Below, piece after piece: positions 1-64,000 of a stretch of DNA of 64,000 bases. Both the position numbers and the translations under genes were made by a program. This DNA comes from Pseudomonas sp. NC02 (GTDB taxonomy: Bacteria > Pseudomonadota > Gammaproteobacteria > Pseudomonadales > Pseudomonadaceae), in the NCBI RefSeq assembly GCF_002874965.1, contig NZ_CP025624.1, forward strand, positions 5,270,001-5,334,000, read 5' to 3'. Every line of letters starts with the position of its first letter. The first letter of the stretch is position 1. Below the pieces are notes generated by a model, which did no database searches, was not told the origin of the DNA, and saw nothing but the letters and a program-made list of their open reading frames with translations.

Positions 1-542
1 ACAAGCTGCACGAATTGAATGAATCACAGATCGCCCGTCAGCGGTTGGCCACCGGCATGGTGTTTCAGCGCTTCAATCTGTTCCCGCACATGACCGTGTT
101 GCAGAACATCATCGAGGGCCCGTGCCAGGTGCTCAAGCGCTCGCCCAAGGAAGCCACCGAGGACGCGCTGGAGTTGCTGGCCCGCGTCGGCCTGGCGGAC
201 AAACGCAATGCCTACCCGGTGGAGTTGTCCGGCGGCCAGCAACAACGTGTGGCAATTGCCCGTGCGCTGGCGATGCGCCCCAAGCTGATGTTGTTTGACG
301 AACCCACGTCAGCCCTCGACCCGGAGCTGGTAGGAGAAGTGCTGTCGGTGATGCGCGATTTGGCCACCACCGGCATGACCATGATTGTGGTCACCCATGA
401 GTTGGGCTTCGCCCGCGAAGTGTCCAACCGCATGGTGTTTATGGATGCCGGCCAGATTGTGGAAGCCGGCAGCCCGGAAGAAATTCTAATAAGCCCACAA
501 AACCCGCGTACCCAAAGCTTTATTTCTGCCGTTCGCACTTAA
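1..542 (+). CDS. Amino-acid ABC transporter ATP-binding protein (5' partial)
   Basis: The reading frame is already open at the left edge, so the N-terminus with the Walker A loop is missing. The visible 180 residues hold the Q-loop (FQRFNLF), the ABC signature (LSGGQQQR), Walker B (LMLFDEP) followed by TSALDPE, and the switch histidine in VTHE. This is the GlnQ/HisP type that powers import of polar amino acids across the inner membrane. The gene ends 26 bp before a periplasmic amino-acid-binding protein, which fits one operon whose permease genes would lie to the left. The substrate cannot be read from this subunit. Confidence 0.93.
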
Positions 543-567
543 CTAAAAAACTAACGAGAACGCCCCC

Positions 568-1389
568 ATGAAAAATCTGTTTCTTCCAAGTTTGCTCGTA
601 GGCCTGATGGCCTCCACTTCGGTTTTGGCGGCATTGCCGGCAGCGATCAAGGACAAGGGTGAGATCAGCGCGGCCATAGTGCCGAACTACCCGCCGATGG
701 ATTTCAAGGACACCGCCACCAACAAACTCACCGGCCTGGACTTTGACCTGGGCAACGCCCTGGCCGAGCGCCTGGGGGTGAAGATCAAGTGGCAGGAAAC
801 CGGCTTCGAACAGATGCTCAGCGGCCTGACCACCAAGCGTGTGGACATTGTGCTGTCGGGCATGAGCGACACCGCCGAGCGCCAGAAGTCGGTGACCTTC
901 ATCGATTACTTCACCAGCGGCCCGCAGTTGTACACCCTGGCCAAGCGTGAAGACCTCAAGGAATTGACTGACCTGTGCGGTAAAAAAGTCGGCACCAGCC
1001 GACGTACCACCTGGCCGTCGGAAATTGCCGCGTGGAGCAAGGAAAACTGCGAAAAGGCCGGTAAGCCAGCCATCGTGGTGATTGGCACCGAGGGCTCGGC
1101 GGATGCGCGGGCACAGTTGCAGCAGAACCGTCTGGATGCGGCGATGCAGGGCAGTGAAACCATTCCTTACCTGATGTCGCTGGACAAGGGTAAGTACAAG
1201 CCGGTGGGCCTGGCGATTTCCAAGCAGTTCACGGGGCTTGGGATTGAGAAGAGCAATACTGAGTTGGTCACGGCCATCAGTGAGGCGTTGCAGGGCATGA
1301 TTGATGATGGGACGTATGGCAAGATTCTGAAGAAGTGGGATCTGGAGCAGGGTGCGGTGGAAAAAATCAGCATCAATGCCGGCCAGTAA
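568..1389 (+). CDS. Periplasmic amino-acid-binding protein of ABC transporter (SBP_bac_3)
   Basis: The protein has 273 residues. It starts with a Sec signal peptide (MKNLFLPSLL, hydrophobic to about residue 21, cleavage after VLA). The mature part has the family-3 pattern: a GLDFDLGNALAERLGV block, the GMSDTAERQK region, and a C-terminal helix ending in GTYGKILKKW. Proteins of this family capture polar amino acids and deliver them to a HisM/GlnP-type permease. It directly follows the ATPase gene and has an AACGAGAACG stretch ahead of the ATG. The ligand is not determined. A REP doublet follows the stop. Confidence 0.9.
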   Translation: MKNLFLPSLLVGLMASTSVLAALPAAIKDKGEISAAIVPNYPPMDFKDTATNKLTGLDFDLGNALAERLGVKIKWQETGFEQMLSGLTTKRVDIVLSGMSDTAERQKSVTFIDYFTSGPQLYTLAKREDLKELTDLCGKKVGTSRRTTWPSEIAAWSKENCEKAGKPAIVVIGTEGSADARAQLQQNRLDAAMQGSETIPYLMSLDKGKYKPVGLAISKQFTGLGIEKSNTELVTAISEALQGMIDDGTYGKILKKWDLEQGAVEKISINAGQ

Positions 1390-1400
1390 CTCGATCTAAA

Positions 1401-1490
1401 TGTGGGAGCGGGCTTGCTCGCGAATGCGGTGGATCAGCCAGTACAGTTGGCACTGACACACCGCATTCGCGAGCAAGCCCGCTCCCACAC
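1401..1490. repeat. REP doublet (REPIN-like), GCGGGCTTGCTCGCG type
   Basis: Two inverted arms starting TGTGGGAGCGGGCTTGCTCG and ending in the reverse complement flank a short variable centre (ggatcagcc...tgacaca). The same arms recur at 27561, 37516 and 47313. It lies between the binding protein and the MFS gene, a typical extragenic position for such elements in fluorescent pseudomonads. It could also act as a transcript-stabilising hairpin. Confidence 0.9.
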
Positions 1491-1536
1491 TGGATCTTCA
1501 TCGTCTTGAAAAAAGAATAAGGACATCCGCCCCACC

Positions 1537-2706
1537 GTGGCCACGTACTCCCTGGTAATCCGCCGCCTGATGATCTGCTCGGTGACCATCGTCGTCAGCC
1601 GCGCCATGACCAGCCCATTGCTCGCCCTGTTGCTGAGCACCCGCCTGGGCCTCAACCAGCAAGACATCGGCTTGCTGATGGGCATCGCCGTGTTCATCGC
1701 CACCCTGCTGGGCCTATATGGTGGCTACATCATCGACCGCCTGGAAAAGCGCAAGCTGCTGATCCTGGCGATGCTTTCCAGCTCCATCGGTTTTCTGTTG
1801 CTGACCTTTGCCAGCAACCTGTACCTGACCACCCTGACCCTGGTGATCACCGAAGCCGCTTCGGCACTGTTCCTGATCGGCTCCAAGGCGATCATCAGCG
1901 AGAACCTGCCGGTGGGCCAGCGGGCCAAGGTGTTTTCCCTGCGCTACACCCTGACCAATGTCGGCTATGCCACCGGCCCGATGCTCGGCGTGGTGATTGC
2001 CGGGCAGATGCCCCTGGCACCGTTCCTGATCGCCAGCGCGATTGCCTTTGGCAGCCTGTTCCTGATGATCGGCATCCCACCGACCCAGCGCGACGACAGC
2101 AACAAACCCTTAAGTTTTCTCAGCACCCTGAGGACGCTGCGCAGCGATCGCACCTTGATCCTGTTTACCAGCGGCAGCCTGTTGAGCACCATTGTCCACG
2201 GGCGCTACACCCTCTATCTGTCGCAATTTCTGCTGGTGGCCTACAAGCCGGAGAACGCGCTGAAAATTCTCTCTGCGGTGCTGGCGTGCAACGCCATCAC
2301 GGTGATCCTGATGCAGTACCAGATCGGCCGCTTCCTCAAGCGTGAACAACTGCGCTACTGGATCGTGCTCGGCACCTCACTGTTTATTGCCGGGTTGATC
2401 GGCTTCAGCATGGCGGACGGCCTGGTGTCGTGGTGTGTCGCGATGTTTGTGTTCACCCTCGGGGAGATGATCATCTACCCGTCCGAGTTCCTGTTTATCG
2501 ACACCATCGCCCCGGACGCCCTGCGCGGCAGTTATTACGGCGCACAAAACCTGGCGGCATTTGGCGGGGCGCTGAGCCCGGTGATCTGCGGCTACCTGCT
2601 GATCAACGCATCCCCCGCCTCTATGTTCTATGTACTCAGCGGGCTGACGGCGGTGGGTGGCACCTTGTGTTTCCTGAGTGGCCGGCGTGTGGTGGTCCGT
2701 GCGTAA
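1537..2706 (+). CDS. MFS transporter, probable drug/metabolite exporter
   Basis: The protein has 389 residues with about 12 hydrophobic segments throughout, the usual size for a DHA1-type major facilitator. The cytoplasmic loop after TM2 reads GGYIIDRLEKRKLL, a variant of the MFS motif A (GxxxDRxxxR). The GTG at 1537 is preceded by AAGAATAAGGA, a plausible ribosome-binding site. The gene is separated from the ABC operon by a REP doublet, so it is probably transcribed on its own. It most resembles multidrug or metabolite exporters; the substrate is unknown. Confidence 0.85.
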   Translation: MATYSLVIRRLMICSVTIVVSRAMTSPLLALLLSTRLGLNQQDIGLLMGIAVFIATLLGLYGGYIIDRLEKRKLLILAMLSSSIGFLLLTFASNLYLTTLTLVITEAASALFLIGSKAIISENLPVGQRAKVFSLRYTLTNVGYATGPMLGVVIAGQMPLAPFLIASAIAFGSLFLMIGIPPTQRDDSNKPLSFLSTLRTLRSDRTLILFTSGSLLSTIVHGRYTLYLSQFLLVAYKPENALKILSAVLACNAITVILMQYQIGRFLKREQLRYWIVLGTSLFIAGLIGFSMADGLVSWCVAMFVFTLGEMIIYPSEFLFIDTIAPDALRGSYYGAQNLAAFGGALSPVICGYLLINASPASMFYVLSGLTAVGGTLCFLSGRRVVVRA

Positions 2707-2770
2707 TTTCTACTGATATTTACTCGATATCCCGCTATTAATAGCGAAACCTCTCACGGACCCGAGCCCC

Positions 2771-3721
2771 ATGAAATTCGACACGGCCTACAGCCTGAGT
2801 CTCGACGACAAGCTGTCGATCTATGACGTGCGCGACCTGAATTTCGACGAAACCGCCGCCTTCGATTCCGACAAGGACAGTTTCCTGTGCCCCAACGACG
2901 AATGCCGGGCGGCGTTTGCGGCGGGCAATGTGTTGGGCACGTTCAATGCAAAAAACGTCAATTACCTGCGTATGCCCCACTTCAAGAACATCCCCAGCAC
3001 CCGGCATATTGAAGGTTGCCGGTACGCCAGTCGCCCTGCCGGAAAAGGCGAATCTGAGGATGGGCCGGAGGAAAACTTTCCGTCGGAATTTGTCCTGACG
3101 CGGCGCCAGTACGAACGCAAAACGCCGGTCATCGGTGCTGAGGCTGGCACCGCACAAGAGCCGCCGAAAACGCCGGCAACCCGCAACGCCTTGTCTCACA
3201 GCTCAAGCGACACCACCCCGGACAAGACCAGCGTCTTTGCCCACCCAGTGGAATGCTACGTGTCGAATATCGGCGACAAGGACAAGCTCAAAAGCATGCC
3301 CTTGAAGATCGGTGATCACAGCGCGACCTACTGGACGTTTTTCAAGAAGATCGAATACCTGCAGGACAACAAAGGCCTGATCTACTGGGGCAGGATCAAG
3401 GAGATCAAGGACTACACCAGCAGCTTTCGCATCGACTTCGAAAAGAAAGCCTGGCTCGACAAAAAGCCCTATTCCATCAACGTTTACCTGAGCAAAAAAC
3501 TGATCGAGAACTACCGCAAGCGCAAGGCGTTCCTGGAGCAGATCAAGGCCGCGGTGGACAGTGATCGAGCGCTGTATTGCTTCTTCTACGGGGTGACACC
3601 GGAGCTGAAACAGGTGCCAAGCAAGAAAAACCCCGAGCAGACGTTCGGGGTGTTCAGTGCCAATATCGAGAACCTCGATCACCTGATTATTCGCGAGGCG
3701 CCGGGGTTGGGAGAACGGTAA
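2771..3721 (+). CDS. Unknown protein with possible N-terminal zinc-binding motif
   Basis: The protein has 316 residues, no signal peptide and no membrane segment. Near residue 40 it has C-P-N-D-E-C, followed by MPHF and then H-I-E-G-C about 40 residues later. The CPxxxC...HF...H..C arrangement is like the N-terminal zinc-binding region of CoiA-like proteins, but that is only a motif resemblance. The middle (about 100-155) is polar and probably disordered. The C-terminal half, beginning near YVSNIGDKDK, is a lysine- and aromatic-rich mixed domain. It is single-copy, with no partner on the same strand. No function is assigned. Confidence 0.75.
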   Translation: MKFDTAYSLSLDDKLSIYDVRDLNFDETAAFDSDKDSFLCPNDECRAAFAAGNVLGTFNAKNVNYLRMPHFKNIPSTRHIEGCRYASRPAGKGESEDGPEENFPSEFVLTRRQYERKTPVIGAEAGTAQEPPKTPATRNALSHSSSDTTPDKTSVFAHPVECYVSNIGDKDKLKSMPLKIGDHSATYWTFFKKIEYLQDNKGLIYWGRIKEIKDYTSSFRIDFEKKAWLDKKPYSINVYLSKKLIENYRKRKAFLEQIKAAVDSDRALYCFFYGVTPELKQVPSKKNPEQTFGVFSANIENLDHLIIREAPGLGER

Positions 3722-3733
3722 TGCGATTCCAGG

Positions 3734-4390
3734 TCAGGCCCTTCGGCTGAATAAACGGTACTTTTCACGTGCAAGTGCGGCGCCCGCAGGGTCCAAGCCG
3801 CCTACCGTGACCAACCAGTGAATCAGCATTTCCTCATCCGGTAAATGAAGCCCCTTCACATCTTTCAAGCTTCGAGGCGTATGGTTGATTCGAGCGTCGT
3901 AATGCAGAGCGCTCCAAGGCATTGCAACAAGATCCACGCCTTCTGCGTCCATCTCAAAACTCCGCAATATTTCGTTGATTTGAGTCTGCGCACTCCGATC
4001 ACCCCGCTGCTGTAGAGAGTACGACTCGACCAAACTGACAAATTGCTGCTCAGGCACAGACGGATCAACCAAATCCAAAACATCAGACTTCAAGGCGAGA
4101 TCCAAAACACCACTCATCCACCGATTAATAAAGGTGCGCACGAAGCCATCGGCGTCGGCTTTTTTCATATCAAAAAACAGCATGCAATAGCGGGTTTTCA
4201 GATGTATCGCCAACAGCACATGTTTACGTTGCACCGTCGCGGCATGGACCAGCCACTGATGAGGGTCGGCGTACAGGTCATCGCCCTGGCGCTCTTGTGT
4301 CGGCAGTTTTTGAACCGGGGTAATTTTTTTGCCTTTGTGAACCCGGCTAAAAAAATTACCAGCCGCCTGCGTACAATTAAAACTAAGCAT
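3734..4390 (-). CDS. Unknown protein, possibly DUF6933-like
   Basis: I place the start at the ATG at 4390 because AGGAA lies 8 bases upstream; an in-frame upstream start at 4459 would overlap the preceding gene. The 218-residue product begins MLSFNCTQAAGNFFS and continues with HQWLVHAATVQRKHVLLAIHLKTRYCMLF. That order resembles proteins labelled DUF6933, but I am not certain of the match. No signal peptide or transmembrane helix is visible. It lies 43 bp downstream of another unknown gene on the same strand, so the two probably form an operon. Confidence 0.7.
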   Translation of the reverse strand: MLSFNCTQAAGNFFSRVHKGKKITPVQKLPTQERQGDDLYADPHQWLVHAATVQRKHVLLAIHLKTRYCMLFFDMKKADADGFVRTFINRWMSGVLDLALKSDVLDLVDPSVPEQQFVSLVESYSLQQRGDRSAQTQINEILRSFEMDAEGVDLVAMPWSALHYDARINHTPRSLKDVKGLHLPDEEMLIHWLVTVGGLDPAGAALAREKYRLFSRRA

Positions 4391-4433
4391 CAAGATATTT
4401 CCTGAACATTCTGACTGAAGTCTAAGACAAGAC

Positions 4434-4796
4434 TCAGTCGCCTTGTACGTGTGCAGCAACCCACTCGATTTCGTAACGCTGCCTGACCGCGTAGCCGATA
4501 GCGCTCAATGTCTCTTCGCTTAATACCGACAACTCTGAATCACTCAACAAATCATGCCTGATCATTTGCGCAAGGCTCTCGCGGGCTTTCGAACGACTGT
4601 AGAGATCAAACATTCGGACGACATCGTTATCGCGATCCCTGGTGAGGCTATACAGCGTCCTGTACCGAGCCTCGGCAGAAAGCGTTTCGCGCTCGCTGAT
4701 GGTCTTTGCATCAGCCAGTACGCCTAGGTAAAAGCGTTCAAGCGCCAATGCCCTGAGGACTTTGAACTTCTGCCAATCGCTTTCGGAAATGGACAT
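4434..4796 (-). CDS. Unknown small helical protein
   Basis: The start at 4796 (MSISESDWQKFKVLR) has GGGGGAAT just upstream and removes a poorly composed 22-residue extension. The 120-residue product is charged and looks all-helical, with heptad-like leucines in RALALERFYLGVLADAK and LYSLTRDRDNDVVRMFDLYSR. There is no known catalytic motif. It precedes the unknown gene at 3734-4390 by 43 bp and is probably co-transcribed with it. It could be a small regulatory or partner protein of that gene, which is inference only. Confidence 0.7.
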   Translation of the reverse strand: MSISESDWQKFKVLRALALERFYLGVLADAKTISERETLSAEARYRTLYSLTRDRDNDVVRMFDLYSRSKARESLAQMIRHDLLSDSELSVLSEETLSAIGYAVRQRYEIEWVAAHVQGD

Positions 4797-4874
4797 GACA
4801 TTCCCCCGGTCACTTTCTTTTGAATAGAGAAGTAACCCTAGCCTGCGGCTAAAAGAACGCAAAATCCACTTGCG

Positions 4875-5681
4875 TCAGACCAGCATGCTCACCATCACCA
4901 CGCCCAACAACCCGATATACACCCGCGCATGCAGTGCATCCGGGATGCGACCGATCCACGGCGTGGCCAGGCGAATGCCCAGCAGCGAGCCCAGGGTGAG
5001 GATGGCGAACGCCAGCAAATCGACATAGCCGACAAACCACGCGCCCAATTGCACCTTGGCGAATCCCGCCATGAGCATGTAGGTAAATGTACCGGCCAGC
5101 GCCACCGGCACGCTCAGCGGATTAGCCATGGACGTGGACTGGGACATGCTCAAGCCACAACGGCGCAACAGCGGCACGGTCATCACGCTGCCGCCCACCC
5201 CCAGGAAGGTCGCGATCAGGCCAATGGCGATGCCGCCGCCCGTCACTTCCATGCCGCTCAGGCGTCGTGGCTGGAGCCTGTCGTCCTGGCTGAGAAAGCC
5301 CCTGCGCAACAGACAATCGACGATGGTGATGGCCAGGTAGGCGATAAAGGCGTACCGCATGAAATCGCCGCTGGCGAACATTGCAGCCCCTGCCCCCAGC
5401 ACGGCGCCAACCCCGATGTACCCGCCCAACGGCCACAGGTAGTGGCGAATCAGATTACCTTTGCGACGGTGTTTTCCAGTGGCGATCAGCGCGTTGACGA
5501 TCATCACGCAGGTCGAGGTGGCGACCGCGATATGCATCGCTGATTCACTCACGCCCGCGTCGTGGCTGAGCTTGAGCATGCCGTACAGCAACGGCACCAC
5601 CACGAACCCGCCACCGAAGCCGAACAGCACAGCGGTTACGCCGGTGATGCAGCCGAACAGTGCCAGTAATAGATAGAACAT
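4875..5681 (-). CDS. TauE/SafE family sulfite/organic anion exporter
   Basis: The protein has 268 residues and roughly eight hydrophobic helices in two repeats. Both repeats carry the family glycine-rich motif: GFGGGFVVVPLL near residue 21 and FLGVGGSVMTVPLL near residue 160. Members of this family are inner-membrane permeases linked to export of sulfite, sulfoacetate and related anions. It is divergent from an AraC-type regulator that starts about 70 bp away, a common regulator-transporter pairing. The substrate is unknown. Confidence 0.88.
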   Translation of the reverse strand: MFYLLLALFGCITGVTAVLFGFGGGFVVVPLLYGMLKLSHDAGVSESAMHIAVATSTCVMIVNALIATGKHRRKGNLIRHYLWPLGGYIGVGAVLGAGAAMFASGDFMRYAFIAYLAITIVDCLLRRGFLSQDDRLQPRRLSGMEVTGGGIAIGLIATFLGVGGSVMTVPLLRRCGLSMSQSTSMANPLSVPVALAGTFTYMLMAGFAKVQLGAWFVGYVDLLAFAILTLGSLLGIRLATPWIGRIPDALHARVYIGLLGVVMVSMLV

Positions 5682-5748
5682 CGAGAATCGCCTTCAGTAT
5701 CAGGGAGAGCTGTCGACGATAGAGATTCAAGGCTTGGCCCGCTTGCGC

Positions 5749-6567
5749 ATGTCGGCCAATAATGTGCGAGATATTGCCACTTCCGGGATCAGCTCCATGC
5801 GCAACGTTTCCATCGCTCAGCTCGACCTGACCCCGCGAACGGTCGTGGCAATCGGCACCGACTATCCCCACGGCTATCTGCTCAAGCACCACAGCCATCG
5901 GCGCGGCCAGTTGTTGTATGGCGCCACCGGGGTGATGCAAGTCAGCACCCAGCAAGGCAACTGGGTTGTGCCGCCCCAGCGCGCGGTGTGGATTCCCTCC
6001 CAAGTGCCCCATGAAGTGCTGATGCTCGGCGTGTCGACGCGCAGCCTGTATATCGAACCGCACGCCGTCACCGACTTGGGCACCGACTGCCACGTCATCA
6101 ACGTTTCCCCCCTGATGCGCCAGCTGCTGATGGAGGCGGTGGAGCTGCCGCTGGAATACGACGAGGCCGGGCGCGACGGTGCGCTGGTCAGCCTGCTGTT
6201 GTATGAACTGGCACGCGCCACGCACTTGCCCCTGCATATCCCGCTGCCGGAGGACCCTCGCCTGCTTGCTCTGTGCCTGACGTTTCTGCAGCGGCCGGAC
6301 GTGCACCAGTCACCGGTTCAATGGGCGCAACAATCGCACCTGAGCCTGCGCACCTTCAGCCGGCATTTCCGCCAACAAACCGGCCTGAGCTTCGTGCAGT
6401 GGCGCCAGCGAGCCTGTGTTGTGCAGGCCTTGGCGCGGTTGGCCAGCGGTGCAAGCGTCACCCGGATCGCCCTGGACCTGGGCTATGAAAACCCGGCGGC
6501 ATTTTCCAGCATGTTCCGCCGGGTGCTTGGGCAGTCACCGAGCACCTACCTGGAAGGGGCGAAATAG
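5749..6567 (+). CDS. AraC-family transcriptional regulator with cupin N-terminal domain
   Basis: The N-terminal half is an AraC-binding cupin (HHSHRRGQLLYGATG, then VPPQRAVWIPSQVPHEV). The C-terminal half is the double HTH, with SLRTFSRHFRQQTGLSF and RIALDLGYENPAAFSSMFRR. This layout matches regulators that control a neighbouring exporter, such as NimR. The gene is divergent from the TauE-type permease, which is its likely target. The start is uncertain: I chose the ATG at 5749 (272 residues), but a TTG at 5734 or an ATG at 5794 is also possible, and none has a strong ribosome-binding site. Confidence 0.85.
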   Translation: MSANNVRDIATSGISSMRNVSIAQLDLTPRTVVAIGTDYPHGYLLKHHSHRRGQLLYGATGVMQVSTQQGNWVVPPQRAVWIPSQVPHEVLMLGVSTRSLYIEPHAVTDLGTDCHVINVSPLMRQLLMEAVELPLEYDEAGRDGALVSLLLYELARATHLPLHIPLPEDPRLLALCLTFLQRPDVHQSPVQWAQQSHLSLRTFSRHFRQQTGLSFVQWRQRACVVQALARLASGASVTRIALDLGYENPAAFSSMFRRVLGQSPSTYLEGAK

Positions 6568-6670
6568 AGCGGCGGCAGCGCTATCGGAAAATCCAGTTGA
6601 TGAGCGGTCAAAACAACTGTACAAAAACACAGTATAGTTTGCCCTCCCCCGTCGAACCTGGAGAAAGTCC

Positions 6671-6991
6671 ATGTCCTCTCTGGCAATGAGCAGCACTGTA
6701 GAACAGCAGATCGTCCTTCATCAATTCACCCCACGGCACAGCGTCCAGGCCCGCCTGATGCTGGGCTGGAGCCGGGAAGACCTGGCCCGGGAAGCGGATG
6801 TGGAAGTGGACGCCCTTCAACGTTTTGAAAGCCATGGCGATGTGGACGATGCTGTCCGCCTGAGTGTGGCGTTTCGCCTGGAGGCTGAAGGGTTGGTGTT
6901 TTTCCCGGGCTTTGCGCCGGGGTGGGGGATGAATGTGCGGGGCTCTTTGCCACTGTCGTCAGAGCATTCAGTGCTTGAAACGGTTGAGTAA
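6671..6991 (+). CDS. Small XRE-like helix-turn-helix protein
   Basis: The product has 106 residues. GGAGAAAG precedes the ATG at a good distance. The middle (QARLMLGWSREDLAREADVEVDALQRFESHGD) has the pattern of a Cro/C1-type HTH: a first helix, then a turn and recognition helix. The tail is short and has no enzymatic motif. It sits 47 bp before a toxin-antitoxin pair on the same strand. It could be an independent regulator or could influence that pair; the sequence does not decide. Confidence 0.65.
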   Translation: MSSLAMSSTVEQQIVLHQFTPRHSVQARLMLGWSREDLAREADVEVDALQRFESHGDVDDAVRLSVAFRLEAEGLVFFPGFAPGWGMNVRGSLPLSSEHSVLETVE

Positions 6992-7014
6992 GATTTCTCT
7001 TCGCGCTGACGCTT

Positions 7015-7030
7015 ATCCCTATTTAGGTAT
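7015..7030. promoter_or_regulatory. Inverted repeat upstream of toxin-antitoxin pair (candidate operator)
   Basis: ATCCCTA-TT-TAGGTAT forms 7-base arms with one mismatch and a 2-base spacer, ending 8 bases before the toxin ATG. Antitoxins with an XRE HTH normally repress their own promoter at such palindromes. The assignment is by position and symmetry only. Confidence 0.45.
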
Positions 7031-7038
7031 ATCCTCTC

Positions 7039-7401
7039 ATGAGTTCATGGAAGCCACTCCTCTGGGTGGGCGGTAGCAAGAAAGATCTGCAGCAAATGCC
7101 TGGGCCTGTTCAAGATGTGTTTGGCTTTGCGCTCCACCTCGCCCAAGGAGGAGGCAAGCACTCACAGACCAAGGCATTGAAAGGGTTTGGCGGTAACGCG
7201 GTACTTGAGGTGGTGGAGGATTTCGACAGCAACACTTATCGTGGTGTGTATACCGTCCGTTTCGACTCAGCTGTTTATGTCCTTCATTGCTTCCAGAAAA
7301 AGTCGACGAAAGGCATCGCTACAGCACAGCACGACATACAACTGATCAAACAGCGACTCAAGGCGGCGCAGGATCATGCACAAGCATCACAACGCGATTG
7401 A
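7039..7401 (+). CDS. RelE/ParE-superfamily toxin (HigB/Gp49-like)
   Basis: The 120-residue protein matches the phage-derived Gp49/HigB2 branch of RelE toxins. Landmarks are the N-terminal MPGPVQDVFGFALHLAQGG helix, ALKGFGGNAVLEVVEDF, and the core strand pair YRGVYTVRF...VYVLHCFQKKSTKGI. The FQKKS...G block holds the basic residues expected of ribosome-dependent mRNA interferases. It overlaps the antitoxin gene by 26 bp, with the toxin first, which is the usual order for HigBA. The Shine-Dalgarno sequence is weak, consistent with low toxin expression. Confidence 0.85.
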   Translation: MSSWKPLLWVGGSKKDLQQMPGPVQDVFGFALHLAQGGGKHSQTKALKGFGGNAVLEVVEDFDSNTYRGVYTVRFDSAVYVLHCFQKKSTKGIATAQHDIQLIKQRLKAAQDHAQASQRD

Positions 7402-7714
7402 GATCGAAGAAAGCACCGGCAATGTCTATGAAGACATCGGGCAGCCCGACGCCAGTGAAATGCAGGTCAAGGCACAGCTGGCGACGAAGATTGGTGAGAT
7501 TCTCAAGGCACGTAGCCTCACTCAGGCACAAGCCTCCGTCATTCTCGGTTTATCCCAACCCAAGGTGTCTGAAATGCTGCGTGGCAGGTTTCGGGGTATC
7601 AGTGAAGCCAAAATGCTTGAGTGTTTGTCGCGCCTGGGGCGCGATGTGCAAATCGTTATTACGGCTGCGCCAGCTTCACGTACTCAAGGACGTATTGAAG
7701 TGCTATTCGCCTGA
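7376..7714 (+). CDS. XRE-family antitoxin (HigA-like)
   Basis: The 112-residue protein has a Cro/C1-type HTH at about residues 40-85 (KARSLTQAQASVILGLSQPKVSEMLRG), of the HTH_37 kind found with Gp49-type toxins. The N-terminal 25 residues are acidic and probably wrap the toxin. Its ATG lies inside the toxin gene, so translation is coupled. It most likely neutralises the toxin and represses the promoter at the palindrome 7015-7030. The pair is stand-alone, with no mobile element next to it. Confidence 0.85.
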   Translation: MHKHHNAIEIEESTGNVYEDIGQPDASEMQVKAQLATKIGEILKARSLTQAQASVILGLSQPKVSEMLRGRFRGISEAKMLECLSRLGRDVQIVITAAPASRTQGRIEVLFA

Positions 7715-7742
7715 GTTGCCCTAGGTTCTGGCTCCCGCAAGT

Positions 7743-8687
7743 TCACGCCTGCAACTGCAACGCCCGACGGATCATTTGTGGCGGTTGGCCAAACGCTCGC
7801 AGGAAGGCTCGACGCATGCGCTCCGGGTCACCGAAGCCCGTCTCCCGGGCGACAACGTCGATGGAGTGGCTGCCGGATTCGAGCATCAACCGGGCGGCTT
7901 CAATGCGCAGGTGTTCTACCGCCTTGGCCGGCGATTGCCCGGTTTCGGCGCGGAACAGTCGGCTGAACTGACGCGGGCTGAGGTGTGCCGCTTGCGCCAG
8001 TTGTTCTACCGAGAGGTCCTCGTGCAAGTGCCCTTTGGCCCACGCCAGGGCGGTTTGTACGCGGTCGGACTTTGGGTCCAGTTCCAGCAACGCCGAGAAC
8101 TGCGACTGGCCACCGGCACGGCGATGGTAAACCACCAGTTTTTTCGCCACGTCGCGGGCCACTTCCACGCCCAAATCGTGCTCGACCAGGGCCAGGGCCA
8201 GGTCGATGCAGGCGGTCATCCCGGCAGAGGTCCAGAGCGGGCCATCGACGGTGAAGATCCGGTCTTCCTCCAGCTTCACGTTGGGGTAGCGCTGGCGAAA
8301 CGTCATGGCGTGGTACCAGTGGGTGGTTGCCTTGCGCCCTTCCAACAGGCCGGCCGCTGCCAGGTGGAACGAACCGGTGCAGGCCGATGTAACCCGGCGC
8401 GACGCCGTCAACGACGCTTGCAGGTACTCCACCATGCCAGGAGTGGGCTTAAGTAGTTCGTTGTCCCCCAGCACCAGGATCGTGTCGTAGACCTGCTGCC
8501 CGAACGCCAGGCTATCAATGGCAAAGCCCATGGAGCTTTTTATCGGCCCGCCATGCTCCGACAACAAGTCCACGCGGTAGAACGGTCGCCCCACCACGAA
8601 GTTGGCAAACTCGAACACGCTGCTGGTGGACAGGCTGAGCACCTGGAAACCGGGAAAAAGCAGGATACCGACGGACACCATGGCCAA
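7743..8687 (-). CDS. GlxA-type transcriptional regulator (DJ-1/PfpI domain plus AraC HTH)
   Basis: The product has 314 residues. The first 170 or so form a DJ-1/PfpI-like domain, with the elbow region reading RRVTSACTGSFHLAAAGLLEGR, so a cysteine is kept at the nucleophile-elbow position. The C-terminal 100 residues are an AraC double HTH (LSPRQFSRLFRAETGQSP and VARETGFGDPERMRRAF). Proteins of this layout act as regulators of catabolic genes. It is divergent from an SDR oxidoreductase, a likely target. Confidence 0.9.
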   Translation of the reverse strand: MAMVSVGILLFPGFQVLSLSTSSVFEFANFVVGRPFYRVDLLSEHGGPIKSSMGFAIDSLAFGQQVYDTILVLGDNELLKPTPGMVEYLQASLTASRRVTSACTGSFHLAAAGLLEGRKATTHWYHAMTFRQRYPNVKLEEDRIFTVDGPLWTSAGMTACIDLALALVEHDLGVEVARDVAKKLVVYHRRAGGQSQFSALLELDPKSDRVQTALAWAKGHLHEDLSVEQLAQAAHLSPRQFSRLFRAETGQSPAKAVEHLRIEAARLMLESGSHSIDVVARETGFGDPERMRRAFLRAFGQPPQMIRRALQLQA

Positions 8688-8797
8688 ACCTCATGTCTCT
8701 AAAGGAGGGATATACGACATTGCAGCCACCACATTACACCCATAATCTTGGTTCCAACAAGGCCGACCCCCTCCCCGGCCCATTTGGAGCAACTGCC

Positions 8798-9592
8798 ATG
8801 TCGCAACACAAAGGTTATGCCCTGATTACCGGTGCCTCGTCAGGAATTGGTGCGGTGTATGCCGACCGCCTGGCCCGTGCCGGCTACGATCTGATTCTGG
8901 TGGCCCGCAACCAGCAACGTCTGGAGCAGTTGGCAACACGCTTGAAAGCCAATACCCAGCGTGACGTGCAGGTGATAGCGGCCGATCTCAATCTGCCAGC
9001 CGACTTGGCGCGAATCGCCCGGATCGCGCACGAAGACAGCCGTATCAGCCTGCTGGTGAATAACGCCGGTGTGGGCGCCACGGCTTCGCTGCTGGAGTCG
9101 GATGCCGACAAAATGGACGCGATGATTCTGCTGAACGTGCTGGCGCTGACCCGCCTGGCCAAAGCCGCGGCAACCAACTTTGTCGCCCAAGGGCGTGGCA
9201 CGATTATCAATATCGGCTCGATTGTCGCCCTCGCTCCCAAAGTGCTGAACGGCGTGTATGGCGGTACCAAAGCGTTCGTGCAGGCGTTCAGCGAATCGCT
9301 GCAGCATGAGCTGAGTGACAAGGGCGTGGTGGTCCAGGTGGTGCTGCCAGGCGCTACCGCAACGGAGTTCTGGGACATCGCCGGCCTGCCTGTGAACAAC
9401 CTGCCGGAAGCCATGGTGATGACCACCGAAAACCTGGTGGACGCCGCCCTGGCAGGCCTTGCCCAGGGCGAAGCCGTGACGATTCCGTCCCTGCCGGACA
9501 GCGCCGATTGGGACACCTACGAAAGCGCACGCCTCGCCCTGGGCCCGAACCTGTCGCACCGTGAACCCGCCGCTCGTTATGGGTTGAAGTAA
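8798..9592 (+). CDS. SDR-family NAD(P)-dependent oxidoreductase
   Basis: The start is the ATG at 8798, preceded by TTTGGAG; an upstream in-frame ATG at 8693 would add 35 residues of unlikely composition. The 264-residue product has the Rossmann TGASSGIG motif at about residues 11-18, NNAGVG near 85-90, the catalytic Ser in INIGSIVAL, and the YxxxK pair in YGGTKAF. It is a classical short-chain dehydrogenase, and the substrate is unknown. It is divergent from the GlxA-type regulator and ends 6 bp before the convergent amidase gene. Confidence 0.9.
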   Translation: MSQHKGYALITGASSGIGAVYADRLARAGYDLILVARNQQRLEQLATRLKANTQRDVQVIAADLNLPADLARIARIAHEDSRISLLVNNAGVGATASLLESDADKMDAMILLNVLALTRLAKAAATNFVAQGRGTIINIGSIVALAPKVLNGVYGGTKAFVQAFSESLQHELSDKGVVVQVVLPGATATEFWDIAGLPVNNLPEAMVMTTENLVDAALAGLAQGEAVTIPSLPDSADWDTYESARLALGPNLSHREPAARYGLK

Positions 9593-9598
9593 TCCGGA

Positions 9599-11083
9599 CT
9601 AGCGCAGGCCGGGTGTAAACGCAGGCTTCCTGATTGCATGGGAGGCCTGCTCATACCCGTAGGCGACCGACAGCAACGTGGCTTCGCTCAAATTTGCCCC
9701 ATAAAAGTGAACGGCCGTTGGCATCCCTTCATCGTCCATTCCCGATGGCATGGAGATACCGGGATAACCGGCCACTGCCGAGTAGTAGTAACTGTACGAG
9801 TGAAAATTGGACACTATTGCATCAAGCTTATGCTCGGCCAGTGGCTTATCGATGGTGCTTTTGAAAATCGGGCCGATGGCAGCCCATAACTCATTGCGCG
9901 CCTCATCACTGATATCCATCCCGTTGATCATGGTGAGCATCTGTTGATCCGGCACACCCGGACCGCTGTTGCGCTCGTTGAATTCAATCAGCTCAGCCAG
10001 CGACTTCACCGGCAAGCCTGCCCGTCCGGCCAGGTAGGCTTCAAGCTGGTGTTTAACGTCCGATAACAACGCGTCGTTATATTGTTCATGGGTTTCGTAC
10101 GGGACGCCCTCACCCAGTTGACCCACGGGTACCAATGTCGCGCCCTTGCCCCGCAGCAACGTAATGGCATCCTCGAAGTGCTGCCTGTCGGCTATTTTCG
10201 CCGGGTCGTTGGCATCTTCTGCTGATAACTCAGGCAACGGCGTATAGCCGATGCGCTTGCCCACCAAGGCGTCAGGCTTGATTCCCTGGGTGTAGCGGTT
10301 GGTATCCGTCATCGCATCCAGTGCTTGCGCCGCATCACGCACGTTACGGGTGAAGGTGCCCACCGTGTCCTGGCGGGAACTGGTCATCACCCCTTCAGTG
10401 CTCACTAACCCTTCGGTCGGTTTGAAACCAATAACACCGTTGTAAGCCGCCGGCGTAATGATTGAACCATTGGTTTCGACCCCCAATGCCAAGGGCACAA
10501 TCCCTTGAGCAACGGCTACCGCAGAGCCCGTACTCGAGCCCGCCGCCTGGCCATCCAGCCGATGCGGGTTGAGGGTCAAGCCGCCCCTGGAGCTCCAGCC
10601 ATCAATCGGCGCCTCAGAGCGAAAATTGGACAATTCGCTCATGTTGGTTTTTCCAATAATCACAACGCCAGCCTTCAGCAGGTTGTCCACCACCTTGGCG
10701 TTCCTTGAAGCGGGCCTGCCCACCAGCGCCATGGAGCCACCGCTGGTCTGCATCTTGTCGCCGGTTTCGAACACATCCTTGAGCGCTATCGGAACGCCAT
10801 GCAAAGGCCCGCGCACTTTGCCTTCGGCCCGTTCCAGATCCAGCGCACGGGCTTTCACACGAGCGTCAGGATTGATTTCAATGAACGCATTGCCGCCCTG
10901 CAAGCCCTTGTCCATGTTGGCGATCAGCTTCAGCGAATCCCTCACCACCGAATCGGAACTGGCCCCATTGGGCCGGGTCATGGCCGCCGCCAAATCGTCG
11001 GCACTCCTGTAGGCCTGTGGCGGGTTCACCACTGCATCGAAAAGCCCCGCTGCCCATCCCGCGCCCAAACCTGGTCCGATCAT
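9599..11083 (-). CDS. Amidase-signature family hydrolase
   Basis: The 494-residue protein shows the complete Ser-cisSer-Lys triad: Lys102 in VPIALKDV, the cis-Ser in GSSTGS near residue 183, and the nucleophile Ser207 in ETNGSIITPA, 24 residues later as in characterised amidases. These enzymes hydrolyse amides, releasing ammonia. GGGGAG lies 6 bases upstream of the ATG. Upstream on the same strand is a shorter amidase-like gene without the triad, separated by about 130 bp. The substrate is unknown; no transporter is adjacent. Confidence 0.9.
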   Translation of the reverse strand: MIGPGLGAGWAAGLFDAVVNPPQAYRSADDLAAAMTRPNGASSDSVVRDSLKLIANMDKGLQGGNAFIEINPDARVKARALDLERAEGKVRGPLHGVPIALKDVFETGDKMQTSGGSMALVGRPASRNAKVVDNLLKAGVVIIGKTNMSELSNFRSEAPIDGWSSRGGLTLNPHRLDGQAAGSSTGSAVAVAQGIVPLALGVETNGSIITPAAYNGVIGFKPTEGLVSTEGVMTSSRQDTVGTFTRNVRDAAQALDAMTDTNRYTQGIKPDALVGKRIGYTPLPELSAEDANDPAKIADRQHFEDAITLLRGKGATLVPVGQLGEGVPYETHEQYNDALLSDVKHQLEAYLAGRAGLPVKSLAELIEFNERNSGPGVPDQQMLTMINGMDISDEARNELWAAIGPIFKSTIDKPLAEHKLDAIVSNFHSYSYYYSAVAGYPGISMPSGMDDEGMPTAVHFYGANLSEATLLSVAYGYEQASHAIRKPAFTPGLR

Positions 11084-11216
11084 AAATACTCCCCGCCTGC
11101 CTGAATGTTGGGAATACCGTTCGATATCCCTGCCTCAGTCTAAGAAGCGAAATACTCGATGACTCGGGGGCAACTCTTACCGCGGCGTACGATCACTCTC
11201 CCCATGGCGTAGGCCC

Positions 11217-11981
11217 TTAAAGCCGCCCTAGAACCTGCTGACAACCTCGCACCAACGCCGCCAGACGATCTCTGGACCAGTGCGCACCATAGAACCAGAC
11301 GACCCTCGACACCCCGTCGACGTCGGTGCCCGCGGGCACGCTGAAGCGTGGGTTATCGGCAGTCGCTGCTTTGTGGAAAGCAACACCTTGCGCATCCGCC
11401 ACCACCCCATCCAGGCGGTTTTCCGTGACCCGGTCGTTAATCTCATTGCCGGGGTCCAGGGTGAAGTGACGTGTGTCATCGGTCACCCGCGCCGTCACAG
11501 GCACCAATTGCGCACCGGCTGCACGCAGTACGTCCAGTACCCGGGCAAAGTCCGGGCTGTGTTTGGCGGGTTTGCGCACATCACCGGTAACGTACTCGCT
11601 GGCAAAACCAATACGGCTGCCAGCCAGGGGCGGTGTGTTGATCAGATGACCCGGATCAGCGACGGGTGGAATCTCCACCATCACCCGCCCCTCAGGGTCG
11701 ACACCGCTGAGGGCAATCAGTGATAACGCGGGATCGCGCACGCTGTGCATCATGGGACCAGGGAGGTCGAGCCTGGGGCCGTAACCGCCCGTGGAGCCGA
11801 ACTCCAGGCCGCCCTGGTGAGTGGCCGAATTGACGATCGTACCGGCCGCATGACTGCCAAACACGACGCCCTGGCTGGCAGTGGGGGCGCAAGGCTGGGG
11901 AGTACAACTGTCCACCGATCCTGAAGGCTTGAACAGGCAGCGCACGCCCGGCCCCGTGACCTTCCTACTCTTATCGTCCAT
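11217..11981 (-). CDS. Amidase-like protein lacking the catalytic triad (degenerate paralogue)
   Basis: The 254-residue product aligns by eye with the C-terminal half of the neighbouring amidase: QGVVFGSHAAGTIVNSATHQGG corresponds to the nucleophile loop, and PMMHSVRDPALSL to its TFTRNVRDAAQAL. The nucleophile Ser is Thr (AAGTIV), the following Pro is lost, there is no SSGS-type motif, and the Lys-bearing N-terminal half is absent. A good GGGAGTGT ribosome-binding site and an intact frame argue that it is still expressed. It may be a decayed duplicate or a pseudoenzyme; hydrolysis is unlikely. Confidence 0.7.
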   Translation of the reverse strand: MDDKSRKVTGPGVRCLFKPSGSVDSCTPQPCAPTASQGVVFGSHAAGTIVNSATHQGGLEFGSTGGYGPRLDLPGPMMHSVRDPALSLIALSGVDPEGRVMVEIPPVADPGHLINTPPLAGSRIGFASEYVTGDVRKPAKHSPDFARVLDVLRAAGAQLVPVTARVTDDTRHFTLDPGNEINDRVTENRLDGVVADAQGVAFHKAATADNPRFSVPAGTDVDGVSRVVWFYGAHWSRDRLAALVRGCQQVLGRL

Positions 11982-12104
11982 ACACTCCCACGCCCCGGAA
12001 TAAAGTTTCGAGGCGTGATTGCATCCCTTAAGCGAGGTGGATGTCTGTCGGAAATGGCTGGTTATGGCTCGTTCAAAATCCCTGAGCGCACGATCAGACG
12101 GTGA

Positions 12105-13163
12105 TTATCCGCTGACGTGCGCTTCACTGCCCTGATGCTCGACTTCCAGCCACCAGGCCTGCCCGCGCTCCGGCTGGTTGAGCATGAACGCCTGCCCCAT
12201 CGCCGGTGTGGTGATCGACACGTTACGCTCCCATGCCAGCGCCATGATGCGGTCGAAGGGTTCGTGCCATGCATGAAACGCCAGGTCGAACGTGCCGTTA
12301 TGGATCGGCAGCAGCCAGCGGCCCTTCAAGTCGATGTGCGCCTGCAGGGTTTCTTCCGGTTGCATGTGCACGTGGGGCCAGTCGACGTTGTAGGCACCCG
12401 TCTCCATCAGGGTCAGGTCAAACGGGCCGTACTGCTCGCCGATACGCTTGAAGCCCTCGAAATAGCCGGTATCACCGCTGAAGAAAATTCGCCGTGAGCC
12501 GTCGATCATCACCCACGAACACCACAGCGTCTGGTTGCCATCGAACAGGCCGCGCCCGGAAAAGTGCTGGGCCGGCGTGGACACAAAACGAATCCCGTCC
12601 ACTTCAGTGCCCTGCCACCAATCCAGTTGCCGCACCTTGCTGGCATCCACGCCCCACTTGATCAGCGTATCGCCCACACCCAGCGGCGCGAGGAAATAGC
12701 GGGTCTTGTCCGCCAGTTGCACCACCGCCTTGTGGTCCAGATGGTCGTAGTGGTTGTGGGAAAGAATCACCGCCTCGATCGGCGGCAGGTCCTCAAGGCT
12801 GATCGGCGGCTGATGGAAACGCTTGGGGCCCGCCCAACTGAACGGCGAAGCACGCTCGGCGAACACCGGGTCGGTCAGCCAGAACTTGCCGCGCATTTTC
12901 AGCAGCACGGTGGAATGGCCGAGGCGGAAAACGCTATGGTCCGGGGCGGCAAACAGTTGCTCGCGAGTCAGCGGCTGCACCGGGATCTCACCCACCGGGC
13001 GCGTGCTGCGGGGCTTCTGGAAGAGCATCTTCCACATGATGCCCAGGGTCTTGCCCAAGCCGCCATGCTGGATGGGCTTCTGATTGGTGAAGTGACCTTG
13101 ATGCTGTTCGGAAGACTTGGGCGCTGTAGAAGAACTGTCGAGACGGGTTGAGATCGTGGCCAT
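12105..13163 (-). CDS. MBL-fold metallo-hydrolase (RomA/NAPE-PLD-like)
   Basis: The product has 352 residues. The metal-binding signature is VILSHNHYDHLDH near residue 145, preceded by the LTDPVF strand and followed by FFSGDTGYF and a later IHNGTFDLAFHAW histidine block. This arrangement matches the RomA/UlaG-type branch related to N-acyl-phosphatidylethanolamine phospholipase D. The substrate is unknown. It is divergent from a TetR gene, with a perfect inverted repeat between the two starts, so TetR probably controls it. GGAG lies about 9 bases before the ATG. Confidence 0.88.
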   Translation of the reverse strand: MATISTRLDSSSTAPKSSEQHQGHFTNQKPIQHGGLGKTLGIMWKMLFQKPRSTRPVGEIPVQPLTREQLFAAPDHSVFRLGHSTVLLKMRGKFWLTDPVFAERASPFSWAGPKRFHQPPISLEDLPPIEAVILSHNHYDHLDHKAVVQLADKTRYFLAPLGVGDTLIKWGVDASKVRQLDWWQGTEVDGIRFVSTPAQHFSGRGLFDGNQTLWCSWVMIDGSRRIFFSGDTGYFEGFKRIGEQYGPFDLTLMETGAYNVDWPHVHMQPEETLQAHIDLKGRWLLPIHNGTFDLAFHAWHEPFDRIMALAWERNVSITTPAMGQAFMLNQPERGQAWWLEVEHQGSEAHVSG

Positions 13164-13196
13164 TACCGAGGAACTCCTGCAGACTGCTCTAAAAAT

Positions 13197-13212
13197 TACA
13201 CTGCACAGTGTA
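13197..13212. promoter_or_regulatory. Palindrome TACACTG-CA-CAGTGTA, probable TetR operator
   Basis: A perfect inverted repeat with 7-base arms and a 2-base spacer lies 34 bases before the MBL hydrolase start and about 76 bases before the TetR start. A similar half-site (GTGTAAG) follows near 13255. Position and symmetry are typical of a TetR-family operator controlling both divergent genes. Confidence 0.65.
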
Positions 13213-13287
13213 GTTTCTAGATTGCAACAAAACCGGGAGCAAGTAAACTACCGAGTGTAAGTTTCCCTTCAGAGCCGAACTCCCACC

Positions 13288-13908
13288 ATGACTGTACCCC
13301 TGCGCCTCACCGACCGTAAACGCGAAGCCATCGTGGCAGCCGCCATTGCCGAGTTTCGTGACAACGGGTTCGAGGTCACCAGCATGGACAAGATTGCCGC
13401 CACGGCGGGGGTTTCCAAGCGCACGGTGTACAACCACTTCCCGAGCAAGGAAGAGCTGTTTGCCGAGATCCTGCATCAACTGTGGGCCAGCAGTGTTGCG
13501 CAACTGGACGTCAGCTACGCCAGCGACCGCCCGCTGCGAGAGCAACTGCGCGGGTTGCTGCAGGCCAAGATGACGATGATGTCGGACGCCAACTTCCTCG
13601 ACCTGGCCCGGGTCGCGATTGCCGCCACCATCCACTCGCCGGAACGTGCCCAGGACATGGTCAACCGCCTGAGCAAGCGTGAAGAAGGCTTCACCCAATG
13701 GGTGCGCGCCGCCCAGGAAGACGGCCGGCTGAGCTGCACCGACCCATGCTTCGCCGCCCACCAGGTGCAAAGCCTGCTCAAGGCCTTTGCCTTCTGGCCA
13801 CAGATCACCCTCGGCCAGCCGACCCTGGACGCCGACGCCCAAGCGAACGTCATCGAGTCGGCCATCGACCTGTTCCTCGCAGGCTATGAGGTCGTGCCGC
13901 AGCACTGA
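13288..13908 (+). CDS. TetR/AcrR-family transcriptional repressor
   Basis: The 206-residue protein has the TetR DNA-binding domain at residues 10-55 (AIVAAAIAEFRDNGF, then IAATAGVSKRTVYNHFPSKEELF). It is followed by an all-helical ligand-binding domain of normal length. It is divergent from the MBL-fold hydrolase; the palindrome at 13197-13212 is its likely site. It probably represses the hydrolase and itself until an effector binds. A weak terminator follows the stop. Confidence 0.93.
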   Translation: MTVPLRLTDRKREAIVAAAIAEFRDNGFEVTSMDKIAATAGVSKRTVYNHFPSKEELFAEILHQLWASSVAQLDVSYASDRPLREQLRGLLQAKMTMMSDANFLDLARVAIAATIHSPERAQDMVNRLSKREEGFTQWVRAAQEDGRLSCTDPCFAAHQVQSLLKAFAFWPQITLGQPTLDADAQANVIESAIDLFLAGYEVVPQH

Positions 13909-13919
13909 CCTGTTGCAGG

Positions 13920-13941
13920 AACGACATCCAAGGTCGTTTTT
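13920..13941 (+). terminator. Weak intrinsic terminator after tetR-type gene
   Basis: A 6-bp stem AACGAC/GTCGTT with a 7-base loop is followed by three further T residues, 12 bases after the TetR stop codon. It is short, so termination may be partial. Confidence 0.5.
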
Positions 13942-14096
13942 ATCTGATTCGCCGCGTGTCCTTTGCAAATGGCCTGGAAGGACACTGATTATTCCCACGC
14001 GAATAACTGACAATATTCACACGTATTATCCGACCAGTGGTTTTCCCGATCACGTGTGCCGTCGTACCTGCAAAAAAAGAATCGACCCAGGAATCT

Positions 14097-15155
14097 ATGG
14101 AAAACCAACGAGGCAAAGGGCTGTCATTTGCCAGACGTATCTACAGGCCAAGGATCATCGGCCTGGGCATCGGCTGCATCAGCGTCATCGCCGCGCTCTA
14201 CCCACTGCAAATGCCAGGCTGGGTCTGGGCGTTGCTGCTGTTCAATGGTTTTGGCTGGGCGCACCTGGCCTATCAACTTTCGACCCGCTCCGATTTCCCC
14301 TACAAGGCGGAACGGCGAAACCTGCTCTACGACTCGCTGCTCGGCGGGTTCTGGGCGGCGACTACACAGTTCACGCCACTGACGGCCGTGACAATCCTGT
14401 CGATGATGACCATGAACAACGTCGCCGCCGGCGGCAAACGCCTGTTCCTCCACGGCATCGTGGCGCAACTGGCAGGTATCGGCGTGTCCTGGCTGCTGTT
14501 TGGCATCCACTTCAATCCCGACGTCAGCCTGGTCCAGGTCTACGCCTGCCTGCCGATGCTGACCCTGTATCCCATGGCGCTGGGCATGGTCTGCTACCGC
14601 CTGGCGATCAAATTGTCGGAACACAAACGCGCCCTGAGCGCCCTGAGCCGCACCGACAGCCTCACCGGCCTGCTCAACCACGGTTCTTGGAAAGACCTGC
14701 TGCACCTGAAGTTTCACAAGTGCCAGCAACAACATGGGAACGCCACCATCGCACTGATCGACATCGACCATTTCAAGCAGATCAACGACAGCTATGGGCA
14801 CATCATCGGTGACCAGGTTCTGCGCCAACTAAGCCTGGAACTTCGACGCAACCTGCGGGCAAACGACCTGGCCGGGCGATACGGCGGCGACGAGTTCTGT
14901 GTGATTCTTCCGGACATGCCCATGGAACAGGCCGCGCAAGTCATGGAACGCATGCGCGAGGTGTTCAGCAATTACCGCAACCCGGAAATCCCCGAGCTGC
15001 GGGTCAGCCTGAGCATTGGCCTGGCGTCTTTCCAGAGCACCTTCACCGACGCGGCCATGTGGCTCAACGCAGCGGACCGCGCGCTGTACGCGGCCAAGGA
15101 CACCGGCCGTAACCGAGTCAATATCAGCGACTACGTGGTCGCCCATTCCGCCTGA
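14097..15155 (+). CDS. MASE2-GGDEF diguanylate cyclase
   Basis: The start is the ATG at 14097, with AGGAA just upstream; an earlier in-frame GTG-type start is less likely. The 352-residue product begins with a MASE2 membrane-sensor domain of about four helices (residues 18-165), as in AdrA/DgcC. A GGDEF domain follows, with the intact active site GGDEF at residues 263-267. The inhibitory I-site RAND lies five residues before it, so product feedback is expected. It makes c-di-GMP at the inner membrane. A BdlA-like chemoreceptor gene follows on the same strand. Confidence 0.92.
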   Translation: MENQRGKGLSFARRIYRPRIIGLGIGCISVIAALYPLQMPGWVWALLLFNGFGWAHLAYQLSTRSDFPYKAERRNLLYDSLLGGFWAATTQFTPLTAVTILSMMTMNNVAAGGKRLFLHGIVAQLAGIGVSWLLFGIHFNPDVSLVQVYACLPMLTLYPMALGMVCYRLAIKLSEHKRALSALSRTDSLTGLLNHGSWKDLLHLKFHKCQQQHGNATIALIDIDHFKQINDSYGHIIGDQVLRQLSLELRRNLRANDLAGRYGGDEFCVILPDMPMEQAAQVMERMREVFSNYRNPEIPELRVSLSIGLASFQSTFTDAAMWLNAADRALYAAKDTGRNRVNISDYVVAHSA

Positions 15156-15394
15156 ATCCCGCCCTCTGCATCTCGTCTGAATTAAACGCGCCCGTCGCCG
15201 ACCGATAGCATAATGCCGCCATTGGTCGACTGGCATAGAACTTCTTGCCGGCCATACGACTCAGAACCCGCTGTTCCACCCCGCTGTCAGCACAAGGAAG
15301 CTGGCAATGAGCACGTTTGCCGTATGGCCAGGCCTTACGGTGGCAGGCGCCCCCATGGATACCCCTGACGCTTGCTTCCCCCGAGCACACGACC

Positions 15395-16714
15395 ATGCTA
15401 TTCAACGCCCATAAAAAAACCATCAGTACCCTGCAAGCCACCCTTGCCCAGCAAGCCAGCCTTCTCGACGCCATCGACCGCTCCATGGCGGTGATTGAAT
15501 TTGATCTGCAAGGCACGGTCCTGCGGGCCAACGAGAATTTCCTCAAGGTCATGGGCTACACCGCCGACCAAGTCGTGGGCCAGTCCCACCGCCTGTTCTG
15601 CACCCCGGCCTTTGCCCGCAGCGCCGAGTACGGCCAACTGTGGACGCAATTGCGCAACGGCCAATTCCAGTCCGGGACCTTCGAACGGGTGACCAGCGGC
15701 GGCCAGCCGATCTGGCTGGAGGCCAGCTACAACCCGGTGCGCGACGAGTCCGGCAGCGTGGTGAAAGTGGTGAAGTACGCCATGGACGTCACCCCGAAAA
15801 TGCAGGCCGAGAGTGAAGCCAACGCCAAGTTGCAGGCCATCGACCGCGCCATGGCGGTGATCGAGTTCAACCTCGACGGCACCATCATCAGCGCCAACCA
15901 GAATTTCCTGCAGCGCATGGGCTACAACCTGGCGCAGGTGCAGGGCAAGCATCACCGCATGTTCTGCACACCGGAGCTGGCCAACAGCAGCGCCTACAGC
16001 GATTTCTGGCGACGGCTGAACCAGGGTGAGCTGTTCAACGGCCAGTTCGAACGCATCGACAAAAACGGCCAGGTGGTGTGGCTGGAAGCCAACTACAACC
16101 CGGTGTACGACGCCAGCGGGCGCCTGTGCAAGGTGGTGAAATACGCCTCCGACGTCACGGCCATGGTGGAGAAACACGCGGCCGACGCGCAAAGCGCCAC
16201 TCAGGCTTATCACATCTCGCTGCAAACCCGGGACATCGCCGAAAAAGGCGCCGAGGTGATCCAGCAGACCGCCACCGGCATGCGTGAGATTGCCGCCAAT
16301 ATCGACGGTTCTTCCGCGCTGATCGCCAAGCTGGGCGAGCGTTCGCAGCAGATCACCGCCATCGTCAACACCATTCGCGGGATTGCCGACCAGACCAACC
16401 TGCTGGCATTGAACGCTGCCATCGAAGCCGCACGCGCCGGCGAACAAGGGCGTGGCTTTGCGGTGGTGGCCGATGAAGTGCGGCAATTGGCGGCGCGCAC
16501 CAGCGGTTCAACGGCCGAGATTTCGTCGATGATCGAGATGATCCAGACCGAAACCCGCCAGGCCATCGACAGCATGGACGGTACCCGCGACCGCGCCGCC
16601 CAGGGCGTGGACCTGGCCAACCAGGCCGGCACGGTGATCCTGCAGATTCGCGAAGGCGCCAGCGAGGCGGTGCAGGCTGTGAGTGCGTTTGCCAATGAAC
16701 GGGGCAACAGGTAA
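15395..16714 (+). CDS. PAS-PAS methyl-accepting receptor, BdlA-like
   Basis: The product has 439 residues and no transmembrane helix. Two PAS domains of about 120 residues each start at the repeated block [11 protein letters not shown]...; both contain the GYxxxQVxGxxHRxFC motif. They are followed by a short MCP signalling hairpin with the conserved tip [22 protein letters not shown]. This is the layout of P. aeruginosa BdlA, a cytoplasmic receptor needed for biofilm dispersion. The adjacent diguanylate cyclase supports a c-di-GMP link. A paralogue of identical length is at 51020-52339. The chosen start removes a 26-residue extension. Confidence 0.88.
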
Positions 16715-16794
16715 GCGACAGGCTTCTTCATGAGCCAGGCCGAGGGCTCGGTCTATAGTGGTGGCTTGTCTTACGCCACGGATTCGAGCCCGCC

Positions 16795-17310
16795 ATGACA
16801 CCGGATAAACCTGAAGCCAACGTTGACCACCTGCGCTTTCATCGTAAACACGCCCATCTCGCGCCGACCTTTGGCAACGACACCTTTGCGTTGAAAGCCG
16901 AAGCCTTCGCGCGCTTCTTTGGCACCCCGACGTTCCTGGGGGCGCAAACGGCAATCGTGATTCTGTGGGTCGTGCTCAACATGACCGGCATCACGCACTT
17001 TGACGTCTACCCGTTCATCCTCTTGAACCTGGCGTTCAGCCTGCAATCGGCCTATGCCGCCCCCTTGATTTTGCTCGCCCAGACCCGCCAGGCCGCACGG
17101 GACAAGGCCCAATCCGACGCCGACGCCCAGCACCGCGAAGCCCTGGCCGTGGCCAACACCGAACGCCAGGCCCAGGCGGCGCAGACCACCAAGCAACTGC
17201 TGGAACTGTTGGAGCAGAACACCAAGCTCACCGAGATGACCAAACAACTGACCGAACGCATCGAAGGGCTGACCAGCGAAATGCACGACCAATTCGTGCG
17301 CAAGACCTGA
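16795..17310 (+). CDS. DUF1003 family membrane protein
   Basis: The 171-residue protein has two transmembrane segments at about 45-65 (FLGAQTAIVILWVVLNM) and 72-98 (YPFILLNLAFSLQSAYAAPLILL). These are the hallmark of DUF1003 (the FxxxNxxLSxxxAxxAPxI pattern). A long C-terminal coiled coil rich in Gln and Ala follows, with a heptad-like LLELLEQNTKLTEM repeat. The biochemical role of the family is not known. It stands alone between the chemoreceptor and a REP doublet. Confidence 0.88.
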   Translation: MTPDKPEANVDHLRFHRKHAHLAPTFGNDTFALKAEAFARFFGTPTFLGAQTAIVILWVVLNMTGITHFDVYPFILLNLAFSLQSAYAAPLILLAQTRQAARDKAQSDADAQHREALAVANTERQAQAAQTTKQLLELLEQNTKLTEMTKQLTERIEGLTSEMHDQFVRKT

Positions 17311-17327
17311 CCCTCCCACGCATCCCG

Positions 17328-17413
17328 TGTGGGAGCTGGCTTGTCTGCGATTGCATCACCGCGGTATGCCTGATGCACCACAGCGCCTGTATCGCAGGCA
17401 AGCCAGCCCACAG
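17328..17413. repeat. REP doublet, GAGCTGGCTTG type
   Basis: Inverted arms GTGTGGGAGCTGGCTTGTCTG and the reverse-complement end (GCAGGCAAGCCAGCCCACA) flank a variable centre. It separates two convergent genes. Confidence 0.85.
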
Positions 17414-18298
17414 TTATCTCACCGGCAAGCGCACATGCTGGCCCAACTGATCAAATAACGTCACCACCGAGCGCAAGGCCCGGCAATCGGGGCGCGTCAG
17501 CAGCCACAGGGCGGTGTCGTGCCCCACCAGCGGCGGGCTCAACGGTTGCAGGCCCGCGCCCAGCAGGTAATCCGGCAACGCGGCCACGCCGAGTCCCGCG
17601 CGCACCAGTTCGGTTACCGAAACCATGCTGTTGCAGCGATAGGCTGGCATCACTCCCGGCAAGTGCTGGCGCCGCCAGGTGACGGTGGGGTGATCCGGCA
17701 GGAAGTCATCCGGCGCGATCCAGTTCAGGGCCGCCAGTTCCTCCCCCGCATGCTGGCGGGCATAGTCGGCACTGGCGCACACCCGATACGACACCGTGCC
17801 CAGGCAACGTCCTACCAGATGCTCGGGCGGTGCCTTGGTCAGGCGCAGGGCGATATCCGCATCGCGGCGACTGAGGTTGGCGAAGTCATTGGACGTGCTC
17901 AGCTCCAGGGTCAGCGCCGGGTAACCCGGCATGAACTGCGCCAGGGCCGGCAGCAACAGTGACTGCAATACCGAGTCCGTGCACGTCAGGCGCACCGTAC
18001 CGCTGATCACTTCACCGCCCTGCTCCACTCCCACCCGTGCTGCCTCCAGCGCCTGTTCGGCACGTTCGGCCTGCTCGGCGAGGGTGGTGGCCAAGGTGGT
18101 GGGCAGGTAGCCGGCGCGGCTCTTTTCGAACAGCGTCTGGCCCAGTGCCGTCTCCAGCCGCCGCACCGCGCGAAACACCGTAGACACATCCACCCGCAGC
18201 AACGCCGCCGCCCGCGCGAGCGTGCCGCCGCGCACCAGGGCGAGGATCAGGGAAAGGTCTGGGTAGTCGATCTGATAGTGCGCCGCTGCATTGAACAT
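17414..18298 (-). CDS. LysR-family transcriptional regulator
   Basis: The start is taken at 18298 (294 residues); an upstream in-frame start at 18391 would run into the divergent gene. The HTH lies at residues 8-60, containing GGTLARAAALLRVDVSTVFRAVRRLE. The effector domain is of usual LysR size. It is divergent from the CTP-synthase-like amidotransferase gene, with two direct repeats in the 79-bp spacer, so it most likely controls that gene and the monooxygenase downstream. Confidence 0.92.
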   Translation of the reverse strand: MFNAAAHYQIDYPDLSLILALVRGGTLARAAALLRVDVSTVFRAVRRLETALGQTLFEKSRAGYLPTTLATTLAEQAERAEQALEAARVGVEQGGEVISGTVRLTCTDSVLQSLLLPALAQFMPGYPALTLELSTSNDFANLSRRDADIALRLTKAPPEHLVGRCLGTVSYRVCASADYARQHAGEELAALNWIAPDDFLPDHPTVTWRRQHLPGVMPAYRCNSMVSVTELVRAGLGVAALPDYLLGAGLQPLSPPLVGHDTALWLLTRPDCRALRSVVTLFDQLGQHVRLPVR

Positions 18299-18305
18299 GT
18301 GTGTT

Positions 18306-18335
18306 AACGCCAATATTGATTGCGTGAACGCCAAT
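18306..18335. promoter_or_regulatory. Direct repeats AACGCCAAT in LysR/amidotransferase spacer
   Basis: AACGCCAAT occurs at 18306-18314 and again at 18327-18335, spaced 21 bp or two helical turns. A CAATATTG palindrome overlaps the first copy, and a -10-like TATAGT lies at 18337-18342 for the rightward gene. This is a plausible binding region for the LysR protein. Confidence 0.45.
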
Positions 18336-18377
18336 CTATAGTGAGCGCCAGGACTCAACAAGCCACGGATACCCTCG

Positions 18378-19073
18378 ATGAATAAAACCACCCTGCACCT
18401 GGCCCTGATCGGCGACTACGATGCACAGGTCACCGCCCACCAGGCCATTCCCCTGGCGTTGCAACAGGCCGGCGCGGCGCTGGGCCTGACGGTGCGGTTC
18501 GACTGGCTGGCCACCGACACGATCAAATCCACCGAACAACTGCAGCACTACGACGGCTTCTGGTGCGTCCCCGCCAGCCCTTACCGTGATCTGGACGGCG
18601 CCCTGCTGGCCATCCGTTATGCCCGTGAACAGCGGCGCCCTTTCCTCGGCACCTGCGGCGGTTTTCAACACGCGGTGCTGGAATATGCCCGCAACGTGCT
18701 GGGCTGGGCCGACGCAGAACACGGCGAACTGGCTCCCGATTCGCCCCGTGCAGTACTCACGCCCCTGACCTGTGCGCTGGTGGAAGCGACCGACACCATC
18801 CGCTTGATGGCCTATACCCGCATCGCCGAGGCCTACGCCACCCTGGATATCCATGAAGGCTACCGTTGCCGCTATGGCATCAATCCAGACTTCGAAAGCG
18901 CATTGCTGGAAGCCGACCTGATTGCCAGCGGCCATGACTCGGCGGGTGACCTGCGGGCGGTGGAGTTGCTGGGCCATCCGTTTTTTGTCGCCACCCTGTT
19001 CCAGCCGGAACGTGCGGCGCTTAAAGACGTCACCCCGCCGCTGGCCATTGCGCTGCTGAAGGCCTGCGCATGA
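18378..19073 (+). CDS. CTP-synthase C-terminal-like class I glutamine amidotransferase homologue
   Basis: The 231-residue protein matches the glutaminase half of CTP synthase: IGDYDAQVTAHQAI at the start, the nucleophile elbow with Cys93 in FLGTCGGFQHAV, and HPFFVATLFQPE near residue 200-211. In true CTP synthases the last motif is FHPE; here His is Gln209, so the usual catalytic His is missing. There is no synthetase half. The gene overlaps the next by 4 bp (ATGA). The reaction is unknown, and ordinary glutamine hydrolysis is doubtful. Confidence 0.82.
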   Translation: MNKTTLHLALIGDYDAQVTAHQAIPLALQQAGAALGLTVRFDWLATDTIKSTEQLQHYDGFWCVPASPYRDLDGALLAIRYAREQRRPFLGTCGGFQHAVLEYARNVLGWADAEHGELAPDSPRAVLTPLTCALVEATDTIRLMAYTRIAEAYATLDIHEGYRCRYGINPDFESALLEADLIASGHDSAGDLRAVELLGHPFFVATLFQPERAALKDVTPPLAIALLKACA

Positions 19074-19393
19074 TCGCCAAGACACCCAAACCGCCGTACT
19101 ACGCCGTGGTGTTCAGTTCATTGCGCACTGAAGGTGACAACGGTTACGGACAAGCCGCCGACCGCATGCTGGAACTGGCCCGGCAACAACCCGGTTTTCT
19201 CGGCGTGGAATCGGCGCGCGGGGACGACGGGCTGGGTATCACGGTGTCCTACTGGAGCAGCGAAGCTGCGATCCTGGCCTGGAAGCAGCACGCCGAACAC
19301 ACTGAGGTGCGCGAACAGGGCCGCGCCACCTGGTACTCGGCGTGCCATACGCGGGTGTGCAAGGTGGAGCGGTCTTACGCGTTCGAGCGCTGA
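19070..19393 (+). CDS. Antibiotic-biosynthesis-monooxygenase-fold (ABM) protein
   Basis: The 107-residue protein has the dimeric alpha/beta ABM pattern: YYAVVFSSLR, then QPGFLGVESARG...GITVSYWSSEAAILAWKQHAEH. The final WYSACHTRVCKVERSY strand is typical of YgiN/ABM-type proteins. Members include cofactor-free monooxygenases and stress proteins. It is translationally coupled to the amidotransferase homologue by an ATGA overlap, so the two probably work together under the divergent LysR. Confidence 0.85.
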   Translation: MIAKTPKPPYYAVVFSSLRTEGDNGYGQAADRMLELARQQPGFLGVESARGDDGLGITVSYWSSEAAILAWKQHAEHTEVREQGRATWYSACHTRVCKVERSYAFER

Positions 19394-19421
19394 AACCTCA
19401 GCCCGTGTAAAACACTTAATG

Positions 19422-19518
19422 TGGACAAGGGAGGCTCTGTGGTGAGGGCGCTTGCTGTAGTGAGGGAGCTCCCTCACCACAGCAAGCCTCCTGCCACAGC
19501 AAGCTCCCTAGCCACAAA
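19422..19518. repeat. Palindromic repeat block, GTGAGGGAGCT type
   Basis: Short inverted copies built around AGCTTGCTGTGGTGAGGGAGC and its complement fill the spacer between the ABM gene and the convergent DUF2025 gene. The same units recur at 56628-56885 and 58866-58962. It is a different family from the REP doublets elsewhere in the window. Confidence 0.75.
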
Positions 19519-19548
19519 AAGCGCTCCAGCCGCAGGGCTATGCGGCAC

Positions 19549-19872
19549 TCAACTGACCAGACTGCGCACCGCACTGATCTGTGGAATCTCCACCCGACGC
19601 ATGTACACCCGCAGCGGTTCCGTGATGTTGATGCGATCGTCGATGTTCTGGTCCAGCAACAACTGGATCCGCTCGCGGGACAAGGTCATGGCCTGCCCGT
19701 CGACCGGCAGCCAGACAAACTCGGCGGTTGGGATAATGCCGTCATCGGCCACGTCCATGCCGAAGGAGTCTTCGCTGAAACGGACGATGTACTGGCCAGT
19801 CTTGCGGTTCAGGCCGACAAAACCCTGGAGTTGGTCGGCGGCCTGGCAGATAAGCTCGGAGGTGATGCGCAT
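19549..19872 (-). CDS. DUF2025 family protein
   Basis: I choose the ATG at 19872 (GAGG 6-9 bases upstream) over the one 12 bases earlier. The 107-residue product begins MRITSELICQAADQLQGFVG and contains KTGQYIVRFSEDSFGMDVADD, which I recognise as the DUF2025 family of small pseudomonad proteins. The function is unknown. It is a small soluble alpha/beta protein with no signal peptide, standing alone between a repeat block and glpQ. Confidence 0.85.
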   Translation of the reverse strand: MRITSELICQAADQLQGFVGLNRKTGQYIVRFSEDSFGMDVADDGIIPTAEFVWLPVDGQAMTLSRERIQLLLDQNIDDRINITEPLRVYMRRVEIPQISAVRSLVS

Positions 19873-20104
19873 GGTAAACCTCACTGAAAAGTCCTACTTG
19901 GACTGGAAAGATGGTTTACACGCGTGGCAGGAAAATCTGCCCTCTGATGGGGCAATTCAAGGCAAGAGTACTGCATCGCACCGCACAAAAGTGCAGAAAA
20001 ATGGCCGGTGAACACGTTAATGTCGGTTTGGTGATAGCGCCATTCGCAAGCAATTGTTAAAAAGGAGCCCTTCTCAAAGTTACCTCCACGAAAGGACTTC
20101 GCAT

Positions 20105-21232
20105 ATGCCTGTCACGTTTACCAAGAGTGCCCTGCTGCTGGCCCTGATGCTGGGCCTTGGCCACGCACAGGCGGCAAGCCCGATCAGCCCTACCGAATTG
20201 GCCACCAACGAAGGCATTCCGCACCCCGCCGTGATTGCCCACCGTGGCGCCTCCTTCGATGCACCGGAATCCACCGCCGCCGCCTACAAAGTCGCGCGCG
20301 ACCTGGGTGCCGACTACCTGGAGATGGACCTGCAGCGCAGCAAGGACGGCGTACTCTTCGCCCTGCATGACAACAACCTGCAACGCACCACCGACGTCGC
20401 CACCAAGTTCCCGGAGCGCAAGGACAGCCCGGCCAACGAATTCACCTGGGCCGAGCTTAAAACCCTGGACGCCGGCAGCTGGTTCAACGCCGCCTACCCG
20501 GACCGTGCCCGCCCGGGCTTCGTCGGCCTGAAAATTCTCAGCCTGGACGAAATCATCAAGATCGCCGAAGGCAACCCGCAGCACAAACCCGGCCTGTACA
20601 TCGAAACCAAAGAGCCGAAGCAATTCCCGGGCATCGAGGCCGACCTGAAGAACAAGCTGCTGGATAAAGGCTGGTTGAGCTCCACCGGCTCCAACCAGGC
20701 CCAGAAAAACATCGGCGTCGGCCAGGGCAAGGGCCGCGTGGTGCTGCAAACCTTTGAGAAAGACAGCCTGAAAGAACTGCAAAAAGAGATGCCCAACACC
20801 CCGAAAATCCTGCTGTTGTGGGTAGGTGAAGGCAGCATCGAACCGAAATCCAAGGTGCCCTTCGCCGAGTCCGGCGAGCCGAGCAAAGCCGCCTACTACG
20901 CCAAGCAGGAGCCGAAGGACGCCGCCGAGTTCGAAAAATGGATCGACGAGGCCAAGAGCCTGGGCGCCATCGGTACCGGCCCTTCGGCACAGCTGACCAA
21001 CCTGGGCGACCAGAGCTATTCCGACCTGGTCAAACCCGAGATGAACCAGTTGACCCACGACAAGGGCTTGCTGGTGCACGTGTACACCGTGGATGAGCCG
21101 GTGGACTTCGACAAGGTCATGAAAGCCGGCGTCGATGGCATCTTCACCAACCGCGCTGCCGAACTGCTGAAGTACTACAAGCGCTGGCCGTCCTCGAGTG
21201 TGGCCGACCTGCTGCAGGACAACGGTTACTGA
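20105..21232 (+). CDS. glpQ: Periplasmic glycerophosphodiester phosphodiesterase
   Basis: The start is the ATG at 20105 with AAAGGA upstream. The 375-residue precursor has a Sec signal peptide (residues 1-21, ending GHAQA). The GDPD catalytic core is clear: VIAHRGASFDAPESTAAAY with the His-Arg pair, the metal-binding YLEMDLQ, and LHDNNLQRTTD. This size and periplasmic location match GlpQ, which splits glycerophosphodiesters into glycerol-3-phosphate and an alcohol. An AraC-type gene begins at the next base after its stop. Confidence 0.92.
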   Translation: MPVTFTKSALLLALMLGLGHAQAASPISPTELATNEGIPHPAVIAHRGASFDAPESTAAAYKVARDLGADYLEMDLQRSKDGVLFALHDNNLQRTTDVATKFPERKDSPANEFTWAELKTLDAGSWFNAAYPDRARPGFVGLKILSLDEIIKIAEGNPQHKPGLYIETKEPKQFPGIEADLKNKLLDKGWLSSTGSNQAQKNIGVGQGKGRVVLQTFEKDSLKELQKEMPNTPKILLLWVGEGSIEPKSKVPFAESGEPSKAAYYAKQEPKDAAEFEKWIDEAKSLGAIGTGPSAQLTNLGDQSYSDLVKPEMNQLTHDKGLLVHVYTVDEPVDFDKVMKAGVDGIFTNRAAELLKYYKRWPSSSVADLLQDNGY

Positions 21233-21910
21233 GTGAGCCCCGAATGGTCAGGTCGCCTGTGGCTGGGGCCTGACTACGGGCTGATCCAGGGCATACCGGG
21301 GCGCACCGCGTCCCATGCACACTATGCCCATCAGCTGATGTTCTCCGCGGGCGGGCCGGTCACGGCCAGCCTCGATGGCCGTGCCATCACGGCCCATCGC
21401 CTGTTTATCCCGTCCAGAATGCCCCACGCCATCCTCCACTCCCACGGTGAGGTGTTGATGGTGTATGCCGAACCCGGCGCCTTTGACTTCGACTCTTTGC
21501 AGGCCGCCCTGGCCGACAGTGAACGGTCCCTGGAAGCACTCGAGCGCACGCTGCGCCAATTGCCGAGACGCGCACTGGAAGATGCCAGGGTGGGGCGCGC
21601 GCTGTCGGCGCTGGATCAGCAACTGAGTGGCAAGGTCTCGGCCCAAGCCCTGGCGCAGGCGGCGCACGTTTCGTTAAGCCAGCTGGAACGTTTGTTCGCC
21701 AACCAACTGGGTTTGCCGGTACGTCGCCTGGTGTTGTGGCGGCGCTTGCGAGTGGCGCTGGGACTGGCGCTCGGCGGCAGCCCCCTGACCGAGGCTGCAC
21801 ATGGCGCCGGGTTCGCCGATTCGGCGCACTTTTCCCGGACCATGAAGCAACTATTTGGCGTCACGGCCGGGGCGTCGTTGCGCAACCTGAACGTACGAAT
21901 CCTCGACTAG
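21233..21910 (+). CDS. AraC-family regulator
   Basis: The GTG start follows the glpQ TGA without a gap, so translation is coupled. The 225-residue product has a small cupin-like N-terminal part (HAHYAHQLMFSAGG) and an AraC HTH in the last 100 residues (AAHVSLSQLERLFANQLGLPV and EAAHGAGFADSAHFSRTMKQLF). Coupling to glpQ is unusual for an AraC regulator and suggests a shared response. Its 3' end overlaps the convergent sterol desaturase gene by 60 bp. Confidence 0.85.
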   Translation: MSPEWSGRLWLGPDYGLIQGIPGRTASHAHYAHQLMFSAGGPVTASLDGRAITAHRLFIPSRMPHAILHSHGEVLMVYAEPGAFDFDSLQAALADSERSLEALERTLRQLPRRALEDARVGRALSALDQQLSGKVSAQALAQAAHVSLSQLERLFANQLGLPVRRLVLWRRLRVALGLALGGSPLTEAAHGAGFADSAHFSRTMKQLFGVTAGASLRNLNVRILD

Positions 21911-22780
21911 ACCCGCGGGAACCGGCGGCTCCTTGCTCAATTGCACCGTCCTGAACGGGTCGCGCAACTGCGCCACATACTCCCGCGGAAAATCCGGCCG
22001 GCTGCCAATCCCCAAGTCGCCCTGCCCCATTCGATAGTCATGGCTGTAAAACGCCGTGCCCAAGAGCCAATCCCACAGATTGAAAAACAAGCCGAAATTC
22101 ACATCCCCAGCCCGGCCATATTTCATGTGATGAAAACGATGCACCGGCGCCCAGGCGAACACCCAGCGCAGCGGCCCCAGGCGCATGTCGACATTGGAAT
22201 GCTGCAACAGCAGCTGCACGGCAATCGCCAGGGCCAGCAGCAGCGCCACCTCCGTGGGAATGCCCAGCAGGATCAACGGCGTCAACCCGGCCGTGGCTTC
22301 CAGCATCTGGTGCAACGGATGCTTCATCAAGCCATTGAAGCCATACAGCCGTTGCACGCTGTGGTGCACCGCGTGCAGGCGCCACAAGGCAGCGACTCGG
22401 TGGCTGGCGTAATGCATCAGGGTGATGCCCGCATCGGCAATGAAGATCGCCAGCAGCAATTGCGCCCAGAGCGGCCACGCCCGCGGCCATACACCGTCGA
22501 CGGCCAACAGCGCGGTCAGCACCGGCAAGATCAACAAGCCCGCCGCATTGAGGCCCTCATTGACCAACGCGTGAATCAAGTCGCGACGACGATCACCCTG
22601 GTTGCGATTCCACTGCGGCTCATAGGGCAACCACCACTCGGCGATAAACGACACCGCCACCGCCAGAACAAATACCAGCCCCAGCCACTGCAGCGCATCC
22701 CTCTGCACCAGCCACAGCGCCCACCCGATAAACCCCGCCCAGAACAAGGGCGCATACACCCAGGCCATTAACTGTTTCAT
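21851..22780 (-). CDS. Sterol desaturase / fatty acid hydroxylase superfamily protein
   Basis: The start at 22780 has a strong GGAGG 5 bases upstream; an earlier in-frame start at 22849 lacks one. The 309-residue membrane protein has the three histidine clusters of the di-iron superfamily: HYASHR, LHAVHHS and HRFHHM. They are set between hydrophobic helices at the N-terminus and middle. Enzymes of this superfamily oxidise lipid chains or sterols using O2. The bacterial substrate is unknown. Its C-terminal 19 codons overlap the convergent AraC-type gene. Confidence 0.9.
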   Translation of the reverse strand: MKQLMAWVYAPLFWAGFIGWALWLVQRDALQWLGLVFVLAVAVSFIAEWWLPYEPQWNRNQGDRRRDLIHALVNEGLNAAGLLILPVLTALLAVDGVWPRAWPLWAQLLLAIFIADAGITLMHYASHRVAALWRLHAVHHSVQRLYGFNGLMKHPLHQMLEATAGLTPLILLGIPTEVALLLALAIAVQLLLQHSNVDMRLGPLRWVFAWAPVHRFHHMKYGRAGDVNFGLFFNLWDWLLGTAFYSHDYRMGQGDLGIGSRPDFPREYVAQLRDPFRTVQLSKEPPVPAGLVEDSYVQVAQRRPGRDAK

Positions 22781-22920
22781 CTGTGCCTCCCGTAAGTGAG
22801 ACGCCAGCATGAAACCCCGCACTCGCCGCCGATTGAACAAACGGCGCAATCTTAAGGGTGAGTTAAGTTGCGCTGGTTAACCTGATCCCACTTAAACAGC
22901 TCACCCCAAAGGATCACACC

Positions 22921-23226
22921 ATGAAAAACCTGACCGCTCTGTTCGCTGCTGCCGCCTTGACCCTTACCGCCGGTTTGGCCCAGGCCGATGTTCGCCCGGA
23001 CCAGATTCCGAGCCTGCTCAAGTCCGGTGCCGTGATGGATTTTGAAAAGCTCAACGCCAAGGCCGTGGCCCAGCACAAAGGCGCCACCATCGTTGACACC
23101 GAACTGGAAGACAAAGCCGGCCGCCTGGTCTACGAGACCGAACTGCGTGACACCAGCAACGTGAAGTGGGACGTGAAGCTGGATGCCAAGACCGGCGAAG
23201 TCCTGGAAAACAAGCAAGACACTTGA
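22921..23226 (+). CDS. Small periplasmic PepSY-domain protein
   Basis: The 101-residue protein has a clean signal peptide (MKNLTALFAAAALTLTAGLAQA) and a single PepSY domain. The domain ends in the family pattern YETELRD...WDVKLDAKTGEVLENKQD. AAAGGATC precedes the ATG. PepSY proteins of this size are often linked to divalent-metal or envelope-stress two-component systems; a sensor kinase follows, but behind a strong terminator. Confidence 0.9.
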   Translation: MKNLTALFAAAALTLTAGLAQADVRPDQIPSLLKSGAVMDFEKLNAKAVAQHKGATIVDTELEDKAGRLVYETELRDTSNVKWDVKLDAKTGEVLENKQDT

Positions 23227-23242
23227 GTTGAACCGCAAAAAC

Positions 23243-23274
23243 GCCGCGCCGCCTTCGGGCCGCGCGGCTTTTTT
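23243..23274 (+). terminator. Intrinsic terminator after PepSY gene
   Basis: A GC-rich stem (GCCGCGC/GCGCGGC) with a 12-base loop is followed by six T residues, 17 bases after the PepSY stop. It is the clearest rho-independent terminator in the window. Confidence 0.9.
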
Positions 23275-23315
23275 ATGCGCGCTCGTCGCCCAGAAGAGCA
23301 ATTAGTCTAATTAGC

Positions 23316-24587
23316 GTGAACGAATTTGTACCTTACGCCGCCAAGCTCGCTAGAATCCCAACCATCAGCCAAGGCACAACGCCAGCAGCATCAGGACCGG
23401 AACCGTTCGCCATGGGGCAAAAAGCCGTCGACATTGCCACCATTGGCAGAATCAGCGCCGTCCCGGCGATTCTCCAGGTAGTCAGCGAGATGACCGGCTT
23501 GCGTTTTGCGGCCGTGGCCCGGGTCACCGACGATTCCTGGACCGCCTGCGCCGTGCGCGACCAACTGGACTTTGGCCTGCCCGTGGGTGGCGAGCTGGAC
23601 CTGACCACCACCCTGTGCCACGAAATACGCGACTCCCACGTCTCGATCGTGATCGACAAAGCCAGCGAAGACCCGCTGTACCGCGACCACCACACGCCGC
23701 GCATCTACCACTTTGAAAGCTACATCTCGGTGCCGGTGTTCCGCACCGACGGGCGTTTCTTCGGAACCATCTGTGCCCTGGACCCGAACCCGGCGCAACT
23801 GCGCAGCAGCACCATCCAGTCGACCATGGAGTCGTTTGCCCGGGTGCTGTCGCTGCAGATCGAAGCCGAAGAAAGCCTCCAGCAGACCGAAGCCGACCTG
23901 CAGCAGGAGCGGGAAACCGCCGAACTGCGCGAACAATTCATCGCCGTGCTCGGCCACGACCTGCGCAACCCGCTGTTCGCCATCAACGTCGGCGCCGAAC
24001 GCCTGCTGCGCAAACACCCGGACCCGGCCACCGACACCCTGGTGCGGCACATGCTGGCCAGCGGCCGCCGCGCCTCGCAACTGGTGGAGGACGTACTGGA
24101 CTTTGCCCGCGGGCGAATGGGCAGCGGCATCCCGGTGAACATCAGTGAATGCACTGGGCTTGAAGACACTTTGCAGCATGTGGTGGAAGAGGTGCAGCAC
24201 GTCCATCCAAAGCGGCTGATTCACGCCCGCATCGGCAATCTCAAGGGTGTGAAAGGCGACCGCGAGCGGCTGGCGCAACTGCTCTCCAACCTGGTGGCCA
24301 ACGCCATCAGCCACGGCAGTCCCGAAGGGCCGGTTGAGGTCAGTGCGCAGGTCAACGCCGGCACGTTTGAGTTAACGGTGAAAAACCTTGGGCTGATCAG
24401 TGAGCAAGCCATGCCGCTGCTGTTCCAGCCCTACTCCCGACCGACGGGCGCCTTGCCCCAGGCCGGGCTGGGCCTGGGTTTGTACATCGTCAAACAGATT
24501 GCCGACGCCCATGGCGGGCGGCTGGAAGTGTCTTCGAGCGAGCAGGGCGGCACGGTGTTCAGCTTCAGTTTGCCCGCAGGCGATTGA
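23316..24587 (+). CDS. Soluble GAF-domain sensor histidine kinase
   Basis: The product has 423 residues from a GTG start; an ATG at 23412 is an alternative start. There is no membrane helix. The GAF domain spans about residues 40-185 (FAAVARVTDDSWTACAV...YISVPVFRTDGRFFGTICALD). It is followed by a HisKA domain with His214 in VLGHDLRNPL, and an HATPase domain with LSNLVANAISHG and AGLGLGLYIVKQIADAHGG. It is cytoplasmic and has no adjacent response regulator, so its partner lies elsewhere. The GAF signal is unknown. Confidence 0.9.
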   Translation: MNEFVPYAAKLARIPTISQGTTPAASGPEPFAMGQKAVDIATIGRISAVPAILQVVSEMTGLRFAAVARVTDDSWTACAVRDQLDFGLPVGGELDLTTTLCHEIRDSHVSIVIDKASEDPLYRDHHTPRIYHFESYISVPVFRTDGRFFGTICALDPNPAQLRSSTIQSTMESFARVLSLQIEAEESLQQTEADLQQERETAELREQFIAVLGHDLRNPLFAINVGAERLLRKHPDPATDTLVRHMLASGRRASQLVEDVLDFARGRMGSGIPVNISECTGLEDTLQHVVEEVQHVHPKRLIHARIGNLKGVKGDRERLAQLLSNLVANAISHGSPEGPVEVSAQVNAGTFELTVKNLGLISEQAMPLLFQPYSRPTGALPQAGLGLGLYIVKQIADAHGGRLEVSSSEQGGTVFSFSLPAGD

Positions 24588-24687
24588 CGGCCACCTCAAA
24601 CCGTCACAAAACCGTCAAATCCTGTTGCCATGATGCGCTCAAGTGAACCTGTGAAATTTCCTACAGGCACTTTCCCTGCGAGCCTCC

Positions 24688-25710
24688 ATGAACCACAGCA
24701 TCGACCACAGCCACCAGGACTCAGACCTGTTTGGCTTGCTCTACGGTTTTCGTTTCCGCCCCGGTGAAAAGGGCGAACAGATAGATTCAGCCACTGCCCT
24801 TGCGGCCTTGCAGCAACCCGGAGACCCCAACGAATTTCTCTGGCTGCATTTGAACCTGGCCCACGCCGCCTGTGAGCGCTGGATGCAGGCGCACCTGAAC
24901 CTGCCGGAAGAATTCTTCGAAGCCTTGCACGAAGGCTCACGCTCCACCCGCATCGAACACGTGGACTCAGCCTTGCTGGCGGTGGTCAACGACGTGGTCT
25001 TCAACTTCAGCAGCATGGTGTCTTCAGACATTTCCACCTTATGGGTGTGCGCCCGCAGTCGGCTGCTGATCAGCGCGCGCCTGCAACCGCTGCATTCGGT
25101 GGACAAGCTGCGCTCGTCGGTTAAGGCCGGTGAACACTTTCGCTCGCCGCTGGAACTGTTGGTGCATTTGCTGCGGGACCAGGGCGAGGTGCTGACACAG
25201 ATCGTGCGCAAGACCAGCCTCAGCGTCGACCAGATCGAGGACCAGTTGCTGTCGTCACGCCTGTCCACCAACCGCGCCGAACTGGGTGCCGCGCGCCGGG
25301 TGCTGGTGCGCCTGCAACGGTTGCTGGCGCTGGAGCCCGGCTCGTTGCTGCGGCTGCTCAATCGTCCGCCCCAGTGGCTGCAGAAGGAAGACGTGAAAGA
25401 GCTGCGCAAATCCACCGAGGAGTTTGCGCTGATCATCAACGACCTGATGGCGTTGGGTGAGCGCATCAAGCTGCTGCAGGAAGAGATCGCCGCCAACCTC
25501 AACGAACAGAGCAACCGCACGTTGTTCACCCTGACCGTGGTCACGGTGCTGGCGTTGCCGATCAACATCATTGCCGGTTTTTTTGGCATGAACGTTGGTG
25601 GTGTGCCGCTTTCTACAGACCCTGAAGGCTTCTGGATTCTGGTGGCGCTGGTGGCAACATTCACCCTGATTGCCGGACGCTGGGCGTTTCGCAAGCGCAA
25701 GGATTATTGA
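24688..25710 (+). CDS. zntB: CorA-family transporter, ZntB-like
   Basis: The product has 340 residues: a long soluble helical domain and two C-terminal membrane helices at about 280-335. Between the helices is the signature loop GMNVGGVPL, the GMN motif of CorA channels. The length and the N-terminal half match ZntB, a pentameric zinc (and proton) transporter, better than CorA proper. It is monocistronic; a REP doublet follows. Confidence 0.88.
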   Translation: MNHSIDHSHQDSDLFGLLYGFRFRPGEKGEQIDSATALAALQQPGDPNEFLWLHLNLAHAACERWMQAHLNLPEEFFEALHEGSRSTRIEHVDSALLAVVNDVVFNFSSMVSSDISTLWVCARSRLLISARLQPLHSVDKLRSSVKAGEHFRSPLELLVHLLRDQGEVLTQIVRKTSLSVDQIEDQLLSSRLSTNRAELGAARRVLVRLQRLLALEPGSLLRLLNRPPQWLQKEDVKELRKSTEEFALIINDLMALGERIKLLQEEIAANLNEQSNRTLFTLTVVTVLALPINIIAGFFGMNVGGVPLSTDPEGFWILVALVATFTLIAGRWAFRKRKDY

Positions 25711-25729
25711 ATTTGAAATGCGATCAAGT

Positions 25730-25800
25730 GTGGGAGCTGGCTTGCCTGCGATAGCGGTGGTGACTGATACACCGCTATCGCAGGCAAGCCAGCTCCCACA
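25730..25800. repeat. REP doublet, GAGCTGGCTTGCCTGCG type
   Basis: Arms GTGGGAGCTGGCTTGCCTGC and the exact reverse complement are joined by atagcggtggtgactgatac-like sequence. The same element occurs at 35707 and 54095. Confidence 0.9.
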
Positions 25801-25927
25801 TTTTATCGGCGGTGTTTTATAGACCGGCGGCAACTTCAATTCCCTAAACACTGATTTGCCGCAGCATCTCTGTAACATTCTGCAACGATCATGACGGATA
25901 TCCTCCCTCAACACTGGATGTTCCGGC

Positions 25928-27544
25928 ATGGCAACCCCTTCGCTGACCGCCTCCACCGCCTCCGTCACCAACGATCCCAAACCGCGCCTGGACAAAAAAC
26001 CGGGCCTGGTGACGGTGATCATTTTCTTCGCCGTACTCGCCATGGGCCTGTTGTTCACCGCCTACAGCCTGATGCACGACATGCACGAGCTGGGCACGGT
26101 GGTCACCACCTGGACGCCGTTCCTGCTGCTGGGCGTGGCGCTGTTGATCGCCCTGGGCTTCGAGTTCGTCAACGGCTTCCACGACACCGCCAACGCGGTG
26201 GCCACGGTGATTTACACCAACTCATTGCCACCGCATTTCGCGGTGGTGTGGTCGGGCTTTTTCAACTTCCTCGGCGTGCTGCTATCCAGCGGCGCGGTGG
26301 CGTTCGGCATCATCGCCCTGCTGCCGGTAGAGCTGATTTTGCAGGTCGGCTCCTCCGCCGGCTTTGCGATGATCTTCGCGCTGTTGATCGCCGCGATCCT
26401 GTGGAACCTCGGCACCTGGTGGCTGGGGTTGCCGGCGTCGTCGTCCCACACCTTGATCGGCTCGATCATCGGCGTGGGCGTGGCCAACGCCCTGATGCAT
26501 GGCCGCGACGGCACCAGCGGTGTGGACTGGGGCCAGGCGATCAAGATCGGTTATGCGCTGCTGCTGTCGCCGCTGATCGGCTTCGCCTTCGCCGCCCTGC
26601 TGTTGCTGGCGCTGCGGGCCTTCGTGAAAAATCGCTCGCTGTACAAAGCGCCGAAAGGCGATACCCCGCCGCCTTGGTGGATTCGCGGCATGCTGATCGC
26701 CACCTGCACCGGTGTGTCGTTTGCCCATGGTTCCAACGATGGCCAGAAGGGCATGGGCCTGATCATGTTGATCCTGGTGGGCACCCTGCCGATGGCCTAC
26801 GCGTTGAACCGCACCATGCCGGCCGGTGAGTCGTTGCAGTTTGCCGCGGTGGCCGAAGTCACCCAGGCCGCCCTGGTAAAAGCGGCGCCGCAACTGGCCC
26901 CCGCCGACTCTCGCGGCACCTTGTCGACCTACGTACGCACCAAGGAAGCCACCCCGGAACTGGTGCCCGCCCTGGCCGCCATCACCGGGCATATCGGTGA
27001 GGAAGTGAAGAGCTACGGCTCCCTGGCCGCCGTACCGGCCGAGGCCGTGGGCAACGTGCGTAACGACATGTACCTGACCAGCGAAACCATCCGCCTGATG
27101 GACAAGGGCAAGGTCGGCAACTTCGATGCCGACACCCAGAACAAGCTGCAACTGTTCAAGCAACAGATCGACAACGCCACACGATTTATCCCGCTGTGGG
27201 TCAAGATCGCCGTGGCCATCGCCCTCGGGCTCGGCACCATGGTCGGCTGGAAACGTATCGTGGTGACCGTGGGCGAGAAGATCGGCAAGACTCACCTGAC
27301 CTACGCCCAGGGCGCATCCGCCGAGATGGTGGCGATGCTGACCATCGGCGCGGCAGACATGTATGGCTTGCCGGTGTCCACCACCCATGTGTTGTCGTCG
27401 GGTGTGGCCGGGACCATGGTGGCGAACGGCGGTGGCTTGCAGATGAAGACCATCCGCAACTTGCTGATGGCCTGGGTGCTGACCTTGCCGGCGGCGATTC
27501 TGTTATCGGGCAGCCTGTACTGGCTATTCACCCAATTGTTCTGA
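25928..27544 (+). CDS. Inorganic phosphate transporter, Pit family
   Basis: The 538-residue membrane protein carries both PHO4 signature repeats: GFEFVNGFHDTANAVATVIYT at about 75-95, and FAHGSNDGQKGMGLI in the second half with GLPVSTTHVLSSG further on. A large hydrophilic loop of about 150 residues lies between the halves. It imports phosphate as a metal-phosphate complex with protons. It is monocistronic. The partial phosphate-box-like sequence upstream is not convincing. Confidence 0.9.
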   Translation: MATPSLTASTASVTNDPKPRLDKKPGLVTVIIFFAVLAMGLLFTAYSLMHDMHELGTVVTTWTPFLLLGVALLIALGFEFVNGFHDTANAVATVIYTNSLPPHFAVVWSGFFNFLGVLLSSGAVAFGIIALLPVELILQVGSSAGFAMIFALLIAAILWNLGTWWLGLPASSSHTLIGSIIGVGVANALMHGRDGTSGVDWGQAIKIGYALLLSPLIGFAFAALLLLALRAFVKNRSLYKAPKGDTPPPWWIRGMLIATCTGVSFAHGSNDGQKGMGLIMLILVGTLPMAYALNRTMPAGESLQFAAVAEVTQAALVKAAPQLAPADSRGTLSTYVRTKEATPELVPALAAITGHIGEEVKSYGSLAAVPAEAVGNVRNDMYLTSETIRLMDKGKVGNFDADTQNKLQLFKQQIDNATRFIPLWVKIAVAIALGLGTMVGWKRIVVTVGEKIGKTHLTYAQGASAEMVAMLTIGAADMYGLPVSTTHVLSSGVAGTMVANGGGLQMKTIRNLLMAWVLTLPAAILLSGSLYWLFTQLF

Positions 27545-27560
27545 CACAACCCGATAAAAA

Positions 27561-27649
27561 TGTGGGAGCGGGCTTGCTCGCGAATGCGGTGGCTCAGTCA
27601 CAGACTTATTGACTGACACTCCGCTTTCGCGAGCAAGCCCGCTCCCACA
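27561..27649. repeat. REP doublet, GCGGGCTTGCTCGCG type
   Basis: Inverted arms are identical in type to those at 1401; the centre differs. It separates the phosphate transporter from the convergent pxpC gene. Confidence 0.9.
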
Positions 27650-27667
27650 TTGGGTTCAGTGGTGAGT

Positions 27668-28642
27668 TCAGGTGCTAAACAACCCACCCATCACCTTCAG
27701 CCGCTTCTTGTACACCCGCCGCGCCTCCAACGCTTCCTCCAGCGTCACCGCCACAAACCCCGCCCGCTGGTTCGGTTGCATCTGCCCGATCAGATCCAGG
27801 TCGGCACTGATCACCGTGCCAATCATCGCGTAGCCCCCGCCCGACACCGCGTCCCGGTGCAGCACGATCGGCTCCAGGCCCGCCGGCACCTGGATCGAAC
27901 CGATGGGGTAGCAACTGTCGACGATGTTCGACGGATCGGACCCGGCGCCAAACGGCTGTTCCCGTGGCTGAAAGCTCAAGGCATTGCCGCCCTTGAAGCG
28001 ATAGCCGATGCGGTCGGCCTCCGACCCTACCGTCCAGGGCTCGGCAAAAAAGCTGCTCTTGGCGGCGGGCGTCAGGCGCTCGTAATACAGCCCTGGCACC
28101 ACCCGCAGGGTCACGTCCCCACCCACCGATTGGCGCAACGCCATGGGCAAACTGTTCCCCGCCCGGCCTTTGCCGCTGGCTTCGCCCACGGGCAGTTCAT
28201 CACCCTCCACCAGCCGCCGCCCGTGAAACCCGCCCAACGCACCCAGGGTGTAAGTGGACCGGCTGCCCAATACCAGCGGCACGTCAATACCACCAGCCAC
28301 CGCGAGGTAAGTCCGTGCGCCGGCCTTGGGAAATTCAAAGCGCAGCACTTGCCCGGCCCGCACTTCAAACGCGGTGTCCTGATGCACCACCACGCCGTCC
28401 AGGCGCGGCGACATCAGCGCCCCGCACAACGCCACCAGGGCATCCTGCTGAAACTCCAGCTCCGGCCCGATCAACGTGCATTCCAGCCCGGCAGCGCCGA
28501 TGGGGTTGCCCACCAGGTGGTTGGCCGCGCTCAACGCGTATTGGTCCAGGGCGCCGGATGGCGGGATGCCGAGGTGGTAATAACCTTCGCGGCCAAGATC
28601 CTGCACGGAGGTGGCGAGGCCGGGTTTGAGTACCTTGATCAT
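27668..28642 (-). CDS. pxpC: 5-oxoprolinase subunit C
   Basis: The 324-residue protein belongs to the biotin-dependent carboxyltransferase-like / allophanate hydrolase subunit 2 family (IKVLKPGLATSVQDLGREGYYHLGIPPSGALDQYAL at the start; a central GGIDVPLVLGSRSTYTLGALGG). It works with PxpB and PxpA to open 5-oxoproline to glutamate using ATP. Its start overlaps the pxpB stop (ATGA), and all three pxp genes lie in order on the reverse strand, so the complex is complete. Confidence 0.93.
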   Translation of the reverse strand: MIKVLKPGLATSVQDLGREGYYHLGIPPSGALDQYALSAANHLVGNPIGAAGLECTLIGPELEFQQDALVALCGALMSPRLDGVVVHQDTAFEVRAGQVLRFEFPKAGARTYLAVAGGIDVPLVLGSRSTYTLGALGGFHGRRLVEGDELPVGEASGKGRAGNSLPMALRQSVGGDVTLRVVPGLYYERLTPAAKSSFFAEPWTVGSEADRIGYRFKGGNALSFQPREQPFGAGSDPSNIVDSCYPIGSIQVPAGLEPIVLHRDAVSGGGYAMIGTVISADLDLIGQMQPNQRAGFVAVTLEEALEARRVYKKRLKVMGGLFST

Positions 28643-29517
28643 GCCAGCGCCTCCTGCAGGGTTTTCGGGTAGCCGATGGGGTCGGCGAGAAAGGCGTCGA
28701 GGGAAAACTCCACCGGGCGGATGCGCAGGTCGAAGCGCCCTGCGTCCACTTCTGCCACGGCCAGGTCATAGGCGTCGCGGTCCATGGGTTTGAACTGCAC
28801 GATGTCGCCGGGGCGGAAGAACACCATGTGCTCTTTCAGGTAAGCCAGTTGCTGTTGCGGGTCGTAGATCGGCGCCGGGGTGACGCCGAACATCTGGTAA
28901 CCGCCGGCGCCGCGTACCGAATAGATACAGCCGAAGCAGCCGCCGTGGCCGAGGGTCAATTTCGGCGTGTCGGTGCGTGGGCGCAGGTACTTGGGCACCT
29001 GCAACTGCCGCTCGCGTTCCACCATCTGGAACATGAACGGCAAGCCCGCCACAAACCCCACCATCGAGACAAACCACGGCGCGCCACTGTGGGCCGCGAT
29101 AAACGCGTCCACATCCGCCAGGCCGTTGATCCGCGCTGCGTATTCCAGGTCGGTACCGGTCGGGTCCTGATGACGGTCGCGAAAGCGCATCAGGGTTTCA
29201 TGGGTCCAGGGGTCGTTGTACAGCACCGGGATTTCGATGATGCGGGTGTGCAAGGTGCGTTCGGCCACGGCCTGGGCTTCGGCGCTTTGTACCGCGTCGA
29301 GCAACACGTGGGGCGCGATGCGGTCCGGGTCGAAACGAATCTGGAACGAGGCATTTGCCAGGCAGACGTCCAGCACACCGTCCAGGGCCAGGCGTTCCAC
29401 CGCACGGGTGACGGCCATGCCCTTGAAGAAAGCCTCCAGGGACATGCTCTCGCTGACCTCGGCAAACAGGTGTTCATCACCGCCAAAGCTGTAGCGGATC
29501 GGGGAAGATTCAGCCAT
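28639..29517 (-). CDS. pxpB: 5-oxoprolinase subunit B
   Basis: The 292-residue protein starts at 29517, preceded by AGAGGAACAG. It has the allophanate hydrolase subunit 1 pattern: RYSFGGDEHLFAEV at the N-terminus, IEIPVLYNDPWTHETL in the middle, FVAGLPFMFQM and the C-terminal KFGGCFGC-like glycine block GHGGCFGCIYSVRGAGGYQMFG. It pairs with PxpC for ATP-dependent phosphorylation of 5-oxoproline. It is somewhat longer than many PxpB proteins, with an extra N-terminal part. It overlaps pxpC by 4 bp. Confidence 0.9.
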   Translation of the reverse strand: MAESSPIRYSFGGDEHLFAEVSESMSLEAFFKGMAVTRAVERLALDGVLDVCLANASFQIRFDPDRIAPHVLLDAVQSAEAQAVAERTLHTRIIEIPVLYNDPWTHETLMRFRDRHQDPTGTDLEYAARINGLADVDAFIAAHSGAPWFVSMVGFVAGLPFMFQMVERERQLQVPKYLRPRTDTPKLTLGHGGCFGCIYSVRGAGGYQMFGVTPAPIYDPQQQLAYLKEHMVFFRPGDIVQFKPMDRDAYDLAVAEVDAGRFDLRIRPVEFSLDAFLADPIGYPKTLQEALA

Positions 29518-29593
29518 GTCTGTTCCTCTTGGAATCATTGTAGAAAGGCAGGCAAAAAATCAGTCAGACCCGGTGTCTGGGCACCGGTGTCGG

Positions 29594-30352
29594 TCAGCGG
29601 GGTGTGCGCACTTCGATGCCTGCCTGATCCAGCGCTTCACGGGTGGCTTCCACCAGTTCAAGGGCGCCGGGGGTGTCGCTGTGCAGGCAAATGGAATCAA
29701 ATTCGATAAACAGGTCTTCGCCTTCAACCGTGCGCACCAGGCCGGTCTGGCAGGCACGCAGGACACGCGCCGCAACCGTCGCCGGATCCAGCGCCCGCAC
29801 ATTGCGGGTAAACACGATGGAGCCGGTGAGATCGTACTCACGGTCGGCATAAAACTCCCGCACCACCGGCTGGCCGAGTTCTTTGGCAATGCGCCAGATC
29901 ACCGAGTTGGGCATGCAGTACAGCAACAGCGTGGGTTCCAGGCGTTGCAGGTTTTCCACCAACAGCCGCGCCGCTTCTTCGTCCCGCGCCAGATGCATGT
30001 ACAACGCGCCGTGGGGCTTGATGTGTTGCAGCGTGAGGCCCTGCACCCGGGCGATTTCCCGCAGGGCGCCGAGTTGATAGAGCATGTCGTCCACCAGCTC
30101 CTGGGCCGGGGCGTTGATATGGCGTCGGCCGAAACCTACGAGGTCGCGAAAACCCGGGTGCGCGCCAATCGCCACGCCCAACTGCTTGGCGCGTTCGACG
30201 GTACGGCGCATGGTGCCCGGGTCGCCGGCGTGAAAGCCGGTGGCGATGTTGGCCGAGCTGATGTAGGCCATCAGTTCGCTGTCGACGCCGTCGCCGATGG
30301 TCCAGGGGCCGAAGCCTTCGCCCATGTCCGAATTGAAATCCACTGCCTGCAT
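29594..30352 (-). CDS. pxpA: 5-oxoprolinase subunit A (LamB/YcsF family)
   Basis: The 252-residue product begins [14 protein letters not shown] and has [22 protein letters not shown], then [16 protein letters not shown] and VKPHGALY-like [15 protein letters not shown], all hallmarks of PxpA. It is the first gene of the pxpA-pxpB-pxpC series on the reverse strand, with a 76-bp gap to pxpB. It is divergent from a LysR regulator at 30585, the likely controller; the spacer is largely filled by a long palindromic repeat. Confidence 0.93.
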
Positions 30353-30461
30353 CGGGGTCGCTCCGTTGAAGTTCTTGCGATGGAAATTAGGCTGCCCCTT
30401 GACCCCTTGGGAAGATCTATTATCAGATGCCCCATCTTCTGAAAATCAGATACCCGATACT

Positions 30462-30574
30462 GATCGTTCCCACGCTCCGCGTGGGAATGCCGCCCTGGAC
30501 GCTCTGCGTCCGCCTTTGAAATCGTGACGCAGAGCGTCACAGGATGCGTTCCCACGCAGAGCGTGGGAGCGAGC
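30462..30574. repeat. Long palindromic repeat, GTTCCCACGCTC type
   Basis: Two nested inverted units (gatcgttcccacgctccgcg...gcagagcgtgggagc outside; gacgctctgcgtc...gacgcagagcgtc inside) span about 113 bp and end just before the LysR ribosome-binding site. Copies occur at 43383 and 63429. It is a separate family from the REP doublets. Confidence 0.88.
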
Positions 30575-30584
30575 GGAGAAACCA

Positions 30585-31502
30585 ATGTCCCTGACCCTGC
30601 GCCAAATCCGCTACTTCGTCGCCACCGCCGAAATCGGCCAGATCTCCCAGGCGGCGATTCACCTGAACATCTCCCAATCGGCGGTGACCACCGCGATCAA
30701 GGAGCTGGAAGCGATGCTCGGCGCGCAGCTATTCGTGCGCTCGGCCCAGGGCATGAGCCTGACCGACGCCGGGCGGCATTTCCTCAACCGGGCGTATGTG
30801 ATTGTGCGCAGCGTCGACGATGCCCTGAACAGCCCGCTGCCGGACTACCGCGCCAGCGGCGTATTGCGGGTGGCCGCCAGCTACACCGTGCTCGGTTACT
30901 TCCTGCCGCACCACTTGCAGCGCATGGAACACTGGCACCCGGACGTGACCATCGAGGTGTTCGAACAGGAACGCCAGGCCATCGAACACGGCCTGCTCAA
31001 CGGCCAGTTCGACATGGCCGTGGTGCTCACCGCCAACCTCACCCACGCCGATATCGTCTCGGAAATCCTCTTCAACTCCGAACGCCGCCTGTGGCTGCCC
31101 AGCCATCACCCGTTGTGCGAACGCCCCGCCGTGAGCCTCGCCGATGTGGCCAGGGAGCCGTACATTTTCCTCACCGTCGACGAAGCCGAACAAAGCGCCA
31201 TGCGCTACTGGGAACAGGCCGGGCAAACCCCCAAGGTGCGGCTGCGCACCAGTTCGGTGGAGGCAGTGCGCAGCATGGTCGCCAACGGCAGCGGCGTGGC
31301 GATCTTGTCAGACCTGGTGCATCGCCCGTGGTCACTGGAAGGCAAACGCATCGAAACCGTGAGCGTCACCGACAAGGTCACGCCCATGAGCGTCGGCCTG
31401 GCCTGGCACCGCGAGCGCGATTTCACTCCGGCGATGCAGGCGTTTCGGGATTACTTCCATGATGCATTCCTGGCGCCGCAGCAGTTGTCTGCCCGGCGTT
31501 GA
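30585..31502 (+). CDS. LysR-family regulator, probable pxp regulator
   Basis: The 305-residue protein has a LysR HTH at residues 3-60 ([38 protein letters not shown]) and a normal effector domain. It is divergent from pxpA. Transcription of the two genes is separated by a long palindrome. It probably senses a 5-oxoproline-related effector, which is inference from position. Its last 80 bases overlap the 3' end of another LysR gene on the opposite strand. Confidence 0.9.
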
Positions 31503-32394
31503 AAGCAGCCTGCAAGGTGGCGGCCAGCCAATCCATGAACACCCGCACCCGCAGCGGCAAATGCCGTTGGCCGGCGTACAGCAGGGACACGTCCAGTGCC
31601 GGCGCCGGATAGTCCGGCAGCACCGCCACCAACTCGCCGCTGGCCAGTTGATCGTGAATGCCCAGGGCGGGCACCTGGGTCAGGCCAAAGCCACCGATGC
31701 ACGCCGCCCGGTAAGCGTCGGTGCTGTTGACCGTGACGCGCCCGGCCATGGGAATCCGCTGCACCTTGTTGCCTTGTACGTATTCAAACCCTGGGGAGCG
31801 TGAGCCCAGCGGGCGTACGTAATGCACCAGTTGATGGTGAGCCAAATCAGCGAGCGTCCTGGGTACGCCGTGGCGCTTCAGGTACGCAGCACTGGCGCAG
31901 TTGATCATCGGCATGCTGCACAACAAGCGGGCTACCACCGACTGGTCCGGCTGCGCACCGACGCGCAAGACGCAGTCGAAACCTTCCGCCAGCAAATCAA
32001 CCTGGCGGTCGGTGCTGCTGATTTCCAGCTCGATCAGCGGGTGCAGGTCCATGAACTCGGGCAGGCGCGGCAGGATCAATTCCCGGGCCATGACATTGGG
32101 CATGTCCACCCGAATGCGCCCCGCCAGCTGCGCTTCATCCTGGCGAAACAAGCCTTCCAGCTCTTCCATGTGCGACAGCAAATCCTTGCTGCGCTCATAC
32201 AGCACGCGCCCGTCCTGGGTCGCCTGAACCTTGCGCGTGGTGCGCTGCAACAGGCGCGCGCCCAGCAACTCTTCCAGCGCCTGCACATGCTCGGAAACCG
32301 TGGAGCGCGGCAAGCCCAGGCTCTCGCCCGCCTGGGTGAAACTCGACAGTTCGGCAACGCGCACGAAGGTACGCAGCAACTCTAGTTTGTTCAT
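31423..32394 (-). CDS. LysR-family regulator (CrgA/YhjC-like subgroup)
   Basis: The 323-residue protein has its HTH at residues 2-60 (KLELLRTFVRVAELSSFTQAGESLGLPRSTVSEHVQALEELLGARLLQRTTRKV), the subgroup often found next to SDR genes. It is divergent from the SDR gene at 32507, which is its likely target. Its C-terminal 26 codons lie opposite the end of the preceding LysR gene, so the two converge and overlap by 80 bp. Confidence 0.9.
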   Translation of the reverse strand: MNKLELLRTFVRVAELSSFTQAGESLGLPRSTVSEHVQALEELLGARLLQRTTRKVQATQDGRVLYERSKDLLSHMEELEGLFRQDEAQLAGRIRVDMPNVMARELILPRLPEFMDLHPLIELEISSTDRQVDLLAEGFDCVLRVGAQPDQSVVARLLCSMPMINCASAAYLKRHGVPRTLADLAHHQLVHYVRPLGSRSPGFEYVQGNKVQRIPMAGRVTVNSTDAYRAACIGGFGLTQVPALGIHDQLASGELVAVLPDYPAPALDVSLLYAGQRHLPLRVRVFMDWLAATLQAAFNAGQTTAAAPGMHHGSNPETPASPE

Positions 32395-32506
32395 GGGATT
32401 GTTCGCCTTATCCGGCCAGTGATTCCGGCATAGCTCTGTTTATCACGTTACGGCCGGACAAATACACTCAGTCCCACTAACCATCACACGCCCCGAGGAC
32501 TTCACC

Positions 32507-33265
32507 ATGACCCGTAAAATCGCACTCATCACCGGCGCCAGCCGCGGCCTGGGCAAAAGCGCTGCGCTGCACCTGGCGGCACAAGGCGTCGACATTATCG
32601 GTACCTACAACAGCGCGGCGGACGAAGCCCAGGCCGTGGTCGCCCAAGTCGAAGCGCTGGGCGGCAAGGCGGCCATGCTGCAACTGGACGTCAGCCAGAG
32701 TTCCACCTTCGAGGCGTTCACCGCCCAGGTCGGCTCGGTATTGAAGGACGTGTTCGGCCAGGCGCACTTCAACTTCCTGATCAACAACGCCGGGATCGGC
32801 GCCCACGCCAGCTTCGCCGACACCACCGAAGCGCAGTTCGACCAACTGGTGGCGATCCACTTCAAGGGCCCGTTTTTCCTGACCCAGAAACTGCTGCCGC
32901 TGATCAGCGACGGTGGCCGCATCATCAATATCTCCAGCGGCCTGGCGCGCTTCAGCCTGCCGGGTTATTCGGCCTATGCCTCGATGAAAGGCGCGGTGGA
33001 AGTGCTGACCCGCTACCAGGCCAAGGAACTGGGTGCCCGTGGCATCACCGTGAACACCCTGGCCCCCGGCGCGATTGCCACCGACTTCAGCGGCGGCGTG
33101 GTGCGCGACAATCCGGACGTGAACGCGATGGTCGCCAACAACACCGCCCTCGGTCGCGCAGGCTTGCCGGATGATATCGGCGGGGCGATTTCCACCCTGC
33201 TGGCCGACGGCAGCAACTGGATCACCGGGCAACGGGTCGAGGCCTCGGGCGGGATGTTTCTGTAA
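32507..33265 (+). CDS. SDR-family oxidoreductase
   Basis: The 252-residue classical SDR has TGASRGLGKS at residues 9-18, NNAGIG near 88-93, ISSGLARFSLPGYSAYASMKG holding the Ser and the YxxxK pair, and a C-terminal QRVEASGGMFL. This is the usual size and motif set for 3-oxoacyl-reductase-like enzymes; the substrate is unknown. It lies between two LysR genes and is divergent from the first. Confidence 0.92.
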   Translation: MTRKIALITGASRGLGKSAALHLAAQGVDIIGTYNSAADEAQAVVAQVEALGGKAAMLQLDVSQSSTFEAFTAQVGSVLKDVFGQAHFNFLINNAGIGAHASFADTTEAQFDQLVAIHFKGPFFLTQKLLPLISDGGRIINISSGLARFSLPGYSAYASMKGAVEVLTRYQAKELGARGITVNTLAPGAIATDFSGGVVRDNPDVNAMVANNTALGRAGLPDDIGGAISTLLADGSNWITGQRVEASGGMFL

Positions 33266-33322
33266 CGCTCTCGGATTCTCCGCTAGCATCAATGCTTTCG
33301 GATACCTGACAGGCAATCACCC

Positions 33323-34231
33323 ATGAGTTTTGATCCAGGACTGGCCGGTGGCATGGGCGTACTGGCCGCCGTGGTCGACAGCGGCAGTTTCGCCCGCGCC
33401 GCCGACAGCCTGGAGATGACGCCTTCGGGGGTCAGCCGGGCTATTTCGCGGCTGGAAAAACGCTTGGGCATCCGCCTGTTCGACCGCACTACCCGCTCGG
33501 TGCAATTGACCGACGAGGGCCGGCGTTTCTACCAGGAAATCGCCCCCCTGCTGGCCGGCCTGGAAGAAGCCGCCAGCTCGGCGGCCGACAGCGCCCTGAC
33601 GGTGCGCGGGCGGTTGCGGGTGAACATCGACCCGTACTTTTCGCGGCTGGTGCTGGGGCCGGTGCTGGGTGAATTCATGAGCCAATACCCGCAGCTGCAG
33701 TTGGACCTGCACACGCGGGATCAACTCGGGGACCTGGTGGCGGATGGCTTTGACCTGGCCATCCGTTTTGGCATTCCGCAATCGTCCTCGCTGATCGCCC
33801 GCAAGCTGATGGAAGTGCGGGTGCTGACGTTGGCCTCGCCAGCTTATCTCGAGCGGCATGGTCGCCCTTCACACCCCAAGGACCTGGAAGACGGCCAGCA
33901 CGTGTGCATCGACTTTCGCGACTCCCAGACCGGCCGGCCGTTTGGCTGGGAATTCCACCGGCCGGGCGAGCAGGTCAACATCGCCACCAGCGGGCGGCTG
34001 GTGGTCAACGATGCCGGGACCTTGTACAGCGTGTGCGAACACGGCCATGCAGTGGCGCAAATGCTCGACCTTGGGCTGGCACCGGCGCTGAAATCCGGCG
34101 CGTTGATCGAGTTGTTTCCCGACTGGCCCGACGAGCGTTTCCCGTTGTATGCCTTCTACCCGTCGCGGCATTTGCCGGCGGCCAAGGTGCGGGCATTCCT
34201 CGATTTTGTGGCCGCCCTACAACCCCTGTAG
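33323..34231 (+). CDS. LysR-family regulator
   Basis: The 302-residue protein has a LysR HTH (LAAVVDSGSFARAADSLEMTPSGVSRAISRLEKRLGIRLFDRTTRSV) and an effector domain of normal length. It follows the SDR gene by 57 bp in the same direction, so both flanking LysR genes could regulate that enzyme. A REP-type palindrome follows its stop. Confidence 0.92.
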   Translation: MSFDPGLAGGMGVLAAVVDSGSFARAADSLEMTPSGVSRAISRLEKRLGIRLFDRTTRSVQLTDEGRRFYQEIAPLLAGLEEAASSAADSALTVRGRLRVNIDPYFSRLVLGPVLGEFMSQYPQLQLDLHTRDQLGDLVADGFDLAIRFGIPQSSSLIARKLMEVRVLTLASPAYLERHGRPSHPKDLEDGQHVCIDFRDSQTGRPFGWEFHRPGEQVNIATSGRLVVNDAGTLYSVCEHGHAVAQMLDLGLAPALKSGALIELFPDWPDERFPLYAFYPSRHLPAAKVRAFLDFVAALQPL

Positions 34232-34292
34232 GAGCTGGCTTGCCGGCGATGACGTATCCAAAATCGCCATCGCCGGCAAGCCGGACTCCTAC
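34228..34292. repeat. REP doublet variant, TGTAGGAGCTGGCTTGCCGGCGATG type
   Basis: Arms ctgtaggagctggcttgccggcgat and cgccggcaagccggactcctac face each other over a short centre. The right arm overlaps the stop codon of the PACE-family gene, unusual for an extragenic repeat. It lies between two convergent genes. Confidence 0.8.
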
Positions 34293-34726
34293 GCGGTGCG
34301 CATCCGTTTCTGCATAATCCGCTCCCGCGCGGCGTCATACGCCCAGTGATACACGTAGGTGTATGGCAGGAAAAACAGCAACACGCCGATGTCGAGGATA
34401 AACGCCTGCATCAGGCTGATGTCCAGCCACCAGGCAATCAACGGCACACAGATCGCCACCAGCCCGCCTTCAAACATCAACGCATGCAGCACGCGGGTCC
34501 ACACCCCGCCGGACAGTTGCAGGCGCGCCTTGAGACGGTCGAACAGGCCGTTGAAAATCACGTTCCAGGCCAGTGCCATAAGGCTGATGGCCAAGGTCAC
34601 GACGCCCATCTCCAGGGCCGGTTTATCCATGATCCACGCCAGCAGCGGTGTACAGATCAACAAGGCCAATCCTTCAAAACCAATGGCCTGCCAAACGCGT
34701 TCAGTAATCGACTTGGTGGGTGTCAT
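34289..34726 (-). CDS. PACE-family efflux transporter (AceI-like)
   Basis: The start at 34726 has GGAG 8 bases upstream; an in-frame earlier start at 34798 would add 24 residues. The 145-residue product has four helices arranged as two BTP repeats (ERVWQAIGFEGLALLICTPLLAW and TRVLHALMFEGGLVAICVPLIAWW), each with the E in the first helix. The family exports chlorhexidine and other cationic biocides. A divergent LysR at 34816 is its likely regulator, a common arrangement in pseudomonads. Confidence 0.9.
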   Translation of the reverse strand: MTPTKSITERVWQAIGFEGLALLICTPLLAWIMDKPALEMGVVTLAISLMALAWNVIFNGLFDRLKARLQLSGGVWTRVLHALMFEGGLVAICVPLIAWWLDISLMQAFILDIGVLLFFLPYTYVYHWAYDAARERIMQKRMRTA

Positions 34727-34815
34727 GACCCGTTCTCCGTGAGTGACGATGGTTGCCATCATTACCCTTTGACTCGATACTTCATAACCAGTAACCATCG
34801 ATCAAGGCGATAGTC

Positions 34816-35670
34816 ATGGCATCCCACGAAGTGCTTCAGGCGTTTGTGCAGGCGGCGACCCACGGTTCGTTTTCAGCGGCGGCGCGCAAGCTGGGCAAGA
34901 GCCAGTCCACCGTCAGCGCGGCGGTGGCCAGCCTGGAGATTGACCTGGATGTGGTGCTGTTTGATCGCAGCAGCCGCAAGCCGACGCTGACCCCGGCCGG
35001 GCATGTGCTGCTGCAACGCGCCGAGCAGGTGTTGGAAGCCAGCAGCCGCCTGGAGTTGGCGGCCAGTCAGTTATCCCAGGGATTGGAGCCGAAGCTGAGT
35101 ATCGCGATGTCCGATACGTACCAGTCGGACCGTTTCGAAACCGCCCTCAGTGCCTTCGAGCAGCGCTACCCGGACTTGGAGCTGGAATGCCTGATCGCCG
35201 AATGCGAGGACTTGATCGCCCTGGTGCAAAGTGGCCGGGCGCAGATTGCGTTTATCGAGATGCAGGAGGTTTACCCGCCGGACCTCACCAGCACCACCGT
35301 GGAAGAGCGCACGGAAATCGCGCTGTTTGTCTCACCCAGACATCCGCTGGCGAACCTTGCGGACATCGACCAGCACACCCTGGAACAACACCGCGAACTG
35401 CGCCTGGCGAGCATCATCAACCCGAATGAAACCCGCGGCCTGGGCCGAGTGTGGTCAGCGCCCAGTTACCTGATGCTGATGGAAATGGCGCAGCTGGGTT
35501 TTGGCTGGGCACCGCTGCCGCGCTGGCTGGTGGAGCGGTTTGGCGGCGACCACCTGTGTGAAATCAAGGCCCGGGGCTGGCCGCGCTCGGTGGCGGTGGA
35601 CGCGTTGTGGTCACGCCAGCATCCGCCCGGCCCGGCCGGCAGTTGGTTGCTGGGCAAGATGCTGGAATAA
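34816..35670 (+). CDS. LysR-family regulator, divergent from PACE exporter
   Basis: The 284-residue protein has a LysR HTH (FVQAATHGSFSAAARKLGKSQSTVSAAVASLEIDLD) and a standard effector domain. The start is preceded by AAGGCGATAGTC. It is divergent from the PACE-family exporter, with a 90-bp spacer, and probably activates it. A REP doublet follows the stop. Confidence 0.92.
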   Translation: MASHEVLQAFVQAATHGSFSAAARKLGKSQSTVSAAVASLEIDLDVVLFDRSSRKPTLTPAGHVLLQRAEQVLEASSRLELAASQLSQGLEPKLSIAMSDTYQSDRFETALSAFEQRYPDLELECLIAECEDLIALVQSGRAQIAFIEMQEVYPPDLTSTTVEERTEIALFVSPRHPLANLADIDQHTLEQHRELRLASIINPNETRGLGRVWSAPSYLMLMEMAQLGFGWAPLPRWLVERFGGDHLCEIKARGWPRSVAVDALWSRQHPPGPAGSWLLGKMLE

Positions 35671-35706
35671 CGCCGGAACACACTATTCGCAACGATGAAG
35701 ATCAAA

Positions 35707-35779
35707 TGTGGGAGCTGGCTTGCCTGCGATAGCGGTGTGTCAGTCACCACCGCTATCGCAGGCAAGCCAGCTCCTACAT
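35707..35779. repeat. REP doublet, GAGCTGGCTTGCCTGCG type
   Basis: Arms are the same as those at 25730, with the usual short variable centre. It lies between convergent LysR genes. Confidence 0.9.
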
Positions 35780-35807
35780 TGAATTTGCGGTGCATTCAAA
35801 GGCGCCG

Positions 35808-36650
35808 TCAGGCGGCTTCAATCTGCGGCGGGCGGTTGTTCTGGAAATACTCATGCAAGGCCCGCAACGCCGGCAACTCCAGGGCCTGGGCGGCAAAGCA
35901 CAAGCCCACCCGGCGCGTGGGTGCCGGCAGGTGCCAGGGGCGAATCACCACTCCGGCCCGTTCCGCCGCCAGCGACTGCGGCAACATCGCCACGCCGACA
36001 CCGGCCGCCACCATGTGCAACGCCTGGGTCAACGAACCGGCATGCCCGGCCACCGCCTGGGGCGAGCGGCCGTACAAGGCCATCAGCCGTTGGTGGGAAT
36101 CATGCTGCGGGCAGGTGATCCAGTCTTCGATCGGCGCCCAGGCCTGCTCCTTGCCGCCCGCCGCCATCGGGTGCGCAATCGGCAGTGCCATCACGTAGGA
36201 CTCTTCCCAAAGCGGCAGGAATAATTCGTCCTCGCAGCACATTTCCTCTACCGCCAGGCGCCCCTCTCCTTCGCAGCCTTCCTGCAAGGTCAGCAGCAAA
36301 CCCGGCAGGCCCTGGTGCGCCATGCGCAGGAAAGTTTCGATCTGGCTGTCGGCAATATCCCCTTCCACCCCCAGTTCCAGGGCGATGCGGTTTTCGCGCC
36401 CGCGAAACAAGCGGCTCAATGCGTCGGCCTCGGCCACCATGCGCCGGGCTTGCGGGTACAGCACCCGCGCCTCGTCACTGACCTCGACCCCACGAGGCTG
36501 GCGCAGAAACAGCGCCACGCCCAGTTCTTCTTCCAGTTGCTTGATAGTCACCGACAACGTCGGCTGGCTGATGAACAGGCGCTGGGCGGCGGCGGTGATA
36601 TTGCGTTCCTCGAATACCGCGAGAAACGCCTTGAGATGACGCACATCCAT
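35808..36650 (-). CDS. LysR-family regulator (YnfL/CynR-like subgroup)
   Basis: The 280-residue protein has an HTH at residues 3-55 (LKAFLAVFEERNITAAAQRLFISQPTLSVTIKQLEEELGVALFLRQPRGV). This is the subgroup often labelled nitrogen-assimilation or LysR-type. It is divergent from an SDR gene at 36762, its probable target. Confidence 0.9.
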   Translation of the reverse strand: MDVRHLKAFLAVFEERNITAAAQRLFISQPTLSVTIKQLEEELGVALFLRQPRGVEVSDEARVLYPQARRMVAEADALSRLFRGRENRIALELGVEGDIADSQIETFLRMAHQGLPGLLLTLQEGCEGEGRLAVEEMCCEDELFLPLWEESYVMALPIAHPMAAGGKEQAWAPIEDWITCPQHDSHQRLMALYGRSPQAVAGHAGSLTQALHMVAAGVGVAMLPQSLAAERAGVVIRPWHLPAPTRRVGLCFAAQALELPALRALHEYFQNNRPPQIEAA

Positions 36651-36761
36651 AGTTAATACCGATGACAGACAGAGGAATAAGGCATTTTTCAGCCAGTCGA
36701 GGGCTAAATATACTGCGCGCCACGTTCAGTTATTTGTTTTTCTTATTTCAGGAGTTCCATC

Positions 36762-37487
36762 ATGAGCAAGCCATTGATCATCATCACCGGCGCCAGTTCG
36801 GGCATTGGCGAAGCCACCGCGCGCTTGCTGTCGGCCGCCGGCCACCCGCTGTTGCTGCTGGCCCGCCGCATCGACCGGCTGAATGCGCTGGAGTTGCCGA
36901 ACACCTTGTGTCGCGGTGTCGACATCACCGATCGCGCTGCGCTGGTGGCGGCGGTGAAGGAAGCCGAAGCGCAATTCGGCCCGGCCGATGCACTCATCAA
37001 CAATGCCGGCGTGATGCTGCTGGGCGCGGTCAGCGAACAGGACCCGGCACAGTGGGAGCAGATGCTCGACGTCAACGTGAAAGGCCTGCTGAACGGCATC
37101 CATGCGGTGGCTGGCAGCATGGTCAAGCGCAAGGGCGGCACCATCATCAACGTCAGCTCGGTAGCCGGGCGCAAGACCTTCCCCAACCACGTCGCCTATG
37201 TAGGCACCAAGTTCGCCGTGCATGGAATTTCGGAAAACCTGCGGGAAGAAATGTCGCCGCACAATGTGCGTGTGATCACCATTGCGCCGGGCGCGGTGGA
37301 AACCGAACTGCTGAGCCACACCACCGACGAAGCCATCAAGACCGGCTACCAGGCGTGGAAACAGGACATGGGCGGCACCGTGCTGAGCGCCGATGATGTG
37401 GCTTCGGCGATTGCCTATGCCTACCAGCAGCCGCAGCATGTGTGCATTCGCGAGATCGTGTTGGCGGCGACGCGTCAGCAGCCGTAA
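36762..37487 (+). CDS. SDR-family oxidoreductase
   Basis: The 241-residue SDR has TGASSGIGEATARL at residues 9-22, NNAGVM near 82-87, INVSSVAGRKTFPNHVAYVGTKFAV with the catalytic Ser and YxxxK, and a C-terminal region typical of serine/3-hydroxy-acid dehydrogenase-type SDRs (YdfG-like). AGGAG precedes the ATG. It is divergent from a LysR gene. The substrate is unknown. Confidence 0.92.
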   Translation: MSKPLIIITGASSGIGEATARLLSAAGHPLLLLARRIDRLNALELPNTLCRGVDITDRAALVAAVKEAEAQFGPADALINNAGVMLLGAVSEQDPAQWEQMLDVNVKGLLNGIHAVAGSMVKRKGGTIINVSSVAGRKTFPNHVAYVGTKFAVHGISENLREEMSPHNVRVITIAPGAVETELLSHTTDEAIKTGYQAWKQDMGGTVLSADDVASAIAYAYQQPQHVCIREIVLAATRQQP

Positions 37488-37515
37488 CTCATTCATCAAG
37501 ACAACATCGAACAAA

Positions 37516-37604
37516 TGTGGGAGCGGGCTTGCTCGCGAATGCGGTGGATCAGTCACTGAAATGTTGACTGACACACCGCATTCGCGAGCAAGCCCGCTCC
37601 CACA
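37516..37604. repeat. REP doublet, GCGGGCTTGCTCGCG type
   Basis: Arms and length match those at 1401 and 27561; it separates two convergent genes. Confidence 0.9.
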
Positions 37605-37625
37605 TTTGGATCTCCGGCGCCTGCA

Positions 37626-38843
37626 CTATTTGAGTTCGGCCAAACGCCGCTCGATAAAGCGCTTTTCGGGCACTTGCTGGGTCAATGCCAGCGCCCGTTC
37701 AAACGCTCGCCGCGCGTCCTCCACTCGCCCCAATCGCCGACAAAACTCGCCCCGCGCCGAGTACGCCAGGTGATAGTCCACCAACTCCCCCCGCGCCAGA
37801 ATGCCGTCCACCAATTGCAAACCGGCCTGCGCTCCATCGCGCATCGCAACGGCCACCGCGCGATTCAGCTCGATCACCGGCGATGGCATCGCTCCAAGCA
37901 ACACGTCATACAGCCCGACGATCTGCGGCCAATCAGTCTCATCGGCGCTCACGGCTTCAGCGTGTACCGCCGCAATCGCTGCCTGCAGGCTGTAGGGCCC
38001 GAAGCGGCGTGTGGTCAGGGATTTCTCCACCAGGGCGCATCCTTCAGCAATCAACGACGCATCCCACAGCGAACGGTCCTGCTCATCCAGCAACACCAAC
38101 TCACCGCCGGCCGAAGTGCGTGCCGGGCGCCGGGATTGGTGGAGCAACATCAGCGCCAGCAAGCCCATCACTTCCGGCTCCGGCAACAACTCCATCAGCA
38201 AGCGGCCCAGGCGAATCGCTTCGCGGGTCAGGTCTTCACGGGTCAGGTCGGCGCCCATTGACGCCGAATAGCCTTCGTTGAACACCAGGTAAATCACCCG
38301 CAGCACACTGTCCAGGCGCTCGGGCAACTCCGCCAGGGATGGCACCTGATAGGGGATCTTCGCTTCGCGGATCTTGCCCTTGGCCCGCACGATGCGCTGG
38401 GCGATGCTAGTGGGCGTGGCGAGAAACGCCCGGGCGATTTCCTCGGTGGTGAGGTCGCAGATCTCACGCAAGGTCAGCGCCGCCTGGGCATCCGCCGCCA
38501 GCGCCGGGTGGCAGCAGGTGAAGATCAGGCGCAAGCGGTCGTCTTCCACGTCTTCAACGCTCCAGTCTGCCGCTTCCAGCGCATCAGCTTGCGCCTGCAA
38601 CAACGGGGTAAAACGCGCCTGGCGACGTAAACGGTCGATGGCCTTGAAGCGCCCGGTCGAGACCAGCCAGGCCCGGGGGTTATCCGGCACACCGTCCTGC
38701 CCCCAGCGCTCGACTGCGACGAAGAACGCCTCGTGCAAGGCTTCTTCAGCCAGGTCGAAATCGCCAAGCAAGCGAATCAGGGTCGCCAGGATGCGCCGCG
38801 ATTCGCTGCGATAAACCGCTTCAACCCGGGCCTGCACCGTCAA
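37626..38843 (-). CDS. ECF42-type RNA polymerase sigma factor with C-terminal extension
   Basis: The 405-residue protein is twice the size of a typical ECF sigma. Its first 170 residues hold region 2 (LIRLLGDFDLAEEALHEAFFVAVERW) and region 4 (LTLREICDLTTEEIARAFLATPTSIAQRIVRAKGKI). The remaining part is the helical extension with VFNEGYSASMGADL and the TPR-like tail typical of the ECF42/DUF6596 group. Members are linked to YCII/DGPF proteins, here present in the same operon. The start codon is TTG (or GTG two codons later) and overlaps the preceding stop. Confidence 0.92.
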   Translation of the reverse strand: MTVQARVEAVYRSESRRILATLIRLLGDFDLAEEALHEAFFVAVERWGQDGVPDNPRAWLVSTGRFKAIDRLRRQARFTPLLQAQADALEAADWSVEDVEDDRLRLIFTCCHPALAADAQAALTLREICDLTTEEIARAFLATPTSIAQRIVRAKGKIREAKIPYQVPSLAELPERLDSVLRVIYLVFNEGYSASMGADLTREDLTREAIRLGRLLMELLPEPEVMGLLALMLLHQSRRPARTSAGGELVLLDEQDRSLWDASLIAEGCALVEKSLTTRRFGPYSLQAAIAAVHAEAVSADETDWPQIVGLYDVLLGAMPSPVIELNRAVAVAMRDGAQAGLQLVDGILARGELVDYHLAYSARGEFCRRLGRVEDARRAFERALALTQQVPEKRFIERRLAELK

Positions 38844-39322
38844 TCGCGCAGGCCTTCGGTCACCAGCGTCACCAGCCGGTCGAGGCTCTGTCCCCAGCCC
38901 TCGTGAAAGCCCATGGCTTCGTGGGCCTGCTTGGTTTCGGCGCTCCAGTGCATGGCGCGGGCGGTGTACAGGGTCTTGCCGTCGACATCTTCAAAGGTGA
39001 CTTCGGCGGTCATGAATGGCTGGCCCGAAGGGATCCAGCCGGGGGTGAAGGCGTCGGTAAACACCAGCCGACTGGGGGCGGTAATCTCCAGGAATACGCC
39101 CTGGGTCGGGTATTCGCTGCCGTCCGGCGCGCGCATCAGCGTGCGAAATTGCCCACCCACCCAAAGGTCCATTTCGCACTCGGGAGTGGTCATGCCGTGT
39201 GGGCCCCACCACTGCTGCAACAAGGCCGGCTCGGTCCAGGCGCGAAACACGCGGCTGCGAGGGGCATCAATCAAGCGACTGATGGACAGTTCAAATTCGG
39301 CGGGTTTGGGTTGAATGCTCAT
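38840..39322 (-). CDS. SRPBCC/AHSA1-type protein
   Basis: The 160-residue product has the START-like AHSA1 pattern: SISRLIDAPRSRVFRAWTEPALLQQWWGPHGM at the start, GGQFRTLMRAPDGSEYPTQGVFLEI in the middle and a C-terminal helix (EGWGQSLDRLVTLVTE). Such proteins have a hydrophobic ligand pocket. GGAGGTTTCCC precedes the ATG. It overlaps the sigma gene by 4 bp (TTGA), so the two are in one operon. Confidence 0.92.
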   Translation of the reverse strand: MSIQPKPAEFELSISRLIDAPRSRVFRAWTEPALLQQWWGPHGMTTPECEMDLWVGGQFRTLMRAPDGSEYPTQGVFLEITAPSRLVFTDAFTPGWIPSGQPFMTAEVTFEDVDGKTLYTARAMHWSAETKQAHEAMGFHEGWGQSLDRLVTLVTEGLRD

Positions 39323-39351
39323 GGGAAACCTCCTGGGTTTTATTGTTGTGA

Positions 39352-39696
39352 TCAGAGATTCAATTCACGCACTGGGCGCACTTCCACACTGCCGACCCGG
39401 GCCGCCGGTATGCCGCCGGCCACCTGGATCGCTTCATTCAGGTCCTTGGCTTCGATCAGGTAAAACCCGGCGAGCTGCTCCTTGGTTTCGGCAAACGGCC
39501 CGTCGGTGATCGACAACTTGCCATTGCGCATGCGCACGGTGGTGGCGGTGCTCACCGACTCCAGCGGTTCGGCGGCGAGCATGCGCCCGCTGGCCTGCAC
39601 GGACTGGCCATAGGCGAAACATTCCGGGTCCTTGGGGCTGTCGGGCGAATCGTGCAGCACCTGTTCGTTGCTATAGATCAGGCAGAGGTATTTCAT
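39352..39696 (-). CDS. YCII/DGPF domain protein
   Basis: The 114-residue product begins MKYLCLIYSNEQ and contains ITDGPFAETKEQLAGFYLIE, the DGPF signature of the YCII-related family that partners ECF42 sigma factors. It ends in a conserved PVREL segment. The reaction is unknown. It lies 29 bp before the SRPBCC gene on the same strand, inside the sigma operon, and is likely under the sigma factor's control. Confidence 0.92.
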   Translation of the reverse strand: MKYLCLIYSNEQVLHDSPDSPKDPECFAYGQSVQASGRMLAAEPLESVSTATTVRMRNGKLSITDGPFAETKEQLAGFYLIEAKDLNEAIQVAGGIPAARVGSVEVRPVRELNL

Positions 39697-39738
39697 GGGA
39701 TTCTCCGTTTTCGGACAACTGACTATAGTTCGCGGCGC

Positions 39739-40158
39739 TCAAGGTTTCAGGTCGAACAGACCGGCGCCGGTTTCCATGTCGAACGGTGCCGACCAATGTT
39801 CATGCACCACTTTCCACTCGCCGCCAACGCGTTGGTAGCCGGCGCTGACGCGCATCCAGCAGGTCTTGAGTACGCCGTCGGGCCCGGTGCCGCCACAGTG
39901 CGCGAGCCAGTGGGCAAAGGCGCTGTTATCGCCGGCGACGATACGCATCTCATGGAAGTCAAAGACCCCAGGGCCCGGGCAGAACTCCATGCACGCCTTC
40001 CAGTGCGCCTGATAGGCGGCCTTGCCCTTGAACTGCAGGGCGCTAACGGCGTCGAACGCGACGATATCGTCGGCGTAAAAGCTGACTATTTTCTCGACAT
40101 CCTTGGCGGTGACCGCCTGTTTCCATTGTTCGATCAAGCTGCTGATTGCGGTGCTCAT
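39739..40158 (-). CDS. NTF2/SnoaL-like protein
   Basis: The start is the ATG at 40158, with AAGGAG 8 bases upstream. The 139-residue product has the SnoaL-like cone fold signature: IEQWKQAVTAKDVEKIVSFYADDIVAFD at the start and a C-terminal WKVVHEHWSAPFD. Family members are binding proteins or isomerases/hydrolases of varied type. It is the first gene of the series NTF2-like, YCII, SRPBCC, sigma. Confidence 0.9.
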   Translation of the reverse strand: MSTAISSLIEQWKQAVTAKDVEKIVSFYADDIVAFDAVSALQFKGKAAYQAHWKACMEFCPGPGVFDFHEMRIVAGDNSAFAHWLAHCGGTGPDGVLKTCWMRVSAGYQRVGGEWKVVHEHWSAPFDMETGAGLFDLKP

Positions 40159-40304
40159 GGCGATACTCCTTGCGGGAAAAATCACTGAAGACCCCCTTAG
40201 TCGACTGAGCCCCGGGCCAATCGACAGTCCCGCAAAAAATAATTGCGACTACCGCAAACCCGCTAGAATCCGCGCTTCTTTGTAGGATTTCGGATGCTAC
40301 GCCG

Positions 40305-40790
40305 ATGGAAACCCGCCTCGTCGCCTATCAGACGTTGACTGCCCTGCAACAACAGCAACTCAACGCCCTGGAAGTGCATCCCGAACAACTGGGTTTTTCC
40401 GGCGATATCTACTGTGCGCTGAACACCCTGCTGGTCAATCCGAATCCCGGCGTGGCAGGCTTTGCGTTACTCGCCGACGCGATTCCCGTGGCCTTCCTGC
40501 TGCTCAAACGCCCACCCTGCCTGCCCCATTGGGCGGATGAACACAGCGCCACGCTGCACGCGTTGCAAGTCGATCGCCATCAGCAAGGCCTGGGGTTTGG
40601 CAAAGCCTGCCTGCAAGCCCTCCCCGCCGCCGCGCGCCTGGTCTGGCCGCAGATCAAGGCACTGGAGCTGTCGGTGGACACGGATAATGTGGCGGCGATG
40701 GGGCTGTATTTGCAGCAGGGCTGGGTGGACAGCGGGGAGGCGTATAAGGGGCGGATTGGGTATGAGCGCCGGTTGGCGTGGGTGTTTTAA
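40305..40790 (+). CDS. GNAT-family N-acetyltransferase
   Basis: The 161-residue protein has the acetyl-CoA-binding block in LHALQVDRHQQGLGFGKACLQAL (the QxxGxG/A signature) near residue 85-107, and a C-terminal strand ALELSVDTDNVAAMGLYLQQGWVDSG. It is likely a small-molecule or peptide N-acetyltransferase; the substrate is unknown. It lies 20 bp upstream of the PPOX-type gene on the same strand. Confidence 0.88.
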   Translation: METRLVAYQTLTALQQQQLNALEVHPEQLGFSGDIYCALNTLLVNPNPGVAGFALLADAIPVAFLLLKRPPCLPHWADEHSATLHALQVDRHQQGLGFGKACLQALPAAARLVWPQIKALELSVDTDNVAAMGLYLQQGWVDSGEAYKGRIGYERRLAWVF

Positions 40791-40810
40791 ACAATAAGGA
40801 GCTGGTGAAG

Positions 40811-41416
40811 ATGCTAACAACCCTGGAACAACTCGAATCCCTCTACGGCCTGCCCCACGAACGGGCCGTGCGCAAGGAAATCCCGTTTCTCAACGAGGAT
40901 TACCAGGCCATGGTCCGCGCGTCACCCTTGGTGGTGGTGAGTTCATCCGGCCCGGACGGCATCGACGGTTCGCCCCGTGGCGACGTGCCAGGTTTTGTAC
41001 GAATCATCGACGAGCGCACGTTGGCGATTCCGGATCGGCCGGGGAATAACCGCCTCGACACCCTGCGTAATCTGGTGGTGGACCCGCGTATAGCGTTGCT
41101 GTTCATCATCCCGGGCATTGGCGAGACGTTGCGGGTCAATGGCCGGGCGCAGATTTCCATCGAGCCTGAGTTGCTGGAGAGCTTTGCGGTAAATGGCAAA
41201 GCGGCCCGTTCGGTGATTCTGGTGCAGGTGGAGGCGGCGTATTTCCATTGCTCCAAAGCCTTTGTGCGCTCCGATTGCTGGAACCCGGAAAAGCACTTGG
41301 ATCGCTCGGCACTGCCCTCCGCCGGGGCGTTTCACAAGCGCTTGAATGATGGGGCGTTCGACGCCGAAGCCTATGACCGCGAGATGCCGGAGCGGGTCAA
41401 GGCCACGCTGTATTGA
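40811..41416 (+). CDS. PPOX-type FMN-dependent flavoprotein (MSMEG_1061-like)
   Basis: The ATG at 40811 has AAGGAG 10 bases upstream. The 201-residue protein has the split-barrel PNPOx pattern (VVVSSSGPDGIDGSPRGDVPGFVRIIDERTLAIPDRPGNNRLDTLRNLV) and a C-terminal HCSKAFVRSDCW typical of the subgroup. It binds FMN and probably reduces small substrates. It closely follows the GNAT gene and may be co-transcribed. Confidence 0.88.
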   Translation: MLTTLEQLESLYGLPHERAVRKEIPFLNEDYQAMVRASPLVVVSSSGPDGIDGSPRGDVPGFVRIIDERTLAIPDRPGNNRLDTLRNLVVDPRIALLFIIPGIGETLRVNGRAQISIEPELLESFAVNGKAARSVILVQVEAAYFHCSKAFVRSDCWNPEKHLDRSALPSAGAFHKRLNDGAFDAEAYDREMPERVKATLY

Positions 41417-41425
41417 GAGGCCATT

Positions 41426-41451
41426 GCAGGAGCGAACGTGCTCGCTCCTGC
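41426..41451. terminator. Bidirectional hairpin between convergent genes
   Basis: GCAGGAGCGA and TCGCTCCTGC form a 10-bp stem around a 6-base loop, midway between two convergent stop codons. It lacks a T tract; it could be a half-REP or a weak bidirectional terminator. Confidence 0.5.
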
Positions 41452-41462
41452 CGGTGGCGCGG

Positions 41463-41948
41463 TCAGGCGGATTCGGCGTTGATCGGGATCCAGATTTCCA
41501 CGGAGCCCGTGCCTTTACCCACATCGAAATCGGCGCTGTAGCGCTCAAAATCAGCCCCGACCACCTTGTACCCGGAGACCGGCAGCCATTCGAACATGAT
41601 GCGTTCATAGGTCTGCGCCAGCGCCTGCACCGGGCCAAAATGCGGGAACACGGCATAGCGATGGGCCGGGATTTCAATCGACTGGAAGTTGCTCGGTACA
41701 TCGCCCTTGGCCGGTACTTCAACGCCGGCCAGGTAGTCAAATTCATCGTGTTTGGCGTTGTGGCACACGCCATAGGTTACGCCGCCGACGCGTTTCTTGA
41801 TCTCTTTGAAGCAGCTGTCGAACAGCTCCCACAACTTGGGAATATCGCCAATCGTGGCCTTTGAATAACGCCCTTGCACACCCGCGATCACCAGGGCCTT
41901 GCCCTCTTCCATGCGCGGCTGTAACGGCAGTTTTGTCTGTTGATCCAT
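41463..41948 (-). CDS. GyrI-like effector-binding domain protein
   Basis: The start at 41948 has AAGGAG upstream; a longer in-frame start at 42041 adds 31 unlikely residues. The 161-residue product is a stand-alone GyrI/AraC-effector-binding domain: VAGVQGRYSKATIGDIPKLWELF at the start, YGVCHNAKHDEFDYLAGVEV in the middle and the C-terminal VEIWIPINAES. It has no DNA-binding part. Such proteins bind small molecules; a specific role is not known. Confidence 0.88.
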   Translation of the reverse strand: MDQQTKLPLQPRMEEGKALVIAGVQGRYSKATIGDIPKLWELFDSCFKEIKKRVGGVTYGVCHNAKHDEFDYLAGVEVPAKGDVPSNFQSIEIPAHRYAVFPHFGPVQALAQTYERIMFEWLPVSGYKVVGADFERYSADFDVGKGTGSVEIWIPINAESA

Positions 41949-42144
41949 CTGAACAGTCTCCTTCTTATGAGGGAACAAACCCGCGTCGAGTATAGGGGCA
42001 TATCCCCGTCGCACTCCAAACAGAAATTTTTCCCACAGCATCTGGACAATTGGCCATCACCGACCGTATTGTCTGCCCCGCAGGCCACCGCAGTGGCCGA
42101 CGTCGCTCGGACGGTTCCGGGCGCTTACGTATTTCGAGGCAACA

Positions 42145-43362
42145 ATGGCCGAACCCCGTTCGCCGCGCCGCTTTGCGCGCATAGATCGACTCCCCCCTTA
42201 CGTGTTCAATATCACTGCCGAGTTGAAGATGGCTGCGCGTCGGCGCGGCGAAGACATCATCGACTTGAGCATGGGTAACCCGGACGGCGCCACTCCACCG
42301 CACATCGTGGAAAAAATGGTCACCGTCGCCCAACGCGAAGACACCCACGGTTACTCCACTTCCAAAGGCATTCCGCGGCTGCGCCGGGCGATTTCGCGCT
42401 GGTACAAAGACCGCTACGAAGTGGACATCGACCCGGAAACCGAAGCCATCGTGACCATCGGTTCCAAGGAAGGCCTGGCGCACTTGATGCTGGCCACCCT
42501 GGACCAGGGCGACACGGTGCTGGTGCCCAACCCCAGCTACCCGATTCACATCTACGGTGCCGTGATTGCCGGCGCCCAGGTGCGTTCGGTGCCGCTGATT
42601 CCGGGGGTGGACTTCTTCGCTGAACTGGAACGTGCGATTCGTGGCTCGATCCCCAAGCCGAAGATGATGATCCTCGGCTTCCCGTCCAACCCCACCGCAC
42701 AGTGCGTGGAGCTGGACTTCTTCGAACGGGTGATCGCCCTGGCCAAGCAGTACGACGTGCTGGTGGTGCATGACCTGGCCTACGCCGACATCGTCTACGA
42801 CGGCTGGAAAGCTCCGTCGATCATGCAAGTGCCGGGCGCCAAGGATATCGCGGTGGAGTTTTTCACCCTGTCCAAGAGCTACAACATGGCCGGCTGGCGC
42901 ATCGGTTTCATGGTGGGCAACCCGGAACTGGTCAACGCCCTGGCGCGGATCAAGAGTTACCACGACTACGGCACCTTCACCCCGCTGCAAGTCGCGGCGA
43001 TTGCGGCGCTGGAAGGCGATCAGCAGTGCGTGAAAGACATTGCCGAGCAGTACCGCCAGCGCCGTAACGTGCTGGTGAAAGGCCTGCATGAGCTGGGCTG
43101 GATGGTCGAGAACCCGAAGGCGTCGATGTACGTCTGGGCGAAGATTCCCGAGGCGTATGCCGCGATGGGCTCGCTGGAGTTTGCCAAGAAGCTGCTGCTT
43201 GAGGCGAAGGTGTGTGTGTCGCCGGGGATTGGCTTTGGTGAGTATGGTGACGACCACGTGCGCTTTGCACTGATCGAAAACCAGGACCGGATTCGCCAGG
43301 CGGTGCGGGGCATCCGGGCGATGTTCCGGGCGGATGGGCTGGTCAAGAAAGCTGACGCCTGA
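42145..43362 (+). CDS. alaC: Alanine/2-oxoglutarate aminotransferase
   Basis: The 405-residue class I aminotransferase has [14 protein letters not shown] near the start, [10 protein letters not shown] in the substrate-binding region, [17 protein letters not shown] and the PLP lysine in [16 protein letters not shown]. Length and motifs match AlaC, which makes alanine from pyruvate and glutamate. It is monocistronic; a long palindromic repeat follows the stop. Confidence 0.9.
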
Positions 43363-43382
43363 CCCGATCCAACGGCAGGAAT

Positions 43383-43487
43383 GATCGTTCCCACGCTCTG
43401 CGTGGGAATGCCGCCTTGGACGCTCTGCGTCCGCTTGTGACGCGGAGCGTCACAGGATGCGTTCCCACGCGGAGCGTGGGAACGATC
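43383..43487. repeat. Long palindromic repeat, GTTCCCACGCTC type
   Basis: It begins and ends with GATCGTTCCCACGCTC and its complement, so the whole 105-bp unit is an inverted repeat with inner arms GACGCTCTGCGTC/GACGCGGAGCGTC. It is the second copy of the family seen at 30462 and 63429, and lies between two convergent genes. Confidence 0.9.
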
Positions 43488-43496
43488 ACTTACCGC

Positions 43497-44852
43497 CTAG
43501 ACCACCAGCGACAGCAACATGATAAAGCCCAACGCCACCACCGACAGAATGGTCTCCATCGCCGTCCAGGTCTTGAACGTCTCGGCCACGGTCATATTGA
43601 AGTACTGCTTCACCAGCCAGAACCCCGCATCGTTGACGTGAGACAGCACCAGCGAGCCCGCCCCCGTCGCCAATACCAGCAACTCGCGGTTCACCCCCGG
43701 AATCATCCCCACCACCGGCACCACAATGCCGGCACCGGTAATGGTCGCCACCGTCGCAGAACCGGTAGCCACACGAATCACCGCCGCCACCAGCCAGGCC
43801 AGCAGGATCGGGTTGATCTGCGCGGTCACCGCCATATGGCCGATCACATCACCTACGCCGCTGGTCACCAGCATCTGCTTGAAGCCACCACCGGCGCCGA
43901 TGATCAGGATGATCGCAGCCGTCGGCGCCAGGCTGGCGTCGAGCAGCTTGAGGATTTGCTTGGAGCCAATGCCCTGGCGATGGCCAAAGGTGTACAGCGA
44001 CAACAGCAAGGCCAGCAGCAAGGCGGTGATCGGGTGACCGATCATGTCCATCCAGTTGCGGATCACGTGGCCGTCCGGCAGGGCGACGTCGGCGAAGGTT
44101 TTCAGCAACATCAGGAACACCGGCAACAGCACGGTGATCAGGGTGATGCTGAAGCTCGGCAGGGTCTTGGATTCCGGTTGCTCACTGGCCAGTTGGTCTA
44201 CCAGTTCCTGGGACGGGTTGCCCGGAATGTACTTGGCGATAAACGAACCGTAGAGCGGGCCGGCGATGATCGCCGTAGGCAGCGCGACGATCAGGCCGTA
44301 GAGAATGGTCTTGCCGATGTCGGCACCGAACACGCCGATCGCCAGCAGCGGGCCCGGGTGCGGTGGCACCAGGCCGTGCACCGCCGACAGGCCGGCCAGC
44401 AGCGGAATGCCGATCTTGATCAGCGACACACCGGTACGGCGCGCAACGATAAACACCAGCGGGATCAGCAACACAAAACCGATCTCGAAGAACAGCGGAA
44501 TGCCCACCAGGAACGCGGCGAACATCATTGCCCACTGCACCTTCTCCTTGCCGAAGGCCCGCACCAGGGTTTGCGCGATCTGATCGGCACCGCCGGAATC
44601 GGCCATCATCTTGCCGAGCATCGTACCCAGCGCGAGGATAATCCCGACAAAGCCGAGCACCCCGCCGAAGCCGTCCTGGAAGGCCTTGATGATCTTGTCC
44701 ACGGGCATGCCCGAGGTCAGGCCGAGAAAGCCTGCGGCGATGATCAGCGCAATGAACGGGTGGACTCTGAACCGGGTGATCAACACGATCAGGCCGATGA
44801 TGGTCACCACTGCATCGAGCAGCAGATAGGTATCGTGGGACAAGCCAAACAT
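43497..44852 (-). CDS. gntT: Gluconate:H+ symporter
   Basis: The 451-residue protein has about 12 membrane helices and the GntP-family features: TRFRVHPFIALIIAAGFLG near the N-terminus, GGFKQMLVTSGVGDVIG in the middle, and ATVATITGAGIVVPV near the end. It imports gluconate. Downstream of gntK on the same strand, it is separated from it by an 84-bp spacer that contains a GntR-type operator. Confidence 0.92.
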   Translation of the reverse strand: MFGLSHDTYLLLDAVVTIIGLIVLITRFRVHPFIALIIAAGFLGLTSGMPVDKIIKAFQDGFGGVLGFVGIILALGTMLGKMMADSGGADQIAQTLVRAFGKEKVQWAMMFAAFLVGIPLFFEIGFVLLIPLVFIVARRTGVSLIKIGIPLLAGLSAVHGLVPPHPGPLLAIGVFGADIGKTILYGLIVALPTAIIAGPLYGSFIAKYIPGNPSQELVDQLASEQPESKTLPSFSITLITVLLPVFLMLLKTFADVALPDGHVIRNWMDMIGHPITALLLALLLSLYTFGHRQGIGSKQILKLLDASLAPTAAIILIIGAGGGFKQMLVTSGVGDVIGHMAVTAQINPILLAWLVAAVIRVATGSATVATITGAGIVVPVVGMIPGVNRELLVLATGAGSLVLSHVNDAGFWLVKQYFNMTVAETFKTWTAMETILSVVALGFIMLLSLVV

Positions 44853-44909
44853 GGGGGTCTCTCCTGTTTGTTGTTGTTATTAAAGCCGGTAAAAAATTCA
44901 GTGCAGGCG

Positions 44910-44921
44910 GACAGCGCTATC
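44910..44921. promoter_or_regulatory. GntR-type operator in gntK-gntT spacer
   Basis: GACAGCGCTATC is a near-palindrome with a central AGCGCT core, matching the two sites upstream of gntK/gntR. Its position suggests a second GntR-controlled promoter for gntT. Confidence 0.65.
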
Positions 44922-44936
44922 TTGTCCGGCAAAAAA

Positions 44937-45470
44937 TTATTTGTTTGGTTCAAAGCCGTGTTCGAGCCACCAGGCATTGGTTTGCTCGGCCAGTTCTTCA
45001 ACGCTGTCTTCACTGGCGTTCAGCGCCAGGGTCAACGGCTCGCCCACCGGGGATTCCAGGGTGGCGAACTGGCTGTCGATCAGGCTGGCCGGCATGAAAT
45101 GGCCGGGGCGATGGGATACACGGTCGGCGGCGACTTCGCGGGTCAGCTCCAGAAACACAAACCCCAGGCCCGGCGCGGCTTCGCGCAGGTGGTCGCGGTA
45201 TTTCTTCTTCAGGGCCGAACAGGTGAGCACCGGATGCTCGCCGGCCTTGAGCGAGCGGCGCAGCTCATCGCACAGGATGTCGAGCCAGCCGGCGCGGTCT
45301 TCGTCGTTAAGGGGATGGCCGGCGCTCATCTTCTCGATGTTCGCGGCGGGGTGAAAGCTGTCGCCTTCGATGGCGGTGGCGCCGTTCAGCAGGCACAGGG
45401 CCTCGCTGACGCTGGACTTGCCACAGCCGGAAACACCCATGATCACGAGGGCAGTAACAGGTTGACTCAT
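44937..45470 (-). CDS. gntK: Gluconokinase
   Basis: The 177-residue kinase starts at 45470 with GAGGTG upstream. The P-loop is GVSGCGKS at residues 12-19, followed by EGDSFHPAANIEKM with the substrate-binding region, and FVFLELTREVAADRVSHRPGHFMPASLIDSQFATLE, the GntK signature. It makes 6-phosphogluconate for the Entner-Doudoroff pathway. It precedes gntT and is divergent from the LacI-type gntR. Confidence 0.94.
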   Translation of the reverse strand: MSQPVTALVIMGVSGCGKSSVSEALCLLNGATAIEGDSFHPAANIEKMSAGHPLNDEDRAGWLDILCDELRRSLKAGEHPVLTCSALKKKYRDHLREAAPGLGFVFLELTREVAADRVSHRPGHFMPASLIDSQFATLESPVGEPLTLALNASEDSVEELAEQTNAWWLEHGFEPNK

Positions 45471-45488
45471 GAAACACCTCAAGACGCA

Positions 45489-45500
45489 GATAGCGCTACC
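45489..45500. promoter_or_regulatory. GntR-type operator near gntK
   Basis: GATAGCGCTACC, a copy of the 12-base near-palindrome, lies 19 bases upstream of the gntK start. It would block the gntK promoter when GntR binds. Confidence 0.7.
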
Positions 45501-45639
45501 TTTGCACGCTGTAAGGCTAGTGCAAAAACAGGCTTTTCCCGCGCCGTCTTGTCATTTTTATGGAGTGACGCGTGCATCTGCTCCAAAGGTTTGAACGGGA
45601 ACAGGCATCCCGACGTTCAAGAATTTGCAGGGTCTTGGA

Positions 45640-45651
45640 GACAGCGCTACC
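45640..45651. promoter_or_regulatory. GntR-type operator near gntR
   Basis: GACAGCGCTACC lies 35 bases upstream of the gntR start, giving autoregulation. It is about 150 bp from the gntK-proximal copy, a spacing compatible with looping. Confidence 0.7.
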
Positions 45652-45685
45652 TTAGTGCCTCGATTTTTGTTTGGCAAGCCGCCTG

Positions 45686-46714
45686 ATGACTCCCAAGAAC
45701 GATAAAAATACCCGCACCACGGGCCGCCCTACCCTCAATGAAGTGGCCCGCCTGGCTGGCGTGAGCCCGATTACCGCCTCCCGGGCCTTGCGCGGCATCA
45801 GCACCGTGGCCACCGAACTGGTGGAAAAAGTGCAAAAAGCCGCCGCCGAACTGAGCTACGTGGTCAACCCCGCCGCCCGTGCCCTGGCATCTGCCCAGAG
45901 CCAGTCGGTGGTGGTGTTGGTGCCGTCGCTGTCCAACCTGCTGTTTATCGAAACCCTGGAAGCCATCCACCAGGTGCTGCGGCCCAAGGGCTTTGAAGTG
46001 CTGATCGGCAACACCCACTATTCCCGCGACGAAGAAGAAGACCTGCTGCGCAACTACATGGCCTACCAGCCACGGGGTTTGCTGCTGACCGGGTTTGACC
46101 GTACGGAAAGTGCCCGGCGCATGGTGGAATCGAGCAACGTGCCGTGTGTGTACATGATGGACCTGGACCCGGGCGCCGGACTGAACTGCGTAGGATTTTC
46201 GCAGTTGAACGCCGGGGAAACAGCGGCGGCGCATTTGATCTCACGGGGGCGCAAGCGGTTGGCCTACATTGGCGCTCAGTTGGACCAGCGCACGTTGTTG
46301 CGCGGTGAGGGTTTCAGGCGCGCTCTGCAACAGGCGGGGTTGTATGACCCTGCGCTGGAAGTGTTGACGCCACGGCCATCGTCGCTGGGCCTGGGTGGTG
46401 AATTGTTCCTGCAGTTGCTGGCCAGCCATCCGGATGTGGACGCGATCTTCTTTGGCAACGACGACCTGGCTCAAGGTGCGCTGCTGGAAGCGCTGCGCCA
46501 TGGCATCAAGGTGCCGGAGCAGATCTCGGTGCTGGGCTTCAACGACCTGCCGTCTTCCTCGTTCATGGTGCCGCGTTTGAGCAGCATCAGCACCCCGCGT
46601 GAAGCCATTGGCCGGCGGGCAGCCGAGCATTTGTTGACGGTGATGGCCGGCAACAAGATCGCCCGGCCGGTGGTGGACATGGGGTTTGAGTTGAAGGTGC
46701 GCGAGAGTACCTAG
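45686..46714 (+). CDS. gntR: LacI-family gluconate repressor
   Basis: The ATG at 45686 gives 342 residues; a TTG five codons upstream is less likely. The LacI HTH lies at residues 15-65 (RPTLNEVARLAGVSPITASRALRGISTV with the hinge LSYVVNPAARALA). The periplasmic-binding-like effector domain follows. The divergent gntK-gntT genes and the three operator-like sites identify it as the gluconate regulator, repressing until gluconate or 6-phosphogluconate is present. Confidence 0.92.
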   Translation: MTPKNDKNTRTTGRPTLNEVARLAGVSPITASRALRGISTVATELVEKVQKAAAELSYVVNPAARALASAQSQSVVVLVPSLSNLLFIETLEAIHQVLRPKGFEVLIGNTHYSRDEEEDLLRNYMAYQPRGLLLTGFDRTESARRMVESSNVPCVYMMDLDPGAGLNCVGFSQLNAGETAAAHLISRGRKRLAYIGAQLDQRTLLRGEGFRRALQQAGLYDPALEVLTPRPSSLGLGGELFLQLLASHPDVDAIFFGNDDLAQGALLEALRHGIKVPEQISVLGFNDLPSSSFMVPRLSSISTPREAIGRRAAEHLLTVMAGNKIARPVVDMGFELKVREST

Positions 46715-46721
46715 GCGGTAG

Positions 46722-46772
46722 CTGTAGGAAGTGGCTGGTGTTGATGGCAGCGCCTTGCTCCGTTACCTACAG
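46722..46772 (+). other. Hairpin downstream of gntR
   Basis: CTGTAGG (46722-46728) and CCTACAG (46766-46772) form a perfect 7-bp stem with a 37-base loop just after the gntR stop. It lacks a T tract and may be a stabilising hairpin rather than a terminator. Confidence 0.4.
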
Positions 46773-46819
46773 GTACGTCAGAATCCGCCGGCTTGTGCGC
46801 CTGGGTAGGGCTCTCTAAG

Positions 46820-47041
46820 GTTGCCCGGTCGCTGAATTTCTCAGTGATCGGGTTTAGTAGCCCGAGCAACCCCTCACAAATGTGCATGAGCTTCATCTAT
46901 CGGACTTACCTGTCTGTGCTTGATGGTGGCTGTGCGCAGGGCGCCCTCGTGGCGCGCCGGGTTTTGTGAGGGTCTACCGGTCTACTAACCTGCGTGCAGC
47001 CGCCACCCTTTCGTTTAGTAGCGATCAGGTGGTGGCCCAGT
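46820..47041 (+). ncRNA. Candidate structured leader RNA upstream of DUF6124-like gene
   Basis: No gene covers 46715-47055. The + strand can form: hairpin A, a 12-bp stem 46824-46835/46841-46852 with two G-U pairs; hairpin B, a long-range 16-bp stem 46925-46940/46989-47007 with a U-G and a G-U pair and a 3-base bulge, enclosing a 5-bp hairpin at 46941-46955; and hairpin C, a 9-bp stem 46999-47007/47028-47036 with one G-U pair, capped by TCG/CGA and the loop TTTAGTAG. All wobbles favour the + strand. B and C compete for 46999-47007. The element ends 20 bases before the next ATG. Confidence 0.55.
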
Positions 47042-47055
47042 TAGAGAACTCACCT

Positions 47056-47292
47056 ATGTTCAAAGCAACTCCAAATCCTCCCGCCTTATTCACCGTCAGC
47101 CCCGACGCCAGCAGCGAAAGCCTGATCGCCAACAGCTACGAGACGTTTTCCTCGGTCAGCACGTTATTGCTCGACCTGTCTGATGAACTCACCGGCAAAG
47201 ACCGCGACACCGCATTGGCGATTCACCAGTTGAGTGAGTTGGGCGTATTGCTGATGGGCAAGCTGATGGACCAGGAATCACCACTGATCTAA
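47056..47292 (+). CDS. Small DUF6124/DUF3077-like protein
   Basis: The 78-residue product begins MFKATPNPPALFTVSPDASSE and continues with a helical half (SLIANSYETFSSVSTLLLDLSDELTG...AIHQLSELGVLLMGKLMD). It belongs to a family of short pseudomonad proteins (I recall DUF3077/DUF6124) with no known function. The ribosome-binding region (TTAGAGAAC) is weak. It lies directly behind a structured, gene-free stretch, suggesting leader control. A REP doublet follows. Confidence 0.75.
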   Translation: MFKATPNPPALFTVSPDASSESLIANSYETFSSVSTLLLDLSDELTGKDRDTALAIHQLSELGVLLMGKLMDQESPLI

Positions 47293-47312
47293 CAGACCGC
47301 ACGCGGTCAAAC

Positions 47313-47401
47313 TGTGGGAGCGGGCTTGCTCGCGAATGCGGTGTGTCAGCCGAGCTTTCCATCACTGATACACCGCATTCGCGAGCAAGCCCGCTCCCAC
47401 A
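47313..47401. repeat. REP doublet, GCGGGCTTGCTCGCG type
   Basis: Arms match those at 1401, 27561 and 37516. It lies 20 bp after the DUF6124-like stop and could end or stabilise that transcript. Confidence 0.9.
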
Positions 47402-47491
47402 TTTTTGATCCTGCCCACTTAACAACCTCGCCGTGCCTTCTGGCCCCTGCTAAATTGCCCCCTGCCTTCTCACCCTCGTCAGGAAAGCACC

Positions 47492-48124
47492 ATGGGCCAT
47501 TCGCTGAAAATCCTCGGTCGCACTTCTTCCATCAACGTGCGAAAAGTCCTGTGGACCTGCCAGGAACTGGATATCCCCTACGACCGCGAAGATTGGGGCA
47601 TCGGCTTCGCCTCCACCCAGTCCCCCGAATTCCTGGCCCTGAACCCCAACGCCCAAGTCCCGGTGATCATCGACGACAACGGCGTGCTGTGGGAATCCAA
47701 TACCATCTGCCGCTACCTCGTGGGCCTGCACCAACGCCACGACCTGTTGCCTGTCGAGCCGGCAGCCCGGGCCAGAGTCGAGCAATGGATAGACTGGCAA
47801 GCCATCGAACTCAACCGTTCCTGGGGTGCTGCGTTTACCGCCCTGGTGCGCAACAACCCGGACGGCCTGGACGCGCCAGCCATCGCCGCCGCGGTAAAGG
47901 CCTGGAACGACAAGATGGGCCTGCTCGAAGAACAACTGATCAAAACCGGTGCCTACGTCGCCGGTAAAGACTTCACATTGGCCGACATCCTCATCGGCCT
48001 GTCGGTGCACCGCTGGTGGATGACGCCCATGGAGCATCCGTCCTACCCGGCGGTCAGCGCCTACTACGAAACCCTCAGCCAACGCCCCGGCTTCAAAACC
48101 TTCGCCCTCGACGGCCACAACTAA
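47492..48124 (+). CDS. Glutathione S-transferase family protein
   Basis: The 210-residue protein has an N-terminal thioredoxin-like domain (LKILGRTSSINVRKVLWTCQELDIPYD, with NAQVPVIID and WESNTICRYL binding the gamma-glutamyl part) and an all-helical C-terminal domain (FTLADILIGLSVHRW). The catalytic residue is likely Ser in TSSIN. The substrate is unknown. It is followed 16 bp later by the uronate-dehydrogenase-like gene. Confidence 0.9.
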   Translation: MGHSLKILGRTSSINVRKVLWTCQELDIPYDREDWGIGFASTQSPEFLALNPNAQVPVIIDDNGVLWESNTICRYLVGLHQRHDLLPVEPAARARVEQWIDWQAIELNRSWGAAFTALVRNNPDGLDAPAIAAAVKAWNDKMGLLEEQLIKTGAYVAGKDFTLADILIGLSVHRWWMTPMEHPSYPAVSAYYETLSQRPGFKTFALDGHN

Positions 48125-48140
48125 AAACAAGGACTACCCA

Positions 48141-48878
48141 ATGAACGGACTCAACGTACTACTCACCGGCGCCTGCGGCCGCATCGGCAAGACGTTTTTC
48201 CAAGCCTCGAAAGACCGCTACCGCTTCACCCTCACCGACCGCATCGAGCCGGATTTCGCCCTCGGCGAGCACCGTTTCATCCCCGCCGACCTGAGCGACA
48301 AAACCGCCCTCGCCGCCCTGCTCGACGGGATTGACGTGATCGTGCACCTGTCGGGCATCCCCCACGCCAGCGCGACCTTCGACGAGTTGTTGCCCAACAA
48401 TATCCTGGCCACCACCTACCTGTTCGAAGCTGCCGTGGCCGCAGGTGTGAAGCGCCTGGTGTTCGCCAGCAGTGCCCAGACCATCGAAGGCTACCCGGTA
48501 GACCGGCAGATCACGCCGGGCATGCCGGTACTGCCCGCCAACCTGTACGGCGTGAGCAAATGCTACGGCGAAGCCCTGTGCGGTTTTTACGCGGCCAAAA
48601 CCCCGCTCTCCACCATCGCCCTGCGCATCGGTGCGTTTGAATTCCCCGAAACCCACGACCTGAACAACGCCCGCGACCTCAGCGCCTGGCTCAGCCCCCG
48701 CGACGCCGTGCAACTGCTACAACGCTCGGTGGAAACCATCGGGGTGAAACACCTGATCGCCCATGGCATTTCCAATAACCGTTTCAAACGCCTGGACCTC
48801 AGCGAAACAACCCGTGTGCTGGGTTACCAACCGGTGGATGATGCGTTCCAGGAATTCGAGATCCCGATCACTTACTGA
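48141..48878 (+). CDS. NAD-dependent dehydrogenase, uronate dehydrogenase-like
   Basis: The 245-residue SDR of the extended type has LLTGACGRIGKTF at residues 5-17, VHLSGIPHASATFDEL, the FASSAQTIEGYP strand with the catalytic Ser, and YGVSKCYGEAL with YxxxK. The length and order match bacterial uronate dehydrogenase, which oxidises galacturonate or glucuronate to the aldarolactone. The downstream sugar-type MFS importer fits. The exact substrate is not proven. Confidence 0.82.
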   Translation: MNGLNVLLTGACGRIGKTFFQASKDRYRFTLTDRIEPDFALGEHRFIPADLSDKTALAALLDGIDVIVHLSGIPHASATFDELLPNNILATTYLFEAAVAAGVKRLVFASSAQTIEGYPVDRQITPGMPVLPANLYGVSKCYGEALCGFYAAKTPLSTIALRIGAFEFPETHDLNNARDLSAWLSPRDAVQLLQRSVETIGVKHLIAHGISNNRFKRLDLSETTRVLGYQPVDDAFQEFEIPITY

Positions 48879-48889
48879 GTCTTCTGCCC

Positions 48890-50299
48890 ATGTCTTCACC
48901 CTCTCTTGCAGACGGTATCGACCCGATCCGCGCCGCGCACATCAGCGCGCGCATTGATCGGTTGCCCGCCGTCGCCACTGTCTGGCGCCTGGTGGCGCTG
49001 CTGTCGATTGGCGGCTTTTTCGAGCTGTATGACTTGTTCCAGACTGCCTATATCAGCCCCGGCCTGATCAGTGACGGAATTTTCCACACCGGCAGCCAGG
49101 GCGTATTCGGCTTCTCCGACCAGGCGGCCTTTGCCTCGGCGACCTTTCTCGGCCTGTTCCTCGGCGCCAGCCTGCTCAGCCCGATTGCCGACCGCTACGG
49201 GCGCCGGGCGATCTTCACCTTTGCGTTGATCTGGTACACCGTCGCCACGGTGTTGATGGGTATCCAGACCTCCGCCCTGGGCATCATCTGCATGCGCTTC
49301 CTGGTGGGCATTGGTTTAGGCATCGAGCTGGTGACCATCGACGCCTACCTCTCGGAACTGGTGCCCAAGCGCATGCGCAGCTCGGCGTTTGCCTTTGCGT
49401 TTTTCATCCAGTTCCTGTCGGTGCCGGCGGTGGCGTTGATGTCGTGGTGGCTGGTACCCCAGGCACCGTTCGGGATTTCCGGCTGGCGCTGGGTAGTGGT
49501 GAGCAGTGCGGTATTTGCGCTGTTTATCTGGCAACTGCGCAAGCGCCTGCCGGAATCGCCGCGCTGGCTCGCACAAAAAGGCCGTTTCGACGAAGCCGGG
49601 CAAATCATGGACAACCTCGAAGCGCGCTGCCGGAAAGACCACGGCAAGCCACTCGATGAGCCGGAACCGCAAGCCGTCAGCGTGCAGGGCCAAGGGCGCT
49701 TCGCCGATATCTGGCAACCGCCGTACCGGCGCCGGGCGTTGATGCTGATTGTGTTTCATGTGTTCCAGGCCATCGGCTTTTTTGGCTTCGGCAACTGGCT
49801 GCCGGCCCTGCTCTCGGGCCAGGGCGTGAGCGTCACTCACAGCCTGGGCTATGCCTTCATCATCACCCTCGCCTACCCGTTGGGGCCGCTGCTGTTTGTG
49901 AAGGTGGCGAACCGGTTTGAGAACAAATGGCAGATTGTCGGCTCGGCGCTCGGCGCGGTGATCTTCGGCAGTTTGTTCGCGCTGCAAACCACCGCCGTGG
50001 GCCTGGTGATCTGCGGGGTGATGATCACCTTCTGCAACGCCTGGCTGAGTTTCAGTTATCACTCCTACCAGAGCGAACTGTTCCCCACCAACATCCGCGC
50101 CCGGGCGGTGGGTTTCTGCTATTCGTTCAGCCGGTTGTCGACGGTGTTCAGCAGCCTGTTGATCGGTGTGATCCTCGAACACCTCGGCACGCCCGGCGTG
50201 TTGGCGTTTATCGCCAGCAGCATGTTGATCGTGATGATCACCATCAGTTGGTTCGGCCCGCGCACCCGCAACCTGGCGCTGGAGAACATTGCCCACTAG
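48890..50299 (+). CDS. MFS transporter (sugar/organic acid:H+ symporter type)
   Basis: The 469-residue protein has 12 predicted membrane helices, motif A (SPIADRYGRRAIF) after TM2, RFLVGIGLGIELVTIDAYLSELVPKRMRS after TM4 and RKRLPESPRWLAQKGRFDEA at the central loop, which is the PESPRWL motif of the sugar-porter/AAHS group. It lies 11 bp behind the uronate-dehydrogenase-like gene, so it probably imports its substrate. Two hairpins follow its stop. Confidence 0.9.
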   Translation: MSSPSLADGIDPIRAAHISARIDRLPAVATVWRLVALLSIGGFFELYDLFQTAYISPGLISDGIFHTGSQGVFGFSDQAAFASATFLGLFLGASLLSPIADRYGRRAIFTFALIWYTVATVLMGIQTSALGIICMRFLVGIGLGIELVTIDAYLSELVPKRMRSSAFAFAFFIQFLSVPAVALMSWWLVPQAPFGISGWRWVVVSSAVFALFIWQLRKRLPESPRWLAQKGRFDEAGQIMDNLEARCRKDHGKPLDEPEPQAVSVQGQGRFADIWQPPYRRRALMLIVFHVFQAIGFFGFGNWLPALLSGQGVSVTHSLGYAFIITLAYPLGPLLFVKVANRFENKWQIVGSALGAVIFGSLFALQTTAVGLVICGVMITFCNAWLSFSYHSYQSELFPTNIRARAVGFCYSFSRLSTVFSSLLIGVILEHLGTPGVLAFIASSMLIVMITISWFGPRTRNLALENIAH

Positions 50300-50312
50300 C
50301 GGCAAACAATGG

Positions 50313-50370
50313 CCGTCGGCACGCCAACGCTTGCCGACGGTAGCGGCCAAAAGCCCCGTAAACACGGGGC
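50313..50370 (+). other. Two consecutive perfect hairpins
   Basis: The first hairpin pairs CCGTCGGCA (50313-50321) with TGCCGACGG (50332-50340). The second pairs GCCCCGT (50353-50359) with ACGGGGC (50364-50370) around a 4-base loop. They lie between the MFS stop and the next gene. Neither is followed by T residues, so they are probably stability elements or part of the next gene's leader. Confidence 0.6.
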
Positions 50371-50434
50371 CATACCACTGGGCACGCTAATTGCTCCACC
50401 TGTGGCACCGCCCACATCCACAGGTGTCCTGATC

Positions 50435-50944
50435 ATGCTGATCAACAACAACCCCCAGGCTCAGTCGACGATCCAACGCATCAAGCGCGCAGACATGGAC
50501 CCGGCCAACGCCGCGGCCAGCGCGCTGTACAGCGGTGCCGCGCAAAACGTGCAACAGGGCACTACCACTGTATCGACCACACAGGCAGCGGCCGACGCCA
50601 CTGCCGACAACATCAACGCCGCCTTCGCCAAGACCCGTGTGCAGTTGCAAGCCACCACCGCAACCGCCTCGACCACCGATACGGCCAAGACTGACTCCAC
50701 CACGTCGGCCCGCAGTGACTTCACCGACTACATGAAAAAAAGCCCGGCCGAGCGCATCCGCGAGCAACTGCTCAAGGAACAGGGTTTGACCGAGGACGAT
50801 GTGAAGAACATGCCTCAGGACAAGCAGGATGCTATTTCCAAGGAAGTTGCAGAACGCCTGAAAGAGCAGCAGACGCAGCAGGTAGCGGCGAAGACGGCTG
50901 ACCCGCAGGCGCAGAACGTGAAAGAAACCCTGGCTGCGATCTAA
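50435..50944 (+). CDS. Unknown low-complexity protein
   Basis: The ATG at 50435 has AGGTG upstream; a longer in-frame start is possible. The 169-residue product starts MLINNNPQAQSTIQRIKR, has a Thr/Ala-rich middle (TTTVSTTQAAADATADN and similar), and a charged helical C-terminus (KKSPAERIREQLLKEQGLTEDDVKNMPQDKQDAISKEVAERLKE). There is no signal peptide or membrane helix. The function is unknown; the tail resembles a small effector or chaperone-like helix pair, without firm evidence. Confidence 0.75.
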   Translation: MLINNNPQAQSTIQRIKRADMDPANAAASALYSGAAQNVQQGTTTVSTTQAAADATADNINAAFAKTRVQLQATTATASTTDTAKTDSTTSARSDFTDYMKKSPAERIREQLLKEQGLTEDDVKNMPQDKQDAISKEVAERLKEQQTQQVAAKTADPQAQNVKETLAAI

Positions 50945-50962
50945 GCCACACCACAAACCAAA

Positions 50963-50990
50963 TGTGGGAGCGAGCAAGCCCGCTCCCACA
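50963..50990. repeat. Single REP hairpin
   Basis: TGTGGGAGCGAGCAAGCCCGCTCCCACA is a short self-complementary unit, a collapsed REP doublet that has lost the centre. It lies between two convergent genes and may have come from deletion within a full element. Confidence 0.8.
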
Positions 50991-51019
50991 CAAGCTCATT
51001 CCACATTTGATCTGCGGTG

Positions 51020-52339
51020 TTACTGCAATTGCAGTGTCGAGTTGAACTGACTGATCGCATCCACCACATGCCGTGACCCTTCCTGAATCTCCAGGATCAC
51101 CTGCCCCGCCTCATTCGCCAGTTCCACCCCAAGCCCCGTGCGGCTCAGGCTCGACTGCATGCTCGACACCGCGCTGATCGACAGGTCGTGGTTCTTGCGC
51201 ACCACATCCACAATCTCGATCGTCGCCTGGCTGGTTCGCGCCGCCAAACTGCGCACCTCATCCGCCACCACCGCAAACCCGCGCCCATGCTCGCCCGCCC
51301 GGGCCGCTTCGATCGCCGCATTCAGCGCCAGCAGGTTGGTCTGGTCGGCGATGCCGCGGATGGTCTGGACGATGGTGCCGATGATGTCCGACTGCTTGCT
51401 CACTGCGTCGATGCTCACGGCCGCTTCGTTAAGGTCACGGGAAATTTCTTCGATGATCTGCACGGTCTGCTGCACCACTTCCGAACCCTTGCGGGCGCAG
51501 GCGTCGTTTTGCACCGAGGTGGCGTGAGCCGAGTCGGCAGCCGTGCGCAAGGTGGTGACCTGGTCGGTGATGTCGCTGGCGAACTTCACCACTTTGTACA
51601 GGCGCCCGTTGGCATCGAAGATCGGGTTGTAGGAGGCTTCCAGGAACAGCGTTTGGCCGAATTTATCTTTGCGCTCAAAGCGGTGGGAGTGATATTCGCC
51701 GCGGTTGAGCGAGGCCCAGAATGCCTTGTAGGCCGGCGAATCGGTCTCACCGCGATGACAAAACAGACTGTGGTGCTGGCCGACGATTTCACTGAGGGAA
51801 TACTTCACCGTCTTCAGGAAGTTGTCGTTGGCATTCAGGATCTGGCCTTGCGGGGTGAATTCAATGACCGCCATGGAGCGGCCGATGGCGTCGATCAGGC
51901 TCTGGTTTTCATGCTCGCGGTGAATCCGCGCCGAGATGTCCGAGGCCACCTTGATCACGCTCTGCACCTGGTTGTCGGCACCGATTACCGGCATGTAACT
52001 GGCCTCCAGCCACACTTCCTGGCCATGCTTGTTCAACCGCATGAAGGTGCCACTGAGGGGCTCGCCCCGCGCCAGGTCGCGCCAGAGTTTGGCGTAGGCA
52101 TCGGTGTGGGTGTAGGCCTCTTCGCAGAAAATCCGGTGATGCTTGCCGCGAATTTCTTCGGCGCGGTAGCCCATGGTCTTGCAGAAGTTTTCATTGGCAT
52201 CCAGCACGATGCCATCGCGATCAAACTCGATCATTGCCATGGAACGGCTGATGGCGGCCAATTTGGCTTTGGCTTCGGTAAGGGCGCAGGAGAAACGTTC
52301 GATTTCCAGCAGGTCGGATTTGTGTTGGCGGTTGAACAT
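51020..52339 (-). CDS. PAS-PAS methyl-accepting receptor, BdlA-like paralogue
   Basis: The 439-residue protein has no membrane helix: two PAS domains ([15 protein letters not shown]... and [15 protein letters not shown]..., each with a [20 protein letters not shown] or [15 protein letters not shown] block) and a short MCP signalling hairpin with the tip [41 protein letters not shown]. It is identical in length and layout to the receptor at 15395-16714 but clearly diverged in the PAS parts, so the ligands or signals probably differ. It stands alone. Confidence 0.88.
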
Positions 52340-52506
52340 GTCAGATCACCCTTTATTTTCCCGACGCCCAGGCGGGCGCATTCCATTCACGGTTTGAATC
52401 TTGATCGCAGACCTTTATGGAGAAACCTATCCGAAACGCTTTATATGCCGAGCGTCATCAACGGTTCTGGGTGAGCATAGACAGGCGTTGGCGCTATGCA
52501 AGGCCA

Positions 52507-53376
52507 CTAGTCAGCCAGCATTTGCAACAAAGCATTAACCACTGCGGAGGGCGGTTGGTGGCGTGATGTCACCAACGCAAACTCGCGATGCACCGGCTCC
52601 GCCAGCGGCATGATGCGCAAGCCGTGGCGCTGGGCCGGCAGGGTCATCTCGGGCACCAGCGTCACTCCCACGCCTTCACGCACCAGGCTGAAAGCGCTGT
52701 TCCATTCGCGCACTTCCACCCGCACCTCGCGCAGCACCAGGCCGGCTTCCTGCGCCAGGCTGCGGGCGTTGACGGTGCAGCCGCCGGTGGCAAGCACGAA
52801 CGGTTGCTCCACCAACTCTTCCAGCGTGACCGTTGCCTGTGCCGGGCGCCGGGAAAACCCGTGGGCCATCGGCAGCACCGCCACCCAGTTATCGCGCCCC
52901 AGCACGGCGGCACTGCGCTCGGACGGCGGGTTGAGCACCACGCCCAGGTCGATCAGATTCGCGTCGAGCAAGGTGTTCACTTCATCGTCGGTCACTTCCA
53001 GGGCCGTGACCTCGATGCCGGGGTAAAGCTGGTTGAACCGACGCAGCAGCGGCGGCAGGAACACCGCCAGCACCATGGGGAAACTCGCGATGCGAATCGT
53101 CCCACGCAGCATCGGCCGCGCTTCGTCCACGGTGGTGCGAATCGCCTGCAAGGCCCCGAGCATCACCCGCGCCTGCTCGATCACCTGCAGGCCCAGGGCG
53201 GTAGGCACGGTCTGACGCGCCTCACGCACAAACAACTGCGCACCGAGGTTGGCCTCCATGGCCGCCATCGCCTGGCTGGCGGCGGACTGAGTCATGCCCA
53301 CTCGTTCGGAGGCGGCAGTGATGCTGCCGTTGTCCGCCACGGCCACCAGCAGGCGCCAGTGCATCAGGTTCATCAT
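52507..53376 (-). CDS. LysR-family regulator
   Basis: The start is MMNLMHWRLL at 53376 (289 residues) with AAGGA upstream; codons 2 and 5 are alternatives. The HTH reads [49 protein letters not shown]. The effector domain has normal length. It is divergent from the GST gene at 53475, its likely target. Confidence 0.92.
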   Translation of the reverse strand: MMNLMHWRLLVAVADNGSITAASERVGMTQSAASQAMAAMEANLGAQLFVREARQTVPTALGLQVIEQARVMLGALQAIRTTVDEARPMLRGTIRIASFPMVLAVFLPPLLRRFNQLYPGIEVTALEVTDDEVNTLLDANLIDLGVVLNPPSERSAAVLGRDNWVAVLPMAHGFSRRPAQATVTLEELVEQPFVLATGGCTVNARSLAQEAGLVLREVRVEVREWNSAFSLVREGVGVTLVPEMTLPAQRHGLRIMPLAEPVHREFALVTSRHQPPSAVVNALLQMLAD

Positions 53377-53474
53377 GGCAGTAGCTGTCCTTATGGCAGG
53401 ATTCTGAAAGATTAATTTTACCCAAGGTGCCATGCCCACGAGACTGAAGGCAACTGTCCTGCGGAGTTGTCCCG

Positions 53475-54077
53475 ATGAAGCTGTATTTTTCCCCGAATGC
53501 CTGTTCCCTCGCCTCCCATATCGCGCTGCGGGAATTGGCCCTGCCGTTTGAATTGATTCGCGTCGACAACCAGAAAAAGCTCACGGCTGACGGTGATGAT
53601 TTCCTGCAGATCAATCCCAAGGGCTATGTAGCCGCACTGCAACTGGACAACGGCGAGGTACTGACCGAAGGTGCCGCCATCCTGCAATACCTGGCCGACC
53701 GGGTACCCGCAGCGGGCCTGGCGCCGGCCAATGGCAGCTGGGAGCGGGTGCGTTTGCAGGAGTGGCTGAACTATGTCTCCAGCGAGATTCATGGCGGGCT
53801 GGGAGTGTTGTTCAAGGACGCGATTCCCGATGAGGTGAAGGCGCTGTTCAAGGCCACGCTGTTCAAGCGCTTTGCGATTCTGGTGCAGACCCTGGAGCGC
53901 CAGGATTACCTGCTGGGCGCGCAGTACTCGGTGGCGGATGCGTACCTGTTTGTGGTGCTGCGCTGGGCGGGGTTGTTTGATATCGACTTGCAGCAGTGGC
54001 CGGCGTTGGCGAAGTTTCAGCAGCGGGTCGGTGAACGCCCGGCAGTGATTGCTGCCTTGGCCGCTGAAAATCCATGA
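53475..54077 (+). CDS. gstA: Glutathione S-transferase, beta class
   Basis: The 200-residue protein has the beta-class start MKLYFSPNACSLASHIAL, with the catalytic Cys10, then INPKGYVAALQL and LTEGAAILQYLADR in the glutathione site, and an all-helical C-terminal domain with YSVADAYLFVVLRW. GGAGTTGTCC precedes the ATG. It conjugates glutathione to electrophiles or protects against oxidative damage. It is divergent from a LysR gene. Confidence 0.92.
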   Translation: MKLYFSPNACSLASHIALRELALPFELIRVDNQKKLTADGDDFLQINPKGYVAALQLDNGEVLTEGAAILQYLADRVPAAGLAPANGSWERVRLQEWLNYVSSEIHGGLGVLFKDAIPDEVKALFKATLFKRFAILVQTLERQDYLLGAQYSVADAYLFVVLRWAGLFDIDLQQWPALAKFQQRVGERPAVIAALAAENP

Positions 54078-54094
54078 CCTGAAATGCGATCAAC

Positions 54095-54167
54095 CTGTAG
54101 GAGCTGGCTTGCCTGCGATAGCGATGGTGAATCCAACACCGCTATCGCAGGCAAGCCAGCTCCCACA
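54095..54167. repeat. REP doublet, GAGCTGGCTTGCCTGCG type
   Basis: Arms match those at 25730 and 35707, with a short variable centre. It separates the GST gene from the convergent HAL-family gene. Confidence 0.9.
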
Positions 54168-54183
54168 TTGGGTCTTCATAGTT

Positions 54184-55578
54184 TTAGAGAATGGGTTTCA
54201 AGCCATCGTTTTCGATGAATGCGCTTAACGCCAACACATCCACCGACCCCGAACGATCCTGATCCAGGTGCGCCACCTGGCGGCGCACCGCCTGATGAAT
54301 ACGCCGGGTGCCCTGCCCCAGTTGAACCGTGCCGCACAGGTCCACCGCCTGCGCCGCCACGATCAACTCAATGCTGCCCAGCCACACCACGCGCTGCACC
54401 AGTTGCCGGGTTTTCTCGACCACCGCCAGCGCCTGCCCCGCATAATCTTCCACGCGATCCGCTACCGGCACGCTCACCGCCGGGATCGGATTGGCCAAGT
54501 GCCCGATCTCCGCCACCAACGCCGAACCGGTGCGCTGCAAGGCGGCCATGCCCACGTGCCCGGGCTGGTCGATCAGAAAGCGCGGCAGTTCACTGGAAGC
54601 CGGCGACAGCAACTTGGCAATCCGCTCGGCGCTGCACACCGCCACACGGCTCAACGCCAGGCCCAAGCCTTCGGCCGCCAGCGCGAGATGGGTGCTGTCG
54701 AAATTGGCCGTGGCCAGCACCAACGCGTCTTCGCTGATCAACGCCGGATTGTCCGCGCCGCTGGCCAGTTCCAGTTCGATCAACTCGCGTAACGCCTGCA
54801 CTGCCTGTTGTGCCGCGCCTTGAACCACCGTGGCACAGCGAAAGCTCAGCGGGTCCTGTAGCCGACGCGGGTTATCGGCCAATTCGCCGCCCGCCAGCAA
54901 TTCCAGCAACGTCGCTGATTGCCCGCTTTGCCCCGGCGCCGGGCGCAACCGCGAAGCCCAAGGCTGGAACGGACTGAGGTTGGCCCGATAGCCTTCACAC
55001 GACAACGCCAGCCCCGCCAACACGGCCTGCAATGCCTGTTCGGCCTCGGCCACCAGCAACGCGCCAAGGCCGATGCTCGCGGAGTTGGCCGACACCAGCG
55101 CCAGGCCATCCTTGCCCGTCAATGGCACGTTCAGCGCCAGACTCAAATGCGCCAACGGCGCCAGGTCGCTCTCACCCAGCGAGCCGAGCAACGGCACCGC
55201 GGGCTCCATGCCGCAGTTGAGTAACGCCAACAGCGCCTGCGCTGCACCCGGCGAAATACCCGAACGCCCCTGGGCCAACCCCGCCAAGCGGGCTGCGGTG
55301 ATCGCGCGTAATTCCTCACGCTTGGCCAGGCGGCCAACGCCCACCGCACGCCCCAAAGGAATGTTTGCCTGCACCGGCGCAACCTGCGTATCCACCGCCG
55401 CACCGAGGCCGGTGGTCACCCCGTAAATCGGCGTGCCTTCAGCCACCAGACGCAGCAACAGTCGATGCCCTTCGTCGATACGTTGGCGGGCCGCATCGCT
55501 GAAGTCAGCCGGTGCGTCTTGGCGGGCAATCGACAGCAAATCCTCAACCGTCAAACCGGCGGGATCGAAGTGAATCAT
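54184..55578 (-). CDS. HAL/PAL-family ammonia-lyase homologue lacking a normal MIO triad
   Basis: The 464-residue protein has the HAL fold signatures: PIYGVTTGLGAAVDT with the catalytic Tyr, and SDLAPLAHLSL. In active members the MIO cofactor forms from Ala-Ser-Gly in a GASGDLAPLAH motif. Here the same place (residues 135-138) reads G-E-S-D, so the Ala is Glu and the Gly is absent; I checked the bases. A classical lyase reaction is therefore doubtful. Its start overlaps the stop of the ornithine-cyclodeaminase-family gene (ATGA), so they are co-translated. Confidence 0.85.
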   Translation of the reverse strand: MIHFDPAGLTVEDLLSIARQDAPADFSDAARQRIDEGHRLLLRLVAEGTPIYGVTTGLGAAVDTQVAPVQANIPLGRAVGVGRLAKREELRAITAARLAGLAQGRSGISPGAAQALLALLNCGMEPAVPLLGSLGESDLAPLAHLSLALNVPLTGKDGLALVSANSASIGLGALLVAEAEQALQAVLAGLALSCEGYRANLSPFQPWASRLRPAPGQSGQSATLLELLAGGELADNPRRLQDPLSFRCATVVQGAAQQAVQALRELIELELASGADNPALISEDALVLATANFDSTHLALAAEGLGLALSRVAVCSAERIAKLLSPASSELPRFLIDQPGHVGMAALQRTGSALVAEIGHLANPIPAVSVPVADRVEDYAGQALAVVEKTRQLVQRVVWLGSIELIVAAQAVDLCGTVQLGQGTRRIHQAVRRQVAHLDQDRSGSVDVLALSAFIENDGLKPIL

Positions 55579-56579
55579 GCCCAGCGCAACCGCTGGCCGA
55601 TCCCCAGGCGTCTGGATTTTTCCAGCAGTGCGTGGCCCAGGGCGATATCGCTGAGGCTCAAGCCACGGTGCCAGAACAGGATGGTTTCCTCGGGGGTTTC
55701 CCGGCCGGTCTTCAAGCCGGCCACGATCTGCCCCAACTCGGCATGCAAGGTCTCGGCGCTGAGTTTTCCGGCGTCGACATGGGCGCGCAATGCGCCGAAC
55801 ATCCCGCCCTTGCACTGGCCCCAGTCGTCCACCACCAGCTTGTGCATGATGTCGGTCAACGACAGTTCCACCGCGCTCATGGTGCCGTAGGGCACGACGA
55901 AGGCACCGGGCTTGATCCACTCGGTGTGCAGCAACGGTTGCGGCTGATCCAGGCGTGAAGCTTCCACCACGATGTCGGCGCCGCGCACCGTGGACTCCCA
56001 GTCGTCGGTGACAATCACCGGCTTGCCGAGGTCGCGGCGCAGGCGTTCGGCGAAGGCTTCGCGGCTTTCACTGCGGCGCGAGTGCACGCGGATTTCGTCG
56101 AAGTCGAACAGGTGGTCCAGCAGCCGCACGTTCCAATACGCCGTGCCACGGGCACCGATGTGCGCGAGGATTTTGCTGTCGGGACGGGCCAGGTATTTGG
56201 CACCGATGGCGGTGACGGCGCCGGTGCGCATGTCGGTAATCGCCGAGGCGTCGAGGATGGCCTTGGGGATGCCGGTGGCCGGGTCCAGCAGATTGAGAAT
56301 CGCCAGTTCCGAGGGCAGGCCCTTGCGGTAGTTATCGACAAAGTCGCCCACCACCTTGACCCCGGCGTAGCCGATTGCGCCGCCCAATACACCGCGCAGC
56401 ACGTTGAAGTGGCCGTTGATTTCACCGCCGGGAATCAGGTGCATGCGCGGCTCGATCACCGCCTCGCTGCGGCCCTGGATGGCCAGGCTGGATTCGATGG
56501 CGTTGAGGATTTCGTCGTTGGTCAGGGCCAGTTCGTCGATGTCCAGGCCGTTGAGGAAGTCGATGTAGATCGGTTGCAT
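55575..56579 (-). CDS. Ornithine cyclodeaminase/mu-crystallin family protein
   Basis: The 334-residue protein has the OCD-family order: RMHLIPGGEINGHFNVLRGVLG, GIPKAILDASAITDMRTGAVTAIGAKYLA with the substrate-binding region, and the NAD-binding SKILAHIGARGTAYWNVRLL. In this family the enzymes are cyclodeaminases, opine-type or imine dehydrogenases. It is followed by the HAL-family homologue with a 4-bp overlap. It could supply or consume an imino/amino acid for its partner. Confidence 0.88.
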   Translation of the reverse strand: MQPIYIDFLNGLDIDELALTNDEILNAIESSLAIQGRSEAVIEPRMHLIPGGEINGHFNVLRGVLGGAIGYAGVKVVGDFVDNYRKGLPSELAILNLLDPATGIPKAILDASAITDMRTGAVTAIGAKYLARPDSKILAHIGARGTAYWNVRLLDHLFDFDEIRVHSRRSESREAFAERLRRDLGKPVIVTDDWESTVRGADIVVEASRLDQPQPLLHTEWIKPGAFVVPYGTMSAVELSLTDIMHKLVVDDWGQCKGGMFGALRAHVDAGKLSAETLHAELGQIVAGLKTGRETPEETILFWHRGLSLSDIALGHALLEKSRRLGIGQRLRWA

Positions 56580-56627
56580 GGTCTGCTCACTGATGGGTTG
56601 CGAAGGTCGATGCTGAAGATGCTTTTA

Positions 56628-56885
56628 TGGGGTGAGGGAGATTGCTTTGGGGAGGGAGCTTGTTGTGGTGAAGGAGCTTGTTGTGGTGAGGAGCTTGCTG
56701 TGGCGAGGGAGCTTGCTCCCGCTGGAGTGCGCAGCGCTCCCGCTTTTTTTGGGGCCGCTACGCAGCCCAGCGGGAGCAAGCTCCCTCGCCACAGCAAGCT
56801 CCCTCGCCACAACAGCTCTTTCCCTAAAGCAAGCTCCCTTGCCACAGCAAACTCCCCCCCACAGCAAGCTCCCTTGCCACAGGGA
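56628..56885. repeat. Array of palindromic AGGGAGCTTGCT units
   Basis: The 310-bp spacer between the OCD-family gene and the sulfonate-binding-protein gene has no plausible gene. It holds seven or more copies of GGGAGCTTGCTGTGGCGA-like and complementary GCAAGCTCCCTCGCCACAG units, with a larger hairpin built on GCTCCCGCTTTTTTTGGGGCC in the middle. The same units occur at 58866 and 19422. The array interrupts an otherwise tight cluster and could weaken read-through. Confidence 0.85.
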
Positions 56886-56890
56886 TCAAG

Positions 56891-57817
56891 TTAAGGGGCC
56901 TTGAACACAACCTGCTGCACATCGACCTTTTTCGGGATCAGGCCGTTGGCAAAAAACGCGTCGGCCGTACGTTGCTGGTTGGCGATATCCACCGCTTCCA
57001 ATGGCCGGCTCGGCGTCGGCGAGCGGTGCTGGAAGTAACTCTCCACCACCGCCGGCTGCAAGCCCAATGTCTTGGCCATCAGCGCGACGCTTTCATCATG
57101 CTGGTCCAGCGACAACCGCTGCGCCTGGGCAAACACCTTGAGAATCGCCGCAATCGCCTGCGGGTGCTGCTTGGCAAACGGCCCGCTGGCGATGAAGAAA
57201 CTGCCCGCCGGGTTCAGCCCCTGGCCATCCCCCAGCACCTTCGCCGAACCGTCCACCACGGCCGCCGAGTAGTACGGGTCCCACACCACCCAGGCGTCGA
57301 CCTTGCCTTGTTCAAACGCGGCACGGCCGTCGGAGGGCGACAGGTACACCACGTTCACGTCCTTCCACTGCAAGCCGGCACGCAGCAAACTTTTGAGGAA
57401 CAGGTTGTGGGCGCTGGAACCCTTGAGCAACGCCACGCGCTTGCCCTTGAGTTCGGCCACGCTTTGCACGGTGCTGTCCTTGGGCAGCAGGATGGCTTCG
57501 GTGCGCCCGTCATTGGGCTCGACGCCGATGTAGCGAATGTCGATGCCGGCAGCCTGGGCGAAGATCGGCGGGATGTCGCCGATATTGCCGATGTCGATGC
57601 TGCCGCCATTTAGGGCTTCGATCAGCGGCGGGCCGCCGAGGAATTCGATCCACTCGACCTTGGTGCCCGGCAACCCTTGCTCGAACAGGTGATGCTCACG
57701 GGCGAGCACCATGCTCACCGAGCTTTTCTGGTAGCCGACGCGCAGGGTGGCCGGTTCTGCCGCCAGCAGCGGCCCGGCGCACAGTGCCAGCAGTGTGGCT
57801 GCGATGAGCTTGCGCAT
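56891..57817 (-). CDS. Aliphatic-sulfonate-type ABC binding protein (SsuA/TauA-like)
   Basis: The start at 57817 has AGGAGAG 7 bases upstream. The 308-residue precursor has a signal peptide (MRKLIAATLLALCAGPLLA) and the SsuA-type pattern: LRVGYQKSSVSMVLAREHHLFE, EFLGGPPLIEALNGGSIDIGNIGDIPPIFAQ and WDPYYSAAV. It binds a small anion, possibly a sulfonate or related amide/acid. It overlaps the betaine-type binding protein gene by one base (TGATG). No permease or ATPase gene is nearby, so it may share another transporter. Confidence 0.9.
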   Translation of the reverse strand: MRKLIAATLLALCAGPLLAAEPATLRVGYQKSSVSMVLAREHHLFEQGLPGTKVEWIEFLGGPPLIEALNGGSIDIGNIGDIPPIFAQAAGIDIRYIGVEPNDGRTEAILLPKDSTVQSVAELKGKRVALLKGSSAHNLFLKSLLRAGLQWKDVNVVYLSPSDGRAAFEQGKVDAWVVWDPYYSAAVVDGSAKVLGDGQGLNPAGSFFIASGPFAKQHPQAIAAILKVFAQAQRLSLDQHDESVALMAKTLGLQPAVVESYFQHRSPTPSRPLEAVDIANQQRTADAFFANGLIPKKVDVQQVVFKAP

Positions 57818-58830
57818 CAGAGACTCTCCTTGACCTTGGCCGCGACGTCCGCCGGCACCCATTGCTGCCAGACCTGCGGCTGTTCTTTCAGGAACGCTTC
57901 GGCCACCTGGCGCGGCGCGGTGCGTTTCTCGGCCATTTGCGCGAGGATGCCGTTGAGCAGGTCAATCGGCAGGTCGACTTTTTCAAAGAACGTCACCAGT
58001 TGCGGGTACTGCGCCTTGAACGGCGCCGACACGCCAATCGCCAGGTGCGCTGGCATCGAACGAGTACCGATGGGGTGCGGGTTGTTGGCGTCGGCCAGGG
58101 TCTTCCAGGCTTCGGCGTTGAACGGTGGTTCTTCCAGTTTGATCAACTTGAAGCGCCCCAGCAGTGGCGTCGGCGACCAGTAGTAGAACAGCACCGGCTT
58201 GCCGCGACGGATCGAGGATGCAACCTCGGCATCCAGCGCCGCGCCGGAACCGGTGCGGAAGTTGACGTAGGTGTCGGTCAGGCCATAGGCCTTGAGCTTC
58301 TGGCTGTTGACGATCTCCGAGGTCCAGCCGGTGGGGCTGTTGAGGAAGCGCCCACGGGTCGGGTCTTCGGGGTCGCGGAACACGTCTTTGTAGCGGGCCA
58401 GGTCGGCGACGGATTTAAGCTCCGGGGCCAGGGGTTTGATGCCCCGTTCGGCGTCGCCCTTGATCACGTACTCCGGCACCCACCAGCCTTCGGTGGCGCC
58501 TTTGACGGTGTCGCCCAGGCCGAACACCTTACCTTCGCTTTCGGCCTTGACCCACGCCGGACTGCGCCCGGCCCACTCTTCGCCGATCACCTGGATATCG
58601 TCCTTGGCCAGGGCGGCCTCCAGGCTCACGGTGCTGCCGGGCAAGGTGTCGGTGGGCAGGCCATAGCCTTTCTCGACGATCAGGCGCAGCACTTCGGTGA
58701 TCAGGCTGCCGCTTTCCCAGGTGATGTCACCGAAGTGGATCGGTTTGGCAGGTTCGGCGGCCGTGGCTGATTGTGCCAGGACGGTGAGTGCCAATAGCGA
58801 GCCACCGAGCAGGTTCTTGATTGTTTTCAT
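57817..58830 (-). CDS. Glycine-betaine-type ABC binding protein (ProX/OpuAC)
   Basis: The 337-residue precursor has a signal peptide (MKTIKNLLGGSLLALTVLAQSATA) and an OpuAC fold: IHFGDITWESGSLITEVLRLIVEKGYGLPTDTLPGSTVSLEAALAKDDIQVIGEEW. Aromatic residues for a quaternary-amine cage are present (WWVPEYV, FYYWSPTPLL). It probably binds a betaine-like or amino-acid-derived ligand. It is the gene before the SsuA-like protein, with the TonB receptor upstream; there is no matching permease. Confidence 0.88.
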   Translation of the reverse strand: MKTIKNLLGGSLLALTVLAQSATAAEPAKPIHFGDITWESGSLITEVLRLIVEKGYGLPTDTLPGSTVSLEAALAKDDIQVIGEEWAGRSPAWVKAESEGKVFGLGDTVKGATEGWWVPEYVIKGDAERGIKPLAPELKSVADLARYKDVFRDPEDPTRGRFLNSPTGWTSEIVNSQKLKAYGLTDTYVNFRTGSGAALDAEVASSIRRGKPVLFYYWSPTPLLGRFKLIKLEEPPFNAEAWKTLADANNPHPIGTRSMPAHLAIGVSAPFKAQYPQLVTFFEKVDLPIDLLNGILAQMAEKRTAPRQVAEAFLKEQPQVWQQWVPADVAAKVKESL

Positions 58831-58865
58831 GTGTTACCTCGTGGTGATTCCATGAAGAGTGCTCT

Positions 58866-58962
58866 TGTGGCGAGGGAGCTTGCTCCCGCTGGACTGCGCA
58901 GCAGGCCCAAAGTGCTTGGGGCCGCTACGCGCCCCAGCGGGAGCAAGCTCCCTCGCCACAGG
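58866..58962. repeat. Palindromic unit, AGGGAGCTTGCTCCCGCTGG type
   Basis: GTGGCGAGGGAGCTTGCTCCCGCTGG and its complement flank a central GGGGCCGCTACGCGCCCC-type hairpin, giving a 95-bp inverted element between the TonB receptor gene and the binding-protein genes. It is of the same family as the array at 56628. Confidence 0.85.
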
Positions 58963-58976
58963 TTTTGCATCAGGGT

Positions 58977-61616
58977 TTAAAAGTCATAACTGAGCCGCGT
59001 GTAGTAAAACGCCCCTTCCGGCGCCGTCGGCGACAGGTAGCTGTATTGCTGGCCCGGGGTCTGGCGCAAACGGGTGTTGTAGTCGTCAGGCTTGCTGTCG
59101 AACAGGTTGTTGACGCCCACCGACACCCGCAGTTGTTTGGTGAAGGCGTAGTTCACGTCCAGGTCGGTGGTCCATTGCGCACTGAAGGTCTGGTCGTACT
59201 GGGCGTTGGCTTCGCTGGAGGCATATTTGCGGTACTTGCCGTAACGGGTTTCGTTGAGGGCAATGGTCCATTGGTTGAGCTTGTGGACCGCGCCAAACAC
59301 CAGCTTGTCTTCCGGGTAACCGTGCTCCAGGAAGCCACGGGATTCACGGGTCAGCACTTCGAAGCCGTTGGGGTTTTCGTGGACCTTTTCGATAGTGGTG
59401 CGGGCCTTGGTGTAGCCCGCCGACAGGTTCAGGTTGCCGAACTGCTCAAGGTCCAGGTTGTACTTGCCCACGATGTCGACGCCGCGGGTGCGGGTGTCGG
59501 CGGCGTTGGTCATGAACTGCGCCCAGGAGTACTGGCCGTAGCCGGCGTCCTTGAGGATCTGCTCGGCCAGCGGCCCGGAAATACCACCGCTGAACAGCAG
59601 GCGGTCACGAATCGAGATCTGGTAGGCGTCGATGGTCAGCGAGGCCTGGTCGGTTGGGCGCAGCACCAGGCCCAGGGAGAAGTTGGTGGACTTCTCGGGC
59701 TTCAGCGGCTGTGCACCGAGGGCTCGGGCGGCCGGGTTGTCGGCCGGCAGCATGCGGGTCAGCACCGGGTTGCCGTTGGCGTCGAGGTTGGTGGTGGTGG
59801 TCCAGGAGGTGCCGATCTGGCCCAGGCTGGGCGCGTGGTAGGCATTGTTGACCGTGGCCCGCAGGCCGACTTTCGGGGTGAAGTCATAGCGCGCCGAGAG
59901 TTTGCCGGTGGTGGCTGAACCGAAGTCCGAGTAGTGCTCGGTACGCCCGGCAATGCCCACCTGGAGCTTGTCGGTGACCTGGTTTTCCAGGCCGAAATAC
60001 ACGCCGCCCACATCACGCTTGAAGGTGCCGGCGTCGTCCGGGGTCAGGCCCGAAGCCTGCACCGCGCCAACCTGCACGCCGTCGATGCCACCGTAGGAAT
60101 AGGAATCGTAGTCGCCGGCCTCCAGCCGGTATTGCTCATGCCGGTAGGCAACGCCCGCCGACACGGTGAGTGGATGGCTCGACCAGTCGACGTTCAGATC
60201 CTTGGCGTAATCCAGGGTGATGTTGGTCTGGTCGTTGACCAGGGTGGCGACGTTGAACTTGGTCGGGCTGTTGATCCCGTAGCTCGGGTTGACGGTGTTG
60301 AAAGCCAGTTCGTCGTGCTCGTCGCGGCCATAGGTGGCGCTCAAATCGAAGCGGCCGATGCTCTCGTCTTCATAGCGGGTGCCGACGGTGACGGCGCCGT
60401 CTTCATAGCGATAGCGGTATTTCGGGATGGTGCCGTTGGGGTAGATCCCGGCCACGTTGTTCGGGCTGCTGGCCAGCAGCGGCGGCGTGTTGTTCACCGA
60501 AGTGTCCTGGCCGAAGGTGGCGAAACTGTAGAGGCGCCATTGGTCGTTCAGGCCGATTTCGGCGTTGGCCGCCAGGTTGTATTTGTCGCGCCCGGCACCG
60601 CCCCAGCGCGGGTCTTGTACCTGGCCGTCGGCGACGTATTTGTCGCCGATGTCATCGGGTTTGTTGTTCAGGGTGTTGAAGCTCAGGGTCAGGAAACCAT
60701 CCCCCGGCAAGCCGATGCCGTACCAGCCATCGGTGGTTTTGCTGAAGCCGTCGCCCTGGGCGTATTTGCCCAGTTGGGTGTTGATGCCGCCACCGCTGTC
60801 GCGCTCCTTGAGCACGATGTTGACCACCCCCGCCACCGCGTCCGAACCGTATTGCGCCGAGGCACCGTCGCGCAGCACTTCGACGTGGTCGATGGCGCTG
60901 ATGGGGATCATGTCGAGGTCCACCGGCTGCGCGCCAATGAACGGCACGCCACCGGAAATGTTCACCACCGCCGAGGTGTGCCGGCGCTTGCCGTTGATCA
61001 GCACCAGGGTCTGGTCCGGGGACAAGCCGCGCAGGGAGGCGCCTTTCGGGTCCTGGCCGCGGGTGGCGCTGTTGTTCTGTGGAAAGTTGAACGAGGGCAG
61101 CAGTTGGAACAGCGCCTGGTTGAGGCTGGTGGCGCCGGTTTGCTTGAGTTCCTCGGCGTTGATCACATCCACCGGGGCGCTGCTGGTGAGGGCCGTGGCG
61201 TCGCTGCGACGGGTACCGATGGCGACCACACGGTCGAGGGTCGGCGCCTGGGCTTCGGCGGTTTGCGCCTTGATGCTGTTGCTGGCAGGCGCGACTTTGG
61301 CGCCTTCCTTGATGATGAATGCACCGTCCGGGCTGACCTGGACTTGCAGGCCGGTGCCCTTGAGCGCGGCGTCTACCGCCTGTTGCGCCGACAGCGAACC
61401 GTCGACCCGCGCCGAGGAATAATTGCCCAGCTGCGGCGTGAAGGAAATCACCTGGCCGCTCTGGCGGCTGATGTTCAGCAGCACTTCGTCCAGCGGGCCG
61501 GGCGCGATGTGGTAGACCTGGCGCGCCTCTTCGGCGCTGGCAGCGAAAGACAGGAACAGACTGGCCAACGGCACCAGGGCAAAGGTTCGAAGCGGTGTAC
61601 GGTTGAATGGGCTCAC
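58977..61616 (-). CDS. TonB-dependent receptor with STN signalling domain
   Basis: The start is the GTG at 61616, with GGGGGGAG 6 bases upstream; no ATG fits better. The 879-residue precursor has a signal peptide (ending SFAASA), an STN domain (AEEARQVYHIAPGPLDEVLLNISRQSGQVISFTPQL), a plug with LVLINGKRRHTSAV and DGASAQYGSDAVAGVVNI, and a barrel that ends in YYTRLSYDF. It imports a ligand through the outer membrane and, with the FecR and FecI genes upstream, signals its presence. The ligand is not known. Confidence 0.92.
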   Translation of the reverse strand: MSPFNRTPLRTFALVPLASLFLSFAASAEEARQVYHIAPGPLDEVLLNISRQSGQVISFTPQLGNYSSARVDGSLSAQQAVDAALKGTGLQVQVSPDGAFIIKEGAKVAPASNSIKAQTAEAQAPTLDRVVAIGTRRSDATALTSSAPVDVINAEELKQTGATSLNQALFQLLPSFNFPQNNSATRGQDPKGASLRGLSPDQTLVLINGKRRHTSAVVNISGGVPFIGAQPVDLDMIPISAIDHVEVLRDGASAQYGSDAVAGVVNIVLKERDSGGGINTQLGKYAQGDGFSKTTDGWYGIGLPGDGFLTLSFNTLNNKPDDIGDKYVADGQVQDPRWGGAGRDKYNLAANAEIGLNDQWRLYSFATFGQDTSVNNTPPLLASSPNNVAGIYPNGTIPKYRYRYEDGAVTVGTRYEDESIGRFDLSATYGRDEHDELAFNTVNPSYGINSPTKFNVATLVNDQTNITLDYAKDLNVDWSSHPLTVSAGVAYRHEQYRLEAGDYDSYSYGGIDGVQVGAVQASGLTPDDAGTFKRDVGGVYFGLENQVTDKLQVGIAGRTEHYSDFGSATTGKLSARYDFTPKVGLRATVNNAYHAPSLGQIGTSWTTTTNLDANGNPVLTRMLPADNPAARALGAQPLKPEKSTNFSLGLVLRPTDQASLTIDAYQISIRDRLLFSGGISGPLAEQILKDAGYGQYSWAQFMTNAADTRTRGVDIVGKYNLDLEQFGNLNLSAGYTKARTTIEKVHENPNGFEVLTRESRGFLEHGYPEDKLVFGAVHKLNQWTIALNETRYGKYRKYASSEANAQYDQTFSAQWTTDLDVNYAFTKQLRVSVGVNNLFDSKPDDYNTRLRQTPGQQYSYLSPTAPEGAFYYTRLSYDF

Positions 61617-61713
61617 GTTGGCTCCCCCCAAGGAAACTCCTGAGCGCTGCTCCCCGCAGCGCTTACGGGAGTGATGTGGGATGGCCGGGGGAAAACTTGC
61701 AGATCGTTTGGTT

Positions 61714-61732
61714 ATGTCGATAGAACCGACAT
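61714..61732. promoter_or_regulatory. Inverted repeat upstream of TonB receptor
   Basis: ATGTCGATAGAACCGACAT has perfect 6-base arms (ATGTCG/CGACAT) with a 7-base spacer, about 100 bases upstream of the receptor start, in its promoter region. It may be a regulator's binding site; its protein is unknown. Confidence 0.45.
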
Positions 61733-61752
61733 TCGGAAACGACGCGGTCAAC

Positions 61753-61849
61753 TGTGGGAGCTGTCGAGCTTTAGCGAGGCTGCGATGGTATCGCTGCGGT
61801 ACATCTGCGAGGCCGAGGTGCTCGCATCGCAGGCAAGCCAGCTCCCACA
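61753..61849. repeat. Divergent REP doublet
   Basis: The left arm starts TGTGGGAGCTGTCGAGCTTTAGC and the right ends TCGCAGGCAAGCCAGCTCCCACA, so one arm has changed; the inner pairs of the centre (gcgatggta...tcgcatcgc) also form. It sits in the TonB receptor promoter region, between FecR and the receptor gene, unlike the other doublets, which lie after stop codons. Confidence 0.75.
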
Positions 61850-61869
61850 TTGACCGAGGTGAACCGTTT

Positions 61870-62805
61870 TCAGGCGGCACTGACGGTCACCCACAACCCG
61901 GTCCGGCGGGTGATGTGGATCGGCAGGGTGCGTGCCAGGGTGTCGAGGATCTGGTCGGGATTGTCGAGGCGGTACAGGCCGCTGACCCGCAACCCTGCCA
62001 CCGCCGGATCGAGGCGCAGCACACCGTTGTGATACGGGCGCAGTGCGTCGATCACTTCCACCAGCGGGCGGTCGCGCACTTGCAGGAAACCGTCGATCCA
62101 CGCCGTCGCCCCCGAGGAACTGGCCAGCACCGGGCCGAAGCCGAAGCGGTCATAAGTCACCTCGTGCCCGGCCTCCAGTTGCAGGCGTTCGCCGTTCTGG
62201 CCGTCGATCTCCAGGGCGCCGTTGAGCGCCACCACATGGCCCTGCCCTTCGCGCTCGCGCAGCAACAGGCGATTGCCCAAGGCATGCAGTCGAGCTTGAT
62301 CGGTCTGAATGAAAAACGGTCGGTTGCTGTCCCTGGCAATCTTCACCAGCAACTCGCCATCGCGCAGGCGCACCACGCGGTGTTGTGGGTCGAACTGGAT
62401 GTCGGCGGCACTGCGGGCGTTGAGCAGTAACTCGCTGCCATCCGCCAGCTCTACAGTGCGCCGTTCGCCGGTGCCGGTGCGGATATCGGCGGTCAAATCC
62501 TCCACCACCGGCCGGGCCAGCCAACCGGCGCCCAGCATCAGGCCAGCGCCCACCAGGGCGCCGCGCAACACCGTGCGGCGGCTGGATGGCGCGTCCAGTG
62601 CCTGCTGCAATACCTTGCCGCTGACGCCTTGGGTCTGCGGAATTTGAAACACACCGAGGCGGGTTTCCAGTTGTTGGCACAAGGCTTCGTGACGCGGGTC
62701 TGCGGCACGCCACTGATGGTAACGCTGCCAGTCGGCGGCACTCGCCTCGCCGGAGCGCAGCAACACCACCCAGCGAGTGGCGCTGTCGATCAGGTCGTCG
62801 CTCAT
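61870..62805 (-). CDS. FecR-family anti-sigma factor
   Basis: The start at 62805 overlaps the sigma stop (ATGA). The 311-residue product has the N-terminal FecR_N domain (SDDLIDSATRWVVLLRSGEASAADWQRYHQWRAADP), a membrane helix near residue 90 (GALVGAGLMLGAGWLA) and the periplasmic FecR domain (GSELLLNARSAADIQFDPQHRVVRLRDGELLVKI). It holds the sigma factor until the TonB receptor's STN domain signals. Confidence 0.93.
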   Translation of the reverse strand: MSDDLIDSATRWVVLLRSGEASAADWQRYHQWRAADPRHEALCQQLETRLGVFQIPQTQGVSGKVLQQALDAPSSRRTVLRGALVGAGLMLGAGWLARPVVEDLTADIRTGTGERRTVELADGSELLLNARSAADIQFDPQHRVVRLRDGELLVKIARDSNRPFFIQTDQARLHALGNRLLLREREGQGHVVALNGALEIDGQNGERLQLEAGHEVTYDRFGFGPVLASSSGATAWIDGFLQVRDRPLVEVIDALRPYHNGVLRLDPAVAGLRVSGLYRLDNPDQILDTLARTLPIHITRRTGLWVTVSAA

Positions 62806-63311
62806 TCCAGGCACAGCCGCAGGCAGCGGTTGACGGCACGGGTCATGTAGTCGCTGACCGAGCGTTGGGAAATGCCCAGCTCGGCCGCGATTTCCGGGTA
62901 GGTCAGGCCATTGAGTTGCGACAGCAGAAAGGTCGCCTTGACCTTGGCCGGCAAGCCGTCGAGCAACTGGTCGATGGCCTGCAGGGCTTCGAGCATCTGC
63001 GCCAAATCCTCAGGGGATGGCGCGGGCGAGGTTTCGTCCTGGTCGAGGGCGTCGAGGTAGGCGCGCTCCAGGTCACGGCGACGCCACAGCTGGTACATCA
63101 GGCGTTGGGCAATGGTGGTGAGCAAGGCGCGTGGCTGGCGGATCGGCGCCACGCCCGGGGAACTCAGGAGCTGGACGAAGGTGTCGGCGGCGATGTCTTC
63201 GGCGTGGGCACGGGAATCGAGATGGCGGTGCAAACGGCCGCACAGCCAGTCGTAATGACTGCGGAACAATCCGCCCACGTAATCGCTGTGAGAAGTGTCG
63301 GCGCCGGACAT
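62802..63311 (-). CDS. FecI-type ECF sigma factor
   Basis: The 169-residue protein has region 2 (LFRSHYDWLCGRLHRHLDSRAHAEDIAADTFVQLL) and region 4 (LPAKVKATFLLSQLNGLTYPEIAAELGISQRSVSDYMTRAVNRCL). The size and order match FecI/iron-starvation sigma factors. It is the first gene of the sigma-FecR-receptor signalling set and overlaps FecR. Its own promoter region is AT-rich and shows no clear Fur box. Confidence 0.93.
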   Translation of the reverse strand: MSGADTSHSDYVGGLFRSHYDWLCGRLHRHLDSRAHAEDIAADTFVQLLSSPGVAPIRQPRALLTTIAQRLMYQLWRRRDLERAYLDALDQDETSPAPSPEDLAQMLEALQAIDQLLDGLPAKVKATFLLSQLNGLTYPEIAAELGISQRSVSDYMTRAVNRCLRLCLE

Positions 63312-63362
63312 AGTGGCTCCATCTGAGTAGGTTGCGCGTTATGTCCGGTGTTCCGGTGGAGC

Positions 63363-63425
63363 GATCCTAGCAAGGCTGCTTATTCTTTAATAATATTTAA
63401 AAGGTATTTTTATATAACCAATAAT
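63363..63425. other. AT-rich spacer upstream of FecI gene
   Basis: A stretch of about 60 bases is much richer in A+T than the rest of the window (TTATTCTTTAATAATATTT and similar). It lies between the sigma gene's start and a long palindromic repeat. It probably contains the sigma gene promoter; no Fur-type inverted repeat is visible. Confidence 0.6.
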
Positions 63426-63428
63426 TCA

Positions 63429-63531
63429 CACGCTCTGCGTGGGAATGCCGCCTTGGACGCTCTGCGTCTGCTTTGAAATCGTGACGCAGAGCGTCACAGG
63501 ATGCATTCCCACGCGGAGCGTGGGAACGATC
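63429..63531. repeat. Long palindromic repeat, GTTCCCACGCTC type
   Basis: It is the third copy of the element at 30462 and 43383, with the same inner arms GACGCTCTGCGTC/GACGCAGAGCGTC. It overlaps the 3' end of the reverse-strand PhnD-like gene by a couple of bases and lies upstream of the FecI gene. Confidence 0.88.
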
Positions 63532-64000
63532 ATTGGAGGCGTGGATAACCCAAGGCTTCCGCCTGCTGCCGGTATTCCAGCAGCACCTGGTAATCCGCTT
63601 CGGTGGCGGGCAGCACTTCGTGTACGCCGAGGGTTTGCACCACTTCGGGCAGATCCTGCAAGGCCAGGTTCATGACCTCCCGCAGGTGTTCACTTGAGCC
63701 CGACGCGCTGATGTAAGGCAGCGTCGGGCTGGGCGCGCTGCGGGTGACGATCCTCAGCCCGGCCACTTCCTCTGGCGCAAAACGGGCGAGGTAGTCGTAG
63801 GTCACGCTGTCGATGGCGGCAAGGTCTGCGCGGTTTTCCCGCAGCCATCGCAGGCTTTCGCGATGGGCGCCGCTGATGCCGACTTCGGCAAAGAACCGAC
63901 CGCCCTGCTGCAGCGGCGCCAGGCGTTCGCGCAGCAGGTTCATGCCGCTGTTGGAGTCATGGCCGTTGATCACGCCGCGGCTGTCTTGGAAGTCGGCCAA
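63530..64000 (-). CDS. PhnD-type binding protein (5' end outside window)
   Basis: The frame stays open to the right edge, so the N-terminus is missing. The visible 156 residues match the C-terminal half of phosphate/phosphonate-type binding proteins: NSGMNLLRERLAP, HRESLRWLRENRADLAAIDSVTYDYL and the TRSAPSPTLPYISA strand. It would bind an oxyanion or a related ligand. The gene is on the same strand as the FecI cluster but is separated from it by a repeat and AT-rich spacer; any link is unproven. Confidence 0.85.
   Translation of the reverse strand: MADFQDSRGVINGHDSNSGMNLLRERLAPLQQGGRFFAEVGISGAHRESLRWLRENRADLAAIDSVTYDYLARFAPEEVAGLRIVTRSAPSPTLPYISASGSSEHLREVMNLALQDLPEVVQTLGVHEVLPATEADYQVLLEYRQQAEALGYPRLQ

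Follow-up and report, generated by a model that had tools for sequence, protein, structure and literature searches.

A predicted chromosomal, multi-copy C4 antisense RNA coupled to DUF6124 genes in Pseudomonas

The closest described relatives of the RNA analyzed here come from phages P1 and P7 and from Acinetobacter baumannii; RNAs of the C4 type were discovered through phage P1 immunity. The phage P1 record, which together with PMC5320573 is the source of the facts on this phage used below, annotates the order a1, b1, c4, a2, b2, icd, ant. In the sections of PMC5320573 drawn on here, 21 similar small RNAs of A. baumannii AB5075 (Group 1 sRNAs) are described as homologous to C4, and a GGW motif is described for the C4 RNAs of P1/P7 and A. 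baumannii. A further element, the c4-a1b1 motif (RF03163), is tabulated by Weinberg et al. 2010 (PMC2864571). The subject of this analysis is a gene-free stretch on the + strand (positions 46820–47041) within a 64,000-nt window, i.e. the whole stretch of DNA analyzed, of Pseudomonas sp. NC02 (NZ_CP025624.1, positions 5,270,001–5,334,000).

Identity and layout of the leader

The gene-free stretch consists of two neighboring Rfam elements, both on the + strand (Table 1). The model of the C4 antisense RNA (RF01695) is matched over its full length (positions 1–87) with a score of 71.4 bits against the cut-off of 45 (E 6e-12 for the whole window). The RF03163 match falls short by score (43.5 bits, under the gathering cut-off of 46.7; E 1.3e-9 in 801 nt), yet is correctly positioned ahead of C4; the same cut-off is passed in 8 of the 19 sister loci of the genome and missed by the window locus. 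Judged by its fit to the covariance model, the window locus is a member of RF01695, namely, a chromosomal, multi-copy, DUF6124-coupled version of the C4 antisense RNA. A riboswitch or another Rfam family can be set aside because C4 alone passes its cut-off in the window. The initial annotation, which recognized no named Rfam family in this stretch, was mistaken on this point; its suggestion that the gene at 47056 is controlled by a leader RNA or a small RNA fits what the sequence shows. The RNA looks like both at once, an antisense RNA located inside the leader of the gene that it appears to address.

Table 1. Features of the window cassette, in window positions
Feature	Position	Strand	Basis
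Promoter-like pair TTGTGC (46793–46798) / TAAGGT (46816–46821), 17-nt spacing	46793..46821	+	inferred
c4-a1b1 target motif, with hairpin A (46823–46853) and a small hairpin holding a1	46815..46868	+	RF03163
a1 = GUUUAGUAG, complement of a'	46852..46860	+	sequence, own-versus-other test; label from the P1 annotation
b1 = CCCUCACAAA, 10 bp with loop b'	46871..46880	+	RNAduplex, -16.5 kcal/mol
Leader segment predicted to pair with the P1 5' strand in the alternative fold	46881..46897	+	minimum-energy fold, masking
C4 antisense RNA	46919..47010	+	RF01695
GGU on the P1 5' side, expected place of RNase P cleavage	46925..46927	+	sequence; GGW motif of PMC5320573
b' = P3 loop GUUUUGUGAGGGUCUA, pairs with b2 and b1	46961..46976	+	fold, RNAduplex
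a' = CUACUAA, single-stranded between P3 and P1	46982..46988	+	pairing comparison, fold
a2 = GUUUAGUAG, immediately 3' of C4	47013..47021	+	sequence
Mimic of the P1 5' strand, GGUGGUGGC, can pair with the P1 3' strand	47028..47036	+	family-wide permutation test
b2 = UAGAGAACUCAC, contains Shine-Dalgarno-like AGAGAA; pairing with b' interrupted	47042..47053	+	RNAduplex, -13.6 kcal/mol, internal loops
DUF6124 gene, 78 aa, presumed regulated gene	47056..47292	+	PF19619, E 3e-24

All the stems drawn in the initial annotation are present and find a place in these two elements. Hairpin A, described as a 12-bp stem, has 13 bp and is the hairpin of the a1b1 element; stem B, given as 16 bp, is P1 of C4, with 17 bp (46924–46940 with 46989–47005); the inner hairpin (46941–46955) is P2. 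What had been missed is P3 (46956–46960 with 46977–46981, closing a 16-nt loop) and the fact that the P3 loop and the strand that follows it are complementary both to the Shine-Dalgarno region of the downstream gene and to an upstream copy of this target. In the isolated C4 RNA, fold prediction and alignment agree that P1, P2 and P3 form, with loop b' and strand a' left free. The covariation check proposed for the stems yields two-sided changes in 18 of the 24 predicted pairs, in an alignment of 33 C4s that comprises the 19 of the own genome, 13 of the 26 loci from other genera and phage P1. As regards strand preference, the + strand folds at -109 kcal/mol (z -6.4) and the - strand at -89.7 kcal/mol (z -4.9), with 0 of 200 shuffles as good in either case, so that the + strand is favored but the - strand is not unstructured.

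The gene downstream is DUF6124-like, as had been noted. In the set of 119 cassettes compiled for comparison (L035 was left out as short and L109, L041 and L112 as duplicates, and L110 ends a few bases off), the position of the promoter-like pair is moderately conserved, the 76 cassettes that can be anchored giving the consensus Ttg..c followed by ta...t immediately ahead of the a1 hairpin; a generic scan finds no sigma-70 promoter. The first bases of the RF03163 match (CUAGUCU, 46815–46821) overlap the conserved -10-like box and might therefore represent promoter DNA, not RNA. No intrinsic terminator is found in 46700–47480. Beyond the gene, a REP-like inverted pair (GTGGGAGCGGGCTTGCTCGCGAA) lies at 47314–47400, with four exact pairs in the window; microRNA Rfam matches at 47299–47400 are below their cut-offs, fall on this palindrome and are rejected. 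The six neighboring genes that were scanned encode a GntP permease, an AAA-domain kinase-like protein, a LacI-type regulator, a GST, an epimerase and a transporter, none of them a phage gene.

Copies, addresses and alternative folds

The own genome (G000; 6.89 Mb, one contig) contains 19 C4s over the cut-off; judged by eye, each of them has a small ORF behind it and an a1/a2 match, the a2 of L010 being decayed. In L007 (G000:C1:474663-474749), the DUF6124 copy is apparently frameshifted near its start, and C4 and the target sites seem intact. Across the genus, C4 is matched (E 0.001) in 54 of the 59 Pseudomonas genomes, including the own genome, with 53 over the cut-off, and in none of the 14 control genomes. 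The 59 genomes hold at least 1005 C4 matches and 696 DUF6124 matches, with a median of 17 C4s. The number of candidates scored per genome is capped at 61 in the genus search and 15 in the class search, so that high counts are lower bounds (15 in the class search versus 19 for the own genome, and 54 in the genus search versus 55 for a second Pseudomonas genome, G049). The C4 and DUF6124 counts per genome are correlated (rho 0.88, n = 59): all five C4-free genomes also lack DUF6124, and seven genomes have C4 and no DUF6124. In the sample of the class, C4 occurs in 18 of the 274 genomes, including the own genome, with one to six copies in each of the other 17, and DUF6124 is found in the own genome only. 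The related loci carry Pseudomonas organism names. Among phage records, one, EU982300, covers the C4 DNA well, and two plasmid matches cover 17% of the query. In EU982300 (Pseudomonas phage DVM-2008, L156), a prophage record from P. fluorescens Q8r1-96, C4 lies at the edge, is 83% identical over 98% of the query and is located ~50 nt ahead of a small hypothetical gene.

In the window, a' and b' are complementary to a2 and b2 at the ribosome-binding site of the following gene, with 7 bp for a'/a2. Inspection by eye indicates that loop b' often combines a UUCCU-like anti-Shine-Dalgarno sequence with variable bases and that a' is variable. The addresses are diverse: the 19 loci of G000 have 11 different a' hexamers and 19 different b' loops, and the 51 loci of G049 have 27 and 51, respectively; parsing of a'/b' failed in 6 of the 119 cassettes (4 of the 55 in G049), hence these sample sizes in the pairing tests. 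For a'/a2, b'/b2, a'/a1 and b'/b1 alike, the pairing of each locus with itself exceeds all 10,000 permutations in both genomes. Among named genomes, 32 distinct loops give the same outcome for b'/b2 and b'/b1, and 20 of them rank their own b2 first, with the qualification that, G049 excepted, the loci from other Pseudomonas genomes are among the best-scoring and, therefore, biased toward strong matches, and that the pattern used for this comparison missed L159.

When targets are ranked by run score, with ties counted as first, the own target comes first in 13 of 19 (G000) and 41 of 51 (G049) loci for a'/a2, 16/19 and 28/51 for b'/b2, 15/19 and 33/51 for a'/a1, and 13/19 and only 11/51 for b'/b1. 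The pairing exceeds 95% of the shuffles of the own target in 17/19 and 50/51 loci, respectively, for a'/a2, 16/19 and 38/51 for b'/b2, 15/19 and 41/51 for a'/a1, and just 7/19 and 16/51 for b'/b1. With a2 and b2 summed, the own target scores above all others in 17 of 19 (G000) and 41 of 51 (G049) loci; the exceptions are L010 and the window locus in G000, and 10 of 51 in G049. The contiguous score of the window locus is 29.5 for its own target versus 30.5 for the best other, the b'/b2 pairing being interrupted. The P1-strand mimic also pairs better with its own stem than when swapped (matched or bettered by 22 of 10,000 permutations in G000 and by 1 of 10,000 in G049).

The chromosomal place of the window locus, which is 96% identical in Pseudomonas sp. 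K2I15, is represented by four sequences (window, L158, L159 and L160) with three different b' loops, and b1 and b2 differ alongside. For every b', the strongest partners are the b1 and b2 of its own sequence, the window and L158 sharing a loop and tying. The margin is small for the window (b' with its own b2 at -13.6 kcal/mol versus -13.0 and -12.5 with those of the relatives), compared with L159 (-17.0 versus -11.9 or weaker) and L160 (-13.9 versus -7.1 or weaker). This joint change of b1, b' and b2 at a single locus is the best single piece of evidence.

The upstream copies of the target appear to bear on the fold of the uncut RNA. At equilibrium, to which all fold probabilities given here refer and from which co-transcriptional folding may differ, the mean probability of the P1 stem is 0.98 in isolated C4 and 0.57 with the real flanks on both sides (119 cassettes), and it is below 0.5 in 47 of the 119 cassettes with both flanks and in 35 with the leader alone. 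In the control with simple shuffles, run on 60 of the 119 cassettes, values below 0.5 are obtained for 22 of 60 with real flanks versus 0 of 60 with shuffled ones. When leaders are swapped within the own genome, the own leader unfolds the stem (<0.5) in 6 of 19 loci, the window included, compared with 6 of 342 combinations with foreign leaders, and 0 of 10,000 permutations are as low as the own leaders. In the window, the probability drops from 0.99 for C4 alone to 0.03 or less with its own leader; masking a1, b1 or 46881–46897 returns it to 0.98, and masking hairpin A does not restore it. By these predictions, the upstream a1/b1 mimic can unfold the uncut C4 in the window and in some of the sisters, which would give the precursor two states. 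The leader of phage P1 leaves its C4 folded (0.92 for the P1 stem), so self-sequestration is not general.

The two competing folds of the uncut window leader, and the ability of the 3' strand of the P1 stem to pair with the mimic ahead of the gene, would also suit a leader that acts in cis alone, as a riboswitch-like or attenuator switch in which C4 is never a free RNA. Such a mode of action is quite unlikely, given that the leader alone is predicted to switch the fold in just 6 of the 19 sisters, that a' and b' match the own gene for the set as a whole, and that, according to the sections of PMC5320573 used here, processing takes place in the C4 RNA of P1/P7 and apparently also in that of A. 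baumannii.

The genes behind C4

A DUF6124/DUF3077 gene is located on the same strand within 600 nt of C4 in 16 of the 19 cases in G000 and 40 of the 55 in G049 (52 of these 55 over the cut-off), where the chance of such a gene per C4 is 0.08% and 0.2%, respectively. Conversely, 16 of 18 and 40 of 46 DUF6124/DUF3077 genes of these two genomes have a C4, and the C4 pattern stands in front of 79 of the 80 DUF6124 loci of named Pseudomonas genomes that are nearest to the protein of the window. The exception, L211 of P. syringae PA-4-7F, is at the same chromosomal place as the window locus and keeps the a1 hairpin and the gene, with no C4 between them. At G005:C1:3628473-3630323, three DUF6124 matches with identical scores follow in a row with a spacing of ~800–850 nt and are probably recent tandem copies.

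An ORF is found in the expected place in 108 of the 119 cassettes and in none of the other 11. These ORFs fall into a cluster of 71 that includes the DUF6124 and DUF3077 proteins, a cluster of 15 proteins of 52–57 aa, a cluster of 10 whose scanned members (L001, L006 and L090) match no Pfam family, and a cluster of eight in which both scanned members (L053 and L082) contain Bro-N; the remaining four are single, at least two of them by choice of the wrong frame, as in at least L005 and L098. C4 precedes the Bro-N genes L053 and L082 as well as L026, which clusters with them, and L082 opens with the DUF6124-like MIKVTPNPP before Bro-N. L132, which belongs to a different genus within the class, has an AntA antirepressor behind its C4.

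The DUF6124 protein is modeled as a helical hairpin (helices 20–44 and 47–73, mean pLDDT 83, pTM 0.64). It has no significant match among solved structures by sequence (best E 0.16), no match by fold at E ≤0.001 in BFVD or PDB, a helical hairpin being matched by many folds at chance, and no match in PADLOC. DUF6124 and DUF3077 are related by hhalign (probability 75%, E 2.5e-5), and hhalign finds nothing between DUF6124 and Icd, the Bro-N set, the 52–57 aa set or the L001-type set. Among phage families, DUF6124 weakly matches phrog_6327 (E 0.083); the DUF3077 protein of the sister locus L002 has a clearer match, phrog_36471 (E 4.8e-10), and matches no phage record by tblastn. No study of DUF6124 emerges from the literature search, and DUF3077 is mentioned once, in passing, as mutated in a furfural-tolerant P. 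putida.

The cluster with the two Bro-N members, which accounts for 8 of the 108 C4-preceded ORFs, invites the idea that chromosomal C4 RNAs target invading phages or other mRNAs and that the adjacent gene is incidental. The member L026 of that cluster matches 449 phage records, the best 10 of which are annotated as antirepressors; C4 itself is a phage immunity RNA, and, in the sections of PMC5320573 used here, Weiss et al. suggest such a role in A. baumannii. This possibility is nevertheless quite unlikely because, in comparisons that cover the targets beside the C4s, the address and the adjacent target associate and change together, the pattern that selection on the adjacent gene as target would produce. 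The least probable reading is a prophage relic without present function, to which the damaged-looking copies (the frameshifted gene of L007, the lost C4 of L211 and the decayed target of L010) and the C4 at the edge of the P. fluorescens prophage record EU982300 could be attributed, but stem and address changes preserve pairing, the copies are many, the six neighbors are non-phage, and the DUF6124 protein of the window is unmatched in 50,697 phage records (tblastn, E 0.01).

Proposed mechanism and comparison with known systems

The best reading, and a highly probable one, is that a processed C4 RNA represses the adjacent DUF6124 gene, with transcription, cleavage and repression modeled on P1 and A. 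baumannii. One transcript would begin just 5' of hairpin A and run in the order a1-b1-C4-a2-b2-gene; its C4 portion would fold into P1, P2 and P3 and be excised by RNase P, by analogy with P1 and Acinetobacter. In the free C4 RNA, a' would pair with a2, and b' with b2 across the Shine-Dalgarno sequence of the DUF6124 mRNA, and this pairing would hold translation off. The upstream a1/b1 would serve as a target mimic able to unfold the uncut C4 in the window locus and some of its sisters. As the address (a', b') is largely private to each locus, the copies would act mainly on themselves. The identity of the element, its layout, the private complementarity, the joint change and the alternative fold are established by sequence and computation; transcription, RNase P cleavage, repression and the role of the two states are inferred.

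A broader scenario can be put forward tentatively. Pseudomonas might have taken over an RNA of phage superinfection immunity and built from it an array of tens of antisense switches, largely insulated, on the chromosome. Each switch would carry a private address of two parts and, upstream, a mimic of its own target; the mimic could keep the uncut antisense RNA inactive until RNase P cleavage arms it. At least four small-protein families, unrelated to each other, might have become coupled to this module. The layout also fits a type I toxin-antitoxin system, with an antisense RNA against a toxic small protein, toxicity of DUF6124 being hypothetical. Under the proposed mechanism, the unannotated leader gains a name and a putative mode of action, and the DUF6124/DUF3077 families gain a regulatory context. 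These genomes contain many such self-addressed cassettes, which makes their specificity directly testable: dozens of naturally matched antisense/target pairs per cell form a set for asking what difference in address insulates RNA regulators and are also a potential source of orthogonal RNA parts.

Many C4 copies per chromosome are already known from A. baumannii; the coupling to DUF6124 and the joint change of address and target were not found in print, and, in the texts covered, the literature search brings up no link between C4 and DUF6124 and no account of a multiplied C4 in Pseudomonas. The c4-a1b1 motif (RF03163) has hairpin A and a1 in common with the window, at a score below its cut-off. 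The Group 1 RNAs of A. baumannii AB5075 resemble the Pseudomonas cassettes in their many C4-like chromosomal copies and variable a' loop, and are expressed and apparently processed; in contrast, the account of them in the sections of PMC5320573 used here describes no adjacent target, DUF6124 or address-target matching, and reports little similarity of region 1 to the upstream sequence of P1. The likeness to the C4 of P1/P7 (immI) extends to the RNA fold, the order of sites, the a' strand and b' loop, the location of b2 at the Shine-Dalgarno sequence, the downstream mimic of the P1 stem and the promoter before a1 (promoter-like in the window), and the best reading is that the window locus works like the C4 of P1. 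It is not a P1-type immunity locus because the icd/ant antirepressor is absent behind C4; DUF6124, with no detectable sequence relation to Icd, replaces icd-ant there. Further differences from immI are that the window cassette is chromosomal and present in many copies, and that the leader is predicted to unfold C4 in the window but not in phage P1.
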